Shown piece by piece: positions 1-64,000 of a DNA stretch of 64,000 nt. The stretch is from Candidatus Electronema sp. GTDB taxonomy: Bacteria; Desulfobacterota; Desulfobulbia; Desulfobulbales; Desulfobulbaceae. The DNA lies in the NCBI GenBank assembly GCA_026645415.1, contig JAPEVH010000007.1:1-64000 (forward strand), in the 5' to 3' direction. The position numbers and the translations under genes were made by a program. Position 1 is the first letter of the stretch, and the number at the start of each line of letters is the position of its first letter. Under the pieces are notes generated by a model. The model was not told the origin of the DNA and did not search any database. It saw only the letters and a list, made by a program, of their open reading frames with translations.

Positions 1-2580
1 AGGCGGCTGCCCAAAGCGATAGGGCCAGCGGCACTGCGGCATGGTGCCGCTGGCGGCAGAACTGTCGGCAATCTGGTTGAGCGGTTCAACGCAGGGGTTG
101 TCAACTTTTATTCCGGCGGTCAGGAAACCACCTCTCCCTCCCTGCCACCCCCTTTATCCGGCAAATTCGACCTTTCCCGCCTGCCCAAGACCGATTCCAA
201 GCTCTTTGGCAGGGAGGATGAGCTTGCGCTGATTGATCAAGCCTGGCAGGAGGACGGCACCAACGTCCTTGTGCTCATTGCGATGGGCGGCGCGGGCAAG
301 ACCGCCCTGATGCAGAAGTGGATAAACGATGAGCGGTATTGCGGCGCGGCTGCAGGTTACGCCTACTCGTTTTATTCGCAAGGCTCCAGCGAGGACAAGC
401 AGGCATCGGCGGCGGAATTCTTTGACAGAGCACTTGCTTTTTTCGGTTATGACGGCAAGCCGATTCCTTCAGAGCATGAGCGGGGCGTGAAACTGGCCGA
501 ATTGATTTGCCGCCAGCGCACGCTGCTGGTGCTCGACGGCTTGGAGCCGCTCCAGCATCCTGTGGCCGGGGTGATGAACGGTGCGCTGAAGGACAAGGGC
601 CTCCTCAGTCTGTGCAAGCAGCTTGCCGCGAACGGCAACGGCCTGCTGCTGATTTCCTCCCGCCAGCCGGTGACGGAGCTGGACGGCAGGCCGCATCTGC
701 TGCCGCACGAGCTGAAGCCGCTCAACGCCGCAGCGGGCATTGCCTTGTTCCGGGCCGCTGCAATCATTGGCACGGACAAGGAGCTATGCGCTGCGGTAGA
801 GGCGTACAACGGCCACGCCCTGTCCCTCAGCCTGCTGGCCAAGTACCTGCGCGAATACGAGAAGGGCGACATCCGGCAGCAGGACACGCTGCGCTGCCTG
901 ACCGAGTTCCCGGAGGCCACCCGCGACAGCCTCCACGCCTTCAAGGTGATGGCCGCCTACGAGCGGCAGCTCTCCGGCAGCGCGGATTTGCAGATCCTTT
1001 TCTGCCTCGGCCTGTTCGACCGCCCGGCTGCGGCGGAGGTCATGTCTTTTTTGCGGAAGGAGGGCATCATCGGCCTGCCCAGCGACGAGCGGGTGTACCG
1101 CGCCGCCTGCGGACGGCTGCGCCAGCAAAGCCTGCTGAACACCGCCCGCCCGGAGCAGCCGCAGAACCTTGACACCCACCCGCTGGTGCGCCAGTATTTC
1201 GGCAAGCGGCTGGCCGAGCTGCACCCGGAGAGCTGGCGGCAGGCGCACGTCCGGCTGTACGAGCACTTCAAGGCCGCAGCCAAGGAGCTGCCCGACACCT
1301 TGGAGGAGATGGAGCCGTTGTTTGCGGCGGTGCGGCATGGCTGCGCAGCGGGGATGCACCAAAAGGTGCTGGATGAGGTGTACTGGCCGAGGATACGGCG
1401 GTCAGGAGACAACTATCTTTGCAACAAACTTGGCGCATTTGCTGCCGACTTGGCCGTTGTGGCTCATTTCTTTGCCATGCCGTGGAGTATGCCAGCCGCA
1501 GGATTGACTGATCATAGAAAGGCAGTGGTGCTCAACTGGGCTGCATTCCGTCTGTGTGCCCTTGGACGGCTGACCGAGGCCGCAGAGCCGATGCAGGCCA
1601 GCGTTGATATGGCGATCAAACAGGAAAAATGGCAGAATGCAGCGAAGGCAGCCAGCAGCCTCAGCGAATTATATCTGACCAGCGGCGATCTTGCGCAGGC
1701 AGTTGCCGCCGGACGGCAGAGCGTGGAGCTTGCAGATAAGAGCGGAGACACTTTTCAGCGTATGAGCAAGCGCACGACGCTCGCGGATGCCCTGCATCAG
1801 GCCGGTGAACTGGCTGAGAGCCATGCCTTGTTCGCTGAGGCTGAGAAGATACAGCAGGAACTACAGCCGAAATATGACCGACTCTATTCGTTGCCGGGAT
1901 TTCGGTATTGCGACCTGCTGCTGGCTGGCGGCGCATGGCCGGAAGTGCGCGAGCGGGCGGAGAAGACGCTGCAATTGGCGAAACAGAAGTTTGGTTTATT
2001 GTCTAACGCCTTAGACAAACTCTCTCTGGGCCGCGCCGCTGTGCAAGAAGCAATTGTGCAGGCTGGCCTGCCTGTCATTTCCGGCCTTGCACCGGACTTA
2101 GCCTGCGTTCAACCTATCGGTGGATACGTTGATCCTATCCGCAGAGCAGTTGAACGTATCAGCAGATATGTTAAACGTATTAGCGGAGCCGTCGAACCTA
2201 TCAGCGGATACGCTGAACCTATCCGCCGAGCCGTTGAATGGCTCGATCAGGCGGTTGATGGCCTGCGTGAAGCGGGTCAAGAGGATGATTTGCCGCGTGG
2301 CCTGCTCTCACGTGCCGCGTGCAGCCGCTGGGCAGCGCATTTTTCGGCTGCGGAACGGGATTTGCAGGAATGCGAAGACATCGCCCGGCGCGGCGGTATG
2401 CAGCTGCACCTGATTGACTGCCATCTGGAGGCCGCCCGGCTGGCTCTTGCCAGCGGCAAAGACGTTCTGGGCCACACCGCCGCCGAGCATCTGGCCGCCG
2501 CACAGGATAGCATTGCCAAAACCGGCTATAAACGGCGGCTGGTGGAGGTGGAGCAGATCTCGGCGGTGCTTCATCGGTAG
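1..2580 (+). CDS. STAND-type NTPase with C-terminal TPR-like region (5' end outside window)
   Basis: The frame is open from the first base of the window, so the true start and any N-terminal effector domain lie upstream; 859 residues are visible. A linker rich in Ser and Pro leads to LFGREDELALID, then a Walker A motif (GGAGKT, nt 286-303) and a Walker B-like stretch LLVLDGLEPL (nt 526-555). This is the arrangement of NB-ARC/STAND ATPases, which couple a sensor to an effector. Beyond about nt 1500 the protein is helical and Ala/Leu/Glu-rich with TPR-like periodicity (GRLTEAAEPMQAS, SGDLAQAVAAGRQSVELA). At nt 2099-2245 a 21-bp tandem repeat is inserted in frame, as 7-residue units of the PISGYAE type. 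The gene is markedly GC-rich compared with everything to its right, which suggests acquisition. STAND proteins often act in defence or signalling, but no effector is visible, so the role is unknown. Confidence 0.75.
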   Translation, partial: RRLPKAIGPAALRHGAAGGRTVGNLVERFNAGVVNFYSGGQETTSPSLPPPLSGKFDLSRLPKTDSKLFGREDELALIDQAWQEDGTNVLVLIAMGGAGKTALMQKWINDERYCGAAAGYAYSFYSQGSSEDKQASAAEFFDRALAFFGYDGKPIPSEHERGVKLAELICRQRTLLVLDGLEPLQHPVAGVMNGALKDKGLLSLCKQLAANGNGLLLISSRQPVTELDGRPHLLPHELKPLNAAAGIALFRAAAIIGTDKELCAAVEAYNGHALSLSLLAKYLREYEKGDIRQQDTLRCLTEFPEATRDSLHAFKVMAAYERQLSGSADLQILFCLGLFDRPAAAEVMSFLRKEGIIGLPSDERVYRAACGRLRQQSLLNTARPEQPQNLDTHPLVRQYFGKRLAELHPESWRQAHVRLYEHFKAAAKELPDTLEEMEPLFAAVRHGCAAGMHQKVLDEVYWPRIRRSGDNYLCNKLGAFAADLAVVAHFFAMPWSMPAAGLTDHRKAVVLNWAAFRLCALGRLTEAAEPMQASVDMAIKQEKWQNAAKAASSLSELYLTSGDLAQAVAAGRQSVELADKSGDTFQRMSKRTTLADALHQAGELAESHALFAEAEKIQQELQPKYDRLYSLPGFRYCDLLLAGGAWPEVRERAEKTLQLAKQKFGLLSNALDKLSLGRAAVQEAIVQAGLPVISGLAPDLACVQPIGGYVDPIRRAVERISRYVKRISGAVEPISGYAEPIRRAVEWLDQAVDGLREAGQEDDLPRGLLSRAACSRWAAHFSAAERDLQECEDIARRGGMQLHLIDCHLEAARLALASGKDVLGHTAAEHLAAAQDSIAKTGYKRRLVEVEQISAVLHR
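2099..2245. repeat. 21-bp tandem repeat inside the NTPase gene (about 7 units)
   Basis: Units start near 2099, 2120, 2141, 2162, 2183, 2204 and 2225. They follow the pattern GCrGAnnnGTTGAACsTATC with scattered substitutions. The 21-bp period keeps the reading frame and gives seven-residue units such as PIRRAVE and RISRYVK. The minus strand is also open across the array. Confidence 0.85.
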
Positions 2581-2623
2581 GGCTGAACGATTGTTCGCCC
2601 CTACACACCCGCAGAACCGCTCC

Positions 2624-2686
2624 GCAGATCGGTTGAACGGGTCACGAGATAGGAATAACGTATCTCCAGATCGGTTCAACTGATAA
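2624..2686. repeat. Second cluster of the same 21-bp repeat (3 units), intergenic
   Basis: Units at 2624-2644, 2645-2665 and 2666-2686 match the intragenic repeat in period and consensus (CAGATCGGTTGAAC; CGAGATAGGAATAACGTATC; CAGATCGGTTCAAC). They lie 44 bp past the stop of the NTPase gene, in the gap before the tRNA. The rest of this gap (2581-2733) shows no gene. Confidence 0.75.
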
Positions 2687-2733
2687 AACAACCCGAAATA
2701 CTAGGTAATCACTGCGGAAAGACTGATTTTACG

Positions 2734-2810
2734 TGGTGCACCCGGAGGGATTTGAACCCCCGACCCTCGGATTCGAAGTCCGATGCTCTATCCAGCTGAG
2801 CTACGAGTGC
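2734..2810 (-). tRNA. tRNA-Arg (anticodon TCG)
   Basis: The reverse strand folds as a cloverleaf. The acceptor pairs GCACTCG with CGGGTGC, followed by discriminator A and an encoded CCA (2734-2736). The D arm AGCTCAGCTGGATAGAGC, the anticodon loop CTTCGAA and the T loop GGTTCAAATCC are all recognisable. Anticodon TCG reads CGA. Confidence 0.95.
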
Positions 2811-2932
2811 ATTGGGATGGGATAAAACGAATATAGCGTATTCCAGCGAGACTTGAAAGACTTTTTTCTCGCTGAACAAGGATAAACGCGCTTCCTGCCA
2901 GCGCAGCAGGAAGCTGTCAAGGACTTGCAGGC

Positions 2933-3934
2933 TTATTCTTTTGCTGTGGCAAAAATATAACCTTCTTGGCGATACCAGTCGCCAGTGCGCTTCAAGCCTT
3001 CATCTAAATTGATTTTCGGCTGATACCCCAGCTCGCGCTTGGCCTTGCTGATGTCAAAGGCCCGGTTTTGCCGGTACCAGTCCACCCGACGCGGGAAGAT
3101 CGGCGGGGTGATCTTAAAAGGTTTGCAGGCTTTCTCAAAGATGTGCCCAACAACAACCAATGGCCAGATCGGATAATGCGGAATTTTCACCTCCACACCA
3201 AGGGCTTGAGCCGTCTTACGCACTAAAGTCTCTATGCTAACATATTCTTCGTCCGCAATCAAATAGGCTTGGCCGCGTCCCTTGCCTGGTTCCATAGCCA
3301 GCATAAAGGCATCAATCAAATTGTCGATATACAGGGGATGATAAAAGGTTTTGCCGCTACCAAACATCGGAAAAACACCTTTGCTCACCCGCTTGAAAAT
3401 CATCTGGAAACGTTCTGGGTCACCGGGGCCGTAAATTGCGGTTGGCCGGATGATTACCGTGTCCATCCCCTTGGCACAATACGCATTGACAAGCGGCTCG
3501 GCATCGTACTTGGTCTTCTGATAATAGTCAGCAGGATGAATAGGCGCGTTTTCGTCCGCTGGCGGGTTATCCACATTGCCATGCACCCCGCAGGTAGAGC
3601 AATAAATAAACTTCTTCACCTTATGAGCAAAGGCAGATTCTAAAACAATGCGTGTGCCGCCGACGTTCACTTCATCGTAATAGCTGTTCGGCACATCCAA
3701 TTCCCGGAAGGCCGCAGCCAGATGATGAACCACCTCCACGCCTGCCATGCAACGCTCTACTACCTCGCGGTCGGTGACTGTGCCGATGACCACCTTTGCC
3801 CCCCAAGAGCGGATCTCCTCTGTCTTTAATCCCTCTTGATAATCCAAGCTAACCACTTCGTGGCCTGTATCAATCAACCGTTTGACTAAGGCTTTGCCAG
3901 TGAAACCGGTACCGCCTGTGACAAGCACTTTCAT
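2933..3934 (-). CDS. NAD(P)-dependent epimerase/dehydratase (extended SDR)
   Basis: A 333-residue extended short-chain dehydrogenase. The N-terminal Rossmann signature is VTGGTGFTG (residues 5-13). The catalytic YxxxK appears as YQKTK in the segment PADYYQKTKYDAE, preceded by the conserved CSTCGVHG strand. RPTAIYGPGD is the substrate-loop signature of sugar epimerases and 3-beta-hydroxysteroid/dihydroflavonol-type reductases. The C-terminal part has a hydrophobic patch (PLVVVGHIFEKACK) as in the 3-beta-HSD-like branch. The substrate cannot be read from sequence; a nucleotide sugar or a sterol/hopanoid-like lipid are both possible. It lies 53 bp downstream of the cytochrome gene on the same strand and may be co-transcribed. 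Confidence 0.85.
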   Translation of the reverse strand: MKVLVTGGTGFTGKALVKRLIDTGHEVVSLDYQEGLKTEEIRSWGAKVVIGTVTDREVVERCMAGVEVVHHLAAAFRELDVPNSYYDEVNVGGTRIVLESAFAHKVKKFIYCSTCGVHGNVDNPPADENAPIHPADYYQKTKYDAEPLVNAYCAKGMDTVIIRPTAIYGPGDPERFQMIFKRVSKGVFPMFGSGKTFYHPLYIDNLIDAFMLAMEPGKGRGQAYLIADEEYVSIETLVRKTAQALGVEVKIPHYPIWPLVVVGHIFEKACKPFKITPPIFPRRVDWYRQNRAFDISKAKRELGYQPKINLDEGLKRTGDWYRQEGYIFATAKE

Positions 3935-3987
3935 ATTGTTTCTGTTCTGTTGATGTTGCTTTGTAGGGTAGGAAAACCTCAGCCAAG

Positions 3988-5436
3988 CTATTGCTGGACT
4001 GGTTCCGTATAAGACGGGTCTTGTTCTTTCAAGAGATGGAGAAAACGTTGCTCATAAAACAGCCCTGCTGGGCCAGTGGTATGTGGTGTATAGGGTAAAA
4101 GGCCATCATCATTGCCAACAATATTGTCCAGATTGGCGATTATTGCACCATTTTCATCCACAGCAGAAAGATGAAGATCAAGAATGGGGCGGAATACCTT
4201 GATGACACCATCCTTGTCTTGTCGGATCAGCATATTTTCCCAGCGACGCAGGTTATAACCTTGCAGCCAAATCCCTGGCTTGCTCTTGCCAGTGAGCGCA
4301 TCAGACATAACTGGCCCGTCTTCGTCTCCATTGAGAAAACTTTCTGCCTCAGAACTAGACTGCACGGCCAGCGATTCCCATAGCTCGGTGTCATCAGAAT
4401 AACTGAGCAGCAAATGCGTACTTTGATCGTTAAAACTCCACTGCGCATGACAGACCTGACACGCCACCTTGTCGCCATACTGCGCATGAGCAGGATGCTT
4501 GAGCAAAGGAATAGGATGCTCCTTGCCGTCCTGCCGACCAGTAAGAATAAGCTGGCCATTTTCAGAGCGCACATTTTTTAGCGGCACTGTGCTCGACTTT
4601 GGATTGTGGCAGTTAACGCAGGTAATTGCTGCCTGTTTGCCAGATAGCTCTGCGCCGCTGTGACAATCTATACAGGTCAAGCCGCGTTGCCGATGAATAT
4701 CTTGCACCAGATCGTGCTGCTCCACACCATAAGGTCGGAGAAAGGGCCTCGGTGTAGCCTGCGGCGAACGAAAGTCGCGGCCATAGTCATGCTCGTACAT
4801 GCCAGCAAAATCGCTGCCTACGTAATTGCCATAATGACAGCTCAGGCACTGCCGCTCGCTAGGAATAATAAAGGCATGGCTTTCGAGTTTCCCCTCAGTT
4901 TTGCGCAGATGACAGGCAGCGCAGCCAGTGCCTCGCTGCACATAGGGGTACTTGTCACCTGATGTATAGACATGACAGCGGAGACACCGGCGGCGGAGTA
5001 CATCATCAACAAGTTGCTCTTTATTTTTAGGCGGTCCGCTGTGCTCTGGAATCGTAGTGAGGCCAGCAAGAGGTTCAAGACCAAAGTGCCTGCGGATCAA
5101 ATTAACTTCCTTCTGCAAAGTGAAGTGCTTTGCCTCGGCGCAGGTCTCCACTTGTTGCGCATGGCACGTACCACAGACCTTTGCCATATTTGCAGGAGCA
5201 GCAGGTTGTGCGGTCATACCCGTATGAGCAAGCGTTTTTTCACGAGCACTGTTGTCGCCTTGGTGACAAGCTGTGCAAGCAACGTTATGGCTGCTGTCTA
5301 CGTGCCGCACATCGGCATGGCAACTTCGACAACCGGGTGGATGAGCAGAATTGCTTGTTCTTGTAGTATCTTCTTTACTACAGGCTGCCAAACAACATAT
5401 TAGCAAACCAGCAAGGAGCAGGAAAATAGCTTTCAT
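3988..5436 (-). CDS. Nonahaem c-type cytochrome lipoprotein
   Basis: A 482-residue exported protein with a lipoprotein signal; the lipobox LAAC places the lipidated Cys at residue 19. Nine CXXCH motifs are present in order: CRSCH, CTACH, CGTCH, CLRCH, CAACH, CLSCH, CIDCH, CVNCH and CQVCH. All lie in the first roughly 340 residues. The C-terminal 140 residues (from STHLLLSYSDDTELWE) have no haem motif and look like a separate cap or partner-binding domain. Several distal histidines (HVDSSH, HPAHAQYG) could be axial ligands. It is expected to be a periplasmic electron carrier anchored to a membrane. No quinol oxidase or porin partner is adjacent, so its electron donor and acceptor are unknown. 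Confidence 0.9.
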   Translation of the reverse strand: MKAIFLLLAGLLICCLAACSKEDTTRTSNSAHPPGCRSCHADVRHVDSSHNVACTACHQGDNSAREKTLAHTGMTAQPAAPANMAKVCGTCHAQQVETCAEAKHFTLQKEVNLIRRHFGLEPLAGLTTIPEHSGPPKNKEQLVDDVLRRRCLRCHVYTSGDKYPYVQRGTGCAACHLRKTEGKLESHAFIIPSERQCLSCHYGNYVGSDFAGMYEHDYGRDFRSPQATPRPFLRPYGVEQHDLVQDIHRQRGLTCIDCHSGAELSGKQAAITCVNCHNPKSSTVPLKNVRSENGQLILTGRQDGKEHPIPLLKHPAHAQYGDKVACQVCHAQWSFNDQSTHLLLSYSDDTELWESLAVQSSSEAESFLNGDEDGPVMSDALTGKSKPGIWLQGYNLRRWENMLIRQDKDGVIKVFRPILDLHLSAVDENGAIIANLDNIVGNDDGLLPYTPHTTGPAGLFYEQRFLHLLKEQDPSYTEPVQQ

Positions 5437-5517
5437 TTTCTTGACAACTATAGCATGAACCTGCTACATAATAAAGTCCAAAGCCTCCCTGCATCTTTCC
5501 AAGATGCAGACAAGCAG

Positions 5518-5593
<76 letters not shown>

Positions 5594-5957
5594 ATGATGT
5601 TTTTTTCCCTTCCACAACTTGCTAGTTGTCAAGATTAGTGCCCACACAGCGGTGGTAACTCAAATCTGTTGAATCGGCAGAGGACTCTTCCTTCAATAAG
5701 AGATTATAATTGGCTTCCGCCAATTTGAGCCACTGTCAAAAAATACAATTTAAATAATTTTCTCCATAGAAAGATTCTTTTTAAAATTGACTTTTTGCTA
5801 AAAAGAATACAATATATGATATCTTTTTGCTAAAAGGTAATAGGCATGATACCTTAGCTTAAGAAAAAATGAAAGGAATGAGGTGAAGATGAACAAAAGG
5901 ACTTAGCTAAAGATGACAATTATTATCAATTAACTATTGCAAGGAAAGGAGGATGTT
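5594..5957. other. AT-rich intergenic region with repeated hairpin motif
   Basis: No gene is visible. A perfect hairpin AATTGGC-TTCC-GCCAATT lies at 5708-5725 without a T-run. Further on, CTTTTTGCTAAAAAG (5791-5805) and CTTTTTGCTAAAAG (5823-5836) are near-identical short inverted repeats 32 bp apart. The first overlaps a promoter-like TTGACT (5787) and TACAAT (5808). Confidence 0.6.
5787..5813 (+). promoter_or_regulatory. Putative promoter of the Trp-rich protein gene
   Basis: TTGACT at 5787-5792 and TACAAT at 5808-5813, with a short 15-bp spacer containing the inverted repeat CTTTTTGCTAAAAAG. Almost the same string occurs before sat (43119-43146). The leader to the ATG at 5958 would be about 140 nt. 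Confidence 0.4.
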
Positions 5958-6707
5958 ATGAAGTTTTCTGTGCTTGTTCTTACTATCTGTATGGTATTGC
6001 TTACGTCTCAGCAATCTCGTGCTGATTATGTATCAGACTGGACTGTTGTTGGGCAGGAATATCAACTAGCTGGCTTGTATCAAGGTACTCTACAGCTATC
6101 AATGGATGCAGCAGAAGCAAGGGGTGATCATAAGACTTTCAAAGAGACAAGAAAACTTTTTAAAAAATTTCATAAAGATGTTTTCAAGTCTCTCGAACGA
6201 TCTTATATGAAAGCACTAAAAGGCAATGCTGTCTGGATACCAACCCGGTATTGGAACTGGAATCCATGGGTATCAGTCCAAACTTGGCAGACATGGACAC
6301 CTAGCTCAAATTGGAATCCATGGGTAGCAACTCCACCCACAGGCTGGAATCCAGGGACACCATGGAATTTCTGGGTACAAAATCCAACAGTACAAAATCC
6401 AACGGTACCAAATTATTATATTTACAACTATAATAACTATAACTGGAACTGGACTCCTAGCTATGGTACCGAATGTACGAGTGATCCAGGGCCATGCTTG
6501 AAGTGCATTAACGGATTTATTGTACCAGATGATGGTGAGAATCCGAGAAAAAGATGTTATCAGTGTGTAGGCGGGCAAGCAGTTCCTGCCAATGGACATC
6601 CATGCAACGATTATAATCCTTGCACAACAAATGATCGCTGTAATCAAGGAAGATGTAAGGGTACTAAGATAAGTTATACTTCCCCTAACAACCCGATTTG
6701 CATGTAG
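5958..6707 (+). CDS. Secreted Trp/Tyr/Asn-rich, Cys-rich protein of unknown function
   Basis: The ATG at 5958 is chosen because AGGAGG sits just upstream and it opens a clean Sec signal (cleavage near SRA-DYV); 249 residues result. After a helical segment of about 75 residues comes a low-complexity zone with 13 tryptophans in roughly 80 residues, built from NWNPW, TWQTW, GWNPG and NWNW pieces and ending in a Tyr/Asn run. The C-terminal third has ten cysteines, including PCNDYNPCTTNDRC-type spacing like the small disulfide repeats of extracellular proteins in related phyla. I do not recognise the whole protein. The layout suggests a surface or periplasmic structural or carbohydrate-binding protein. 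It stands alone between a putative promoter and a terminator. Confidence 0.75.
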   Translation: MKFSVLVLTICMVLLTSQQSRADYVSDWTVVGQEYQLAGLYQGTLQLSMDAAEARGDHKTFKETRKLFKKFHKDVFKSLERSYMKALKGNAVWIPTRYWNWNPWVSVQTWQTWTPSSNWNPWVATPPTGWNPGTPWNFWVQNPTVQNPTVPNYYIYNYNNYNWNWTPSYGTECTSDPGPCLKCINGFIVPDDGENPRKRCYQCVGGQAVPANGHPCNDYNPCTTNDRCNQGRCKGTKISYTSPNNPICM

Positions 6708-6752
6708 AGAATGCAGCGGGGTTAAACTACAGACTGCGTAGTTTCCATGTAG

Positions 6753-6792
6753 CAGAGAAGTAGAGACGAGTTCATCTGCTTCTCTGTTTTTT
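6753..6792 (+). terminator. Intrinsic terminator after the Trp-rich protein gene
   Basis: Stem CAGAGAAG (6753-6760) pairs with CTTCTCTG (6779-6786), followed directly by TTTTTT. Confidence 0.8.
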
Positions 6793-6817
6793 ATCCTCTG
6801 TCCTAGCCCTGTTTTTT

Positions 6818-7555
6818 ATGCGGCGTTTTTTTTATGAACCAGCCCAAGAAGCTGCTGGATATATTCTGATTAAGGGTGCAGAAGCACATCATATCAGAAC
6901 TGTGTTGCGATTACGGCTCGGCGAAAAGGCAGAATTACTTGATGGTGTAGGCGGTGTAGTCTATAGCCGGATTGATCAGATTAATTCGGACAGCGTATCT
7001 TTCCGAATCCTCAGTCGCCGCCAAGAGCCAGAAAACTGTAGGCCGCTAACCTTGGTGATGGCTCTGCTCAAAGGCAAAAAAATGGATATGATTGTCCAGA
7101 AGGCAACTGAGCTAGGTGTTCACAGATTTGTTCCAGTCATTACCCATTATTGCGAAGCGCAAAGTCGAGATAGCCAGATGCTTCCCCGCTGGCAACGAAT
7201 CATGCTAGAAGCCTGCAAACAGTGTGGACGGCCTTGGCTGATGCAAATCAATGAGCCAGCATCTCTACACCAGCTTAACATTCCAGCAGAAAGCCTAAAG
7301 GTTATGCCATGGGAAAAGGAGACAGCCTGTTCTTTTTCCACTCTTAATATTGAAACTGAAACGAGACAGCCTGCACTATTGTTGATTGGACCAGAAGGCG
7401 GCTTTCATTCTGAAGAAGTCGAATATGCGAGGGGTTGCGGTTTCAAGACAGTTTCACTTGGCCCTAGAATTTTACGAGCAGAAACAGCTGCCTTGACTGC
7501 TACGGTACTGATCCAACATTGCTTGGGATCTCTTTCTTATATGTCTGAATTTTGA
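6818..7555 (+). CDS. rsmE: 16S rRNA (uracil-1498-N3)-methyltransferase
   Basis: A 245-residue SPOUT-family methyltransferase of the usual RsmE length. The N-terminal PUA-like domain starts MRRFFYEP and contains AEAHHIRTVLRLRLGE. The SAM-binding trefoil-knot motifs are plain: KATELGVHRFVPV in the middle, LLIGPEGGFHSEEVEYA, and the C-terminal SLGPRILRAETAALTA. It methylates U1498 of 16S rRNA after 30S assembly. It is followed 4 bp later by def on the same strand, in a run that continues with bioA and a PilZ gene. Confidence 0.95.
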   Translation: MRRFFYEPAQEAAGYILIKGAEAHHIRTVLRLRLGEKAELLDGVGGVVYSRIDQINSDSVSFRILSRRQEPENCRPLTLVMALLKGKKMDMIVQKATELGVHRFVPVITHYCEAQSRDSQMLPRWQRIMLEACKQCGRPWLMQINEPASLHQLNIPAESLKVMPWEKETACSFSTLNIETETRQPALLLIGPEGGFHSEEVEYARGCGFKTVSLGPRILRAETAALTATVLIQHCLGSLSYMSEF

Positions 7556-7559
7556 AAAA

Positions 7560-8069
7560 ATGGCACTTAAAAAAATAATCACTCATCCTCATCCTGTGTT
7601 GCGGGAAAAATCAATACAAATTACTGAATTTGATGGCAAGCTACGTCAACTCGCTAAGGATATGGCAGAAACCATGTATGATGCTCCCGGAGTTGGTTTG
7701 GCTGGAAATCAAATTGGTCTTGCTCGGCAGATTGTTGTCGTTGATATCTCAACTAAAGAGAATGAGCAAAAATATATTGTGCTTATCAATCCAGTGATTT
7801 CTGAAGGCGCAGGCTGCGAGAGTGGCAATGAGGGTTGTCTGAGTGTTGTGGAATATGATGCCAAAGTAGAACGTTTTAAAAGGATTCGGGTACAGGCCAA
7901 GGATGTGGAAGGTAAGGAACTTGATTTCATTGCTGAAGATCGCTTTGCTCGGATTATTCAACACGAGGTTGATCATCTGCATGGCATCCTGTTCATTGAT
8001 CGAATTAGTAAGCTGAAACAGGACATCTACAAACGAAAGCTGAAAAAAATTTTGGACAAGAAAAAGTAA
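7560..8069 (+). CDS. def: Peptide deformylase
   Basis: A 169-residue metalloprotease that removes the formyl group from nascent N-terminal Met. All three family motifs are intact: [16 protein letters not shown] (metal-binding Cys) and QHEVDHLHG (two metal-binding His and the catalytic Glu). The length is standard, with a basic C-terminal tail ([12 protein letters not shown]). It lies between rsmE (4 bp) and bioA (8 bp), so the three are probably one transcript. Confidence 0.97.
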
Positions 8070-8077
8070 CAGGCCGA

Positions 8078-9364
8078 ATGAAGCCTGAGAATGATCTTAC
8101 GGTCTTTGACCGACAGCATATTTGGCATCCTTATACTTCCATAACTGAGCCGCTGCCGGTTTATCCCGTTACTTCGGCCAGCGGAGTACGGATTAGATTA
8201 CAGGATGGCTGCGAACTAATTGATGGCATGTCCTCTTGGTGGGCAGCCATTCACGGTTATAATCATCCGGTACTAAACGCAGCTCTTCGGACACAGAGCG
8301 AAAAAATGGCCCATGTTATGTTCGGCGGCCTGACGCATGAAGCAGCAGTTGAGTTATGCCAATTGTTGCTGGACATGACACCTGCTGGACTTGATAAAGT
8401 TTTTCTCTGTGATTCTGGCTCAGTTTCTGTTGAAGTGGCTTTGAAAATGGCTCTGCAATATCAGCAGGCCAGAAACGTGCCAGAAAAATGTCGTTTTCTC
8501 ACTGTGCGTGGTGGATATCACGGTGATACCTTTCATGCCATGTCTGTTTGTGATCCGGTTACAGGAATGCACAGCCTGTTTAATCGTGTTCTGCCCCAGC
8601 AGTTTTTTGCTCCCCGTCCGAAATGTCGTTTTGGCACAGATTGGCAAGCAGAGGATATTGCAGAGCTAACCTCGCTGCTCGCTACGCATCACACTGAGAT
8701 CGCGGCAATCATTATTGAGCCGATTGTTCAAGGGGCGGGTGGTATGTGGTTCTATCATCCACAGTATCTACGTGAGCTGCGTCTGCTCTGTGACCGCTTT
8801 GAGGTGCTGTTGATCTTTGACGAAATTGCTACCGGCTTTGGCCGAACCGGTAAAATGTTTGCGGCTGAACATGCTGGAGTTAGCCCAGATATTCTTTGCC
8901 TTGGCAAAGCGTTGACTGGCGGCTATATGACTTTGGCTGCTACGCTTTGTACAAACAATGTCGCCCAAGTTATCTGCCAAGGAGAACCTGGGTTGTTTAT
9001 GCACGGCCCAACCTTTATGGCAAATCCTTTAGCTTGCGCAGTTGCAATGGCTTCTGTTAAACTTTTGCTGCAAAGTGATTGGCAGCAGAATATTCAGCGC
9101 ATTGAACAGCAGTTGCAAGAAGAATTGGAACCAGCTCGATCATTGCAAAGCGTTGCGCATGTACGGGTGCTAGGAGCTATCGGGGTTATCGAGATGCGTA
9201 AAGCAATAGACATGGCCACGCTGCAACATTTTTTTGTTTCTCAAGGAGTCTGGATTCGTCCTTTTGGTCGCTTGATCTATTTAATGCCACCTTATATTAT
9301 TCAATCAGCAGATTTGACGAGATTGACCAAAGCGGCAATCCAAGCAGCTCGTTCTTATTCTTGA
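8078..9364 (+). CDS. bioA: Adenosylmethionine-8-amino-7-oxononanoate aminotransferase
   Basis: A 428-residue class III PLP aminotransferase of biotin synthesis that converts KAPA to DAPA with SAM as amino donor. The signature [11 protein letters not shown] near the N terminus is typical of Bio[14 protein letters not shown] carries the PLP-contacting Asp, and [11 protein letters not shown] the Schiff-base lysine. [12 protein letters not shown] and the [12 protein letters not shown] segment also match. No other biotin gene is in the window, so the pathway is scattered. It overlaps nothing and follows def by 8 bp. Confidence 0.95.
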
Positions 9365-9401
9365 GTAAGACAAACTATCCATTCAGCAGGCGGCGAATAG
9401 T

Positions 9402-9791
9402 GTGAACATAGGCATACGTCGATTCACCCGGATAACGTTCAACCATAAGGTACGACTAGATTTCGGGGACCAACAATATGAAGAGCAGAGTATCTGTAAC
9501 CTGAGTCTTAGTGGTATCTGCGTTAAAGGAAATTTTACCCGGAAAAAAGGAGATCGCTGTGTAGTAGAACTTCATCAAAGCGGAGAGATAGGACTTTCTG
9601 TCGAGTTCCAAGCTAAAGGCGTAGTTGCTTGGGTAAACCTTGAACGCATAGCCATTGAGTTTACCGAGATGGAGCATGAAAGTTTAATTTTTCTCCAGAC
9701 CGCGTTGCTCTATCAGGCGGATGATCCGATGTTGCTTGGTACAGAATTTGGAAGAGATGTTTCTTTTCAGGTTATAGATAAAGACGACTAA
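9402..9791 (+). CDS. PilZ-domain protein (putative c-di-GMP receptor)
   Basis: A 129-residue protein starting at GTG 9402. The N terminus carries RRFTR, matching the RxxxR c-di-GMP-binding motif, and CNLSLSGICV provides the [DN]xSxxG partner motif in a single PilZ domain that fills the protein. Both binding elements are present, so ligand binding is plausible. It follows bioA by 37 bp. Its stop overlaps the stop of the convergent queA by three bases. The window also encodes a GGDEF-EAL protein and an HD-GYP protein, and a pilus region that such a receptor could influence; that link is inference. Confidence 0.8.
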   Translation: MNIGIRRFTRITFNHKVRLDFGDQQYEEQSICNLSLSGICVKGNFTRKKGDRCVVELHQSGEIGLSVEFQAKGVVAWVNLERIAIEFTEMEHESLIFLQTALLYQADDPMLLGTEFGRDVSFQVIDKDD

Positions 9792-10876
9792 CGTTTGGTA
9801 ATAACCGCCATTGCATCACCATAGCTAAAAAAACGGTAGCCTTGTGCTACAGCTTCAGCATAAGCAGTCAAAATCTGCGCTCGTCCTACCAAGGCAGAAA
9901 TAAGAAAAAGAAGCGAAGAGCAGGGAAGGTGGAAATTGGTGATTAAATTATCTACCACTTTAAAACGATACCCCGGATAGATGTACAGTCCACACAAACC
10001 CTCAACTGGCAAAACGCAGCCTGTTTTGTCTGTAGCAAATTCAAGTGTACGAGCTGTTGTCGTACCCACCGCCCAAATCCTACCACCCGCCGACCGTGTT
10101 GCATTAATTCGCGCTGCTGTCTCATGAGGAACTCGAACAAATTCCTGATGAATTTGATGCTCGCGGATATCGCTACTCCGCACTGGTGCAAAGGTTCCAT
10201 AGCCAACATGCAGTGTCACTGAAGCCTGCTTAATTCCTTTCTTTTCGAGTTCTGACAGCAAGTCACGGCTGAAATGTAGTCCAGCCGTAGGTGCCGCTAC
10301 TGAACCAATATGATGCGCATATTCAGTCTGATATCGTTGAGAATCCGCTACAGTATTGCCTTTGGGTCGGCGAATATACGGTGGTAAAGGAAGCTGACCA
10401 TACTGTTCAAGTAATGTGCTAAGATCAACATCTGTTGGATACAGCAAGGTAATCTTCACTTTCCCATCCGGCAGCAACTCCTCAACTTTAGCGTGTAGAT
10501 CATCGGCAAAAAAAAGCTGACTTTGAGATTGAGGCCGTTTTGAGCTTCTCAGCAGAGCTAAAGCTGTCGCCTCACCCGGAATATTTGATTCTGGAAAATG
10601 GAGGAGGAGCAATTCAACTCTGCCACCGCTTTCTTTTTTACCAAAGAGTCGGGCTGGAAAAACTTTACTGTTGTTTACTACAAGCAGATCGCCGGGTCGA
10701 AAGAGTTCCCCTACGGCAGCAAACCTTCTGTGCCTGATTTGGTTAGCTACACAATCAAGCACCATCAGCCGAGATTGATCCCGCTGTTCAGCAGGCTCTT
10801 GGGCAATCAGGTGCTCTGGTAGCGGGTAGTCGTAGGAAGAAAGGCTATACACCGCCTCAGAAAGAGTATCTGACAT
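9788..10876 (-). CDS. queA: S-adenosylmethionine:tRNA ribosyltransferase-isomerase
   Basis: A protein of 362 residues from the ATG at 10876; an in-frame TTG at 10897 would add seven residues, and neither has a strong ribosome binding site. QueA transfers the ribosyl moiety of SAM to preQ1-tRNA to form epoxyqueuosine. Family motifs are clear: YDYPLPEHLIAQEP, RDQSRLMVLD, LVVNNSKVFPARLFG, GSVAAPTAGLHFS, HVGYGTFAPVR, EFVRVP and ITNFHLPCSSLLFLISALVGR. Its 3' end meets the PilZ gene. Upstream it is separated by a hairpin from the unknown secreted protein on the same strand. Confidence 0.96.
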   Translation of the reverse strand: MSDTLSEAVYSLSSYDYPLPEHLIAQEPAEQRDQSRLMVLDCVANQIRHRRFAAVGELFRPGDLLVVNNSKVFPARLFGKKESGGRVELLLLHFPESNIPGEATALALLRSSKRPQSQSQLFFADDLHAKVEELLPDGKVKITLLYPTDVDLSTLLEQYGQLPLPPYIRRPKGNTVADSQRYQTEYAHHIGSVAAPTAGLHFSRDLLSELEKKGIKQASVTLHVGYGTFAPVRSSDIREHQIHQEFVRVPHETAARINATRSAGGRIWAVGTTTARTLEFATDKTGCVLPVEGLCGLYIYPGYRFKVVDNLITNFHLPCSSLLFLISALVGRAQILTAYAEAVAQGYRFFSYGDAMAVITKR

Positions 10877-10901
10877 GAAATTTGCTGAGATAAACAAGAA
10901 T

Positions 10902-10936
10902 CCGCTGCCGGATAAGAGAATACCGACAGCGGATAA
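10902..10936 (-). terminator. Hairpin between the unknown secreted gene and queA
   Basis: ATCCGCTGCCGG (10902-10913) and CCGACAGCGGAT (10925-10936) are inverted with one mismatch. The T-run on the minus strand is weak (GATTCTTGTTT region), so termination may be partial. Confidence 0.5.
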
Positions 10937-10954
10937 GAAAAATAGATAGAAGAT

Positions 10955-12031
10955 TCAGGGCTGCGGATAATCGTCGTAATACTGCTCTGAAGAGCCGGGA
11001 TAAATAGGTTCAGGAGCAGGTCTATATTCAGGGAGATAGGGCTTATCAAAAGTGATATCCCCATCATCACAGAATGGAGCACAGCTCTCCGTTCGACTGC
11101 TTTTCACTTTGACTTTGCTTTTTGTAGTACCGTCTGCGTCAGTCATTACAGAAATGTTGATTTTGGTTTCTGTGCGACCTGCTGATTTTTTTATTGGCGG
11201 CGGTGGCAGATCCTTGATCAAGACGCTGCGTCCTGTCCTTGCACTAGCGCAGCAGCTATCCAAGGTCCGACAGGAAATCGTCTGTAAACCAATATCATGG
11301 AAGCGGAACGGAACACTAACTTGCTCTCCTGGTCTTACCCAACCAGAATCATAGGGATTGCTAAAATTCCACTCTGATCCTGATGCCACGCACTGTACTT
11401 TTACTAATCCGCCTTGCCGACAAATACCTGCGGTAACAGCAAGATCAAGTTGACTATTAACGAGAGCCTCACGAGGATATTGGCTGATTAATGGTCGTCC
11501 TAGTTCGCTTCCACCTTCAGAAAAATCTTGAACAGGACGCTTTGAAGAATAATATAGCTCCTCCGGCTCATCATATTCGACAGGCTCAGGATAGTTGTAG
11601 TATCTTTTTGCCAAGATCCGCACTGGGCCAACCCAAGCGTGACCATAGCTGTTCGATAGACAGGCGTAGAAAGTCTCTTGCGTTGCAAGCTCATCAAGTC
11701 GCACCCGCAATTCAGTTGTGCGACTACCTAAACGAACTATGCCTGATGTAATTGTTTTTCCACGCCAATTATTGGCTCGAAGAGCAATCTCGCTTTCTGT
11801 GTTAAAAGGTAGGCCATCTTTTTTGCGAATCATAAAATACACATAGCGACCTTTGACTTTTACAGACAGCTCTAAAATAGCTCCCCAAGAACCTCCTCCA
11901 TCTTGGGTACTATTGATCTCTGGGCCATATCCAGCGTTGGCATTATTGATCGGCAATAAAAATGAGCTTAATATGAAAAAAAACAAGATACCTGCGACAA
12001 GATTTGCCGTCCTGCTAAAAGAAAAAATCAT
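10955..12031 (-). CDS. Secreted protein of unknown function
   Basis: A 358-residue protein with an N-terminal hydrophobic signal ending NANA-GYG, so it is probably exported. The first 120 residues look like a beta-rich domain (GGSWGAILELSVKVKGRYVYFMIRK is its core, spanning two strands). The middle has Tyr/Pro/Glu-rich linkers (EYDEPEELYY). A second part has paired cysteines (GICRQ, VQCV, ISCRTLDSCC). The C-terminal tail is proline-rich with ESCAPFCDDGD. I recognise no family. The late cysteines suggest disulfides in the periplasm or at the surface. It is monocistronic or loosely linked to queA. Confidence 0.7.
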   Translation of the reverse strand: MIFSFSRTANLVAGILFFFILSSFLLPINNANAGYGPEINSTQDGGGSWGAILELSVKVKGRYVYFMIRKKDGLPFNTESEIALRANNWRGKTITSGIVRLGSRTTELRVRLDELATQETFYACLSNSYGHAWVGPVRILAKRYYNYPEPVEYDEPEELYYSSKRPVQDFSEGGSELGRPLISQYPREALVNSQLDLAVTAGICRQGGLVKVQCVASGSEWNFSNPYDSGWVRPGEQVSVPFRFHDIGLQTISCRTLDSCCASARTGRSVLIKDLPPPPIKKSAGRTETKINISVMTDADGTTKSKVKVKSSRTESCAPFCDDGDITFDKPYLPEYRPAPEPIYPGSSEQYYDDYPQP

Positions 12032-12054
12032 GACCAGCCTCCATCTTGATCAGA

Positions 12055-12122
12055 TTCATGATGCAGCGGCTGCTGCCCCGGCCTCGGTGAACCTACTGAA
12101 GACCGGGAGGTTACATTTTTAT
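12055..12122 (-). other. GC-rich inverted repeats in the leader of the unknown secreted gene
   Basis: On the minus strand CCCGGTC pairs with GGCCGGG around a 17-nt loop, followed by a compact hairpin GCAGC-AGCC-GCTGC, all within 90 nt upstream of the start codon at 12031. It stands out against AT-rich flanks and may be a structured leader. It matches no riboswitch class I know. Confidence 0.35.
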
Positions 12123-12184
12123 TATACCAACGTAAGGCAAGAGCGTACAGTCCATTCTAGTTTCCATTCTTTGGAGTTCTTCTC

Positions 12185-12847
12185 ATGTCAATCCTCATTA
12201 CTGCTGCAACTGCATTTGAGATGCAAGCTTATGATACAGCAAAAGGGAATAGTAGCAGCACACTACGCTTAATCACCGGCATTGGCCTGACCGAAACAGC
12301 TCTGTCGCTCACGTCTCTGTTGCATCATCATGCCAGTGCCGTTGATCTCGTGCTCAATTTTGGCATTGCTGGAGCCTATGCAAGAAGCAGTGGGGCTGAA
12401 CTCCTCGATATCTGCGTGGCTGAACAGGAGCTGCTAGGCGATCTGGGTGTTTGTCTGCCAGAACGAATTGAACGCTTTGTTGAACGGGGGTTACCTGTGC
12501 AGGATAGCTTTCTGCTTGATCTGCATCTGCGCCAGCGAGTAGAACAAGGACTAAATTTGGCTGGTATTCCTTATAAAAAAGGAAAGTTTGTCACGGTGAA
12601 CTGCGCTAGTGGGACGAAGAAGCGGGCTGAAATATTAGGCAGGCAGTTTCAAGCCTTGTGCGAAAACATGGAAGGTGCCGCAATAGCTAGAGTCTGCAAG
12701 CACTTTCAGATACCTTGCGTAGAATTACGTTGTATCAGTAATAACGCCGGAGAATCAAATAAAAAAAAATGGCAACTTGAGGAAGCGTGTACGCAGGCAG
12801 GGCAGGCTGCTGCTGTGGCGGTTGATTTTTTACTCAAGGATGCCTAG
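12185..12847 (+). CDS. mqnB: Futalosine hydrolase
   Basis: A 220-residue nucleoside-phosphorylase-fold hydrolase with GGAG 10 bp before the ATG. The N terminus MSILITAATAFEMQAYD, the LVLNFGIAGAY segment and CENMEGAAIARVC (purine-nucleoside binding, catalytic acid region) fit MqnB, which cleaves futalosine to dehypoxanthinyl futalosine in menaquinone synthesis. CVELRCISNNAGE near the C terminus also fits. A 5'-methylthioadenosine/SAH nucleosidase is the alternative, but mqnD at 59.7 kb supports the futalosine pathway. It converges with mltD. Confidence 0.88.
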   Translation: MSILITAATAFEMQAYDTAKGNSSSTLRLITGIGLTETALSLTSLLHHHASAVDLVLNFGIAGAYARSSGAELLDICVAEQELLGDLGVCLPERIERFVERGLPVQDSFLLDLHLRQRVEQGLNLAGIPYKKGKFVTVNCASGTKKRAEILGRQFQALCENMEGAAIARVCKHFQIPCVELRCISNNAGESNKKKWQLEEACTQAGQAAAVAVDFLLKDA

Positions 12848-12888
12848 CAAATCGCGATTATGCCAGACATCCTTACATCTAAAGATGA

Positions 12889-14868
12889 TCAGCCGTTTTT
12901 GATCACCAACGTTGTGCCTGGCTGAAGCTGATTGCCATTGAGACTGTTCCAGTCTTTAATGTCATTGGTTGAAACCTGAAGTTTTTTAGAGATCGACCAG
13001 AGAGAGTCGCCGTTGCGTACCTTGTAATAACTAACTGCTGTATCTTCTACTACAGCAGCTCCAGCTTTCCGTTTCCCTTTCCCAGAAAGAGTAATGGTAG
13101 CTCCTGAGCTGTTTTTCTCTGACACAGCTACGTTTGTTGTTGTACTTGGTTTCCATTTCTTCCCACTGGCAGACAATTCAACTGCGCCACTGGTGATTGA
13201 AGCGACTTGGGCAACGGCTGTCTGTGGCAGATGAACAATCAGTTTCTGGCCAACTCGTACATTAGTCGCACGGTTGATTTTATTCCATTTCATCAACGAG
13301 GCCACCGACACATCGTATTTCTCACTCACATGAGAGAGCGTCTCGCCTTTACGGAGCGTGTACTTTTCTGTTGCTGGCGGCGGCGTTGCTTTTTTAGTAT
13401 CTACTAAAGCATACGTTGCTGTGGCTCCAGAAACCTGCGTACTGGGGAGACGCAAATATTGACCAATTCTTAACTTGGCAGAACGCAAATTATTGACCTT
13501 AAGCAGGTCGGTCATGCTAATCTGATACTTTTTGCTGATCTGCGAGAGTGTTTCGTTTTTCGCAACCTTGTGGCTGCTGTATGCACTACCAGAACGCTGC
13601 AAGGTATTAGGCAAATTAGCAGCTACGAGTGCGCCACGGCCTGCTGGCACCTTGAGTAGCCAGCCGCCCTTGGCTGTTGTTGGTACCTGATCTTTGAGCA
13701 AATCGTTGTTGAGATCCCTGAGCTGACTTAGATTTACAGAAGCACTCGCTGCTACAGCCTTGAGAGGAGTACCTGAAGGTACTCTAACTACTTCATGCTG
13801 GATTGGCCTTCTATATCTGATGCCATCAAAACCGTACTGTTCTGGGTTACGAGAAATCAAAACAGCAGCAATCATTTGCGGAACATACCGTTTTGTTTCA
13901 AGACTCAGATAATCATTTTGGGCCAGCTCCCAGAAGTTGTTTGCTCTATATCTTTTTAAACCTTGCTCAATAGTACCTTCACCGGCATTGTAAGCAGCTA
14001 CTGCTAAATGCCAATCACCGAAGCGTTTGTATAACGCTTTTAGATAGGTAATCGCTGCTTTAGTTGCTTTTTCTGGATCACGACGTTCATCAGCCCAAGA
14101 GTCAATACGAAGGCCAAAATTACGTCCTGTTCCTGGAATGAACTGCCAGAGGCCAGAAGCATGGGAGCGAGAATAAGCGGAAGGATTAAAACCAGATTCG
14201 ATCATAGACAGCCAAGCTAACTCGAGCGGTAGCCCGGCCTTGTTCAACTCTTGCGTGATAAAAGGTAAATATTTTCCTGATCGTTCTAGCCAGCGGCGGA
14301 AATTTTTTCGCTGTTTTCCTTGGAAGAGATTCAGATAATACTGTACCTGTTTATTAACCAGCACTGGGAAACCACAGGAAACTTGCTTTACCGCTGGAGA
14401 GGAATTTAGCTCAGGGACAATCTTATTCAAGTCAGCTACTTCTGGATCATCAACAACTGGAAGATCTCGCTTTTCTGGCCAGACAGGTTCCTCAACTGGA
14501 GCTGTTGTAGACAGGTTACATTGCGTTCCTAGCTCGCTCTCTGGTTCTACAGCAACCCATTCACCGGTTTCTTTTAGCCCTTCTAGCTCTTCCTGTAAGT
14601 CTTTTTCTGATTCAACTGCAACAGTATCTGATCTGTCATCAGTAAGTTGTTCATTGGTAGTTCGTTTTCCCTGCGTTCCTGTAGAGGATGCCGAACCCTG
14701 TTGCTGATCAAAATAGCGTTCAACAATCAATCGCAGTTGCTCTGCATCATCAACCTCTGCTTGCTGGCTAGATCTGCTCCCGCCTGTGTTAATGGGAGAG
14801 CAGGCCGCAGGAAGAGATAACGGCACAAGCAGCATAATGTACGAAATAACTTTTTTAGTTTTCTTCAT
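12889..14868 (-). CDS. mltD: Membrane-bound lytic murein transglycosylase D with three LysM domains
   Basis: A 659-residue lipoprotein (lipobox LPAAC, Cys23). After an acidic linker of about 170 residues comes the SLT domain: LAWLSMIESGFNPSAYS holds the catalytic Glu, and ASGLWQFIPGTGRNFGL and AVAAYNAGEGTI complete the signature. Three LysM peptidoglycan-binding modules follow: HKVAKNETLSQISKKYQIS, YTLRKGETLSHVSEKYDVS and YKVRNGDSLWSISKKLQVS, the last at the extreme C terminus. It cleaves glycan strands with 1,6-anhydro product. It is divergent from the PBP gene, from which it is separated by 315 bp. Confidence 0.93.
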   Translation of the reverse strand: MKKTKKVISYIMLLVPLSLPAACSPINTGGSRSSQQAEVDDAEQLRLIVERYFDQQQGSASSTGTQGKRTTNEQLTDDRSDTVAVESEKDLQEELEGLKETGEWVAVEPESELGTQCNLSTTAPVEEPVWPEKRDLPVVDDPEVADLNKIVPELNSSPAVKQVSCGFPVLVNKQVQYYLNLFQGKQRKNFRRWLERSGKYLPFITQELNKAGLPLELAWLSMIESGFNPSAYSRSHASGLWQFIPGTGRNFGLRIDSWADERRDPEKATKAAITYLKALYKRFGDWHLAVAAYNAGEGTIEQGLKRYRANNFWELAQNDYLSLETKRYVPQMIAAVLISRNPEQYGFDGIRYRRPIQHEVVRVPSGTPLKAVAASASVNLSQLRDLNNDLLKDQVPTTAKGGWLLKVPAGRGALVAANLPNTLQRSGSAYSSHKVAKNETLSQISKKYQISMTDLLKVNNLRSAKLRIGQYLRLPSTQVSGATATYALVDTKKATPPPATEKYTLRKGETLSHVSEKYDVSVASLMKWNKINRATNVRVGQKLIVHLPQTAVAQVASITSGAVELSASGKKWKPSTTTNVAVSEKNSSGATITLSGKGKRKAGAAVVEDTAVSYYKVRNGDSLWSISKKLQVSTNDIKDWNSLNGNQLQPGTTLVIKNG

Positions 14869-15183
14869 ATGACATAAGTGCTTCTGTGGTAATCAGATTA
14901 CGAGCCAGATTGACTTGTATTTTTTAGAAATTACTTCAGACTAAACACTGTTAGGTGTTTCCTTGCTGTGTTTGTACCATAGAATTGCCCTTTTTTACAA
15001 GAAAAAACACAATCTTGGTCATTATCCTGTCATTATCCAGAACATCCTGTTTTTCTTGCTCATTTCAAGACTTGACTTGACTTTATCGATTCTACTGGAC
15101 AGCATACGTGGCAAAGAATATCATATTTACCGAATACATTTTGTTATCCCGCGCCCTGCGATTCTCCTGATTTTCCAAACGAC
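14869..15183. other. Intergenic region between divergent mltD and PBP genes
   Basis: AT-rich, 315 bp. The overlapping TTGACTTGACT near 15072 could provide a -35 element for the plus-strand PBP gene, but no convincing -10 is positioned. A small open frame here lacks a ribosome binding site and looks spurious. Confidence 0.4.
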
Positions 15184-18100
15184 ATGCGCCGTTTTTTCCA
15201 TTTTCTTTTTAAACTATTTTTTTGTTTTTCTGTTCTTGGTCTCCTAACAGCCACCGGAGCATTGGGCTGGGTGTATTATTTAGTCACGCAAGTACCGTGT
15301 CCAGAAATGGCACCCAATAAAATTGCTGCTATTTTGGGGAGAGAAAGTCCGGTCTGTTATCGAGATGGACAAAAAAAAATCGGAGTACTATTTGAGGATA
15401 TCCATCGCCAGTATCTCACGTACGAGCAGATACCAAAACAATTTGTTAAGGCCATTGTGGCGGCAGAGGACGATCAGTTTTTTCATCACTATGGGATTGA
15501 TCCACCTGGCATTGCCAAAGCTCTATTGGAGAACTGGCGGGCAGGTCACATTGTTCGCGGTGGCAGTACCCTTACCCAGCAGACAGTAAAAAATCTTTTT
15601 GGACGCAGTGACAGGAGCTACAAAGCCAAGCTGAAAGAAATGCTGTATGCCCTCCGGTTAGAACAGCGTTTTTCAAAAGACAAGATTCTAGAATTTTACA
15701 GCAATCAGTTTTATGTCAGCGGTAATGGTCATGGTTTGGGCTTTGCTGCTCGTTATTATTTTGACAAGGAGCCATCCGAGTTAAATCTACTAGAGACCAG
15801 CTTTATAGCTGGCTCTGTTAAACAGCCAAGCCATTACGATCCCTTTGTGCAGCAAGATCGTGGCGCAGTAGCCAAAGCTAAATCTCGTGCCAAGGATCGG
15901 GCAGGTTATGTACTCAAAAGAATGCATAAATTTGGCATGATCAGTCAGGCTGAACTGGATGCCGCATGGAAGGGCAAACTTCTCTTTAAGCGTGGAAAAA
16001 CGAGCTATGCTCTGAATACGCTCATGGATATGGTCAGGGATGGGCTGTCTTCAAAAGCACTCTCTAACGTATTAGAAGCGCATGGCATAGATAATATTGT
16101 TACTTCAGGGGCAAAAATTATCACCACGATTGATCAACAATTGCAAACCGAGACGCTATACAGCCTGCGCCGACAACTCTCCAGCCTTGACGTGCAGCTT
16201 CGTGGTTATGATCGCGAAGAAGTACAGCAAGAATACAAAGAGGCTGAAGGGGACAGTGAGGTCAGTGAGAAGAATTTTGTCTTTGGCACTATTAAGAATA
16301 TTGAGCAAACTGATCCACAACAACCAAAAATTACCGTTAAATTCACTGATCAAGCCACAGAGGGAGTGATCGACCGCCAAGGGCTAGAACATCTGTTGAC
16401 CGCTTTCGTTAAAAATAGAAAAGGACCGTGGGCCAAACCAGGAAAGAACGATGTAGCTGATCTGCTGAAACGTCTTCAACTTAATGACAAGGTTTATGTT
16501 AGTGTCCGTGAGGCAGATTATTCGTTCGGCGGTGTACCAATGCTAGAACTGGAGCGGTATCCTGACAAACTGCAAGGTGCGGCGGTGGTTTTGCAGCAGG
16601 GTGCAGTAACTGCCGTAGCGGGTGGCATGGATAACCGTTTTTTCAATCGGGCGGTAGATGGAAAACGACCAATGGGATCGACAATGAAGCCCTTTCTCTA
16701 TGCTGCTGCCTTTCAGCTCGGCTGGAGTCCTCTTGATTACTTAAACAATCAGCGCAATGTTTTTGTCTTCCGCAATGCTCCCTACTTTCCTCGGCCTGAT
16801 CACAAAAGCCCTTTTGCTCATGTTTCTATGAGTTGGGCTGGCGTTAAGTCAGAAAATGTAGCCTCAGTTTGGCTGCTTTATCATCTCACCGACAAGCTGA
16901 CTCCTGCTGGGTTACAAGAAACAGCCGCTGGAGTGGACATGACCCCAAGGCCAGATGAAGATTATCTTTCTTTTAGCACTCGGATGCGGAGCACTTTTGG
17001 TCTCAATATTACTTCCGATGATCTTGACCAGATTGCCTATGAGCAGGCCAGACAAAAAGCAGAGGCAGATTTCCTTTTTGCAGGTAGACAAAAGGAGTAT
17101 CGGCAATGGCAGCAAATCCCTTATGGCCTCAATTATAATAAGTTTCGCTCCAGAATACGCGATGAACTGAAGAAAAAGAAATTGACTTCAGAGGAACGAT
17201 CAGAGTATTGGAAACAGCTTTCCCTGTTAGGACAAAGTTACCCTGATTTAGAACGGACGCAGCGCGCTCTGAAGCAGTATCAAAAATATCTCAGTCAGCT
17301 CCAGTCAGCAGTACCTAGTCTTTTTCAACAACAAAAACCTCAGACTCCACCAGACCATCCAACTGGCACCTTGGTTACTGATGACGATGGACGGTTGATC
17401 TATACACTCCGTAGCAATTTGCCAGAAAAATGGGAGCCAGTAGATGACCAGAATTTTCGTTGGCGGCTCGCTGGAATGTTTCCAGCAGAACAAGAGATGC
17501 TCTGGAGTAATGTGCTCTTGGAAGGCAGAGTCAGCTTGAGCAGTTTTGCCATTATTCGACGGCAGATGGAGGCAGAACGAGCGGTTCTTACTGAACAGCC
17601 GCCGTATTCGCTGGATGTGCTCCTCAAATTCCGCGACTACCGGATCATGGTTGGCTTGCAATATCTTATCCGTCTAGCGCGTGCATCAGGAGTGAGGAGC
17701 AATTTAGAGGCTGTGCTCTCCTTTCCTCTTGGTTCTAATGTAATCTCTTTGATGGACAGTGTGCGCATGTATGAAACCTTGGTTACGGGCAGCCACTGGC
17801 AGGCACAATTAGACAAGGAATTGCCGGAAACAGAAGATGGTATTTCTCAAGAGAGTGAAAATATTCAGGCTGGATTGGCTTTAATAGAACGGATTGAAAC
17901 CCCGGAAGGACGAGTTATTTATAGCCGTCGGGCAGCCGCTCAACCAGTGATTGACCAAAAAAGCAGCAGTGAGGTCAGTAACATTCTCCAAAATGTCGTT
18001 CACTGGGGTACTGGCCATTATGCTTGGGAAAATATTCGCTTAACGGAAGCAGAAAAGAAGAAAAGCCCTGCGTTACCATTGATGGGCAAGACTGGTACTG

Positions 18101-18585
18101 CCAATGACTTTCGCAACGCCGCCTTTTTTGGCTTTGTTCCTACAGCAACTAACCAAGAAGGCACGGCTTTATTGGCTTCATCTGGATATACTCTCGGAGT
18201 TTATGTGGGCTACGACAACAATGATCCAATGAAAAAAGGAAAGTTTCGAGTCAGTGGTGCTCAAGGCGCATTGCCTGCATGGAGTAGTATTGCTCAGACC
18301 TTGGTCAGAGGGGAAAAACTTGCTGATACGTTGAGTCCAGAAACCTTGTTACGTGACAGTATTCCGTTACAGTATCCTGATACTGGCCAGCTCTTTATAC
18401 CTGTAGATAAACAAAATGGCGGTTTGATGCGGCGAGGCAATGCTGGGTTACGTACCAATATAGCTCCAGCAGAACCTGCGATCCTCAGTCATGGTAATCC
18501 TGGGCAGAATGGTGGCTTTGAGCCAGAACGTCGCTTCCGACCTTTTTGGCAGCTTCAACAGGAACTCAGCGCAATCACTGATTGA
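15184..18585 (+). CDS. Class A penicillin-binding protein (GT51 glycosyltransferase plus transpeptidase), unusually long
   Basis: A 1133-residue bifunctional peptidoglycan synthase with one N-terminal membrane anchor. The GT51 domain has AAEDDQFFHHYGID (catalytic Glu), RGGSTLTQQ and ALRLEQRFSKDKILEFYSN. The transpeptidase domain has the active-site Ser in GSTMKPF (near residue 498), SEN as the SxN motif, and KTGTAN near residue 968. The insert of about 400 residues between SxN and KTG is charged and much longer than in the common PBP1A/1C, including a coiled-coil-like stretch (RIRDELKKKKLTSEERSEYW). rsmG begins within a few bases of its stop. It resembles the PBP1A/1C type, but the subclass is not certain. 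Confidence 0.88.
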   Translation: MRRFFHFLFKLFFCFSVLGLLTATGALGWVYYLVTQVPCPEMAPNKIAAILGRESPVCYRDGQKKIGVLFEDIHRQYLTYEQIPKQFVKAIVAAEDDQFFHHYGIDPPGIAKALLENWRAGHIVRGGSTLTQQTVKNLFGRSDRSYKAKLKEMLYALRLEQRFSKDKILEFYSNQFYVSGNGHGLGFAARYYFDKEPSELNLLETSFIAGSVKQPSHYDPFVQQDRGAVAKAKSRAKDRAGYVLKRMHKFGMISQAELDAAWKGKLLFKRGKTSYALNTLMDMVRDGLSSKALSNVLEAHGIDNIVTSGAKIITTIDQQLQTETLYSLRRQLSSLDVQLRGYDREEVQQEYKEAEGDSEVSEKNFVFGTIKNIEQTDPQQPKITVKFTDQATEGVIDRQGLEHLLTAFVKNRKGPWAKPGKNDVADLLKRLQLNDKVYVSVREADYSFGGVPMLELERYPDKLQGAAVVLQQGAVTAVAGGMDNRFFNRAVDGKRPMGSTMKPFLYAAAFQLGWSPLDYLNNQRNVFVFRNAPYFPRPDHKSPFAHVSMSWAGVKSENVASVWLLYHLTDKLTPAGLQETAAGVDMTPRPDEDYLSFSTRMRSTFGLNITSDDLDQIAYEQARQKAEADFLFAGRQKEYRQWQQIPYGLNYNKFRSRIRDELKKKKLTSEERSEYWKQLSLLGQSYPDLERTQRALKQYQKYLSQLQSAVPSLFQQQKPQTPPDHPTGTLVTDDDGRLIYTLRSNLPEKWEPVDDQNFRWRLAGMFPAEQEMLWSNVLLEGRVSLSSFAIIRRQMEAERAVLTEQPPYSLDVLLKFRDYRIMVGLQYLIRLARASGVRSNLEAVLSFPLGSNVISLMDSVRMYETLVTGSHWQAQLDKELPETEDGISQESENIQAGLALIERIETPEGRVIYSRRAAAQPVIDQKSSSEVSNILQNVVHWGTGHYAWENIRLTEAEKKKSPALPLMGKTGTANDFRNAAFFGFVPTATNQEGTALLASSGYTLGVYVGYDNNDPMKKGKFRVSGAQGALPAWSSIAQTLVRGEKLADTLSPETLLRDSIPLQYPDTGQLFIPVDKQNGGLMRRGNAGLRTNIAPAEPAILSHGNPGQNGGFEPERRFRPFWQLQQELSAITD

Positions 18586-18587
18586 AC

Positions 18588-19229
18588 ATGTGCAATCGCA
18601 AGCAGCTCCTCCACGGCATCGAACAGCTTCAACTCAATATCACTGACGTTGATAACCTTCTGCGGTACTGTCAAGAATTGCAGAAATGGAGCAAGAAAAT
18701 CAATTTGATTGCCCGTGATACCTCAGCAGAGGAGATTGTAGAAAAGCATTTTCTTGATTCTTTGCTGCTCCTGCCTCTACTGCATCGCTTCAGTCCAGCA
18801 AAGGCAAGTCTTTTGGATGTGGGCAGTGGGGCTGGGTTTCCCGGCTTAGTTCTCGCAATTGCTTTGCCAGATTTAGCTGTGACCCTCCTCGAACCACGGC
18901 AGAAGCGCACAACCTTTCTTCGCCATGTTATCCGCACCTTAGCGTTGGACAATGTTCATGTCCAAGAGGAGCGGCTTGAACCCGGCCAAGCTCTGCCTGA
19001 ACAGTTCACTTTTATCACGAGCCGGGCTGTGGCTGCACCTCCTGCGTTTCTTGCTTTGCTCGATGCTACTGCACGGCCAGACACGCTGGTCATTCTCATG
19101 CAGGCAGAAGACGACAAACAACAGTTTCTCGCTGCATGTCCAAACTGGAAGTTGATTGATACTCTTCAGTTTAAGTTGCCTCTTTCAGGGCATCCCCGCT
19201 CACTCACTGTCGTCCAAAAGCAAAACTGA
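18588..19229 (+). CDS. rsmG: 16S rRNA (guanine-527-N7)-methyltransferase
   Basis: A Rossmann-fold methyltransferase of 213 residues from ATG 18588; an in-frame TTG at 18582 overlaps the PBP stop. The signature KWSKKINLIARD near the N terminus, EKHFLDSLLLLP and the SAM-binding SLLDVGSGAGFPGLVLAIA identify RsmG. TFITSRAVA is the conserved later strand. It methylates G527 in the 530 loop of 16S rRNA. The arrangement close behind a cell-wall gene is not the common gidAB context. Confidence 0.93.
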   Translation: MCNRKQLLHGIEQLQLNITDVDNLLRYCQELQKWSKKINLIARDTSAEEIVEKHFLDSLLLLPLLHRFSPAKASLLDVGSGAGFPGLVLAIALPDLAVTLLEPRQKRTTFLRHVIRTLALDNVHVQEERLEPGQALPEQFTFITSRAVAAPPAFLALLDATARPDTLVILMQAEDDKQQFLAACPNWKLIDTLQFKLPLSGHPRSLTVVQKQN

Positions 19230-19257
19230 ATGGTCGGATTACTCGATGCGGTACTTT

Positions 19258-19365
19258 CGTGATAGGTATCACGACATATTCATGATACGTATCATGGCAT
19301 ATTCGTGATACGTATGACGACAGTTTCGTGATAGGTATCATGACACCTTCATCATACGTATCACG
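19258..19365. repeat. Array of five 16-bp palindromes at exact 23-bp spacing
   Basis: Units at 19258, 19281, 19304, 19327 and 19350 are each 16 bp of the form CrTGATAsGTATCAyG (for example CGTGATAGGTATCACG and CATGATACGTATCATG). Every unit is a perfect or near-perfect palindrome. Spacers are 7 bp (ACATATT, GCATATT, ACAGTTT, ACACCTT). The array lies between rsmG and leuB; the rest of the 296-bp gap shows nothing clear. Confidence 0.92.
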
Positions 19366-19501
19366 AAAGGATAGTATCCTTTTTGGGGAAGGAACAGTGA
19401 GCAGCCCGCATCCGTCCTAAGATAATCCTCTTGCGCGCAAGACTTGGCAAGTCGCTCTTTTTCTGGTAATGTCGGCAGCAAATTCTCTCAGTAAATTTTG
19501 A

Positions 19502-20602
<1,101 letters not shown>

Positions 20603-20611
20603 AAAAGAACA

Positions 20612-21532
20612 ATGACTAGACGCGAAAATATTCTCCTGCTTGCCACCTGCGATTCTGTGCCGCTGGCAGACAAGATAGCTTTGGAGTTGCACATTGAATG
20701 CACCCCAATGGTGCGCCGCCATTTTGCTGATGGCGAAACATATCATGCCTTTCCCCGTGATGTATCTGGCCTCGACATAGTTATTGTGTCATCCACTCAC
20801 ACAGATGGCGCACTGTTGGAGCTGTTGGATCTCATCGCAGGGGGACGCTATTGGAACGCTCGCAGCGTCAATGTGATTATTCCCTATCTGGGCTATTCGA
20901 CAATGGAGCGGGCCAAGCCAGAGTCTGGAGAAATCCCCAAGGGTGTGACGCGCACTCGGTTGATTTTCCGTACTCGGCCTGATTATGTTGCCTTTTTAGA
21001 TCTGCACTCTGAGGCCGTGCTTCATGCTCATTCTGGCGAAGTGAAAACCCGGCATCTCTGGACAGAGGAACTGGCAGCCCAAAAAATCCGGGATATGAAC
21101 CTGAGCGATTATCTGCTTGTTTCTCCTGATTACGGCTTTAGTAAGCGAGTGGCACGGGTGGCAGGCATTCTCGGTTGCCCCCACACAGCAGCGAACAAAG
21201 ATCGCTATGATATTGATAAAACTATTATCAATCAGCTCTCCAGTGCAGTCAAAGACAAGACGGCAATCATCTGCGACGACATGATCCGTACTGGTGGTTC
21301 TATGCTCCAAACTGCTGACCGCTGCTATGAAGCTGGCGCAGCAGATGTCATGTTCATGGCTACCCATCTGATCCTTTCCGGGGATGCGCGTGAGCGTTTC
21401 AAAGCCAAAGGTGTCAAGCGAATTATTGGTGCAGACACCTATCCAGGCACCAAGACCGACGACCTCTTGGAAGTGTATTCTGTCGCTCCAATCATTGCTA
21501 AAGAGCTAATTCACTATCTGCGGATCGTCTAA
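20612..21532 (+). CDS. prs: Ribose-phosphate pyrophosphokinase-like protein (divergent)
   Basis: A 306-residue protein with the tandem phosphoribosyltransferase folds of PRPP synthetases. Matching features are RRHFADGETY near the N terminus, NVIIPYLGYSTMERAK (the ATP-loop equivalent), FLDLHSEAVLHA (in place of the usual DLHAxQIQGFF) and the PRPP-binding CDDMIRTGGSML. The canonical motifs are altered enough that this looks like a diverged branch, perhaps a paralogue with a special role. It lies 9 bp after leuB and 21 bp before asd. PRPP feeds histidine, tryptophan and nucleotide synthesis, so an amino-acid setting makes sense. Confidence 0.75.
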   Translation: MTRRENILLLATCDSVPLADKIALELHIECTPMVRRHFADGETYHAFPRDVSGLDIVIVSSTHTDGALLELLDLIAGGRYWNARSVNVIIPYLGYSTMERAKPESGEIPKGVTRTRLIFRTRPDYVAFLDLHSEAVLHAHSGEVKTRHLWTEELAAQKIRDMNLSDYLLVSPDYGFSKRVARVAGILGCPHTAANKDRYDIDKTIINQLSSAVKDKTAIICDDMIRTGGSMLQTADRCYEAGAADVMFMATHLILSGDARERFKAKGVKRIIGADTYPGTKTDDLLEVYSVAPIIAKELIHYLRIV

Positions 21533-21553
21533 TCAATACCCTTCTCTATTATC

Positions 21554-22672
21554 ATGAAAAAGACAGGCATCATTGGCTGGCGCGGCATGGTTGGTTCTGT
21601 GCTCATGGAGCGGATGCGTGAGGAAAATGACTTTCAGCATTTTACGCCGCTCTTCTTTTCCACATCCCAAGCTGGTCAGTGTGGACCAGAAATTGATGGT
21701 ACAAGCTACGAGCTACAGGATGCCTTTGATCTAGCTCTGCTCAAGGATTTAGATAGTATTGTCTCCTGCCAAGGCGGTGATTACACCAAAGAGGTGTATC
21801 CAAAACTGCGCGAGGCGGGCTGGCAAGGATACTGGATTGATGCCGCTTCTAGTCTGCGCTTGGAAAAAGATGCAATTATTGTTCTTGACCCAGTCAATCG
21901 GTCAGTTATCGACAAAGGCTTGGCTCAGGGCATTAAGAATTACATTGGTGGCAACTGTACAGTTTCCCTGATGCTGATGGCTTTGGGTGGTCTGTTTGAG
22001 AAAGGTTGGGTAGAGTGGATTAGCTCGCAGACCTATCAGGCGGCCTCTGGAGCGGGGGCGAAGAATATGCTGGAACTGGTCAATCAGATGCGTTTGATCG
22101 GTGAAAACTGTCAGCTTCTGCTTGATGATCAGGCCAATATTCTTGATATTGATCGCAACGTGACATACACGCTCCGCAATCCTGTCTTTCCCACCCAGAG
22201 CTTTGGCGCACCATTGGCTGCCAGCCTGATTCCTTGGATTGACCGAGCAATGGATAATGGTCAAACTCGTGAGGAATGGAAGGGCATTACCGAGACCAAT
22301 AAAATCTTGGGACGAAATGCGGGCAATTTAATTCCTGTGGACGGCTGCTGCGTTCGGGTCGGAGCAATGCGCTGCCATAGCCAAGCCTTTACCATTAAGC
22401 TGAATCAAGATATTCCGCTCTCGGAGATTGAAACTGCGATTGCCGGACACAATGACTGGGTGCGGCTTATTCCCAACATCAAAGAAGACACTCTGCACGA
22501 GCTAAGTCCAGCCCATGTCAGTGGCACATTAGAAGTCCCTGTTGGCCGGGTACGGAAGATGAATATCGGGCCGCAGTATCTGAGCGCATTCACTGTGGGT
22601 GACCAGCTTCTCTGGGGTGCAGCAGAGCCGTTACGCCGCATGTTGAGAATTTTACTGGAGCATCTGAACTGA
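21554..22672 (+). CDS. asd: Aspartate-semialdehyde dehydrogenase
   Basis: A 372-residue enzyme of the gammaproteobacterial-type Asd branch, making aspartate semialdehyde for Lys, Thr, Met and diaminopimelate. The N-terminal NADP loop is [17 protein letters not shown]. The catalytic Cys lies in [35 protein letters not shown] and [17 protein letters not shown], with the acid-base His, are as expected. It sits inside the leuB-plsY run, with 1 bp before plsY. Confidence 0.96.
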
Positions 22673-22673
22673 G

Positions 22674-23294
22674 ATGAATAGTCTCAGTGTTCTGCTGCCT
22701 GTAGCAGCTTATCTGGTCGGTTCGATTCCTTTTGGTCTACTTCTCTCGCGAAGTAGTGGTATCGATATCCGTCAGCACGGCAGCGGTAACATCGGCGCAA
22801 CCAATGTTTCTCGTTTGGTGGGAAAGAAGATAGGCTTTCTCACCTTACTCTTTGATGCAGCTAAGGGTTGGCTACCGATTATCATCGCAGGTTTGCTGCT
22901 TGATGATAATCAAATCCTAGTTACAGCTTTCTGCGGTGCAGCGGCTGTGACTGGTCACATGTTCTCTATTTTCTTGCGCTTCAAGGGCGGTAAAGGCGTG
23001 GCAACTGCATTAGGGGTATTTCTTGCGCTCTCGCCACAAGCTCTATTGATCAGTGTTCCTATCTTTTTTTTGATAGCTTTCACAACAGGTTTTGTTTCGC
23101 TAGGCTCTCTCTTGGCTTCTGCCGCTATATTGCCAGCTTTGTATTTTCTGGGCCAACCAAGTTGGCAACTCTGGTTAGCGGCTTTTATCATCTTGATGAT
23201 CTGGATTAAGCATCATCAAAATATACGGCGATTGTTGAACGGCACAGAAAAGCGGTTCAGAGATAAGGAGCCGATTCATCAGAAGACAGCCTGA
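22674..23294 (+). CDS. plsY: Acyl-phosphate:glycerol-3-phosphate acyltransferase
   Basis: A 206-residue integral membrane enzyme that starts phospholipid synthesis. The three PlsY motifs are visible: GSIPFGLLLSR with GIDIRQHGSGNIGATNVSR, then RFKGGKGVATALGV, and the later helix block ending IKHHQNIRRLLNGTEKR. About five membrane segments are expected. Its 3' end overlaps the convergent GT-C gene by 16 bp. Confidence 0.95.
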   Translation: MNSLSVLLPVAAYLVGSIPFGLLLSRSSGIDIRQHGSGNIGATNVSRLVGKKIGFLTLLFDAAKGWLPIIIAGLLLDDNQILVTAFCGAAAVTGHMFSIFLRFKGGKGVATALGVFLALSPQALLISVPIFFLIAFTTGFVSLGSLLASAAILPALYFLGQPSWQLWLAAFIILMIWIKHHQNIRRLLNGTEKRFRDKEPIHQKTA

Positions 23295-24940
23295 TAGAGG
23301 CTATATTCAAGATGCGAGTTGAGCGGTCGCAGGTGCTGCTGTTCTATTTCAACCCAAAGTTGCTGGATGCGACTGTCTTTCTGCTGTAACTGTTGATAAA
23401 GCAAATCCCGCCGAATCAGCAAATAACTGATTCCTTTTTCGTTCAATCGTTGTCCTATTTTCTCTGTAGTCATTCCCGGTTGCTCTAACCAAGCGAGTAA
23501 GCTGTCTTTGTTGCCGTAAGAATCGAAAGAATGCGGTCTGTCTAAATAATAGCCCTTCCATCCCAAAAAAATGCAGAGCACTTTTGCAGAAGCAGGCAAG
23601 TGCTTATTGGCGTACTGCATCACCGGATATTCTGGAAGCTGCTTGGTTAGATATTCATCTCTACTGAGGCGACCTGTAATATAGCTGAACGGCTCAACTT
23701 CTTGAAACTGCTGCCAGATATAACTGCCGTTCCACATCAGCAGTAAAGCTATTGGCAGCAAGCAAGTAGCTGTTACAAGAGGCGGCTTTTTCAGATACTG
23801 TTCTGCCAACAACTCCAGATTACGCAGACCGTACATCGAAAGAATCACTAAAAACGGCACCATTGGCACTAAGTAGCGAATACGGAGCACCCCTGTGTTG
23901 AAGGCATAAAGAAAATAGAGCAGGCTGAAAGCGGCTAAGGCAATTTGTTCAAGCCGTATTTGCCGCTCAGTTGGCCGTCGGACAAAGGCTAGGAGCGGCA
24001 GCAGGAATAGAAAAGGGTTGAGCCTGCCATCAAAATAGCGAGGATCACCGTCCTGTCCCTGAAAAAAAATTCGCACAGGTAGTAGAAGAAGCTGCCAAAT
24101 ACCCTCCTTATAGAGAACATAGCGAGTAGCGAAAACCCCTCGAACACCTCCGCTGATTTTTTCCTCTCCTCCATCAGCTTGCTCTGTTGGCGATGATGAA
24201 GAATGTTGAAATAATCCGTTGTAAAGTGGATAAACAGGGTTGCCAGTCCAAACAGCATTTCTGATGAGCCAAGGTGAAGCGGTTAGTAATGCGGCAAAGC
24301 AAAATAATACGGCCGCTTTTATTGCTGGAGCTGTAACTTTTTCTCTTTGCTTCTGACTGCGGATGAACAGGATAGGCACCATAAAGGTCAGGATAAATAA
24401 TACTAATAAGCCATTATATTTAGTGCCAATGCCTAAACCGCAGGAAATACCTGCTAGCAGCAAATCTCGTAATCGTTTTGTTTCCAGCCAGCGAAAGAGC
24501 AGGAGCAGGGCGGCTGTGCTAAAAAAGACCAAGCCCAAATCAACATACACTGTGATTGACAGTTTGATGATGACCGGAATGCTGAGGAAAAACAATACAC
24601 CGAGCCAAGCGTAGTGGCTGGATAGCCTTCTGCGCAGATGCCGATATAACAGAAGTGCCGTGGCAAAGGCAAAGACCATGTGGATGTATTTGGGTAGGAT
24701 ATCGCTGCCAAGCCGTAAGGCCCCCATGTAAAGCAGATCAAGATTCATTGGGTAATACGAGAAAACTAGCTCAGGAATTTCGTAGATGCTGCCATGCTGG
24801 AGATAAAGTTTGGGAATTTGCAGGTGGTGAATTAAGGCATCCCGACTAAAAGGAGGGGTACAGGCAAGAACTATGAAAATACTGACTAGGACAATCAGAA
24901 GAAAGCGCAGCCCAAATAAAAGCACTTTGTGGGCATTCAT
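23279..24940 (-). CDS. GT-C family membrane glycosyltransferase-like protein (GT39/ArnT-like)
   Basis: A 553-residue polytopic membrane protein. The first extracytoplasmic loop carries PPFSRDALIHHLQIPKLY, where the acidic residue fits the catalytic position of GT-C enzymes that use polyprenyl-linked sugars. About ten hydrophobic helices follow, then a soluble C-terminal domain of about 120 residues (from YITGRLSRDEYL). It is the last gene of the minus-strand run pilA, two TPR/GT-C proteins, VKOR-DsbA, this gene, 12 bp after the VKOR gene. A role in glycosylating an exported protein or glycan is likely by family. Pilin as the target is inference from position. Confidence 0.75.
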   Translation of the reverse strand: MNAHKVLLFGLRFLLIVLVSIFIVLACTPPFSRDALIHHLQIPKLYLQHGSIYEIPELVFSYYPMNLDLLYMGALRLGSDILPKYIHMVFAFATALLLYRHLRRRLSSHYAWLGVLFFLSIPVIIKLSITVYVDLGLVFFSTAALLLLFRWLETKRLRDLLLAGISCGLGIGTKYNGLLVLFILTFMVPILFIRSQKQREKVTAPAIKAAVLFCFAALLTASPWLIRNAVWTGNPVYPLYNGLFQHSSSSPTEQADGGEEKISGGVRGVFATRYVLYKEGIWQLLLLPVRIFFQGQDGDPRYFDGRLNPFLFLLPLLAFVRRPTERQIRLEQIALAAFSLLYFLYAFNTGVLRIRYLVPMVPFLVILSMYGLRNLELLAEQYLKKPPLVTATCLLPIALLLMWNGSYIWQQFQEVEPFSYITGRLSRDEYLTKQLPEYPVMQYANKHLPASAKVLCIFLGWKGYYLDRPHSFDSYGNKDSLLAWLEQPGMTTEKIGQRLNEKGISYLLIRRDLLYQQLQQKDSRIQQLWVEIEQQHLRPLNSHLEYSLYQAVF

Positions 24941-24952
24941 TTTAAGTTAACA

Positions 24953-26113
24953 TTACTTATTACGTATTTTATCAAGAAGTTCAGAAGGAATATGGCTAGG
25001 ATAGACTTTTCCATCAACAATGAATGAAGGCGTACCAACAATTTTATTTTTTAATCCTGTTCGGATATCTGAGGTAATCTGTTTCAAAGCTGCCTGTGAA
25101 TACATATCCTTTTTAAGTTTTTCTGCATCCAAATTCAACTTTTGAGCAAATTTATTGATGTTGAATTCCTTAATTCCGTTTCTAACAATAGCATAAAGAG
25201 AGTCATTAGCTTGCCAAAATTTGTTTTGTTGAGCTGCCGCAAACGCTAACAATGCCAACATACCAGAACCGGTATGAAAAGGCTTCTTAACCAACACCGT
25301 GTTAAATTTTTCGTCCATAGGATAATGATAATGAACAAGTCGAATTTTATCAGGGTACTCATCAACAAGAAGCCGCAAGAAAAAATGCATCTTGCTGCAT
25401 TGAAAACATTGATAGTCTGTGAATTCATTAATTGTGAGTAAAGGATGTTCCGCACCAATCCATGGATGCCCCTCATCAGTTATGCCTGTCTGTACTTTCT
25501 CTGAGAACTGCGGATAATCATATGTCCAGTAAGTTGGTATAAATATCCTAATAATTCCGAAAGTCAACAAAAGACTAGTAAGGATAACTAAGACTTTTTT
25601 TTGCTGTGTCAGAAAAGAATAGCCCCTTCGTATACCCTCTACGAGAGAATGATCGTTGAAACGTCTACGAATAATCCACGTCGAGAAAAGTAAGAAAAAG
25701 CTGATAGCATAGGTAAGGAGACAGACTATACAATAGGCTTGTATTTGTACTACCGCGATATAACCAAAAAATATATCGACAAGAGAATACAACAGAGCCA
25801 AGATAAAGAGTAGTTCCCAGAGACCTCGGCGTTCTTCAGTATTGACTTGAGCAGGTAGGGCAAGAATAAAAAAGACTGTGTAAGCAAAAACGCCCCAAAG
25901 CGCAACTGGAAGGCCAAATAATATTGACCAAGGGCTTTGAGAAACCGTGTCACAATTGATTGATTTGGAGATAGCGCAGAAACTACTGTAACCTATATCT
26001 GTATAGTTTCGATAATGAGATAAAGCAAGATACAACGAGGCAACTATGCCAAGAGCGGCAAGTAGCAGCACAGGAATTGTATAGACGTTATAATAAAATC
26101 TTTGATTTTTCAT
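24953..26113 (-). CDS. VKOR-DsbA fusion, disulfide-forming membrane oxidoreductase
   Basis: A protein of 386 residues from ATG 26113; an upstream in-frame start at 26203 would extend deep into the preceding gene and is unlikely. Four to five helices form a vitamin K epoxide reductase domain with the loop cysteines C46 and C54 and the quinone-site pair CIVC (128-131). A further helix leads to a periplasmic thioredoxin-fold domain with active site CFQC (236-239) and cis-Pro loop VGTPSF. Such fusions pass electrons from substrate thiols to quinone and replace DsbA and DsbB. It overlaps the previous gene by 26 bp and lies in the pilA operon. The pilin has two cysteines, which makes it a candidate substrate. 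Confidence 0.88.
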   Translation of the reverse strand: MKNQRFYYNVYTIPVLLLAALGIVASLYLALSHYRNYTDIGYSSFCAISKSINCDTVSQSPWSILFGLPVALWGVFAYTVFFILALPAQVNTEERRGLWELLFILALLYSLVDIFFGYIAVVQIQAYCIVCLLTYAISFFLLFSTWIIRRRFNDHSLVEGIRRGYSFLTQQKKVLVILTSLLLTFGIIRIFIPTYWTYDYPQFSEKVQTGITDEGHPWIGAEHPLLTINEFTDYQCFQCSKMHFFLRLLVDEYPDKIRLVHYHYPMDEKFNTVLVKKPFHTGSGMLALLAFAAAQQNKFWQANDSLYAIVRNGIKEFNINKFAQKLNLDAEKLKKDMYSQAALKQITSDIRTGLKNKIVGTPSFIVDGKVYPSHIPSELLDKIRNK

Positions 26114-28208
26114 ATTTTTTTTGTTCTGCAAGCCAATCATTAGCATATTGCCGGAGCAGAGAATAGTTAAGAGCCTTGGAAGGTATGTCCGATGATTGCT
26201 CATTGAGAATCTTAATTAACTCAGGCCAAGTGATTTGTGAGAGTATATTCTGTATGGCTTGATCTGCTTTAACAGGGTTGCCAGCCAGAAGGCTCGTTTC
26301 TATAAAGCAGAGCAAGCCTGGGACAACTGGTACGCCTAGTATTTCTGCTAGGTGCATATAGAGGGAAGATTTATCCATAACGCCCATCCGAGCGTAGACA
26401 AGGGCAAAATTAAGCAGTGTCTTGCGATATTCCTCAGACTTCATATCAGAATGCGCAAAAACTTGCTGTAAAACAGCCACCCCTTCTTTAACGCGTTTTA
26501 GAGCAATAAGCATCTCTCCATATTGCTGGATGTATACTCCTTTTTCAGACTTGACCTGAGTAAGACCGGCCATAACCTCTAACGCCTCTTGTTTTTGTCC
26601 TGTTATCCATAACGTATCAGCTTTTCTTGATAAAACACCGGCGACTTGTTCCCCGTAAACTTTCTCGTGAGGGACTGCAAGAGCCTGATCGTAAAAGGTT
26701 AAGGCTTTTCCATAGTTCCCGGAACGAAACATAATATTTCCCAAGCTGTCGTAGGCTATCAGTCTCGTCTTCTGAGGGTTTGGAGAGTACTTGTCCAACG
26801 ACAGCCAGTAGAGTTCAAATGCCTTTTTTAGGTTATCTTGAGACAAATAACCATGAGCAAGGTTTATATACGAACGGCTATGACCGGGTGCTTTTTCTAA
26901 AGAGTCTGTCCAAAGACTTTGTTCGGTCATCCAGACTTTGTTTCTCGCCATAGTTCCAAGCAGCAGGAAGACAATCAGCAGAATAGTTGCGATAGAGATT
27001 AAAAACTGGACAAGTCTGCTGTTGCGTTGGAGAAGCATGCTCACAAGTGCTGCAAGAGGAAGAAACAAAAAGAACGAGGGGAGGTAATTTCGATGTTCAA
27101 AGATTAACTCAAGATTAAGAAAAGTTGATTCGACAGTATGGTTGAGAAGGAAAAAGAGAATTGCAAAAGAAAAAAGTGGATAACTTCTGCAATATAAGAA
27201 TGATAAAACAATAAGCAAAACAAGGAAGCTGATAGAAGGTATGGTGGTCAGAGGAGTCAACAATGAACTCGATAGTTGAATATCATGAGTTATGGAAAGC
27301 CGGAAAGGTGCTGGATAAAAAATTTGGCTCAGATAAAAAATAATAATCCTCGGCTGAGTCAGCAGCCGTTGTCCGGAAGTAAAACTTCGATTTGGATCTG
27401 GCGTGAAAATGTTAAGAAAGAATTTAGGTCCTGCTAAAATCATAGTAAAACATAAGACAAACAGTAGTCCAAGCAGCAGTAATAGTATGTTCTGTTTGGA
27501 GGCTCTAAATTCTTCTTTGAAGAAGATGAGTTCAATTAGCACAATAGAAGCAGGAAAAAGAACGGCGTTTTCTTTAGAACCAAGAGCTAATAAAAAAGCT
27601 ATGAATGCAGAGCAATAATATCCTATTCTTTTTCTTTTTTTATGAGGTGGAAGTTGTCTTGCTTGAAGATAACAGCATATACCGATAATAGTGAACATGG
27701 CCGCTAGGCAGGCCATCCTTTGGACAATATAGGTTATCGCCTGAGTCTGTATCGGATTAAGAGCCCAGAAGAGCGCGGCCAGTGCGGCGATGAAATAACG
27801 GCTTTCGTCGTATCTGCTGCTAAACTTGGGAGACGTGAGCAACAGCAGACAGGATTTGTAGAGAAAGACCGCTGTCAGAAAATGGATGAGAAAGTTTATC
27901 AAATGATAGCCAAATACCCTATCCTGATTAAAGAACCAATTTAAGGCAAAGCTAAGGTTGCTGACAGGCCGAAGCAACGTTCCTTCGCGTTCAGGGTAGG
28001 CAAAAAAAGTCCGTTTCAGCGCGCTGGGTGTTAGTTCGGTTAGGTGTAGAGGAGAATTATCGAGAATATTGGCAGAATCATCAAAATGCCACTCCGCCTG
28101 AAAGGAGGGAAAATAAGCAATCAACAACAGAAAAAAAAGAACAAGATAAAATGTAGTCGTTTCTGTGAGAAACTGTACCCTTGAATGGTTTTCCTGTTCT
28201 TTGTTCAT
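26088..28208 (-). CDS. TPR-containing GT-C membrane protein, TMTC/O-mannosyltransferase-like (paralogue 2)
   Basis: A 706-residue protein. The first 430 residues are polytopic, with WHFDDSANILDN in the first periplasmic loop; the DD pair is the catalytic signature of GT-C enzymes. RPVSNLSFALNWF and YHLINFLIHFLTAVFLY follow, as in bacterial relatives of TMTC proteins. The C-terminal 260 residues are TPR helices (KAFELYWLSLDKYSP, YGKALTFYDQALAVP). It is a tandem paralogue of the gene upstream, which it overlaps by four bases (ATGA), so translation is probably coupled. By family it would transfer a lipid-linked sugar to an exported protein. The TPR part may select the substrate. The pilin is the nearest candidate. 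Confidence 0.75.
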   Translation of the reverse strand: MNKEQENHSRVQFLTETTTFYLVLFFLLLIAYFPSFQAEWHFDDSANILDNSPLHLTELTPSALKRTFFAYPEREGTLLRPVSNLSFALNWFFNQDRVFGYHLINFLIHFLTAVFLYKSCLLLLTSPKFSSRYDESRYFIAALAALFWALNPIQTQAITYIVQRMACLAAMFTIIGICCYLQARQLPPHKKRKRIGYYCSAFIAFLLALGSKENAVLFPASIVLIELIFFKEEFRASKQNILLLLLGLLFVLCFTMILAGPKFFLNIFTPDPNRSFTSGQRLLTQPRIIIFYLSQIFYPAPFRLSITHDIQLSSSLLTPLTTIPSISFLVLLIVLSFLYCRSYPLFSFAILFFLLNHTVESTFLNLELIFEHRNYLPSFFLFLPLAALVSMLLQRNSRLVQFLISIATILLIVFLLLGTMARNKVWMTEQSLWTDSLEKAPGHSRSYINLAHGYLSQDNLKKAFELYWLSLDKYSPNPQKTRLIAYDSLGNIMFRSGNYGKALTFYDQALAVPHEKVYGEQVAGVLSRKADTLWITGQKQEALEVMAGLTQVKSEKGVYIQQYGEMLIALKRVKEGVAVLQQVFAHSDMKSEEYRKTLLNFALVYARMGVMDKSSLYMHLAEILGVPVVPGLLCFIETSLLAGNPVKADQAIQNILSQITWPELIKILNEQSSDIPSKALNYSLLRQYANDWLAEQKKYEKSKILL

Positions 28209-30271
28209 GACTTCTTCTTCTCCATCTGGCTGGATAACAAAATAGAAAAATCGAGTATAGCCTGTCGGAGTAATTGTGTTTCTACCGGTATTTGAAAAGC
28301 ATCCTTTCGAGCTGCATCCAGTTCTTCCATAAGATGAATCAAAGGAACGGTTTGGACTAACTGGTTCAAAAGAACAGCAGCCTGCTGTTTTGCACCGATC
28401 AAGAGTAAATTTTCAATCTGTAGTAATTGGGCAACAGGCTCATTCTGTTGAATAGCCCAATCAAGCAGTTGAGCCGCTCGATCATGGTATCCCATCATTA
28501 TTAACGCCTTGGCCTGTCCTGCTGTAATCAGCGATAACGTTGAGTAAAATTGACGGGCTTGGTGATAGGTAGCAAGACTTTCGACGGTTTTTTTCTGCCG
28601 TAGAAAAACAGAGGCTTTAAGCAGCAGCAGGTTGGGATCTGCCTTTTTTGCGTATCGTTCACTAATGACTGCAAGAGCTTCGTCATAGTGTTTCAGTTCG
28701 ACAAGTGTAGCTATCAGTTTTTCGGCTGCTGCCGTATAGTCATTACGCAGAGAATACGCCTGCTGAAAATATTCCGCTGCTTTTTCAAGGCTGCCCTGTT
28801 CATAGGCAATTGTACCTCTCAGATTGAGCGCGATTGGCATAGTTGTGTTGACAGAGGCTTCGCTTCCTGCAAGTTGTTCCGCCTGTTCACACAGCACAAG
28901 AGCCTCTTTGTATTTTTTTTGCTCAACATTCCAGCCTGCAAGATTGAGCTTTGCCCGTGCATCGTGTGGTGCCTTGAGAACGGCATCTTGATTCAGAGTG
29001 CCCTCATTTTTCCACGTTTTATTCCGTTCAACAGTGGAGAGACCGGATTGAAGCAAAAAAATTATACAGGCTGTAGCAACGACAGGTATCTCCCATTTTT
29101 TTTTGCTTATTGCTTCAACAATAAAATCGGCAATCGGCAGAAAAAGGAAGAGAGAGGGGAGCAGATTTCTGTGTTCAAAAATCAGTTCTAAAGGAAGGAT
29201 TGTTGATTCAACCAGATGGTTGAGAAAATAGTAAAGGATTGCTAAGGAAAGGAGCGGCCTTTTGTGTACCTGTAGAAAAGCGAAGAGGATGAGTCCAATG
29301 CAGCAGGCAATGGCGGGTAAAGTCTGCCAAGGTGAGAACAGCGAGGTGGATAAAATTATATCATGGGCTACGGAAAGCCTTGAAGCAGTCGGATAAAAAA
29401 TTTGAGACAGATAAAAAAGCAGGATGCGAGGCTCTGTTAGGATTCGCTCGAAGAAGGTAAAATTTCTGTGTCCGTAATTGTTGACCTGAGCAGCAATAAA
29501 ATTCCAGCTAATAAAAACTGTTCCGACAATAACGACACAAGAAAGGATAAAAAATATCTTTCTTTTCTTTTGAGCAATCAACAGAATTTTTTGAAATAGA
29601 AGGAAAAAAATGCCTTCAATCAGCAAAAGGGAGGGTAACAGAAGAACGGTATTTTCCTTGCTACCCAGAGCGAGCAAAATACAACAAATACAACAGAGGA
29701 ACATTATGATCCGCTGAGTTTTATTGTTAGCGGTTCTTGTACGAAGATAGAAAAAAATTGCACTGATAGAAAAAAATGCCGCAAATTGGGCCATACGCTG
29801 GACGATATACGTTACAGCCGATGTGTGGATAGGGGCGCAAAGCCATAATGTGGCAGTCAGTAGAGCTATGTCAGCTTTTTGTTCTTCTGAGTGGAACTGT
29901 TGTTTGGATGCAGGAGTATTGAGCAGAAGAAGGTTGCTTAGATACAGCATCACTCCTGTGAGAAGATGAAGAAAAATGTCAATAATATGATAACCAGTTG
30001 GATTATCATTACTCAAAAACCAATTAAGTGCAAAACTAAAATTGACAACAGGTCGATACAATCTGCCCGTTGATTCAGGATGGGCGAAAAAGGTTTTGAA
30101 GAGTGTTTCAGGGAAAAGATCTGCTATATGAAGAGGTGCATTGTGAAGAATATTTCCAGAATCATCGAGGTGCCAACCGTTATGCAGAATATTGCTGTAT
30201 AGTAGGATACAGAAAGAAAAAAGTAAGAATAAATGAAAAAAAAGATAATTTCGTTGAATAGGTGAAGGCAT
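28205..30271 (-). CDS. TPR-containing GT-C membrane protein, TMTC/O-mannosyltransferase-like (paralogue 1)
   Basis: A 688-residue protein with the same architecture as its downstream neighbour. It has WHLDDSGNILHN with the GT-C acidic pair, RPVVNFSFALNWFLS, about ten helices, ELIFEHRNLLPSLFLFLP, then TPR repeats from about residue 430 (YKEALVLCEQAEQL, LEKAAEYFQQAYSL). Identity between the two paralogues is strongest in the periplasmic loops and the EHRN block, which points to a shared mechanism and diverged TPRs. It begins 59 bp after pilA, behind a hairpin terminator, so some transcript probably reads through from the pilA promoter. Confidence 0.75.
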   Translation of the reverse strand: MPSPIQRNYLFFHLFLLFSFCILLYSNILHNGWHLDDSGNILHNAPLHIADLFPETLFKTFFAHPESTGRLYRPVVNFSFALNWFLSNDNPTGYHIIDIFLHLLTGVMLYLSNLLLLNTPASKQQFHSEEQKADIALLTATLWLCAPIHTSAVTYIVQRMAQFAAFFSISAIFFYLRTRTANNKTQRIIMFLCCICCILLALGSKENTVLLLPSLLLIEGIFFLLFQKILLIAQKKRKIFFILSCVVIVGTVFISWNFIAAQVNNYGHRNFTFFERILTEPRILLFYLSQIFYPTASRLSVAHDIILSTSLFSPWQTLPAIACCIGLILFAFLQVHKRPLLSLAILYYFLNHLVESTILPLELIFEHRNLLPSLFLFLPIADFIVEAISKKKWEIPVVATACIIFLLQSGLSTVERNKTWKNEGTLNQDAVLKAPHDARAKLNLAGWNVEQKKYKEALVLCEQAEQLAGSEASVNTTMPIALNLRGTIAYEQGSLEKAAEYFQQAYSLRNDYTAAAEKLIATLVELKHYDEALAVISERYAKKADPNLLLLKASVFLRQKKTVESLATYHQARQFYSTLSLITAGQAKALIMMGYHDRAAQLLDWAIQQNEPVAQLLQIENLLLIGAKQQAAVLLNQLVQTVPLIHLMEELDAARKDAFQIPVETQLLRQAILDFSILLSSQMEKKKS

Positions 30272-30278
30272 AATAAAA

Positions 30279-30312
30279 AGATAAAACCTACCTTGATAAG
30301 GTAGGTTTTATT
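30279..30312 (-). terminator. Terminator/attenuator between pilA and the downstream glycosyltransferase genes
   Basis: AAAACCTACCTT (30283-30294) and AAGGTAGGTTTT (30298-30309) form a perfect 12-bp stem with a 4-nt loop. On the minus strand it is followed by ATCTTTTTATTA. It would keep pilin mRNA abundant while passing a little transcript onward. Confidence 0.85.
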
Positions 30313-30329
30313 ATTGTTACGGAATCAAA

Positions 30330-30794
30330 TTACAGAGTCTTGAAGTAGCTGTTTGCGGCGCCGTTAGCAGCCTGGGTCCAGTGCAGATCGCCAGATCGTA
30401 CCTTAAGAGGGCAGTTACCAGCACCTTCCTCTACAAAGAGACGATAGTTAGAACCTGCTTGATCCGCTCCCGCGGCAGTCGAAGAAGCGGATAAAAGCAA
30501 AGTGTTCGCTGTGATACCTCTACCGACAGTGATATACGGCCGCGCGCCACCAGACCCCGCAGTAAAAGTAATACCAGCTGTTATGTTAGCAGGGTTGGCA
30601 AAATAATCTGCTAAAGCTCCACCAATGGCATTAACATCGTTGACTGTTGCGGTACAGTACGATTTGTTCTTGTACTCAATAAAGTTCGGAATCGCTACTG
30701 CTGCCAAAATACCGATGATGGCGATAACGATCATCAACTCGATCAAGGTGAAGCCTTTCTCATTGGCCAGCATTCTTAATTTATTTATCTTCAT
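30330..30794 (-). CDS. pilA: Type IV major pilin
   Basis: A 154-residue prepilin. The leader is 14 residues, ending NEKG, and cleavage gives a mature protein of 140 residues starting FTLIELMIVIAIIGILAAVA with Glu5. There are two cysteines, mature Cys33 and Cys114, which could form the usual pilin disulfide. The mature chain has 13 aromatics, and the Ser/Thr-rich middle (LLLSASSTAAG) offers possible O-glycosylation sites. GGAGG precedes the ATG. A sigma-54 promoter lies upstream at 30876-30891. It heads the minus-strand run of modification genes and is divergent from a PilS/PilR-like pair. The protein polymerises into the pilus after prepilin peptidase cleavage. Confidence 0.95.
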   Translation of the reverse strand: MKINKLRMLANEKGFTLIELMIVIAIIGILAAVAIPNFIEYKNKSYCTATVNDVNAIGGALADYFANPANITAGITFTAGSGGARPYITVGRGITANTLLLSASSTAAGADQAGSNYRLFVEEGAGNCPLKVRSGDLHWTQAANGAANSYFKTL

Positions 30795-30875
30795 GGTGTT
30801 CCTCCATTCGAGAGTGTTGGTTGTCGGAGGCAGGTAGTTGGTTCCATCTGCCGACCTATCTTTTACTTGGATAGA

Positions 30876-30891
30876 AGCAAAGTGTATGCCA
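30876..30891 (-). promoter_or_regulatory. Sigma-54 promoter of pilA
   Basis: On the minus strand TGGCATACACTTTGCT has GG and GC exactly 11 bases apart (-24/-12 spacing). Transcription would start near 30865, giving a leader of about 70 nt. Control by the adjacent NtrC-type regulator is expected. Confidence 0.82.
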
Positions 30892-31099
30892 ACTCCACAT
30901 AGATGCCATGTAAAAAAATATTTCCTTTATGTTGTTAGCAAGTTGAAGAGAAAAGACAGGGACTCTTCAGAGCATTTTTAACTGTTATAGTTTTTTATTG
31001 GGTGACGAAAAAAGTCACCCAGTGCCATTTTTTGTCACCCACCATTCTTTTCTCTTTTTCCTATTTCTGCGGCCGTTACTATGCTATCTTTGGATTATC

Positions 31100-32569
31100 A
31101 TGAAGATACGATTGACATTGACTATAGCGGCTCTACTTCTTATTTCGATGTTATTGGTCAATCTTGTGTTGATGCTGCTTTGGCAGCGGAATGCTGTCCA
31201 GCGCGAAGCAAAACATGATCTAGCTCTTCTTACCCATCTTCAACAAAGAATACAACAGACGGGTGCTACTTTTTTTCCTTGCGCAGTGTTCGATATAGAA
31301 GCAAAAGATTGCCAACTAGCTATCCTGTTTCAGGGAAAAGGGGAAAATAGTAATCTGCCGCCTCTCATGGTCTCCGCATTAAAGCAATCTATATCTGGCT
31401 CACCGATTAGCCATTCTTCATTTTCTTTAGCTGGTATACTGAAGGGCACCCCGCCACTCTTAGCTAGTGCACAACCACTCGTACAACGAGAAAAAATAAT
31501 TGGCGCAGTAGGAATTATTCGTCCACTCAACTCAGTTCTTCAGGAACTCTGGCAAGCAGAAAAAATGGTTCTCATCTATATTGTCTTCAATCTGCTGGTT
31601 TTAGGGACGATTAGTTTTTTTCGTATAAATAGCTTAATTATTCGACCAATAGAACGATTAGTCGAATTGGCAGGGCAATATGATAATCGAGAGATGACTT
31701 GGTTTGCTTCTGATGATTCTGGCAGTGAATTCCAGCGGCTATCAAACAGCCTTGATAAAATGATGGTTAGAATAGAGAGTAATCGGAAAATATTGCGAAA
31801 AACTGTAACTGAACTAGAACAGGCTAATCAGCGGTTGCAAGAACAACAAAAAGAGATGATCCAGACTGAGAGATTAGCAGCAACAGGTCGGCTAGCAGCA
31901 GGGCTGGCGCATGAAATTGGCAATCCACTAGCTGTCGTTCAAGGTTATATTGATTTGTTAATGAGAGGTTGTCAAGAGCAGGAACAGAGAGATTTTCTTC
32001 AGCGCTCTGATAAAGAGCTGCAACGAGTCAACCAGCTCATTCGGCAATTACTTGATTGTGCTAGGATATCAAAAGGCAAACCTAAACTGGTTTCTTTACA
32101 TGAAATTCTCAATTCAGTGGCTGAGATGGTACAGGTTCAGAAGATTTTTCAGCAAATCAGAATAATAACTAATCTGGAGGCAAAACAAGACAAAATTTAC
32201 GCTGATCCAGATCAAATTAGGCAAGTTTTGCTCAACTGTCTCTTGAATAGCGCAGATGCGATACATAGTGCCGGACAACCTACAGGGATTATTATGCTAT
32301 CAACCGTTCTGTTAAAACCGAATTTGTTTTGTGTTCGCATCAAAGATAACGGTACTGGCATTGCACAGGAAGATTTACTGGCAGTGTTTGACCCTTTTTA
32401 TACGACCAAGGAAACAGGGCAAGGTACTGGTTTAGGGCTGTCAGTTTCTCGCTCTATAGTAGAGTCAGCAGGTGGTTCCATTAAGATAGAAAGCCGAATA
32501 GGACAGGGGAGTATAGTCACTATTTGTCTCCCCATGTCTAGGAAAGGAGAAAACGATGACAACAACTAA
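31100..32569 (+). CDS. Sensor histidine kinase, PilS/ZraS-like
   Basis: A kinase of 489 residues from ATG 31100; the frame extends upstream to 30998 but without a better start. Two membrane helices (about 4-26 and 155-176) flank a periplasmic sensor domain containing two cysteines (FFPCAVFDIEAKDCQ). HAMP and a coiled coil follow, then HisKA with LAHEIGNP (His271) and an ATPase domain with NCLLNSADAI, DNGTGI and GQGTGLGLSVS. It overlaps the next gene, a sigma-54 activator, by 14 bp. Position between pilA and the minor pilin operon, both with sigma-54 promoters, suggests it controls pili, although the topology differs from the six-helix PilS of Pseudomonas. Confidence 0.88.
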   Translation: MKIRLTLTIAALLLISMLLVNLVLMLLWQRNAVQREAKHDLALLTHLQQRIQQTGATFFPCAVFDIEAKDCQLAILFQGKGENSNLPPLMVSALKQSISGSPISHSSFSLAGILKGTPPLLASAQPLVQREKIIGAVGIIRPLNSVLQELWQAEKMVLIYIVFNLLVLGTISFFRINSLIIRPIERLVELAGQYDNREMTWFASDDSGSEFQRLSNSLDKMMVRIESNRKILRKTVTELEQANQRLQEQQKEMIQTERLAATGRLAAGLAHEIGNPLAVVQGYIDLLMRGCQEQEQRDFLQRSDKELQRVNQLIRQLLDCARISKGKPKLVSLHEILNSVAEMVQVQKIFQQIRIITNLEAKQDKIYADPDQIRQVLLNCLLNSADAIHSAGQPTGIIMLSTVLLKPNLFCVRIKDNGTGIAQEDLLAVFDPFYTTKETGQGTGLGLSVSRSIVESAGGSIKIESRIGQGSIVTICLPMSRKGENDDNN

Positions 32570-33971
32570 CCTAAAGTTGGTTCTAGTTATTGACGATGAA
32601 GAGAATATGCGGCACATGCTGTCCTATTTACTCAAGAGCGAAGGCTATGCGGTTGAAGTCGCCGCTAACGGCCAAGCAGGACTGGAGTTGCTAGAAAATA
32701 GTGCCATTGATTTTGTTCTCTGTGATATTAGAATGCCAAAAATGGATGGGGTAGCCTTTCTTAAAGCTGTAGCTAAGGTCAAACATTCGGCAGTAATTAT
32801 TATGATGTCCGCCTACGGTACAGTAGATACAGCTATCGAGGCACTTAAACAAGGAGCTTATGATTTTATTTCCAAGCCGTTCAAAAACGATGAAATTATT
32901 CTTACCTTAAAAAAGGCTGAAGAGCGCGAGCGACTGAGGAAAGAAAATATTCTTTTAAAAAAAAGATTGGCTGGATTAGAGAAAAAGGCTGGTTTTGGAG
33001 GGATAATCAGCAAGAGCAAAGTCATGGATGCGGTTTTGTTGTTAGCCGACAAAGTGGCTCAACACAGCACCACCGTGCTGATTACTGGAGAATCTGGTAC
33101 AGGAAAAGAATTGATTGCTCGCGGTATCCATGAGCGAAGCCCTAGGGCGATAAAACCTTTTTTGGCGGTCAACTGCGGAAGTATTCCAGAAAATTTGTTA
33201 GAGAGCGAATTGTTCGGCCATGTTCGAGGAGCTTTTACAGGTGCAGATCAAGATCGAAAAGGTCTATTTGAAGAGGCAGATAACGGAACTCTCTTTCTTG
33301 ATGAAATTGGTGAGTTACCTCTGTCCATGCAAGTTAAACTTTTGCGTGTTCTTCAGGAGCAAGAAATTCGGCGATTGGGGGCAACTGCTAGTCGGAAGGT
33401 GGATGTACGGATCATTGCGGCTACCGCCCGTAATCTAGCTAAAGAAGTACAGGAAGGTAGCTTCCGTGAAGATTTATTTTATCGTCTCAATGTAGTAAAT
33501 ATTCACTTGCCACCGTTACGGGAAAGGCTTTCTGATATTCCATTGCTTTCTGAATATTTTATTGATAAATTTTCAGCTAGTATGAATCGATCTGACGTTG
33601 AAGGTTTAGCACCAAAGGCTTTACAGGGCCTTCTTGTCTATTCTTGGCCGGGCAATATCCGAGAGTTAGAAAATGTACTAGAGCGCGCTATATTATTAAC
33701 TGAAGAAAGGCTGATTCAGCCAGAAAATTTGCCGGAGATGCTTGTCGGACGTAAAGAAGGGGAACATCCTCTCAGCCTCCTGCTTGATATTTCCTCCATA
33801 AAAAAAGGAAGGGAAATTATTGATCAATGGTTGATTGAGCGGGCGATGGTGGCTACTGCTGGTAACAAAAGTCGAGCAGCAGAATTGCTAGAAATTAGCT
33901 ATCCTTTTCTTTTAAGTAAATTGAAGCAATATGGTGGTGAAAGTAGCGAGATAAAGGAAGATGAAATGTAA
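32556..33971 (+). CDS. pilR: NtrC-family sigma-54-dependent response regulator, PilR-like
   Basis: A 471-residue regulator. The receiver domain has the acidic pair DDEE near residue 14 and phosphoacceptor Asp57 (VLCDIRMPKMDG). The AAA+ domain has Walker A GESGTGKE, the sigma-54-contacting GAFTGA loop, Walker B GTLFLDEIGELP and the arginine finger block FREDLFYRLNV. The C-terminal helix-turn-helix is NKSRAAELLEISYPFLLSKL. It presumably activates the two sigma-54 promoters at 30876 and 34113. The symbol rests on context as well as sequence; a ZraR-like role is the alternative. Confidence 0.85.
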   Translation: MTTTNLKLVLVIDDEENMRHMLSYLLKSEGYAVEVAANGQAGLELLENSAIDFVLCDIRMPKMDGVAFLKAVAKVKHSAVIIMMSAYGTVDTAIEALKQGAYDFISKPFKNDEIILTLKKAEERERLRKENILLKKRLAGLEKKAGFGGIISKSKVMDAVLLLADKVAQHSTTVLITGESGTGKELIARGIHERSPRAIKPFLAVNCGSIPENLLESELFGHVRGAFTGADQDRKGLFEEADNGTLFLDEIGELPLSMQVKLLRVLQEQEIRRLGATASRKVDVRIIAATARNLAKEVQEGSFREDLFYRLNVVNIHLPPLRERLSDIPLLSEYFIDKFSASMNRSDVEGLAPKALQGLLVYSWPGNIRELENVLERAILLTEERLIQPENLPEMLVGRKEGEHPLSLLLDISSIKKGREIIDQWLIERAMVATAGNKSRAAELLEISYPFLLSKLKQYGGESSEIKEDEM

Positions 33972-34047
33972 TTTTTTTTTATATTCCAACTGTCCATTGT
34001 AAACTTTTTTTACACCGCAAGAGTCGCTCTATATAAAAAAAGCATTC

Positions 34048-34094
34048 GCGCTTCAAGCTAATATCTATTAATTACAAAAAGTTGCGCTTTAAGC
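34048..34094. promoter_or_regulatory. Direct repeat upstream of the minor pilin operon, possible activator sites
   Basis: GCGCTTCAAGC (34048-34058) and GCGCTTTAAGC (34084-34094) differ at one base and are 36 bp apart. They lie just upstream of the sigma-54 promoter. Activator binding is inference. Confidence 0.4.
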
Positions 34095-34112
34095 GTCAGG
34101 CTTTATATCTAC

Positions 34113-34128
34113 AGGCATATTTTTTGCT
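34113..34128 (+). promoter_or_regulatory. Sigma-54 promoter of the minor pilin operon
   Basis: AGGCATATTTTTTGCT keeps GG and GC at -24/-12 spacing and resembles the pilA promoter closely. A start near 34139 gives a leader of about 28 nt to the ATG at 34167. Confidence 0.72.
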
Positions 34129-34166
34129 TTCAAGATTAGCAGAAATAATTTAATCGGAATAAAATC

Positions 34167-34748
34167 ATGATCAGAATATTAAAAAAATACACAAGAGATA
34201 GATCAGGTTTTTCTTTTGCAGAATTGATGGTAGTTATCGCCTTAATTGGAATTTTATCAGCTATAGCTCTTCCAAGCTTCTTACGTGGCTTGCCAGAAAA
34301 ACGCTTGAAGAATGCAGCCAGAAATCTTTATGCGGATATGCAGCGCGCGAGGATGCTGGCAGTGCAACAAAACAGATCTATTCCTGTTCGATTTAATCTT
34401 TCTGGCAATTTTTATTATTTTGATGAGAGTAATAAAACAGACCCAGGATATGAAAAATGGGATAACGATGAATTTAGGAGAGATTTATCAGAGGCTGGTG
34501 CTGTGAGCTTTGGATTTGGAAAAGCCACAAAGAACTGGGACAACGACCCTCTGCCAACCTCACCTGCCCCTGATGAGACTGCCTCTCCTCTTAATGATAG
34601 AATTACATTTGGTTCTACTGGGACAGCCAGCTCTCGATCAGTTTTTCTGCAAAATGAAAATAAAAATGTATGCTATGCTATAACCGTAACCAATTATGGA
34701 TTCGTAAACATACGAATGTTTAACGGAACTGTCTGGGACAAAGATTAA
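34167..34748 (+). CDS. fimT: Minor pilin, FimT/GspH-like
   Basis: A 193-residue prepilin whose leader ends DRSG; the mature N terminus FSFAELMVVIALIGILSAIALPSF has Glu5. The conserved block RNLYADMQRARMLAVQQNRSIPVRF is the GspH/FimT signature. It is first in the operon fimT-pilW-pilV-pilX-pilY1. Such pilins form the pilus tip initiation complex with PilY1. Confidence 0.85.
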   Translation: MIRILKKYTRDRSGFSFAELMVVIALIGILSAIALPSFLRGLPEKRLKNAARNLYADMQRARMLAVQQNRSIPVRFNLSGNFYYFDESNKTDPGYEKWDNDEFRRDLSEAGAVSFGFGKATKNWDNDPLPTSPAPDETASPLNDRITFGSTGTASSRSVFLQNENKNVCYAITVTNYGFVNIRMFNGTVWDKD

Positions 34749-34777
34749 AGCTAATCTCTAGTTTTGATGAAAATATT

Positions 34778-35392
34778 ATGAAAGCTATCCGACGAGAAAA
34801 AGGTTTTACTTTTATAGAACTCATGGTTTCTATGGTTATAGCTAGTTTAGTTTTTGCTGGAATATATGGTGTATATAGGATTCAGCAAAAGAGCTACACA
34901 GTCCAAGAGCAAGTTACAGAACTGCAACAGCGACTCAGATCTGCTATGGACAGGTTAGCAATAGAGATCAGAATGGCTGGCTCTAACCCAGCTTCAGAAA
35001 GTCTATGTGGGACAAAAATAGTCAAGGCTGAAACGGAAGAAATGATTTTTAACTCTTGTAACCCTGATTACAAGAGTAACAATGACTACCAAATAACGAT
35101 TAGCTTTAACAAGGCAACAGGTGAGCTTTCCCTCACAAGAGATTTAGGTATGAATGGTGCATTATCTAAACCAATAGCTGATGCCGTCGATGGTGTTGAG
35201 CTTAAATATTTTGATAAAGATAATAAAGAACTAACTGTAATATCAAAACCAGATGATGAAATTCGGTCAGTACAGATAACCTTACGTTTTAGATCCATTT
35301 ATCCTGATCCCAAATATTTTGATCCCAAATATAATGATAATTATCACCGCAGAACTTTGCAAAGCAGAGTATATATGCGGAATATGTTATAG
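34778..35392 (+). CDS. pilW: Minor pilin, PilW-like
   Basis: A 204-residue prepilin with leader MKAIRREKG and mature FTFIELMVSMVIASLVFAGIYG (Glu5). The signature QLRSAMDRLAIEIRMAGSNP occurs here as LQQRLRSAMDRLAIEIRMAG and is typical of PilW/GspJ. Two cysteines (LCGTK, NSCNP) may bridge. It lies 29 bp after fimT and 12 bp before pilV. Confidence 0.85.
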   Translation: MKAIRREKGFTFIELMVSMVIASLVFAGIYGVYRIQQKSYTVQEQVTELQQRLRSAMDRLAIEIRMAGSNPASESLCGTKIVKAETEEMIFNSCNPDYKSNNDYQITISFNKATGELSLTRDLGMNGALSKPIADAVDGVELKYFDKDNKELTVISKPDDEIRSVQITLRFRSIYPDPKYFDPKYNDNYHRRTLQSRVYMRNML

Positions 35393-35404
35393 AGGTTTGA
35401 ATCA

Positions 35405-35902
35405 ATGAAACAAAAACAACAAGCTGGTTTTACTTTAATTGAAACTTTGATAGCAATGGCTATCTTCACAATAGGTATCCTTGGTCTTTTTGGAATGCAG
35501 ACAGCTGCTATTAAAGGAAATCTTGCTGCTAATAATATAACTACGGGGTCTACATGGGCAGCAGAGCAGGTGGAGCAGTTAATCAGCCTCAAATACACAG
35601 ATCTTCCAGCTCATCCTGCTGGTCGTTGTGCTGAATTAGTAAGTGTTGATCCTACAGATCCAAACAATACTATTGCTGCGGATGGAACTGATGATAGCGG
35701 GCCAGAGTTACCTATTTATAAAATTTATTGGTATGTCGCTCAAGATTGTACATTGACTGAAGTTCCTCTTGCTGGTGTCGTTAAAGATGAGGTGCAACGC
35801 CCTAAACATCTACGGGTTATTGTCACTACTGATAAAGGTAATGGAGAGAAGTTGCTTGCGGATTTTAATTATATTAAGCAAAACGTAACCAACTCAAAGT
35901 AG
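35405..35902 (+). CDS. pilV: Minor pilin, PilV-like
   Basis: A 165-residue prepilin with leader MKQKQQAG and mature FTLIETLIAMAIFTIGILGLFGMQ (Glu5), the hallmark PilV/GspI helix. STWAAEQVEQLISLKYTDLP is the following conserved helix. Two cysteines (GRCAE, QDCTL). It lies between pilW and pilX, and equimolar assembly into a tip complex is expected. Confidence 0.87.
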   Translation: MKQKQQAGFTLIETLIAMAIFTIGILGLFGMQTAAIKGNLAANNITTGSTWAAEQVEQLISLKYTDLPAHPAGRCAELVSVDPTDPNNTIAADGTDDSGPELPIYKIYWYVAQDCTLTEVPLAGVVKDEVQRPKHLRVIVTTDKGNGEKLLADFNYIKQNVTNSK

Positions 35903-35917
35903 TAGAGGCTTTATTCT

Positions 35918-36574
35918 ATGAATAAAAAATTACAACATGATGATGGGGGGTTTGTTTTAATTGCCTCCTTGCTTATTCTTCTTGTTTTGACGGTCTTGGG
36001 TATTTCCGTAAATAGAAATACAACTACTGAATGGCAAATTGCAGTAAATGACCGCCTTCATAAAGATGCCTTTTATAATGCTGATGCGGCCACAGAATTA
36101 GCCGCTGAAGTGTTGGAGCAGAGCCTAGCCTGTCTAGGCTTCCAAGAGAATGCAAACGGCAAGCGTCTTCTTGGAGCCGCTGGATATGATATATACATCG
36201 ACAAAGATTCTCTAGGCTTCTGGCGAAACTACGCGCCAAATGGTGTATCACTCCCCTCTGATGCTGCTCGTGATCTTGTTTTTCCCGCAACCTTTACGAA
36301 CGGCACATTTGATGAAAACGCCACTAACGATCAACCTCATGCCAACATCAATATTGGTGGTAATACCAAGTTGACTGCGGGAGCGGCGATTCAGATGGCT
36401 GCTGGCTATGAGGGCGTTGGTAAAAGTCTTGCATTAGGTGGAGCTGTGTTACTTTATGATATTAACGTACAGCAAGTAGTTAAAAATAACATAGGTCAAA
36501 ATGACAGTGAATCCGTGGTTTGTATTCAATATGGTCATGTACTTGGCTCCGAAGGAACCTGTAATTATCCATAA
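35918..36574 (+). CDS. pilX: Minor pilin, PilX-like
   Basis: A 218-residue protein starting MNKKLQHDDGG, then FVLIASLLILLVLTVLGISVNRN. There is no Glu at mature position 5, which is usual for PilX/GspK-type pilins. FYNADAATELAAEVLEQS is the family block after the helix. The C-terminal part is Gly/Asn-rich with ESVVCIQYGHV. It is followed 58 bp later by pilY1. Confidence 0.85.
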   Translation: MNKKLQHDDGGFVLIASLLILLVLTVLGISVNRNTTTEWQIAVNDRLHKDAFYNADAATELAAEVLEQSLACLGFQENANGKRLLGAAGYDIYIDKDSLGFWRNYAPNGVSLPSDAARDLVFPATFTNGTFDENATNDQPHANINIGGNTKLTAGAAIQMAAGYEGVGKSLALGGAVLLYDINVQQVVKNNIGQNDSESVVCIQYGHVLGSEGTCNYP

Positions 36575-36632
36575 TTACAAGAATCAAGAATGATCATTAG
36601 AACTGACGAAAAAACGGAGGGAGAAGCAAATC

Positions 36633-39600
36633 ATGAAAAAAATAGTTTATGCAGCAGTCTTATCCTGTTTTACCGGGGCGATAGTGCTTCCGGTAGCAGG
36701 ATTTGCCGCTAACGTATGTAGTGATGGTGTGGGTATTCCGCCGTTCCTTTCCTCCGGTGCTAAACCCAACCTGCTGATGGTTTTAGACAACTCCGGTTCT
36801 ATGCTGGATGCAGCTTACAGTACAGAAAGCTCTTTTTGCTTTGATGATAACTATATTACCGATAAACCCTATGCTGGCTATTTTAAAAATGACCAGTGGT
36901 ATGAATGGGATGCTGGTGATTTTACACCGTGGGTGAGCGGTAAGGGCTACACTATAGGCAATCGCGTTTATGTCCAAGGTGTTCTCTGGGAGGCATTAGG
37001 TACCGGAACGTCCAATGGCACTTCGCCCATTGATGACAGAGGGTTAGCGTGGCAGCGTGTTTTTACTATAGGAAAGTGGAAAAATGCCACTACTTATACC
37101 GCAAGTACGTTTGTCTGGTCTGGCCCGCAGCTTTACTACACCGCAGGCGGTGGCACCAGTAATGATTCCGATGCAAGCAATGGTCTCAGCTTAGAAGGTG
37201 ACACTGATATTAAAGACTGGAAAGCAGTGGATTCAACATGGCTAAAGGGTAAATCTTATAAAGCCAAGGATATTGTAACATATAGAGGCATTCTATATGA
37301 AGCCACCAACAACGCCACATCTGACGGCACTGGTGTTTATGATGACACGAAAGTAACTTGGAAGCCGCTTGATGAGGGTTCTTTTGTTGCGGTAAGCAGT
37401 GCTACAGCTTTGTCCGATTGTTCCTCAGCTACAGGAGCGACCGACAAGTTTACTCAAGCTGACCTTTGTATCAGTCTTAATAAGAGTTCAACTCCAGCAC
37501 AAGTAGTTACTTTTGCCGCAAGAGGAAATTTGCTTAATTGGGCAACGGCCTCCAAGTTTGATGTGGAGAAGGGAATTCTTACTGGTGGTAAGTATGATTA
37601 CAAAGATCAGATTTTGATCGGTGAGCACCGAGGTTGCGCTGGTTCAAGAATGGTGAAGCAGGTTCCTGTAACTGATGCCTCCTCTGTAACCAAATACTTA
37701 AGCCTTGGTGTGCGTGCTTCTCGATATAATGATCAACCGCTTTATGAAGACCGAATTGATAGTACTGATGATACTGGGCGGCTAGAGGTCTTAGGAGTCA
37801 CTGATTCGTCTTATTCTTTGTCTACAGACTGTCAGTCAGCAATTGATAAAATTATCAATCATGGCTTAAACGGCTCGCAAAATCAAGTAGAAGCTTGCAT
37901 TATAAGCTTTCCTAACTCTAACTCACAGTTAGTGGACATGCGTCCGACTCTTAACCATAGCCTCCAAGCCTGTTGGCAATCTGCACTTAATAAAGGTCAT
38001 TGGGATACCCTTATTGCTGACTGTTATGCTCTTTATACAGGAGGGAGAAACGGCAGCTTCACTCCAGCACGTCCATATGATCCCTCTGAGTTGCGTCCAG
38101 CCGACGGAGGGCCGTATCTTTGCTATGGCATATATGATTCTGGTGTTGATCCTAATAATAGGGTTGGTTATATGGGCCGTTGTTGGATTCAAGGTGGTGG
38201 CGGTTGGGTAGAAAAATACTGTAATCAGCTCACAACAACAGTAGCAGGTTCGGCCAGCCTTGGTGCTTCCACTTGCTGGGATTATAACAACAAAAGCGTT
38301 CCAACAACAGAGAGTCTATGCCAGCATTACCGAAATAATGGCGGCTTTGTTGAACAATGCACCGTTACCTACAGTAATGGCGATAAAAAAAGCGTGTGTC
38401 CTAACGGAAGCTGGAAAAAAATAGGCAAATGGGATGATGGCTCAGGTTCTTGCGATTATCCGCAAAATCCACAGCAGGTATGTCCTCCTAATACGAGCTG
38501 CGATGGAACATGGGAAGTGACAAGCTGGCCTAATTGGCAACCGAGCGACGGTAACTGTATTTTCGAAGCGATTAAGGATTATTGTGATGCACTAAAAGTG
38601 CCAGAAGTTATCGACCCTTCTGATGTTGCAGGCACAACTGGTGAAACTGGCAATATGCCTGGTTTACTTCGCGATTCCTACTTGATGGCCTTCCTTGGTG
38701 GTGAAGATCCTATTGCAACCATGAAAGCTCATATTTATCAAAAAAATCGGCCGCAAGGTATCGTGCATCGTGTTGCCAGCGATCTGCGGCTTGGTCTAAT
38801 GTCCTTCCGTTATGTAGGTGCAAAAACAGAATGTGCGCTTGCCGCAGCGGATACCACTTCTAAAATCGATAAATACTGTCCTTTAGAAAATAAAGACGGT
38901 GCTGACCTGCTCACTCCGCTGGAAGTAGGAGACTATGTTACAGACGACAACGATCCAACCTATGAAAGTGGTAAACGGCGACATGTAGATGATTTGGCTG
39001 AGGCGATCAACACCACTAGAGGCACATCGTGGACTCCACTCGCTGAGGCGGCGTATGAGGCATTGGGCTATTACACCCAAAATATCAATTTCTGCCTGAA
39101 CAAGGATAGTAATACTGGGGAATGTATGGATTTCCCAACTGCGGATAATCCAACTTATTTTCCAACTATTACAAAGGCTGATCCAGTTCAGTACTGGTGC
39201 CAAGATAATCACATTTTAGTGATTACTGAAGGTGAGTCCACAGCTGATGTTAATGCTGATGTTGCAAACTTCTCTGTTTCTCCACTGCCTAGCTCTGATT
39301 CGCATATTTTGTCATCAGCATGTCCCAGCGGCTGTACTGCGAATGGTAATACAGGGTGCTTACCTAACGATTTAGCTGGAGATGGTGACACAAATCCAGA
39401 CTGCACTACAGACGGTCTCTACAGCAGTGCCTACTTAGACAACATGACTTGGTGGGGACAGCATGTACAGCCACTGTATCAAAATCGATGTGTGAGCGAT
39501 GCATCAGGTCAAATAAAAACAGAGAAGCAAGCTATTTATACCCATGTTGTTACTACTGGTTCCTTAACATCTGGTGGAACTGGAGAATGTAGCCCAGCAA

Positions 39601-42600
39601 CCCTGATGACTAATGCTGCATTTAATGGCGGTACTGATAATTACTATCCTGGTGAGGATCCAGCGCAGTTAGAGAGAAATCTCTATGCAGTTCTTGATGA
39701 CATTCTCAGTCGTTCTTCGGCAGGTTCAGCAGCCTCGGTTATCTCCAGCTCCAGAAGCGGCTCTGGTGCAGTTTATCAGGCGGTGTTCTGGCCAAAATTT
39801 GAAGACGGAGATCCAGATGGAGACGGAGTGAGCAATAAGGTGACGTGGGTTGGAGACGTTCATTCTCTTTTTGTTGATTCCAAGGGATTGATGTACGAGG
39901 ATACAAATCAAGATGGCGAGCTGGATACCACGGCAGATAAACGAGTTGTTTTCTATTTCAGTAATGCGGCGAACAAAACACGTGGTTGCTATAATGTTAC
40001 CGCTATGATCAATAATAATGGTCAATGTCCAGAACCAGCAGCAACAACAAATAATCTCGTTCCTGAATGTACAGATGGAGATGACTGTGTTGAATTGCAG
40101 AACATCAAATATTTATGGTCAGCAAATGAGCGACTAGCAGATAGAGATCTTGCTACCAAAAGCCGTAAGCTGTTTACATGGAACGATTTGAACAATGACG
40201 GTATTGTTGAAGCAACGGATGGTGAATGGTTTCAGCTCAATAATTCAGTGGACTGGACCGCTCTCAATACTGCTGCTGCCACTGCTGGAAACCGTGGGCC
40301 GGTAACTAAGGATTTCCTTAAATCTGAGGATTGGGAAGACTTTGTTGGCTATGACGCGAACAAGACTTCGGCTGAAATGGAAAAGGACGCTCTCAATGCC
40401 TTAGTTCAATGGCTGCAAGGCGTAGACTCGCTCACCGATGAAGTAACAACAGATGACAACGGCAACGGCTGGCTTGATAAAGAGCTAAGATCGAGAAAGT
40501 TCACTTTCAAGACCCAAAATGGCAATTTATCAGGATGGGCAGATAAGACATGGCGGTTGGGTGACATCATTCATTCAACTCCGATGGTCGTAGCTAAACC
40601 AGCAGAATCCTACCATTACATCTATCGTGACCCGACCTATGCTAGTTTTGCGGCACATTGGAGTAATCGCCGCAATATGATTTATTTCGGCGGCAACGAT
40701 GGCATGTTACACGCTGTAAATGGTGGTTTTTATTTTGACAATAAGTTCTGTTGTACAGGTGAAGTTAATGCCGACGGGAGCTGCAAAGTATCACCAACAG
40801 GCGGTTGCGGTACACACCCTGTTTGGAGTTCAGTTGAGCTTGGTGACGAACTGTGGGCCTATATTCCCTACAATCTTCAGCCTCATTTAAAATGTTTGGC
40901 TGATAAATACTATGCCCATAAAGCATACGTTGATCTGAAGCCGCGTATTTTTGATGCGCAGATTTTCAAAAAAGACGATACTGACCATGTTGGTGGATGG
41001 GGTACCATTCTCGTCGGCGCAATGCGTTTTGGTGGTACTCCGGTTTTAGCTTCTGAGTTGAATGGTGATCCAAATGATAAGCGGAAATTTGTCTCTTCCT
41101 ATTTCATTTTGGATATCACTAATCCAGAAAACGAGCCTATACTGCTCGGAGAGATGACGCAACTTGTCGATGCAAATGGCCAAGATGTCTACGCCAATAT
41201 GCAGTACACAACTGCTTCACCAGCGATGATCATTATGCGTGATGGCGGCGCAAATGCCGCTAAATCACAATGGGAACTGGTCTTAGGTAGTGGGCCATCA
41301 GATCTAGGTGGTATCAATGGTAGTAATGTACATGGAAAGCTGGCTATCGTTCCTCTCGACTGGCTTGAAGGTAATGTAACAAGTTGGTCAAATGGTATGC
41401 CAACCGCTGTTAGTTCTGCTGGAAAAAAGGCATTCCGTATTCCAAACGAAGCTCCAAAGACAGGTACAGAGGGAGGTTTCTTTGAGATACCTCTCGGTGA
41501 TGACCCTACAACATCAGCAGTTGATCAGACTACTTCGGGCTTTGTCTCTGACATTATTTCTGTTGATTACAATATCGACCTTTCGGCCGACGATGGTCTT
41601 GGTGCGAGATACCGTACCGATGCTGTCTATTTTGGCACAGTAGATGGTAGTGATTTCACAAAATATCCTGCTGATTATCTTAACGGTGCAGCAGATCAGT
41701 TCTACTGGAAAGGAGGAGGTAGAGTCTTCCGGTTAGTTACTAAAATGCTCAATACTAATGGTGAAGAAATAGCTTCATTACCATCAGAGTGGGCTGATAA
41801 ATGGACTGATAAAGATCCACTTCGTCTCTTGGCAGATGTAAAAATGCCGGTTGTTGGTGCGCCTTCCATTGGCTATGATGATTGGAATTACTGGGTTTAT
41901 GCAGGAACAGGTCGGTTCTATGGGGAGAAAGACAAGACTGATGATGGTTGGTGTACTAAGTCAACCGACACTTCTTGTGCAGACAGAAGTAAAATGGCTA
42001 TTTTTGGCTTTAAAGAACCTCTCATGGATGAGCTTTCTGGCTTTGATAATTGGGCATCTCCGCCATCCAGTTCATTATTCACTTGTGATGACAAAGTAAT
42101 GACTTGGGCGACAATAAACTGGGATATTAACAAAAAGGCTAACAGCCAGCTTCTCCACAATGGAATAGTTGGTGAGCGGGGCCTGATGCAGACAGATAAT
42201 ATCCTTGTACAGCAGGGAGCAGAAGGGTATTTGTACTGTTATCACTGTGTGACAGATCCGACAGATCCGGCAGTATATAGCTGCTCTAAGCTGGCTGATA
42301 CGCAATGCTTCCCCAGTGACATACCAATGGAGACAGTTACTGTCACTGATCCAATTACTGGAATCAGCCAAGATGTTGAGCGATATACCTTTGATAATCT
42401 CAATTGGTATATTTCTGGAGATTACTTCAACCCGAACGCATCTGCTGTATCAGGCTGCACAACTGACAGTAATGGTAAAAAGATTGAAACCGGATTAGAC
42501 GGCTGGTATCGTGCTTTCCACGATGCTCGTGAGCGGAATCTTGGTGCGTCAGCATTGTTAGGTGGTTTGTTGACTTTTACTACGTACCAGCCATATAATG

Positions 42601-42938
42601 ATCGCTGTAAGGCTGAAGGACAGAGTTATCTATATGGTGTTCATTTCCAGACAGGTACAGCTTGGACAGAGAGTGTTTTCGGCACCTTTGATGAGAGCCT
42701 TGTTGATAATAACGGTACAAACCAAACTGTTACGATTGTTAAAGACAAGCTAGGTTTGGGTAGAGGTTTATCAACAACCCCCAGTATGCATGTCGGAAGT
42801 GATAGCGATAATGCAGCTAAAGCATTTATCCAGACAAGTACAGGGGAGATTATCGAGGTAGAACAAAAAAATCTGCCTTATAAAAATACCCGAAGCGGTA
42901 GACAAAATTGGACTGATCGCCGCAGTTCAGACGAGTAA
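36633..42938 (+). CDS. pilY1: PilY1-like pilus tip adhesin with VWA and carbohydrate-binding-like inserts
   Basis: A 2101-residue exported protein; GGAGGGAG precedes the start and the signal peptide ends near GFAA. A VWA-type domain starts with LLMVLDNSGSM, the MIDAS DxSxS at residues 52-56. It is interrupted at about residues 85-255 by three related 45-60-residue modules (YTIGNRVYVQGVLWEA, YTASTFVWSGPQLYYTA, YKAKDIVTYRGILYEA) like the CBM5/12 chitin-binding fold. Many cysteines follow. The C-terminal half is the PilY1 beta-propeller (NRRNMIYFGGNDGMLHAVNGG), with EF-hand-like loops DPDGDGVSN, DTNQDGELD and DLNNDGIVE. It would cap the pilus and mediate calcium-dependent adhesion and retraction control. 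Confidence 0.92.
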   Translation: MKKIVYAAVLSCFTGAIVLPVAGFAANVCSDGVGIPPFLSSGAKPNLLMVLDNSGSMLDAAYSTESSFCFDDNYITDKPYAGYFKNDQWYEWDAGDFTPWVSGKGYTIGNRVYVQGVLWEALGTGTSNGTSPIDDRGLAWQRVFTIGKWKNATTYTASTFVWSGPQLYYTAGGGTSNDSDASNGLSLEGDTDIKDWKAVDSTWLKGKSYKAKDIVTYRGILYEATNNATSDGTGVYDDTKVTWKPLDEGSFVAVSSATALSDCSSATGATDKFTQADLCISLNKSSTPAQVVTFAARGNLLNWATASKFDVEKGILTGGKYDYKDQILIGEHRGCAGSRMVKQVPVTDASSVTKYLSLGVRASRYNDQPLYEDRIDSTDDTGRLEVLGVTDSSYSLSTDCQSAIDKIINHGLNGSQNQVEACIISFPNSNSQLVDMRPTLNHSLQACWQSALNKGHWDTLIADCYALYTGGRNGSFTPARPYDPSELRPADGGPYLCYGIYDSGVDPNNRVGYMGRCWIQGGGGWVEKYCNQLTTTVAGSASLGASTCWDYNNKSVPTTESLCQHYRNNGGFVEQCTVTYSNGDKKSVCPNGSWKKIGKWDDGSGSCDYPQNPQQVCPPNTSCDGTWEVTSWPNWQPSDGNCIFEAIKDYCDALKVPEVIDPSDVAGTTGETGNMPGLLRDSYLMAFLGGEDPIATMKAHIYQKNRPQGIVHRVASDLRLGLMSFRYVGAKTECALAAADTTSKIDKYCPLENKDGADLLTPLEVGDYVTDDNDPTYESGKRRHVDDLAEAINTTRGTSWTPLAEAAYEALGYYTQNINFCLNKDSNTGECMDFPTADNPTYFPTITKADPVQYWCQDNHILVITEGESTADVNADVANFSVSPLPSSDSHILSSACPSGCTANGNTGCLPNDLAGDGDTNPDCTTDGLYSSAYLDNMTWWGQHVQPLYQNRCVSDASGQIKTEKQAIYTHVVTTGSLTSGGTGECSPATLMTNAAFNGGTDNYYPGEDPAQLERNLYAVLDDILSRSSAGSAASVISSSRSGSGAVYQAVFWPKFEDGDPDGDGVSNKVTWVGDVHSLFVDSKGLMYEDTNQDGELDTTADKRVVFYFSNAANKTRGCYNVTAMINNNGQCPEPAATTNNLVPECTDGDDCVELQNIKYLWSANERLADRDLATKSRKLFTWNDLNNDGIVEATDGEWFQLNNSVDWTALNTAAATAGNRGPVTKDFLKSEDWEDFVGYDANKTSAEMEKDALNALVQWLQGVDSLTDEVTTDDNGNGWLDKELRSRKFTFKTQNGNLSGWADKTWRLGDIIHSTPMVVAKPAESYHYIYRDPTYASFAAHWSNRRNMIYFGGNDGMLHAVNGGFYFDNKFCCTGEVNADGSCKVSPTGGCGTHPVWSSVELGDELWAYIPYNLQPHLKCLADKYYAHKAYVDLKPRIFDAQIFKKDDTDHVGGWGTILVGAMRFGGTPVLASELNGDPNDKRKFVSSYFILDITNPENEPILLGEMTQLVDANGQDVYANMQYTTASPAMIIMRDGGANAAKSQWELVLGSGPSDLGGINGSNVHGKLAIVPLDWLEGNVTSWSNGMPTAVSSAGKKAFRIPNEAPKTGTEGGFFEIPLGDDPTTSAVDQTTSGFVSDIISVDYNIDLSADDGLGARYRTDAVYFGTVDGSDFTKYPADYLNGAADQFYWKGGGRVFRLVTKMLNTNGEEIASLPSEWADKWTDKDPLRLLADVKMPVVGAPSIGYDDWNYWVYAGTGRFYGEKDKTDDGWCTKSTDTSCADRSKMAIFGFKEPLMDELSGFDNWASPPSSSLFTCDDKVMTWATINWDINKKANSQLLHNGIVGERGLMQTDNILVQQGAEGYLYCYHCVTDPTDPAVYSCSKLADTQCFPSDIPMETVTVTDPITGISQDVERYTFDNLNWYISGDYFNPNASAVSGCTTDSNGKKIETGLDGWYRAFHDARERNLGASALLGGLLTFTTYQPYNDRCKAEGQSYLYGVHFQTGTAWTESVFGTFDESLVDNNGTNQTVTIVKDKLGLGRGLSTTPSMHVGSDSDNAAKAFIQTSTGEIIEVEQKNLPYKNTRSGRQNWTDRRSSDE

Positions 42939-42959
42939 GCACAAATAACATCAAAAACA

Positions 42960-42998
42960 AAGAGAGCTTCCGGTTAAATATCGGAGGCTCTCTTTTTC
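42960..42998 (+). terminator. Terminator of the minor pilin/pilY1 operon
   Basis: AGAGAGCTTCCG (42961-42972) pairs with CGGAGGCTCTCT (42982-42993) with one mismatch, followed by a T-run. Confidence 0.9.
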
Positions 42999-43035
42999 TT
43001 CTCTGCTGGCCTTCGTGAAAAAAGGTGTTTTTTGC

Positions 43036-43063
43036 TTGACTTCTCAGTCAGCCATCCTATATT
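43036..43063 (+). promoter_or_regulatory. Putative sigma-70 promoter upstream of sat
   Basis: TTGACT (43036-43041), a 16-bp spacer and TATATT (43058-43063). The leader to the sat ATG would be about 110 nt. Confidence 0.5.
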
Positions 43064-43118
43064 TAGTATTTTTATTTATAGAGTCTGTTTTGCAACAGGT
43101 TCCGTTTTAAAATATATA

Positions 43119-43146
43119 GTGACTTTTTTCTTAAAAAGAATACAAA
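43119..43146 (+). promoter_or_regulatory. sat-proximal element shared with the Trp-rich protein gene
   Basis: GTGACT, inverted repeat CTTTTTTCTTAAAAAG (43123-43138) and TACAAA (43141-43146). It is nearly the same string as at 5787-5813. It may be a second sat promoter or a regulator site. Confidence 0.4.
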
Positions 43147-43179
43147 ACAATCATCATTTAACGTAACGAGGAAGGAATT

Positions 43180-44457
43180 ATGTCTAAGCTGGTAGCCCCC
43201 CATGGTGGCAAAGGTCTGGTCTGTGCCCTGCTTCACGGCAGCGAGCTGGCTGCGGAAAAAGAAAAAGCAGCTAGCTTGAAAAAAGTTCAAGTTAGTGCCC
43301 GCGCCAAAGGCGACCTAATAATGATGGGCATCGGTGGTTTTTCTCCGCTGGACGGCTTCATGACCAAAGCAGATTGGAAAAGCGTTTGTGAGAATTTCCA
43401 GCTTGCTGACGGTACTTTCTGGCCTGTGCCGATTACCTTGGATATTGCCAAGGACGATGCTAACGCCATTACCACTGGCGATGAGATTGCTCTTGAGGCT
43501 GATGGCGAGATTATCGCCACCATGAAGGTCACAGAGAAGTACGACATGACCGAAGCTGACAAGAAGTGGGAATGTGAGAAGGTTTTCATGGGTTCTGGTG
43601 TGGACTCTGTAGACGGTAAGTTCTGGCAGGTTGCTCCAGAGGATCATCCTGGCGTAATCATGGTGATGAACCAGAAGGACGTGAATCTGGCTGGCCCAGT
43701 AAAAGTCCTTTCTCAGGGTAGCTATCCTACAGAGTATCCGGGCGTTTATCTGACCCCAGCAGAAACTCGTGCTATGTTTGAGGAGCGTGGTTGGGCAAAG
43801 GTTGCTGCTCTTCAGTTACGTAATCCGATGCACCGTTCTCATGAGTTCTTGGCCAAAATCGCCATTGAGGTATGCGACGGCGTACTGATTCACTCTTTGA
43901 TCGGTAACCTGAAGCCTGGTGATATTCCTGCCCCAGTACGTGTTAAGGCGATTGAGATCCTGATTGACAACTACTTTGTTAAAGACAATGTCATCAATGC
44001 AGGTTATCCGCTTGACATGCGCTATGCAGGTCCACGTGAGGCACTGTTGCACGCTACCTTCCGTCAGAACTATGGTATCACTGATATGCTGATTGGGCGT
44101 GACCATGCTGGTGTAGGCGACTTCTACGGTCTGTTTGAGGCTCAGGAGATTTTTGACCGGGTTCCGACCACTGGTGTTCCAGGTAAAGATCTGATCTGCA
44201 AGCCGATGAAGATCGACTGGACCTTTTATTGCCACAAGTGTGATGGTATGGCTTCACTGCGTACCTGTAACCACAGCAAAGAAGATCGCGTTATCCTCTC
44301 TGGTACCAAACTGCGTAAAGCCCTGTCTGAGGGTGCCGAAGTTGTTGATCACTTTGGCCGTGAAGAGGTTCTTGAGCACCTCCGAGGATATTATTCTAGC
44401 TTGACCGAGAAAGTTGAGGTCAAAATGCAGAAGGCTGCTTCTGGTACAGGCATGTAA
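43180..44457 (+). CDS. sat: Sulfate adenylyltransferase (ATP sulfurylase)
   Basis: A 425-residue homo-oligomeric ATP sulfurylase of the dissimilatory type. [16 protein letters not shown] holds the nucleotide-binding HxxH-type motif, and [21 protein letters not shown] and [13 protein letters not shown] are the other active-site blocks. [13 protein letters not shown] with a nearby His resembles the metal-binding site of sulfate-reducer enzymes. It activates sulfate to APS, or makes ATP from APS in sulfide oxidisers; the direction cannot be told here. AGGAAGG precedes the ATG. It is monocistronic, with its own promoter and terminator. aprAB and qmo are not in the window. Confidence 0.96.
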
Positions 44458-44480
44458 TTAGCTTTTTGTTGTGTACTCAA

Positions 44481-44510
44481 GGAGATGCTGCAAGGCATCT
44501 CCTTTTTTTA
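44481..44510 (+). terminator. Terminator of sat
   Basis: GGAGATGC (44481-44488), 6-nt loop, GCATCTCC (44495-44502), then seven T. Confidence 0.92.
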
Positions 44511-44533
44511 TTGCCTAGGAATCCCAGCCAATA

Positions 44534-44664
44534 AAAAAACCGGCTATTCTTTTGAGGGAAGAGCCGGTACACAAAAAAAGAAGAGATGAAGAACACTATG
44601 ATACATGCAAGGTTTGTGCCTTTTTGTGGATAGAGAAATGCTTATCATCTAACCAATTAAAATA
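44534..44664 (-). ncRNA. Candidate small RNA, about 130 nt
   Basis: On the minus strand TTGACG (44699-44694), exactly 17 bp and TTTAAT (44676-44671) form a near-consensus promoter with a start near 44664. About 100 nt further comes ACCGGCT/AGCCGGT (44562-44568 with 44539-44545) followed by seven T on that strand. No open frame of note lies between. A promoter and terminator of matching polarity in an otherwise empty 430-bp gap suggest a small RNA. Confidence 0.45.
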
Positions 44665-44833
44665 AATATAATTAAACAACCAGCAAGCTATTTCGTCAAC
44701 AGAAATTAATACAGTTTTTTTTATGATCAACCAATTGTTTTTTCCTTGTTTTTGTATAACAAGAGTCTTGTTTATCGCGCTGGTGGCCTAAACAAGGTCG
44801 TATTCAATATTTAGCTAAAAATATCATTTTTTT

Positions 44834-44850
44834 GCTCTAAGCTATAGAGC
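44834..44850. repeat. Small inverted repeat upstream of serA
   Basis: GCTCTA and TAGAGC flank a 5-base centre, 39 bp before the serA start. It may be an operator or leader hairpin; no T-run follows. Confidence 0.4.
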
Positions 44851-44888
44851 GTTCGGTTTTGCGTTTACATATTTTCGGAGAAAAGCTC

Positions 44889-46082
44889 ATGCGAGTCTAT
44901 CCTATCCATGTTATCAATAACATCTCTTCGGAAGGATTAGCTTTATTTGGCCAAAGCTTTACCTTAAATGCCAATCAAACTAATGCGCAAGGGATATTGG
45001 TGCGCAGTTCAGCAATAAATTTAACAGCATTTCCTCATCTTGAAGCTATTGCCAGAGCTGGAGCCGGAGTCAATAATATTCCGGTAGATGAGGCCACCGA
45101 AAGAGGCATTTGCGTGTTTAACACACCAGGTGCCAATGCCAACGCCGTGGTAGAGTTGGTCTTCACCATGTTAGGTATCTGGTTGCGCCATGTCCATCAA
45201 GGAATGAATTTTTGCCAAGGTCTCAGCGGCTTGACGGGTTCTGTGCTTCATGCTGAGATTGAGGCCCGTAAAAAGATGTTCCGGGGACAGGAGCTGGCTG
45301 ACAAGACCTTGGGAATCATCGGGCTTGGCCAGATTGGAGTGCGCGCCGCCAACATGGGCGTTCACCACAATATGCGGGTGATTGGCTATGACCCCTATCC
45401 AGTTTTGGATAATATCCACCGCCTGTTGCCTGATGTGCGGCTAACGCAGTCGAGGCAAGATTTGCTTGCGCAAGCTGATTATGTTTCGCTACATGTACCA
45501 CTTAATCGAGGTACTACAGGGCTAGTCTCTGCTGAATTTCTTAGTAGCATGAAAAAAGGCGCAGTGCTACTGAACTATGCGCGAGGAGCTATTGCTACTG
45601 ATGACGCGCTGCTTGCGGCCCTTGACTCTGGGCATATCGCGGCCTATCTTTCTGACTTCCCAACGGAAAAACTTCTTGGCCACGAGAACGTATTGTTCAC
45701 GCCTCATCTTGGTGCATCTACTTCAGAATCAGAAGAACAATGTGCGGCAATGGCTGTGCAGGAGCTAAAAAACTACCTCAAATACGGCACAGTCACCCAC
45801 AGCGTCAATTTTCCCAATGCGGAGAGCATCCCTGCCGCAGGTAGCCATACTCGCCTGATCATGATCAACCGCGACCAGCCAGGCATGATTGGCGTGGTGA
45901 GTAACATTCTTGGCCGCCACCGAATCAACATCATGAGCTATACCAACAAGAGCAACGGGACTATCGGTTATAATATTATTGACACGGAAAGTTTGGTTCC
46001 AGAAGCAGTGAAGCAGGAGATCGAAACTGTGGAAGGTGTCATTCGTGTGCGGCTCATTCCGCTGCAACAGCAGGCAGAATGA
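44889..46082 (+). CDS. serA: D-3-phosphoglycerate dehydrogenase
   Basis: A protein of 397 residues from ATG 44889, which has GGAG 10 bp upstream; a TTG at 44859 is an alternative. It oxidises 3-phosphoglycerate in serine synthesis. The motifs are ARAGAGVNNIPVDEATERGI, the Rossmann loop LGIIGLGQIGVRAANMG, LHVPLNRGTTGLV and TPHLGASTSESEE with the catalytic His. A C-terminal ACT domain (INRDQPGMIGVVSNILGRH) would bind serine for feedback control. The length matches the short SerA type. It overlaps lpxB by four bases. Confidence 0.94.
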   Translation: MRVYPIHVINNISSEGLALFGQSFTLNANQTNAQGILVRSSAINLTAFPHLEAIARAGAGVNNIPVDEATERGICVFNTPGANANAVVELVFTMLGIWLRHVHQGMNFCQGLSGLTGSVLHAEIEARKKMFRGQELADKTLGIIGLGQIGVRAANMGVHHNMRVIGYDPYPVLDNIHRLLPDVRLTQSRQDLLAQADYVSLHVPLNRGTTGLVSAEFLSSMKKGAVLLNYARGAIATDDALLAALDSGHIAAYLSDFPTEKLLGHENVLFTPHLGASTSESEEQCAAMAVQELKNYLKYGTVTHSVNFPNAESIPAAGSHTRLIMINRDQPGMIGVVSNILGRHRINIMSYTNKSNGTIGYNIIDTESLVPEAVKQEIETVEGVIRVRLIPLQQQAE

Positions 46083-47254
46083 AGGCGAGTTCTTCCCAAA
46101 CAATCCTCATTGTTGCTGGGGAAGCCTCTGGTGATATGCACGGTGCCCGGCTGGTTGCAGCCATGCAGCAGCTCCAGCCCGGCCTGCGCTTCTCCGGCAT
46201 TGGCGGCAGAGAGTTGGCCGCAGCCGGAGTGGAGCTACTTTTTGATGCCGCAAAAATTGCAGTGGTAGGTATCACAGAAATCATTAGCCATATTGGTGAT
46301 ATTCTTGCTGCCCGCCAAGCTATTATTCAGCGGCTGCGCAGAGAAAGACCAGCCCTGTTGATTCTGATCGACTATCCAGACTTTAACCTCCTCTTAGCTG
46401 CTCAAGCAAAAAAGCTCGGCATCCCGGTTTTCTACTACATCAGTCCGCAGGTTTGGGCGTGGCGCAGCAGTCGGGTAGGTAAAATTGGTAGGTTAACAGA
46501 TCGGGTAGCAGTCATTCTCCCTTTTGAAAAGGACTTCTACGCGGAACGCGGCGTGAGCGTAGACTTTGTCGGTCATCCGCTGGCAGATACGGTGCTGCCA
46601 GAGCAGCTTCCCAATCGGGAGGAATTTTTTCAAGCGCATGATTTAGCGGTCGAGCCTGCAACCCATGTCATTGGTATTCTGCCAGGCAGCCGATCTAAAG
46701 AAATTCGCTCTCTGCTGCCAGATTTTCTTGCTGCTGCTGAACTTCTCAGCAAGGATAAGGAGCAAAAATGGCTCTTTCTCCTGCCTCGCGCCTCTACAGT
46801 GCCACAGGAGCTGCTCTTAGAAAATGGCTTGGCTGCTGTACAAGATAAAATCGACATCCGCGTTATTGAAAACGACCGCTATGCGCTGATGGCAGCCTGT
46901 GATGCGGTTGCCGCTGCCTCTGGGACGGTTACTTTAGAGTTAGCTATTCTTGGTATTCCAGCAGTGACTGCCTACAGGGTCTCGCCGCTGACCTACCGAC
47001 TGGGCCGCCTACTCGTCCGGCATCTTCGCCATTTTTCCTTGGTTAATCTGATTGCTGGCCGCGAGGTTATTCCTGAGCTGCTGCAAGATGAAGTTAAGCC
47101 AGAGGCTATTGCCAAGCATCTGCACTTATTGCTGGAAGACGGCGATTATCGTCACAAGGTTTTCCACGGCTTGGCTGAGGTCACAGAAAAACTCGGCCCG
47201 CCCGGTTGTACGAAGCGGGCAGCAGAGATAGCCCTGTCTTGTCTTGGTCCCTGA
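46079..47254 (+). CDS. lpxB: Lipid-A-disaccharide synthase
   Basis: A 391-residue GT19 enzyme that joins UDP-diacylglucosamine and lipid X. Its family signatures are IVAGEASGDMHGARL, FSGIGGRELAAAGVELLFD, LIDYPDFNLLLA, YYISPQVWAWRSSRV, ILPFEKDFY with VDFVGHPL, and the C-terminal ASGTVTLELAILGIPAVTAYRVSP (given here in pieces of one block). It proves an outer membrane with lipid A. Translation is coupled to serA through the ATGA overlap, an unusual partner. The transposase remnant follows. Confidence 0.96.
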   Translation: MKASSSQTILIVAGEASGDMHGARLVAAMQQLQPGLRFSGIGGRELAAAGVELLFDAAKIAVVGITEIISHIGDILAARQAIIQRLRRERPALLILIDYPDFNLLLAAQAKKLGIPVFYYISPQVWAWRSSRVGKIGRLTDRVAVILPFEKDFYAERGVSVDFVGHPLADTVLPEQLPNREEFFQAHDLAVEPATHVIGILPGSRSKEIRSLLPDFLAAAELLSKDKEQKWLFLLPRASTVPQELLLENGLAAVQDKIDIRVIENDRYALMAACDAVAAASGTVTLELAILGIPAVTAYRVSPLTYRLGRLLVRHLRHFSLVNLIAGREVIPELLQDEVKPEAIAKHLHLLLEDGDYRHKVFHGLAEVTEKLGPPGCTKRAAEIALSCLGP

Positions 47255-47280
47255 GCCTGTTGAAGGGTGAACCATTGCTT

Positions 47281-47770
47281 CGAGTTTTGGAACGGATCAG
47301 CAAGATATTGTCAGAACACGAACAGCCCGGTTTGCCATTATGGAACATCACACTACATAAAAGAGCCCCCTCAGCAATCTGAACTTTCTGAACGGAAACT
47401 CGCTGCTCAATACGGCGGGACACGGTCCGCAAGTGGAAACGGCGCGATACGGTTGAGGATTATTCGCACACTCGTCTCACGCCTTCCCACGAGGCGGTCG
47501 TCATTGAGCTGCGGACGGCTCTGCTGCTTCCAACAGACGATCTCCTTGTTGTTACGCAGAAATTCTTATACCCATCCATGTCACGCTCCGCCCTTGACCG
47601 CTGCTTGCGCAGGGCCGTTAATTGCAAAGATTCTCACAGACAACGGCAAGGAGTTTACTGACCAGTTCTTCTGTCCGTCGGGAGGAAAACATCTCTTCGA
47701 TCAGGAATGTGCGGAACCATGGATGCAACTAGAACGAGGAAACACAGAAAATTGCGCCGCTAGAGAATAA
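47281..47770 (+). pseudogene. Decayed IS481-type transposase fragment
   Basis: Pieces of an IS481-family transposase occur in different frames. ELSERKLAAQYG (HTH start) is in one frame. DTVRKWKRRDTVEDYSHT and SRSALDRCLRR follow in another, from about 47421 to 47610. ILTDNGKEFTDQFF and KHLFDQECAE return in the first frame near 47631-47715. The core holding the first catalytic Asp is missing between LRR and ILTDNG, so an internal deletion and at least two frameshifts have occurred. No terminal inverted repeats were recognised. Confidence 0.8.
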
Positions 47771-47793
47771 CGGCGCAGGAAATAGCGCATAAA

Positions 47794-48993
47794 TTACGGC
47801 ATCATGTCTAATGGTTCATTAAGCACGACAATCTTTGCTTTGGGAAAGAAATTGAATTCTGAGGCAGTGGCAGCGGTGTAAGCTCCCATCATCCGTCCGA
47901 TCACTAAGTCACCGTTGTTTAGCTTAGGCAACATAATATCCTCGGCAATCACATCAATACTATCACAGGTTGGCCCAGCTAGCACGGAGGGATACAATTC
48001 CTCCCCTTCCTTACAGAAGGCTTCAACTGGATAAACAGCATGGTCGTAAATGGTGCCGCTAAAGGAACCGTACACACCATCGTCTAAATAGTACCATGTT
48101 TTGCCGTCCCGCTCGGCTTGCCCCATAACTGAGGCCACAGAGATAACTGCTGGCGCGACAATGAAACGGCCTGGTTCAGAAATGACATCCACACTTTCTG
48201 GAAACTCAGCCAGTGCCTCACGAATTGGGGCACAAAATTCTTGAATGGCTAGAACCTGATCAATGTAATGCACTGGAAAACCGCCGCCGATATCCAACGT
48301 ATTCAGTTTTGGGAGGCCAAGTTCTGTTACCCGACGGAAAACTTCACCGCAGGTGTGAATAGCAGTAACGTACTTTTGCGGATCAGCAGTCTGCGAACCA
48401 ACATGGAAAGACAGCCCTTTAATATAAATTCCCAGTCGGTGTGCGTGTTGAATCAGCTCTATTGCGCCTTCTGGGCTACAGCCAAACTTTTTTGACAGAT
48501 CCGAGTAAGCATCTGCATTGCGGAAGCTGAGACGGATCAGCAGTTCTGCCTCGTGGCGATAAGGAATGAATTTTTCCAGCTCGTTAAGGTTGTCGATAAC
48601 AAAAACCGTGCAACCATAAAGCAGCGCATGGAGAATGTCTGAATCCCGTTTGATCGGGTGGGTGTGAATGGTTTTTTCACCGGGAACACCAAGTTCCTGA
48701 ACCAAATCAACCTCGCCATTGGTGGCCAGATCAAAATTTGCACCCTCTTGGAGCAGGGTTTTTACTACTGCTGGATGAGGCAAAGGCTTTAAAGCAAAAT
48801 GAGCCGCCGCTTCTGGCAGGGCTTGCCGAAGAGCGCGGTATTGACGGCGAATAATATCGCAGTCTAAGAGCAACAGTGGTGTGCCGTGGAGGGCTGCCGC
48901 AGTTTGAATCAGTTCCTGTTCCGACGATGGACAGGAATTGATTTCTGACAGACAGACAGGTGCGGCAGGCAGCTTGGGCAGAATAATGGACAT
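47794..48993 (-). CDS. Ornithine/lysine-type PLP decarboxylase (fold type III)
   Basis: A 399-residue alanine-racemase-fold decarboxylase. HFALKPLPHPAVV holds the PLP lysine (Lys69). LSFHVGSQTADPQKY, TLDIGGGFPVHY, SEPGRFIVAPA and the catalytic LAGPTCDSIDV match the eukaryotic-like ornithine decarboxylase/diaminopimelate decarboxylase superfamily. Retention of the GPTCDS motif favours ornithine or dual ornithine/lysine decarboxylase over LysA, so a polyamine role (putrescine or cadaverine) is likely. It is monocistronic, convergent with the transposase remnant. Confidence 0.82.
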   Translation of the reverse strand: MSIILPKLPAAPVCLSEINSCPSSEQELIQTAAALHGTPLLLLDCDIIRRQYRALRQALPEAAAHFALKPLPHPAVVKTLLQEGANFDLATNGEVDLVQELGVPGEKTIHTHPIKRDSDILHALLYGCTVFVIDNLNELEKFIPYRHEAELLIRLSFRNADAYSDLSKKFGCSPEGAIELIQHAHRLGIYIKGLSFHVGSQTADPQKYVTAIHTCGEVFRRVTELGLPKLNTLDIGGGFPVHYIDQVLAIQEFCAPIREALAEFPESVDVISEPGRFIVAPAVISVASVMGQAERDGKTWYYLDDGVYGSFSGTIYDHAVYPVEAFCKEGEELYPSVLAGPTCDSIDVIAEDIMLPKLNNGDLVIGRMMGAYTAATASEFNFFPKAKIVVLNEPLDMMP

Positions 48994-49239
48994 AGGACCC
49001 CCCTCAAGTTAAAGTTTACGAGAAAAAAAACCTCAACTCTCTTGCTCCAGACAGTTGCTCTGTCATTATTCGCTTGGTTGGGGCGATTCTGCACGGATTG
49101 GCTATCAGCAAGAAAAGGCGCGCATAATAAATGAAATTCAATAGCTTCGCAAGCCTTTTGCGGGTTGTCAATAATATTTTTTTTGACCCCAGAAAAATAG
49201 CTAATAACTGTAGTGAATCAGCTTGTTTTTAGGATGGAT

Positions 49240-52020
49240 TTAGAGGTTAAGTTCTGCGCGGATTTTTTTGGCAAAAGCCTTGGCAGGTAGAGGCTTGCTA
49301 AAGAAGTAGCCTTGCACTTCCTTGCACTGTCGTTTTTTGAAAAAATCGAGCTGTTCTTGCGTTTCCACGCCTTCAGCAACTACATCCAATTTGAGTCCAG
49401 CAGCCATCTGGATAATAGAGTCAATAATCGCCTCCTCGTCTGAATCTTTGGTCAGATCTGCAACAAAGGATTGATCAATCTTTAAGGTATTGACTGGAAA
49501 TTTTTTTAGATAGGCAAGTGAAGAGTAGCCTGTACCAAAATCATCAATAGCAATGCGGACACCTAGTTTTTGGATATCCTGTAAAAGTTCGGCCGTCTGG
49601 TTTGGATCCTCCATTACCGTACTTTCTGTGATTTCAAGTTCTAATTGGCTTGACTCTAACTGAGTCTCTTCTAATGTATCCTTAATCAGTTGGAGTAGCT
49701 GTCGATTTTGAAATTGCCTAGAGGACAGATTAACCGAAATGCGGAGCGAACCTAATCCTTCTTTTTCCCACGTTTTAATTTGGCGACAGGCTGTCCGTAG
49801 CACCCATTCGCCCAGAGCAATAATCATACTGCTTGCCTCAGCAATAGGAATAAATTCTGCTGGAGAAATCATCCCTTCCTTTGGATGCTGCCAACGTACC
49901 AACGCTTCGGCACCAACGATTTTTTCTTCGGCAAGCGAATACTTAGGTTGATAATAAAGCAAAAACTGTTCTTCTTCTAAGGCATGGCGTAGCTGATTTT
50001 CTAAATTAAGCCGATGGGTAAGTCGCTTATTCATTTGCGAACGAAAATGCTGGAAGCTGCCGCGTGCTCTTTCTTTGGCAAAATGCATGGCCGTGTTAGC
50101 ATTTTTAAGCAAGCTATCCACTTCCTTTGCGTCGTCAGGATAGATGCTAATGCCGATGCTGGCATCAATAAAGACCTCTTGCTCTGCAATGTAAAAGGGT
50201 TGCTGGAGGAGATGGATTAATCGCATAGCGAGCAAGCTAATTGATTCGCGTAGCTTAATCTCTGACAAAATAACAGAGAACTCATCGCCACAGAGCCGAG
50301 AAACAATATCACTCTTGCGGACCCCACTTTTAATGCGCTTGGCAACTTGAACTAATAATTCATCGCCCGCCTTATGACCAAGGGTATCATTAATATCTTT
50401 GAAGCGATCTAAATCAACACAGAATAATGCCAAAGGCATATCTCGCTCCTGACTGTTGAGTATCGCTTGCTCTAATCGTTCGTGAAATAGGGTACGATTA
50501 GGCAGCTTGGTGAGAGGATCATAGAAAAGCAGATTTCGTAATTTGCGTTCTGCATTTTTTTTCTCTGTGATGTCGGTAAAAATACCAACATAGCTCACTG
50601 TTTCTCCATTGCTGTCTCGAATGGCATTGATAGTTAGCCATTTTTCAAAAATTTCACCACATTTACGTCGATCCCAAATTTCGCCTGACCAAAAGCCATT
50701 TTCAGTGAGCTGCTGCCACATCTTTTTATAAAAAATTTCATCATGACGACCTGATTTACAAAAACGAGGATTCTGGCCAACAGCCTCCTCTCGTACATAA
50801 CCAGTAATTTCTGTATAAGCATCATTTACATCAATAATTATAGCCTCGTGATTCGTGACAACAATTGCCTCTTCTGTCTGTTCAATAATTTTTTGATCGA
50901 GCTGGATTTGCTGCTCAAGCTGTTTTCGATAGGTAATATCTGTTTGAATGCAACCCACACAGCTCTTGTTCTCCACGCTATTTTGGACAGTAAAGCAGGA
51001 GGTGCTGAAGGTCTTTACTCCGTCGTGCAAAGAAATACTTTCCTCATATTCTGCCGAAGTGTCGTTGATACTTTCTTTCAAACTTCGGCTAATGCAAGGC
51101 AAAATATCTGCTGCTGCTTTACCAACTGCATCTTGCTTTTTAATACCAAACAATTCTTCAAAGCGTTTGTTGACTAAGAGGAAACGTCCAGATAGATCTT
51201 TAAGCGTAACTGCTGCGGGTGCGTTTTCAATCAAATCAGTAAGCTGTTTGCGAACAGTAGTCTGTTCATCTCTGCTGCGGCGGAGATTCTGAATACTCTC
51301 CCGGCAGTTGCGAAAAAAGAAGTCAAAGAGCACGAAAAGAGCAATAAGACGGCAGATCAGCCAAACTTGCCACGTTGTACTTCGTGGCTGCAAAAAAGGG
51401 ATAAAAAAGGCCGTCAGTGCCAAGAGCATACTACAGCCTGCAAAGAGCAGTCTGATCCGGCGACCTGTGTACTCTTGCTGCAAAAAAAAGTATAAACCAG
51501 CACAAAAGTAGCCTGCTCCTCCTATCCAGCTCATCAGTAGAGTGGTTGAAGCCGCTTCAGGTATAAAATAGTCTGGAAAGAGGATAAGACTCACGCCAGG
51601 CAGAGCACAGACGGCAGCGGTAATACAGGGCAGCCACTCAAAGATAGCAAACTGAGAGACCGATTCTGGAAGGATGATCAGGGTAAAAAGGAGGCCACCA
51701 ATCAGAGCCGCGAAGCTATGGAGCCACGTCGCCGCAGATAAAGGTAAGGCTTCAACAGCATTAAAGCCGTCCAGTACCCCTATGCCTGCGAGAGAAGCAG
51801 CAATCCAAATCGTGCGAGAATCAGTATTCTCGACTTTGTGCATGAGGGTAATAAACAAGGCGGTGAGAACGGCAACAACAGCACTCCAGCCAAGCAACAT
51901 GGCTGAAAATGGTTCATGAGAAAGGCTCCATGACCAAGCATGTTCACCAGCCTCTACCAGTTCAGACAGCAACACGATTCCTGCTGCTGCTGTGAATAGC
52001 AGCCACCGGAAATGACGCAT
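49240..52020 (-). CDS. Membrane PAS-PAS-GGDEF-EAL protein (c-di-GMP turnover)
   Basis: A 926-residue signalling protein. Seven hydrophobic helices (about 5-235) form an unnamed MASE-like sensor. PAS domains follow at about 262-370 and 376-490. A GGDEF domain (495-660) has FCVDLDRFKDINDTLGHKAGD but the active-site signature reads CGDEF (577-581), so cyclase activity is uncertain. The EAL domain from about residue 676 has intact EALVRW (705-710), NLSSRQFQ and DDFGTGYSSLAYLKK, so phosphodiesterase activity is likely. It ends 6 bp before the small secreted protein gene's upstream boundary on the same strand order (that gene's start is at 52494). Confidence 0.92.
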   Translation of the reverse strand: MRHFRWLLFTAAAGIVLLSELVEAGEHAWSWSLSHEPFSAMLLGWSAVVAVLTALFITLMHKVENTDSRTIWIAASLAGIGVLDGFNAVEALPLSAATWLHSFAALIGGLLFTLIILPESVSQFAIFEWLPCITAAVCALPGVSLILFPDYFIPEAASTTLLMSWIGGAGYFCAGLYFFLQQEYTGRRIRLLFAGCSMLLALTAFFIPFLQPRSTTWQVWLICRLIALFVLFDFFFRNCRESIQNLRRSRDEQTTVRKQLTDLIENAPAAVTLKDLSGRFLLVNKRFEELFGIKKQDAVGKAAADILPCISRSLKESINDTSAEYEESISLHDGVKTFSTSCFTVQNSVENKSCVGCIQTDITYRKQLEQQIQLDQKIIEQTEEAIVVTNHEAIIIDVNDAYTEITGYVREEAVGQNPRFCKSGRHDEIFYKKMWQQLTENGFWSGEIWDRRKCGEIFEKWLTINAIRDSNGETVSYVGIFTDITEKKNAERKLRNLLFYDPLTKLPNRTLFHERLEQAILNSQERDMPLALFCVDLDRFKDINDTLGHKAGDELLVQVAKRIKSGVRKSDIVSRLCGDEFSVILSEIKLRESISLLAMRLIHLLQQPFYIAEQEVFIDASIGISIYPDDAKEVDSLLKNANTAMHFAKERARGSFQHFRSQMNKRLTHRLNLENQLRHALEEEQFLLYYQPKYSLAEEKIVGAEALVRWQHPKEGMISPAEFIPIAEASSMIIALGEWVLRTACRQIKTWEKEGLGSLRISVNLSSRQFQNRQLLQLIKDTLEETQLESSQLELEITESTVMEDPNQTAELLQDIQKLGVRIAIDDFGTGYSSLAYLKKFPVNTLKIDQSFVADLTKDSDEEAIIDSIIQMAAGLKLDVVAEGVETQEQLDFFKKRQCKEVQGYFFSKPLPAKAFAKKIRAELNL

Positions 52021-52026
52021 GAGTAA

Positions 52027-52494
52027 CTAATTAGTTTTTTGCCGTGCTTCTTTTGGCGGATGATCTGGCTTGAGAAAGAGTGTGCCATCTTTACCGCTTT
52101 GACAAGTACCGGTCACAGTTTCTCCTTGTCGTCCGGTAAACTGAGCTTTATCTCCGTCCTGCTTTCCTTTACAGGCCGCAATGGCCTCTGGCGGAGGCCC
52201 AGACGGACGCTGGCCTTGCTGCTGAGAACTATTTTCCTGCGGTCTCTCTTTTGGTGGATGATCTGGTTTGAGGAAGAGTGTGCCGTCTTTACTGCTTTGA
52301 CAAGTACCGGTCACAGTTTCTCCTTGTCGTCCGGTGAACTGAGCTTTATCTCCGTTCTGCTTTCCTTTACAGGCAGCAATGGCCTCTGGGGGCGGCCCAG
52401 ACGGACGCTGGCCTTGCTGTCGAGCAAGAGCTTGATCAAGGCAGATAACCGAGAGCATAACAAGAAGCAGTACAACTTTTTCAGGCAATTTCAT
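52027..52494 (-). CDS. Small secreted protein with a 66-residue internal duplication
   Basis: A 155-residue protein with a signal peptide ending QALA-RQQ. Two copies of one domain (about 26-83 and 92-149) each hold EAIAACKGKQ, GDKAQFTGRQGE and VTGTCQS, so one Cys pair per copy. The copies differ at only a couple of residues (Asn47/Asp113, Ser68/Gly134) and are almost identical in DNA, which marks a recent 198-bp tandem duplication. Single-domain relatives with the PPPEAxxAC start are common as small periplasmic proteins of unknown function. It lies directly upstream of the GGDEF-EAL gene, with 6 bp between. Confidence 0.8.
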   Translation of the reverse strand: MKLPEKVVLLLVMLSVICLDQALARQQGQRPSGPPPEAIAACKGKQNGDKAQFTGRQGETVTGTCQSSKDGTLFLKPDHPPKERPQENSSQQQGQRPSGPPPEAIAACKGKQDGDKAQFTGRQGETVTGTCQSGKDGTLFLKPDHPPKEARQKTN

Positions 52495-52513
52495 AATAGC
52501 TACTAGCTAGACC

Positions 52514-52557
52514 AAAAATTAGGCCCGACTTATTTTTGAACAGAATAAGCCGGGCTA
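52514..52557 (-). terminator. Terminator after the IscA-like gene
   Basis: On the minus strand GCCCGGCTTATT (52555-52544) pairs with AATAAGTCGGGC (52534-52523), one mismatch, followed by AATTTTTGG. Confidence 0.8.
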
Positions 52558-52591
52558 ATAAATACACGAGGTTAGGCTATGGCTGATTATA

Positions 52592-52939
52592 TCAGCCGCA
52601 GGAGCTGCAAGAACCACAGCCGCCGCTGCGTGCACCGGGCAGCGGTTTTTCACTGGTGATGGTAAAGCCGCCACCAGAGCAACCACAGCCGCCGCTCGAC
52701 TCAATGAAATCTACCTTAACAGCACCGCAAACTTCAGACAGACTTTGCTCCATAATAAAGCTAATACCGTCTTTATCTACAGTCATATCGTTGTCTTTAG
52801 CTTCGTCTAAAGACAGGCTTAGGCTGGGGCCAGAGCAGCCACCAGACATCAGGGAAATGCGGATAGCAGTGTCAGAAATATTGTTTTGGCTCAAGTAGTC
52901 TTTGACATTCTTGACAGCCAGATCAGTTACTTCAAGCAT
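52592..52939 (-). CDS. IscA/HesB-like iron-sulfur protein 1
   Basis: A protein of 115 residues from ATG 52939, chosen because AGGAGA lies 5 bp upstream. The A-type carrier pattern is partly kept: SGGCSGPSLSL supplies the first Cys, and GGCGCSGGGF the C-terminal CxC. A Cys/Gly-rich tail (GGCGSCSSCG) is added. A-type proteins carry Fe-S clusters or iron to target enzymes. It sits downstream of the formate dehydrogenase operon, which needs many clusters, and a second paralogue lies on the other side. Confidence 0.85.
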   Translation of the reverse strand: MLEVTDLAVKNVKDYLSQNNISDTAIRISLMSGGCSGPSLSLSLDEAKDNDMTVDKDGISFIMEQSLSEVCGAVKVDFIESSGGCGCSGGGFTITSEKPLPGARSGGCGSCSSCG

Positions 52940-53118
52940 GGTAATCTCCTTGCTCCTTGTTGAATTGCGAGCCGCAACGTGCGGCAAATAACTTTACGGA
53001 CAGTGTACCCGAAAAAGGGAGCGAAGGGAAAGAACAAAAACAAGTGAAAAGGAGAGTTAAGCCTTTCTGCTTGACTTATATTATGGAGAAGGGCAGGGCA
53101 GGGGGATACACGAATTGA

Positions 53119-53152
53119 CAGATAGCCCCCTACAAACGCAGAGGGCTATCTG
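53119..53152 (-). terminator. Hairpin after the formate dehydrogenase fusion gene
   Basis: CAGATAGCCC (53119-53128) and GGGCTATCTG (53143-53152) form a perfect 10-bp stem. No T-run follows on the minus strand, so termination strength is uncertain. Confidence 0.5.
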
Positions 53153-53163
53153 AAGATGCTTAC

Positions 53164-56100
53164 TTATTCAAGGCTGGTGATGCTCACCGCGCAGGCCTTG
53201 TACTCTGGAGTCAGGGCAATTTCATCCAGCCCCGGACTGGTGAGCAGGTTGGTGAGCGGTTCCTCATGATGGAAGGCCATAAAGACGGAACCACGCCGAC
53301 AGCGTTCAGTAACGCAAACAGTTACTTCAAGCGCATCCCGCCGCGAGCGCACTTGCACCCGCTGGCCATCAACAATACCGAGTTTCGCTGCATCCTCTGG
53401 GTGGATGTCCACTTTTTCTTCTGGCACGAGGCTAATCAGGCCAGCACAGCGGCGGGTCATGGAGCCGTTGTTGTAGTGCTCGCGCCGCCGACCAGTAACT
53501 AGGATGAACGGATACTCAGCATCAGGCCGTTCCAAGGTCTCGACATTGCCCAAGACTGAGAAATACCCTTTACCCCGCGTGAAGCTCTCCTGATGGAGGA
53601 TCGGGGTGCCTAGATGTTCTTGGCTTGGACAAGGCCAGACTAGGCCGTCGCCTTCTAAGCGAGCAAAGCTCACCCCAGCCATGCTCGGTGTGCAAGCGGC
53701 AATCTCATCCATGACTGCCGCAGCATCAGGATAGGCCATGTCATAGCCCATTGCTTGGGCCAAGTCACAGACGATCTTCCAGTCAGGATGCGCCTCACCG
53801 GGGGCATCTACTGCTTTGCGGATGCGTCGAATGCGGCGTTCGGCATTGGTGAAGGTGCCGTCCTTCTCATAGAAGCAGGCTGCTGGCAAGACAACATGCG
53901 CCATCTCGCAGGTCTTAGTCAGGAAGATGTCCTGCACTACCACCATGTCCATCTGAGCAAATGCAGCGCGAACATTGTTCAGATCAGCCTGACTGTGCAG
54001 CGGGTCATAACCAATGCAGTACATGCCCTTGAATTTCCCGTTACGAGCAGCTTCATACATTTCCGGCTCAGTCAAGCCTGTCTCTGCGGGCAAGTCTGTG
54101 CCCCAGCTTTGGCCCATCCGGCTGCGGGCGGCCTCATCAGCCACATCCTGATAGCCAGAATAGACGTAGGGTAGGGCACCCATGTCGCAGGAACCCTGAA
54201 CATTGTTCTGACCACGCAGCGGACAGATACCGGCGTTGCGCCGTCCGATATTGCCGGAAGCCAGAGCAATATTGGCCAAGCCCATGACACCTTGAGTGCC
54301 GTTGCGGTGCTCGGTCATGCCAAGGCCGTAGAGAATCATGCCTTTCTTGGTGCTGCAATAGAGCCGGGCCGCCTGTCGTACTAAGTCCGCAGGAACGCCG
54401 GTCTGCTCGGCCATGACCTCTGGTGAGTACGCCGCAAGATGCTCGCGCACCTTATCGAGGTTCTCGGTTCGGGCGGCGATGAAGTCTTTATCCTCCAATC
54501 CCTCATCTAAAATAGCATAGAGCAGGGAGTTGAGCAGCAGCACATTGGTGCCCGGAATGAGCTGAAGGTGAATATCAGCCAGTGCCGCCGACTCAGTGCG
54601 ACGCGGATCAATAACGATCAGCTTGCCGCCCTTGTTCAGAGCACGACGCACTTTCATGCCAACGACCGGATGGGCCTCTGTGGGATTACAGCCACTGACC
54701 AGCAGTACTTCTGTGCCTTCGATATCAGCCAGCGCGTTGGTAGCCGCACCACTGCCCAGAGCGATGCGCAGACCGCTCACTGACGGCGCATGGCAGACCC
54801 GGGCGCAGTTATCGACCGAATTGCTACGGAACACAGCCCGGCAGAACTTCTGGGCCAGATAGTTGACCTCATTTTCACAGCGGGACGAGGAGAGCACGCC
54901 GAGAGCCTCCGAGCCATCCTGTTCTTGGATGCGCTGGAAGCCTTGGGCAGCAAAGGCCAGAGCCTCTTGCCAGCTTACTTGGCGGAATGGCTGATCAAGA
55001 CGTTCTCGGAGCAGCGGCATGGTCAACCGGTCTGGGTGGCGGTAGAAGTCATAGCCAAAACGACCTTTAACGCAGAGATCACTATTATTAGGCGGCGCAT
55101 CAGACAGAGCTTTAATCTCAACAATCGCTCCGTCCTTGCTCTGAATATCCACACTACAGCCAGTACCGCAGTAGGTGCAGACGCTGCGGATTTGCTCTGC
55201 TTCACCGGGTAAGAGTGGCAGACCGAGCTGCTTCTTGGTCAACGCACCAGTTGGGCAGGCATCCACGCAGGCACCGCAGGAAACGCAGTTGTCCTTAATG
55301 GTTAATTCTGGTACGGGATTGCCTTGGGCAAAGACAAAAGCATCAAATTCGCAAGATCGTTCACAGCGTTGGCAGCCAATGCAGCGGTCTGCATCGATAT
55401 TGATGAACAGATGAGAGCTGTTTACTGCGCTTCGCCGTTTGGTCGGGGCAGCACTTGCTGAAACTTTATGATCGCGGCAGAGCGGACGCAGCTCGCATTT
55501 GCTCAGGCCGGTGCAGCCGCATTCCAAGCAACGTTTGGCTTCCTGCATCGCCATTGCTTCGCTGTAGCCCAGATCGGTCTGGATGAAATCGCTTCGGCTT
55601 TCTCGTGGTGCGCGCAGCGGCATCCGTAGCCCCGGCTGAACAGTCACGCCACTGTAATTACTCAGATCGATATCCTCGAATTTACGGCCCTTGGTGAAGT
55701 TGAAGGTGCCGTCTGCCAGTCCAGTTTCTGCGCCGCCAAACTGCCGGTGGATTGCCTCAGCCGCCTTGCGACCTCCATTGATGGCCTGAATCACTGAGCG
55801 TGGCCCGCTGGCAATCTCGCCACCAGCATAAATACCAAATAGATTGGTCTGCATGGTGGCCACGCAGACTTTAATGGTTTTGTTGGCCGTAAGAGTCAGC
55901 TCGTTTTCCAGTTTGCCAAAGCTAAGGAACTCGTCATCTGCTTCTTGGCCAAGACCATTGAGTACGGTTGCCCCCTGCCAGTACAGAAGCGAGCCGACAA
56001 TTGTAATTGTACCCTGACTATTCGCCTCGCCGACCGTGGTCTTGGTCAGTGCGACAGTAAACTTACTGTTTTGCTGCTGAATAGATACAGGAGCGGTCCG

Positions 56101-57234
56101 CGCCAAGAAACGTACCTGCTCCCGCTTGGCCGCGTGAATGTCTTTTTCATACGCAGTGATCTCTGCTAAAGGCCGATCAAAGACCACTGTCACTTCTTCT
56201 GCGCCCAGTCGCACGGCACAGCGGGCAGCCTCAATTGCGGCCTTGCTACCACCGATAATCAGCACCTTGCCAGCAAGAGAGGTCAAGCTGCCTTGGTTCA
56301 CTTGAGCAAGGAACTCCATGCTATCTTGGGCCAGTTCAGCACCCGGTACAGTCAGCTTTTTCCGACCAGAGAGACCAGCCGCAATAAAGACCGCTTCAAA
56401 ACCCTGTTCTTGCAGATCAGCGAGCGAGAAGTCCTTGCCCCAAGCAGTGTTGGTTTTTACTTCAATACCAAGAGAAAGAATGGTTTCAATCTCGCGAGCT
56501 AAGTTCTCTTTTGGCATTTTGAAAGAGGGTAGGGCGGTACGAGCTAAACCACCCAAGGCTGGGCCTGCATCAAAAATAGTAACGCTATGACCTTGCTTGC
56601 GCAGAAACCACGCTGCACTCAGACCAGCCGGGCCGCCACCGATGATTGCTGCTTTATGGCCCGTGGCTGGAGCGATTGTTTCAGCAGGCAAGGGATGCTG
56701 GGTCGCATAATCAACCACAAAGCGTTTCAGATGGTTAATGGAAATCGCCTCATCAAGCAGCGAACGGCGACAGCGGCTCTCACAGAAGGCTGGGCAGACC
56801 CGACAGACTATACCGGGCAAGGGGTTCTTTTCCTTAATCAGCCGGAGTGCTGCGCTATGCTGGCCCTGAGCAATCAGGCTAATATAGCCCTGCACATTGA
56901 TTGAGCCGGGGCAGGTCTGATGACAAGGAGCCTTGCAGTCGCCATAGTGATTGGCAGCAAGCTGGGTCAAGCGTTCCTTGCGATGCTGCACCAGTTCAGG
57001 CGTTTCCGTCTCAATGGTCATGCCCTCGGCAATCTGGGTTGCACAGGCACGTGTACGCTTGCCATTGACCTCCACGAGGCAGAGCAGGCAGGGCTGCTTG
57101 GCATCTTTGTGACGTGGCAGATGGCAGAGATGAGGAATCTCAATCCCTGCCTCTTTCGCAGCAGCCAAAATAGTTTGGTCAGCAGCAAGGCTACATTGCT
57201 GGCCATTGATAGTCAATTTTATGGTCTCGTTCAT
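53164..57234 (-). CDS. Ferredoxin-GltD-formate dehydrogenase fusion (molybdopterin oxidoreductase)
   Basis: A 1356-residue polypeptide with four modules. A 2Fe-2S ferredoxin domain has Cys37, 49, 52 and 64. A GltD-like module has N-terminal Fe-S cysteines (100-108, 144-155), the FAD loop IIGGGPAG (197-204), a second dinucleotide loop near 326-334 and GIYAGGEIASG. A double 4Fe-4S ferredoxin spans about 618-660. From about 684 comes a molybdopterin domain with CTYCGTGC and the active-site ARVCHAPSV, with Cys814-His815 in place of Sec-His. This matches formate dehydrogenases of the FdhA/FdhF type. The order allows electron flow between formate and NAD(P) in one chain. It overlaps mvhD by four bases, and a MobB-MobA gene lies nearby. 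Confidence 0.88.
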   Translation of the reverse strand: MNETIKLTINGQQCSLAADQTILAAAKEAGIEIPHLCHLPRHKDAKQPCLLCLVEVNGKRTRACATQIAEGMTIETETPELVQHRKERLTQLAANHYGDCKAPCHQTCPGSINVQGYISLIAQGQHSAALRLIKEKNPLPGIVCRVCPAFCESRCRRSLLDEAISINHLKRFVVDYATQHPLPAETIAPATGHKAAIIGGGPAGLSAAWFLRKQGHSVTIFDAGPALGGLARTALPSFKMPKENLAREIETILSLGIEVKTNTAWGKDFSLADLQEQGFEAVFIAAGLSGRKKLTVPGAELAQDSMEFLAQVNQGSLTSLAGKVLIIGGSKAAIEAARCAVRLGAEEVTVVFDRPLAEITAYEKDIHAAKREQVRFLARTAPVSIQQQNSKFTVALTKTTVGEANSQGTITIVGSLLYWQGATVLNGLGQEADDEFLSFGKLENELTLTANKTIKVCVATMQTNLFGIYAGGEIASGPRSVIQAINGGRKAAEAIHRQFGGAETGLADGTFNFTKGRKFEDIDLSNYSGVTVQPGLRMPLRAPRESRSDFIQTDLGYSEAMAMQEAKRCLECGCTGLSKCELRPLCRDHKVSASAAPTKRRSAVNSSHLFINIDADRCIGCQRCERSCEFDAFVFAQGNPVPELTIKDNCVSCGACVDACPTGALTKKQLGLPLLPGEAEQIRSVCTYCGTGCSVDIQSKDGAIVEIKALSDAPPNNSDLCVKGRFGYDFYRHPDRLTMPLLRERLDQPFRQVSWQEALAFAAQGFQRIQEQDGSEALGVLSSSRCENEVNYLAQKFCRAVFRSNSVDNCARVCHAPSVSGLRIALGSGAATNALADIEGTEVLLVSGCNPTEAHPVVGMKVRRALNKGGKLIVIDPRRTESAALADIHLQLIPGTNVLLLNSLLYAILDEGLEDKDFIAARTENLDKVREHLAAYSPEVMAEQTGVPADLVRQAARLYCSTKKGMILYGLGMTEHRNGTQGVMGLANIALASGNIGRRNAGICPLRGQNNVQGSCDMGALPYVYSGYQDVADEAARSRMGQSWGTDLPAETGLTEPEMYEAARNGKFKGMYCIGYDPLHSQADLNNVRAAFAQMDMVVVQDIFLTKTCEMAHVVLPAACFYEKDGTFTNAERRIRRIRKAVDAPGEAHPDWKIVCDLAQAMGYDMAYPDAAAVMDEIAACTPSMAGVSFARLEGDGLVWPCPSQEHLGTPILHQESFTRGKGYFSVLGNVETLERPDAEYPFILVTGRRREHYNNGSMTRRCAGLISLVPEEKVDIHPEDAAKLGIVDGQRVQVRSRRDALEVTVCVTERCRRGSVFMAFHHEEPLTNLLTSPGLDEIALTPEYKACAVSITSLE

Positions 57235-57839
57235 GCAGGTCTTCCTCCAATCAGTTCGGTCAGGTTTTTATCGCACTTGGCCGCAACTAATCCGGCAATG
57301 GCTGGCCTAGAAAAGTCACCGCTTTTCATCATTTCTTTACTGGCACTAATTAAGTTTGTACGAACTTTGGTATTTCGAGTTGCTTCAGTTGCTATGGCCA
57401 GCTTTTGCCGTAGTTCCGCCTCATCCATGCCTTCAGCTTGACCAAGTGGGCCTAATTCAGCAATGCGTTGGGTGAAGCGGGTTATAATTTTGACAAAGTT
57501 TGGCCCTTCAGCAGCAGAAGCCCAATCAATGAGAAAACGATCTTTACTAATGCCAATGCGTTCTAGCGTCTCATGGACCAAGGCCGCAGAAACTAACGCA
57601 TGATAGTTACCATCAATATAATGACACTCGCCAGGATGGCAGCCGCCGACAAAGACGGCATCAGCACCATTGGCCAACCCTTCAAGCGGAAAGGAAGGAT
57701 CAAGCCTGCCCGTACACATCATACGGACAACCCGTAGGCTGGGTGGATACTGGTAGCGTCCTACACCAGCTGAATCAGCGGCGGTATAGCAACACCAGTT
57801 GCACAAGAATCCCAAGATTTTTGGTTGATAGTCAGACAT
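57231..57839 (-). CDS. mvhD: MvhD-type iron-sulfur electron-transfer subunit
   Basis: A protein of 202 residues from ATG 57839, which has GGAGAGGG just upstream; the frame stays open for 149 more codons to 58286. The 2Fe-2S domain has LGFLCNWCCYTAADSAG, VRMMCTGRLDP and GGCHPGECHYIDGNYHA, the MvhD signature. The C-terminal 60-residue helical extension is common outside methanogens. MvhD links hydrogenases or formate dehydrogenases to heterodisulfide-reductase-like HdrA. Here it is coupled to the formate dehydrogenase fusion, and no hdr gene is in the window. Confidence 0.88.
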   Translation of the reverse strand: MSDYQPKILGFLCNWCCYTAADSAGVGRYQYPPSLRVVRMMCTGRLDPSFPLEGLANGADAVFVGGCHPGECHYIDGNYHALVSAALVHETLERIGISKDRFLIDWASAAEGPNFVKIITRFTQRIAELGPLGQAEGMDEAELRQKLAIATEATRNTKVRTNLISASKEMMKSGDFSRPAIAGLVAAKCDKNLTELIGGRPA

Positions 57840-58368
57840 TTCCCTCTCCGTGACATTAATATACTGGATTTGCTGATCAACGAGTATCAAGGACACAAAA
57901 GTCAACTCATGACCGCCGCCAAAATGAATGAACAAGTACGAAATAAACCAGCCGCTGTATTCGTCTGGTTTCTCCTTCTGATCTTGTTGAAAAAAATCAG
58001 GAAAGGAGGAAGATTGCTGCGAGTCCCTGTCTGTTAGAATGAGAATGAGAGCAGGTGCTTTAACTGGCGTTTTGGATAACAAGTAAGCAGCTCGTAGCAA
58101 ACAGTCTTGAAAAGTGACATAGTTGCAAGAGTGATAACAAAAATAACGCAATATTGACGTGATTGCAAATGGAAAAATAATTGACAGGTAGATACTGATA
58201 GAATCAGTAATCATTTCCATCAGAGAAAAAAAACAGATAGTCTGCACTATATTTTCATACTGTCGTGTCTTTTTTGCACTGTTCATGGGGTATTCAATAT
58301 GTTAGATTAGGGTGTTAAACATGTTAGATTAGGGTTAGATCAAATTTTTACAAAAAAAGAGGAAAACT
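57840..58368. other. Region upstream of mvhD and the second IscA-like gene
   Basis: 529 bp, AT-rich. The mvhD frame stays open through it on the minus strand but reads like no known domain. Near the right end a 22-bp direct repeat (see 58299-58342) lies between the divergent genes. No tRNA or terminator was seen. Confidence 0.5.
58299..58342. repeat. 22-bp direct repeat, two units
   Basis: ATGTTAGATTAGGG occurs at 58299-58312 and 58321-58334, giving a 22-bp period, and GTTAGAT recurs once more at 58334. It lies 27 bp before the start of the second IscA-like gene. Confidence 0.7.
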
Positions 58369-58761
58369 ATGTTTGAAGTATCCACGTCAGCGACGCAGGC
58401 TCTTGCTGCGTATCTTCAAGAGCAGGGTATGATCGATGCACCTGTCCGTATCACGCCTATGGCTGGAAATTGTGCCGGGCCACATCTACGTCTACGGATA
58501 GGGAAAATAAAAGAGACAGACCGTGTGTTTCATTACAATGGTATAACATTTGTTATCAACGAAGAATTGCTAAAAGAATGTGGTTTTATCCGCATGGAGT
58601 ATCAGGAGCAAAACAGTCCTTGCTGCTGTAGCAGTGGCTGCGCTGGCTTCCGCATTAGTGGAGATAAAAAGTATCCTTTTTCAGGAAGATGCGTCGTTGA
58701 ACCAAGTCGATGTGATCAACGTTGTGGCAGTGCTCATCCAGCCAAAAATGCACTTCATTGA
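58369..58761 (+). CDS. IscA/HesB-like iron-sulfur protein 2
   Basis: A 130-residue paralogue of the protein at 52592. AGNCAGPHLRLR supplies the first Cys motif, and PCCCSSGCAGFRI replaces the second, with extra cysteines. A C-terminal tail (GRCVVEPSRCDQRCG) has three more. GAGGAAAA precedes the ATG. It may hold an unusual cluster or act as a carrier for the divergent mvhD-formate dehydrogenase operon. The spacing differs enough from canonical IscA that a specialised role is likely. Confidence 0.75.
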   Translation: MFEVSTSATQALAAYLQEQGMIDAPVRITPMAGNCAGPHLRLRIGKIKETDRVFHYNGITFVINEELLKECGFIRMEYQEQNSPCCCSSGCAGFRISGDKKYPFSGRCVVEPSRCDQRCGSAHPAKNALH

Positions 58762-58909
58762 CTTGCTTGATTTGGTACGGTAAAAAAAATTGTACACTTT
58801 TTTCATTCTCGGACTATAATACGAGATTACTAAATCAAGTTGATGATTCCGTAGAGTTACTTAGCTCTTGGAATCTTTTTCTTTCCACTCTCAACGGGAA
58901 GGTTTTGCC

Positions 58910-59704
58910 ATGATGAGTTCTAAGCATTTTTTTGCTCTTCTTTTTTGCAGCCTAGTTGCAGCTTCTCCAAGTGCAGCTTTTCAAAAGGAGGGTTGTGGTG
59001 CTGGTGATTGCCGAGATTGTCATGCTATCAGCAAGCAGGAAGTTGCAGAACTTCTGAAAGATAAGGTCACTGAGGTGCTGGATGTTAAACGCAGTGAAGT
59101 TCCAGGTCTTTGGGATATCGAGGCCATTCATGATGGCAAAAAAGTTCCTCTCTATATAGACTTTTCTAAGAGCTACTTGATCAGTGGCAGTGTGATTAAG
59201 CTGACAGACAATGAAGACGTAAGTCAGCGTAGATTTGTTGAGATGAACCGACTCGATTTGAGCAAGATTCCCTTGAATGATGCGGTAATCATTGGTGACC
59301 CCAAAGCCGCGCGCAAGATCATCGTTTTTGACGACCCAGAATGTACTTTCTGTCGCAAGCTCCACCCAGAGATGGAAAAAACTGTGCAGCAGCATTCTGA
59401 TATTGCGTTCTATATCAAGATGTTTCCCTTGGCCATGCACCCCAATGCGAAAACTAAGGCTAAGGCTATTCTCTGCGCTAGCACGAGCGGCGATAACAGT
59501 AAGGCCGTAACCTTACTTTCTGACGCATTACATGGCAGAGAAGTTCCTGCGCCATCCTGCGAAAGTGACCAAGTGGAGAAGAATATTGCTCTTGCCAAGG
59601 AATTGAACATTTCTTCTACTCCAACCCTGATCATGCCAGATGGCAGAGTGCTGCCTGGTTACAAAACAGCCAATAAAATTGTGGAAGCCTTGGAAGAAAA
59701 ATAA
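58910..59704 (+). CDS. DsbC-like thiol:disulfide protein with a c-type haem motif
   Basis: A protein of 264 residues from ATG 58910, behind GGGAAGG, with a signal peptide ending SAA-FQK. A CRDCH haem-binding motif lies at residues 34-38, right after the signal. The next 100 residues resemble the DsbC dimerisation domain (VTEVLDVKRSEVPGLW). The thioredoxin fold has FDDPECTFCRKLHP, active site CTFC, and cis-Pro SSTPTLIMPDG. Similar haem-motif DsbC relatives are known in metal- and sulfur-respiring anaerobes. It may act in cytochrome c or disulfide quality control. A GC hairpin (59714-59738) follows. Confidence 0.87.
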   Translation: MMSSKHFFALLFCSLVAASPSAAFQKEGCGAGDCRDCHAISKQEVAELLKDKVTEVLDVKRSEVPGLWDIEAIHDGKKVPLYIDFSKSYLISGSVIKLTDNEDVSQRRFVEMNRLDLSKIPLNDAVIIGDPKAARKIIVFDDPECTFCRKLHPEMEKTVQQHSDIAFYIKMFPLAMHPNAKTKAKAILCASTSGDNSKAVTLLSDALHGREVPAPSCESDQVEKNIALAKELNISSTPTLIMPDGRVLPGYKTANKIVEALEEK

Positions 59705-59713
59705 GACTAACAA

Positions 59714-59738
59714 AAGGGCAGCCGCACGGTCTGCCCTT
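59714..59738 (+). terminator. Hairpin after the DsbC-like gene
   Basis: AAGGGCAG (59714-59721) pairs with CTGCCCTT (59731-59738). Only two T follow, so this is a weak terminator or processing hairpin just before mqnD. Confidence 0.45.
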
Positions 59739-59750
59739 ATCATCTGTCCC

Positions 59751-60563
59751 ATGTTGACACACCTTTCTCTTGGGTACTCTCCCTGTCCAAACGACACCTT
59801 TATTTTTTCTGGTCTTGCTCTAGGAAAAATTTCACCACCAGCTATTTGTTTTGCCACGCCTCAGCTTAAAGATGTAGAAACCTTGAATAGCTGGGCAATG
59901 CAGGCACGGCTAGATGTAACCAAGCTCTCTTTTCATGCTTTAGGGCATGTTACTGATTCTTACACTATGCTGGAGAGCGGTGCTGCTCTTGGTCGAGGTT
60001 GCGGGCCGCTTTTAGTAAGTGCCCAAGCTAAGGGCGATCCTGCAACGTGGACTATTGCTATACCTGGTCAATACACCACCGCTGCGCTGCTTCTTCGCCT
60101 TTTCCTTCCCTCCCATCGTCGTACGCTGCTGTTGCGTTTTGATCAAATTATGGATGCAATACGCTCTGGGCGAGTAGATGCGGGAGTGATTATCCACGAA
60201 AGCCGCTTTACTTATCAGGAACGCGGCTTGCACTGTGTGCAGGATTTAGGTGCATGGTGGGAGCAGGAAACAGGGCTGCCTATTCCACTCGGCTGTATTG
60301 CCGCTCGGAAGCATCTTCCTCAAAGAGAAATTGAGGCGGCGATTGCTGCCAGTATTGACTGGGCTACACAGCATAGGGAGGAGTGCTACAGCTATATTCG
60401 GCAATATGCTCAGGAGATGGATGAGGCCGTACTTGCCAATCATATTGGTCTCTATGTTAATGATTTCTCGTTGCAGCTAGGAGAAGAGGGCAGGGCGGCG
60501 GTAGAAGAATTATTCCGTCGGGGTCGAGACATAGGAGTTTTCCACACTCATGCAGCCATCTAA
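59751..60563 (+). CDS. mqnD: 1,4-dihydroxy-6-naphthoate synthase
   Basis: A protein of 270 residues from ATG 59751. The start LSLGYSPCPNDTFIFSGLA is the MqnD hallmark. LDVTKLSFHALGHV, GAALGRGCGPLLV, AGVIIHESRFTY and the C-terminal HIGLYVNDFSLQLGEEG fit the periplasmic-binding-protein fold of the family. It turns cyclic dehypoxanthinyl futalosine into dihydroxynaphthoate in menaquinone synthesis. Its end overlaps mobBA by 14 bp. Together with mqnB at 12.2 kb it shows that the futalosine pathway operates; mqnA and mqnC are elsewhere. Confidence 0.94.
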   Translation: MLTHLSLGYSPCPNDTFIFSGLALGKISPPAICFATPQLKDVETLNSWAMQARLDVTKLSFHALGHVTDSYTMLESGAALGRGCGPLLVSAQAKGDPATWTIAIPGQYTTAALLLRLFLPSHRRTLLLRFDQIMDAIRSGRVDAGVIIHESRFTYQERGLHCVQDLGAWWEQETGLPIPLGCIAARKHLPQREIEAAIAASIDWATQHREECYSYIRQYAQEMDEAVLANHIGLYVNDFSLQLGEEGRAAVEELFRRGRDIGVFHTHAAI

Positions 60564-61590
60564 TCTACTTGAACAATACCCGATTCTTGGTATCTGTGGT
60601 CGGAGTGGTGTAGGAAAAACTACGTTGATTGAAGCCTTGATTCCTCAGCTACGCAGCTTGGGTTTGCGAGTAGCAGTTGTCAAGGATGGCGCACATCGGG
60701 TGCAGGCGGATGCGCCCGGCAAAGACAGCGACCGTTTTTTTCAAGCAGGGGCGGACGTAGCTTTATTTGGTGAGCAACATTTTGTTCGTAGCCGTCAGCC
60801 AAACGAATTAGCTGCCTTTCTCGTCACGCTTTCTACGACATACGATGCAGTACTTGTTGAAGGTCATGCTACAACAGCAGTTCCCAAAATATGGTTAAGC
60901 GGGTCAGATAACGTAGAAGCTCCACTGGATAATCAAGGGAGGATTCTTGCGCTGTTGAACCAGCAGCAGGCAACAGTAGCGTATTGCTTTAACTTGCTCC
61001 AGAAGTTGCTTGCTGAAAAATGGCAAGCAACTCCAGTCTGGGGCTGTGTGCTGATTGGTGGGAAAAGTAGCCGTATGGGGCAGCCGAAGCATCTTCTTCA
61101 GCAGGACGGCAAGACATGGTTGGAGCGCGCCGTGGTAAAACTCCAAGCAAAGGTACAGCAAGTTGCGATCTCTGGCTCTGGCTTTATTCCTGAGTCGCTG
61201 GCCAGCTTGCCTCGGATACCAGATGCGCCAAATTTAGCAGGGCCTTTAGCTGGTATTTTAGCTGTGATGCGCTGGCAGCCTAGTGTTTCATGGTTGGTTA
61301 CAGCCTGTGACCTGCCAGATGTGCAGCCCGAAAGCCTTGCTTGGCTTTTAGAACAGCGTAAATTAGGACGAAGAGCCATTCTCCCACAACTTGCGAGTGA
61401 TCGACCTCTGGAACCGTTACTGGCATGGTATGATTTCCGTTGCCGCCCGCTTTTAGAAAATTTAGCAGCCTCTGGTTCGCTGCGTTTAAATAGGTTGGCT
61501 CAACAAGATGGAATTTGTTCCTTGCTGCCGCCCGCACATTTGCACCATTCTTGGCGCAATGTGAACACCCCAGAAGAGTTAAGCAGATGA
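60550..61590 (+). CDS. MobB-MobA fusion, molybdenum guanine dinucleotide synthesis
   Basis: A 346-residue fusion. The N-terminal 160 residues are MobB: P-loop GRSGVGKTT (17-25), VAVVKDGAHR, DSDRFFQAGAD and VLVEGHATTA. The C-terminal 180 residues are MobA: GCVLIGGKSSRMGQPKHLL for nucleotide binding, ISGSGF, DAPNLAGPLAGIL and LVTACDLPDV with the metal-binding Asp. MobA adds GMP to molybdopterin to make the bis-MGD cofactor, which the formate dehydrogenase at 53-57 kb requires. It is converge-transcribed against the HD-GYP gene with a 4-bp gap. Confidence 0.93.
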   Translation: MQPSNLLEQYPILGICGRSGVGKTTLIEALIPQLRSLGLRVAVVKDGAHRVQADAPGKDSDRFFQAGADVALFGEQHFVRSRQPNELAAFLVTLSTTYDAVLVEGHATTAVPKIWLSGSDNVEAPLDNQGRILALLNQQQATVAYCFNLLQKLLAEKWQATPVWGCVLIGGKSSRMGQPKHLLQQDGKTWLERAVVKLQAKVQQVAISGSGFIPESLASLPRIPDAPNLAGPLAGILAVMRWQPSVSWLVTACDLPDVQPESLAWLLEQRKLGRRAILPQLASDRPLEPLLAWYDFRCRPLLENLAASGSLRLNRLAQQDGICSLLPPAHLHHSWRNVNTPEELSR

Positions 61591-61594
61591 ACTA

Positions 61595-62683
61595 TTAGCA
61601 CATCATCTCATCTTTATTTTTTTGCGCAATCGCTTCAAAGTTTCTTTCTGCTCGCAGAAGTGCATCATAGACTTCTGGATCAAAATGTCGTCCTCGGCCT
61701 TCTTCTACCTTGATGATATGCATTGTTTCAGCATGACTATAGGGTTTTTTATAAACCCGGCGGGTGCGGAGGGCATCATACACATCTGCCACAGTCATGA
61801 TTCGTCCTGCCAAAGGAATATCTTCACCAACTAAACCTCTGGGATACCCACTGCCATCATATTTTTCATGGTGACTGCCAACAAGATCTTTAGCGCACTC
61901 CAAAAAAGCCATTGGTTCACCTGCCATCTTCGCCAACTTATCAATAACCTCCTCGCCGTAGATGGTATGTTTTTTCATGATTTCAAATTCATCTACATCG
62001 AGCCTACTCTTCTTCAAGAGAATTGCATCAGGGATCCCTACTTTGCCAATGTCGTGCAACGGAGCTGTTTTATAAAGTAACGTAATGTATTCTGGTGTAA
62101 GAATTTCAAGAAATTTTCCTGAGTTAAATAGCTCTTCCGCTAAGGATTTGACAAAAGATCTGGTCCGCTGGATATGACCACCGGTATCATTGTCCCTATG
62201 TTCAGCTAACTCGCCCATTGCCACAATGGTGATGTCTTTGAGCAGTACCGTTTCTCTGGTGCGATCTAAAATAGTTTGCTCTAAGTCCATCCTGTAACGG
62301 TGCAGCTCCAGATGGTTACGAACCCGAGAACGTAACTCAACGCCATGAAAAGGCTTGGTGATATAATCAACGCCGCCCAGTTCAAAGCCTCTGGCAACAT
62401 CCTCTGGTTCGGAACGCGCTGTAAGAAAAATTACTGGCATAGAGCGGGCCTCTGGTATTTTCCGAATTTCCTGCATGGTTTCAAAACCATCCATGCCAGG
62501 CATCATCACGTCCAAGAGAACCAGATCAGGAACCCGACGATGTATCCGCTCTAAGGCCTGCTCACCAGAAGTGGCATAAGCAAACTCCATATCTAGACTT
62601 TTGAGATGCGCCAAGGCAATCTGGATATTTTCTGGTACATCATCAACAATAAAAATCAGCGGGCGGCCCAAGCGACTTCGCAT
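61595..62683 (-). CDS. Response regulator with HD-GYP phosphodiesterase domain
   Basis: A 362-residue protein. The receiver domain has FIVDDVPEN and phosphoacceptor Asp58 (LVLLDVMMPGMDG). The HD-GYP domain has APLHDIGKVGIPD (metal-binding HD) and HHEKYDGSGYPRG (the GYP motif), with VADVYDALRTRRVYK after it. All key residues are present, so c-di-GMP hydrolysis is likely, controlled by phosphorylation. Its start codon shares a base with the stop of the hybrid kinase upstream, which is probably its cognate partner. Confidence 0.94.
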   Translation of the reverse strand: MRSRLGRPLIFIVDDVPENIQIALAHLKSLDMEFAYATSGEQALERIHRRVPDLVLLDVMMPGMDGFETMQEIRKIPEARSMPVIFLTARSEPEDVARGFELGGVDYITKPFHGVELRSRVRNHLELHRYRMDLEQTILDRTRETVLLKDITIVAMGELAEHRDNDTGGHIQRTRSFVKSLAEELFNSGKFLEILTPEYITLLYKTAPLHDIGKVGIPDAILLKKSRLDVDEFEIMKKHTIYGEEVIDKLAKMAGEPMAFLECAKDLVGSHHEKYDGSGYPRGLVGEDIPLAGRIMTVADVYDALRTRRVYKKPYSHAETMHIIKVEEGRGRHFDPEVYDALLRAERNFEAIAQKNKDEMMC

Positions 62684-64000
62684 TACATCTCCTCTACTTT
62701 ACTGAGAGCTGTCAGTACCTGCTCAACCCCTCTGATGTCCATATCTACAGCAAAGCGTTTCATTTCCCGGCCCATTGCTATTACTGTGGCAGCGTTTAAC
62801 ACCTTGCCTCGTTGTTCCATTGCTTGTCCCAGCGCAAGGGCATCTTCTAAATTGCCACTCCTCTGTGCTTGAAGATAAGCTGTCTTCAGTTCATTATTCC
62901 ACGCAGCACCTAATTGTTTTAGGTCTGGTGTTTGAGAGGTATTGGGAGATGATATGGTTGTTACAGTTTGATTTCTACCGACAGAAGGAATGTAGCGGTC
63001 TACCACTTGCTGGAGTTCTTGGAGGTGAAATGGTTTAGCAAGATAATCATCAAATAATGGTGCTAAGTTCTCTTTATCTAGGAGCAAACCAGTCATGACC
63101 ACAATAGGAATCTTTGCTGTCTGAGGATCATCTTTGAGCTTCTTGGCTATATCACGTCCATCTGTTCCTGCAAGATCAAGATCCATCAAAATAAGATCCG
63201 GTTGTTCAGTCTGGCTCAAAGCAAGACAATTAGTGCAATCAGCTGCTTCTAGCACCTTAATTGATGAACTGCTGAAGTAAATCTTAATAAGATGCGACAT
63301 TTCAGGCATATCATCAACAACCAGCATGACTGGACTACGTTTTTTTTCCTGCAACGTTGTGATGAGAGGAGTCTGTTTAGCCGAAGGCTTATCTGCGGGC
63401 TGGGCTGGCATGTGAAAGAGAAAGACCGTACCTTGGCCTAATGTACTTTCCAGTTGAAGACTACCACCCATCATCCGGGCTAAACGTGCGCAAAGAGTGA
63501 GTCCTAAACGAGTACCATCATGGATACTGATTTGTTCTTCTTCGTTAAAAAGTTTCAGCAGATCTGCCTGCTCTTCAGTAGACAGACCGCAGCCCGTGTC
63601 TTCAACGCGGAAAATAAGATCATAAATGCCTAGTTCTGTTTTATTGCCAGTGACGGTTAGGGCGACAGAACCTTTGTCGGTAAACTTAACACTATTGCTA
63701 ATGAGATTGGTCAGTACCTGTCGACAATGATCAGCATCCATAACATACATTGCCGGCAAATCTGAGGTAACATGGCAGGAAAAATCTAGTTTTTTTGCTC
63801 GTGCTTGATCAGTAAACAAGTCAACAGCTTGCCCGATTACTGCTCGAAGATTTGTAGCTGATTTCAAAACCTTAACGTTTCCAGTCTCCAGTTTGGATAA
63901 TTCCATAACGTCATTGATAATGGAGACCAAAGAGGTGCCGTTTTTACGGATAGCATTGACAAAACGCCGCTGCTGCTCATTAAGACCTGATTCCACCAAG
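62683..64000 (-). CDS. Hybrid histidine kinase with receiver domain (N terminus outside window)
   Basis: 438 residues from an internal Met are visible, and the frame continues past the right edge. It begins in HisKA (FVNAIRKNGTSLVSIINDVMELSKLE, the helix after the phospho-His). The ATPase domain has LTNLISNSVKFTDKG, VEDTGCGL and GTRLGLTLCARLARMMGG. A receiver domain has LVVDDMPEM and LILMDLDLAGTDGRD (phospho-Asp). A C-terminal helical piece ends SKVEEM and may be a transfer module. It is coupled to the HD-GYP gene and probably starts a phosphorelay to it. Any sensor domain is out of view. Confidence 0.88.
   Translation of the reverse strand, partial: LVESGLNEQQRRFVNAIRKNGTSLVSIINDVMELSKLETGNVKVLKSATNLRAVIGQAVDLFTDQARAKKLDFSCHVTSDLPAMYVMDADHCRQVLTNLISNSVKFTDKGSVALTVTGNKTELGIYDLIFRVEDTGCGLSTEEQADLLKLFNEEEQISIHDGTRLGLTLCARLARMMGGSLQLESTLGQGTVFLFHMPAQPADKPSAKQTPLITTLQEKKRSPVMLVVDDMPEMSHLIKIYFSSSSIKVLEAADCTNCLALSQTEQPDLILMDLDLAGTDGRDIAKKLKDDPQTAKIPIVVMTGLLLDKENLAPLFDDYLAKPFHLQELQQVVDRYIPSVGRNQTVTTISSPNTSQTPDLKQLGAAWNNELKTAYLQAQRSGNLEDALALGQAMEQRGKVLNAATVIAMGREMKRFAVDMDIRGVEQVLTALSKVEEM

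Follow-up and report, generated by a model that had tools for sequence, protein, structure and literature searches.

What is a tryptophan-crowded, apparently secreted protein with a cysteine-rich end doing in a probable cable bacterium? The question arises from an earlier note on the window (the whole stretch of 64,000 nucleotides analysed here), which reported a gene at 5958-6707 for a Trp-rich protein. The gene is confirmed, with an ATG at 5958, a stop at 6705-6707 and a product of 249 aa, here called P0001 (Table 1). The reading we prefer, and to which we give roughly an even chance, is that P0001 is secreted, stands alone and is specific to its lineage, with its place on the envelope surface or in the extracellular matrix. 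This identity is the most likely one because the C-terminal tail of P0001 recurs, in a distant phylum, in proteins of the envelope and of slime export.

Table 1. Features of the P0001 gene and its product (positions in the window)
Feature	Position	Strand	Basis and remarks
Protein gene P0001, 249 aa	5958..6707	+	Frame read in sequence; tail relatives in same frame
Ribosome-binding site AGGAAAGGAGG	5942..5952	+	Sequence; 5 nt 5' of ATG 5958
Intrinsic terminator hairpin and U run	6751..6788	+	-20.4 kcal/mol, z -3.95
Two TTTTTGCTAAAARG copies, candidate operator	5792-5805 and 5824-5837	+	32 nt apart, three helical turns
Apparent signal peptide, residues 1-23	5958..6026	+	Read by eye; expected cleavage between SRA and DY
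N-terminal helical hairpin domain, residues 24-92, basic	6027..6233	+	Single-sequence fold; composition
Trp/Asn/Pro/Thr/Tyr-rich core, residues 93-170, nearly uncharged	6234..6467	+	Composition count
Tail repeat 1, DPGPCLKCINGFIVPDDGEN	6483..6545	+	Alignments
Tail repeat 2, PRKRCYQCVGGQAVPANG	6546..6599	+	Alignments
C-terminal cap, HPCNDYNPCTTNDRCNQGRCKGTKISYTSPNNPICM	6600..6704	+	Approximate boundary; cap and its position common to E. gigas and Nitrospirota proteins

The gene carries its own expression signals. A longer open reading frame can be opened from a TTG at 5937, and we regard that start as mechanical only because AGGAAAGGAGG sits 5 nt before the ATG. The terminator hairpin stands between the P0001 gene and rsmE, which begins at 6818; a strong ribosome site upstream and a terminator separating the gene from rsmE thus define a one-gene unit. 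The putative operator TTTTTGCTAAAARG has two matches at no more than one mismatch in the window, both upstream of the P0001 gene, where 0.22 would be expected.

The neighbours of the P0001 gene (a tRNA, a multihaem cytochrome and rsmE) are uninformative on matrix or polysaccharide. The cytochrome (3988-5436, minus strand; Cytochrome_C7 and c3_2 matches) adjoins tRNA-Thr(CGT) (5518-5593, plus strand), and since this pairing recurs in most relatives examined, from both probable cable-bacterium genera, the contig is native to the genome. The other side of the tRNA changes between genomes, with transposase-like genes there in two Electrothrix-type genomes, and the P0001 gene therefore lies at a variable junction. 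Integration directed by the tRNA was considered and rejected, no repeat of the tRNA-Thr gene of at least 12 nt being found elsewhere in the window. The RsmE protein of the window is 65-68% identical to that of four congeners, 59% to that of E. gigas and at most 49% to those of five other family genomes compared; for the upstream cytochrome the values are 70-72% among congeners and 57-62% against the E. gigas genus. These values make Ca. Electronema, the sister cable-bacterium genus, the most likely host. The codon usage of the P0001 core and tail has a weak bias and is not clearly native. Elsewhere in the window, a 2101-aa open reading frame (36633-42938, plus strand) matches CBM_5_12 and, below threshold, PilY1; a GspH/N_methyl pilin-like gene (34167-34748) comes before it, and the product is possibly a pilus-tip protein with a carbohydrate-binding module.

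P0001 can be divided into four parts. Its N-terminus (MK, the hydrophobic run FSVLVLTICMVLL, then the cleavage site) reads by eye as a type I signal peptide, suggesting that the protein is exported. Folding the whole protein from its sequence alone gave a confident result in the helical hairpin only, with helices at residues 27-54 and 58-88 and pLDDT up to 90 in the second; the core acquired no confident structure. The 78 residues of that core hold 13 Trp, 14 Asn, 12 Pro, 10 Thr and 7 Tyr (27% aromatic), bearing out the earlier count of thirteen Trp in about 80 residues. Besides two exact NWNPW motifs there are GWNPGTPW, NWNW and the Tyr/Asn run NYYIYNYNNYNWNW. Against a Trp background of 1.3% over the 43 larger open reading frames of the window the binomial p is ~4e-11, a post hoc value uncorrected for the choice of stretch; the second-richest 80-aa stretch in those frames has 7 Trp. 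At the DNA level two copies of a 21-nt repeat that agree at 90% (6255/6309), a weaker third one at 6342 and a 15-nt tandem repeat (6375-6413) suggest growth of the core through local duplication. The tail comprises 79 residues, and the ten Cys said to follow the Tyr/Asn run are exactly ten (residues 173-248), one further Cys lying in the signal peptide. Neither the CXXCH haem motif nor any other known cofactor motif occurs in the P0001 sequence.

Head and core appear to be orphans. Searches with the whole protein covered its own and genus genomes, 74 family, 258 order and 395 phylum genomes, phages, plasmids and viral contigs, together with PDB, Pfam, NCBIfam and PHROGs, and a full-length relative was found in none of them; Pfam, NCBIfam and PHROGs returned no family at cut-off. 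Searching the family genomes with the head alone recovered no homologue, carbohydrate-binding-module (CBM), cell-wall-binding and choline-binding repeat models had no similarity to P0001, and we found no description of such a protein in the literature. Four congeners, of which two are >90% complete, lack the gene, as do eight genomes of the E. gigas genus; these absence calls rest on completeness of 69-97% across the two probable cable-bacterium genera. A fast-diverging core could evade detection, which is not to be expected of the tail. The exact NWNPW codon pattern has 61 matches in 52 of 251 order genomes, and among the 30 of these loci inspected P0001 alone has a Trp-rich core of this type. 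Matches set aside included a large membrane-type frame (L003), a 54-aa frame (L005) and a stretch interrupted by stops (L024).

The statement that no family has this build therefore holds for the head and core and fails for the tail, which belongs to an unnamed module. This module consists of a 19-residue repeat, DPGxCxKCxxGxxVxDD/N, in 0-15 copies, followed by a fixed cap, CxDxxxCTxNDxCxxGxCxGx(4-6)SPxxPxC, which terminates 1-2 residues short of the C-terminus in nearly all members. P0001 has two such repeats, the second without DPG, and the cap in its C-terminal position. Judged by these alignments, its tail is an alignable, unnamed C-terminal module and not anonymous low complexity, and in P0001 it falls outside every Pfam and NCBIfam family. 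Tail profiles found three Ca. Electrothrix gigas proteins (L002, L004 and L029), to which the P0001 tail is ~45% identical, and a 774-aa Nitrospirota protein (L060); identity to a Nitrospirota protein is 47-49%. The homologue search in Desulfobulbales that the earlier note had proposed thus left the head and core as orphans but placed the tail in a second species, the window species and E. gigas being the only holders among 258 genomes. In an even draw of the phylum the module occurred in one of 355 genomes, the host itself, and none was added. A cap-like unit also occurs alone: L096 (829-1917), a secreted-looking E. gigas protein, carries a single CDDGNPNTGPDTCQDGVCTG unit mid-protein.

Four of 295 Nitrospirota genomes have the module. 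Two of the tail proteins there (L060 and L101) have a FecR domain as their N-terminal part and L110 is alike by sequence, the N-terminal part of L099 has no family match, and L100 lay outside the scan. Genes near the Nitrospirota tail proteins encode Wzy_C with TPRs, Poly_export/SLBB, a Wzc-like protein (GNVR + AAA_31), a BBP2_2 beta-barrel or AMIN + Amidase_3. The module in Nitrospirota has envelope and exopolysaccharide surroundings. In the FecR proteins (L060 at 895-3219, L101, L098 and L110) the 19-residue CxxC repeat occurs in as many as 15 near-identical copies, and this unnamed repeat family may deserve a model of its own.

Structure prediction, also called for earlier, gave a fold for the tail and a confident helical hairpin and left the core without a confident fold. 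The AlphaFold tail model, made from an eight-row alignment of the window, L060 and L061 sequences only, has a mean pLDDT of 83.6 and three beta hairpins, and its cysteines probably form disulfides. Comparison of the tail fold with solved and viral structures gave no significant match. A faint likeness to viral fibre shafts and ADAM17 (E above 2) was discarded, and a hit of the tail profile to the TNF receptor (E 0.048) was put down to chance in the Cys pattern.

How might such a protein work at the surface or in the matrix? The signal peptide would export P0001, and the helical hairpin may serve as a head that is folded or oligomerises. The Trp/Asn/Pro/Tyr core, being extended, would present a row of aromatic 'stickers' along polar 'spacers', the aromatics stacking on polysaccharide, on one another or on both. 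The two 19-residue CxxC beta-hairpin repeats and the cap could form a disulfide-locked, protease-resistant end piece, a C-terminal module that would retain P0001 on the surface or in the matrix. Glycan stacking and self-assembly, both proposed in the earlier note, are favoured by the Nitrospirota tail proteins near genes for exopolysaccharide export and peptidoglycan amidases; the role itself, like the surface location and the anchoring by the tail, is something we infer. The tail could also be just a stability module that anchors nothing, and the core could be an inert linker; for head and core there is no homologue that would reveal selection. One could go further and see in the repeat and cap an unnamed surface-attachment or matrix-incorporation domain, common to cable bacteria and Nitrospirota, and in the core a new self-assembling or filament-to-polysaccharide sticker, a speculation to which we attach a distinctly low probability. 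Should the tail prove to be an attachment domain, it would be a marker of surface or matrix proteins for two phyla in which few have been described.

Electron transfer was the third role proposed for the dense aromatics: closely packed Trp, perhaps with Cys, would help to carry current at the surface or in the fibres of the periplasm. In favour of this role are the grouping of the host with Electrothrix-type genomes, the conductivity of cable bacteria and the multihaem cytochrome gene upstream; the proximity of that cytochrome is incidental, because it is kept beside the same tRNA in relatives that lack the P0001 gene. Bands attributed to aromatic residues appear in UV spectra of native filaments and fibre skeletons (PMC10959288), but bands of this kind fit any protein and are hence unspecific. 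Published work leads one to expect that proteins of the conduction fibres are conserved between species and genera of cable bacteria (PMC11976967), and P0001 does not show this conservation. Since a cofactor motif is lacking and 12 related, probable cable-bacterium genomes do not have the gene, electron transfer is disfavoured and, in our estimate, extremely improbable. An unsupported candidate can thus be struck from the list of cable-bacterium conduction proteins. A different function for the cysteines, the binding of Zn, Fe or Ni as knuckles in place of disulfides, seems improbable to us: the CxxC pairs in the modelled beta hairpins do look like zinc knuckles, and the long Nitrospirota array scores with zinc-ribbon-like models, yet exported Cys pairs normally oxidise in the Gram-negative envelope, the Pfam matches of the repeat array are compositional and mostly at or below cut-off, and no PDB fold matches the tail.

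A carbohydrate-binding protein or adhesin directed at an external partner or surface, and not a building block of the matrix, is unlikely. Regularly spaced, solvent-accessible aromatics are a usual basis of glycan stacking, the Nitrospirota tail proteins are located in polysaccharide-export loci, and surface ligands are typically confined to a single species, as this protein is; P0001 nevertheless resembles none of the carbohydrate-binding or choline-binding repeat models, and a folded aromatic platform is absent from the predictions. A small antagonistic or signalling protein with the Cys-rich tail as its active part would suit the size, apparent secretion and cysteine content of P0001, its stand-alone gene at a variable site by a tRNA, and the weak, sub-threshold look-alikes among Cys-rich peptide families. 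Up to 15 tail repeats behind Nitrospirota FecR domains better suit a structural module, however, and with neither an adjacent immunity-like partner gene nor a match to a toxin family we hold this role to be very improbable. The gene might finally be a young orphan without fixed function, expanded locally by slippage and furnished with a borrowed tail. Its restriction to one species, the variable junction, the recent DNA-level repeats in the core and the weak codon bias of core and tail are all in keeping with this origin; a strong ribosome site, a dedicated terminator, a signal peptide that is intact and a tail that is complete down to its 10 Cys speak against it, and we give it little credence. 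For the surface or matrix protein that we prefer, the gain is that the tail is now a definable family with a stated distribution, and that an orphan has become a testable protein of the envelope or matrix.

Comparison with known systems places the tail of P0001, and not its other parts, among relatives. The cap unit NPCTTNDRCNQGRCKG resembles one unit of the Dictyostelium CTDC repeat (PF00526) or of bacterial CDDGxxCTxxDxCxxGxCxG arrays; PF00526 does not match P0001 even up to E 10, and the nearest-looking repeat array, from another member of the phylum, matches it at E 1.8e-14. The CTDC repeat is typical of Dictyostelium extracellular-matrix proteins. Closer to the host, the tail proteins of Ca. 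Electrothrix gigas AU1_5 (L002/L061, L004/L062 and L029) have the Cys repeat in common with P0001, and L002 and L029 also share its C-terminal cap. L004 and L029 are stand-alone genes with signal-peptide-like starts, and L002 has an apparent frameshift near its start that may be a sequencing error or decay. Their N-terminal parts are unrelated to that of P0001 and none has the Trp-rich core, although NW-containing low complexity directly precedes the tail in L029; in L004 the repeats lie near the N-terminus, unlike those of P0001. The same repeat is found in the Nitrospirota FecR-domain proteins L060, L101 and L110 and in L098, which is known as a tail alone, and L060, L098 and L101 bear a P0001-type cap at the extreme C-terminus. 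In Nitrospirota the partner domain of the tail is the FecR family (PF04773), which has no match in P0001 and takes the place of its helical head and Trp core. The Nitrospirota FecR-tail proteins are secreted-looking, as P0001 is, and they extend the two repeats of P0001 to as many as 15, in loci for exopolysaccharide export or amidases.
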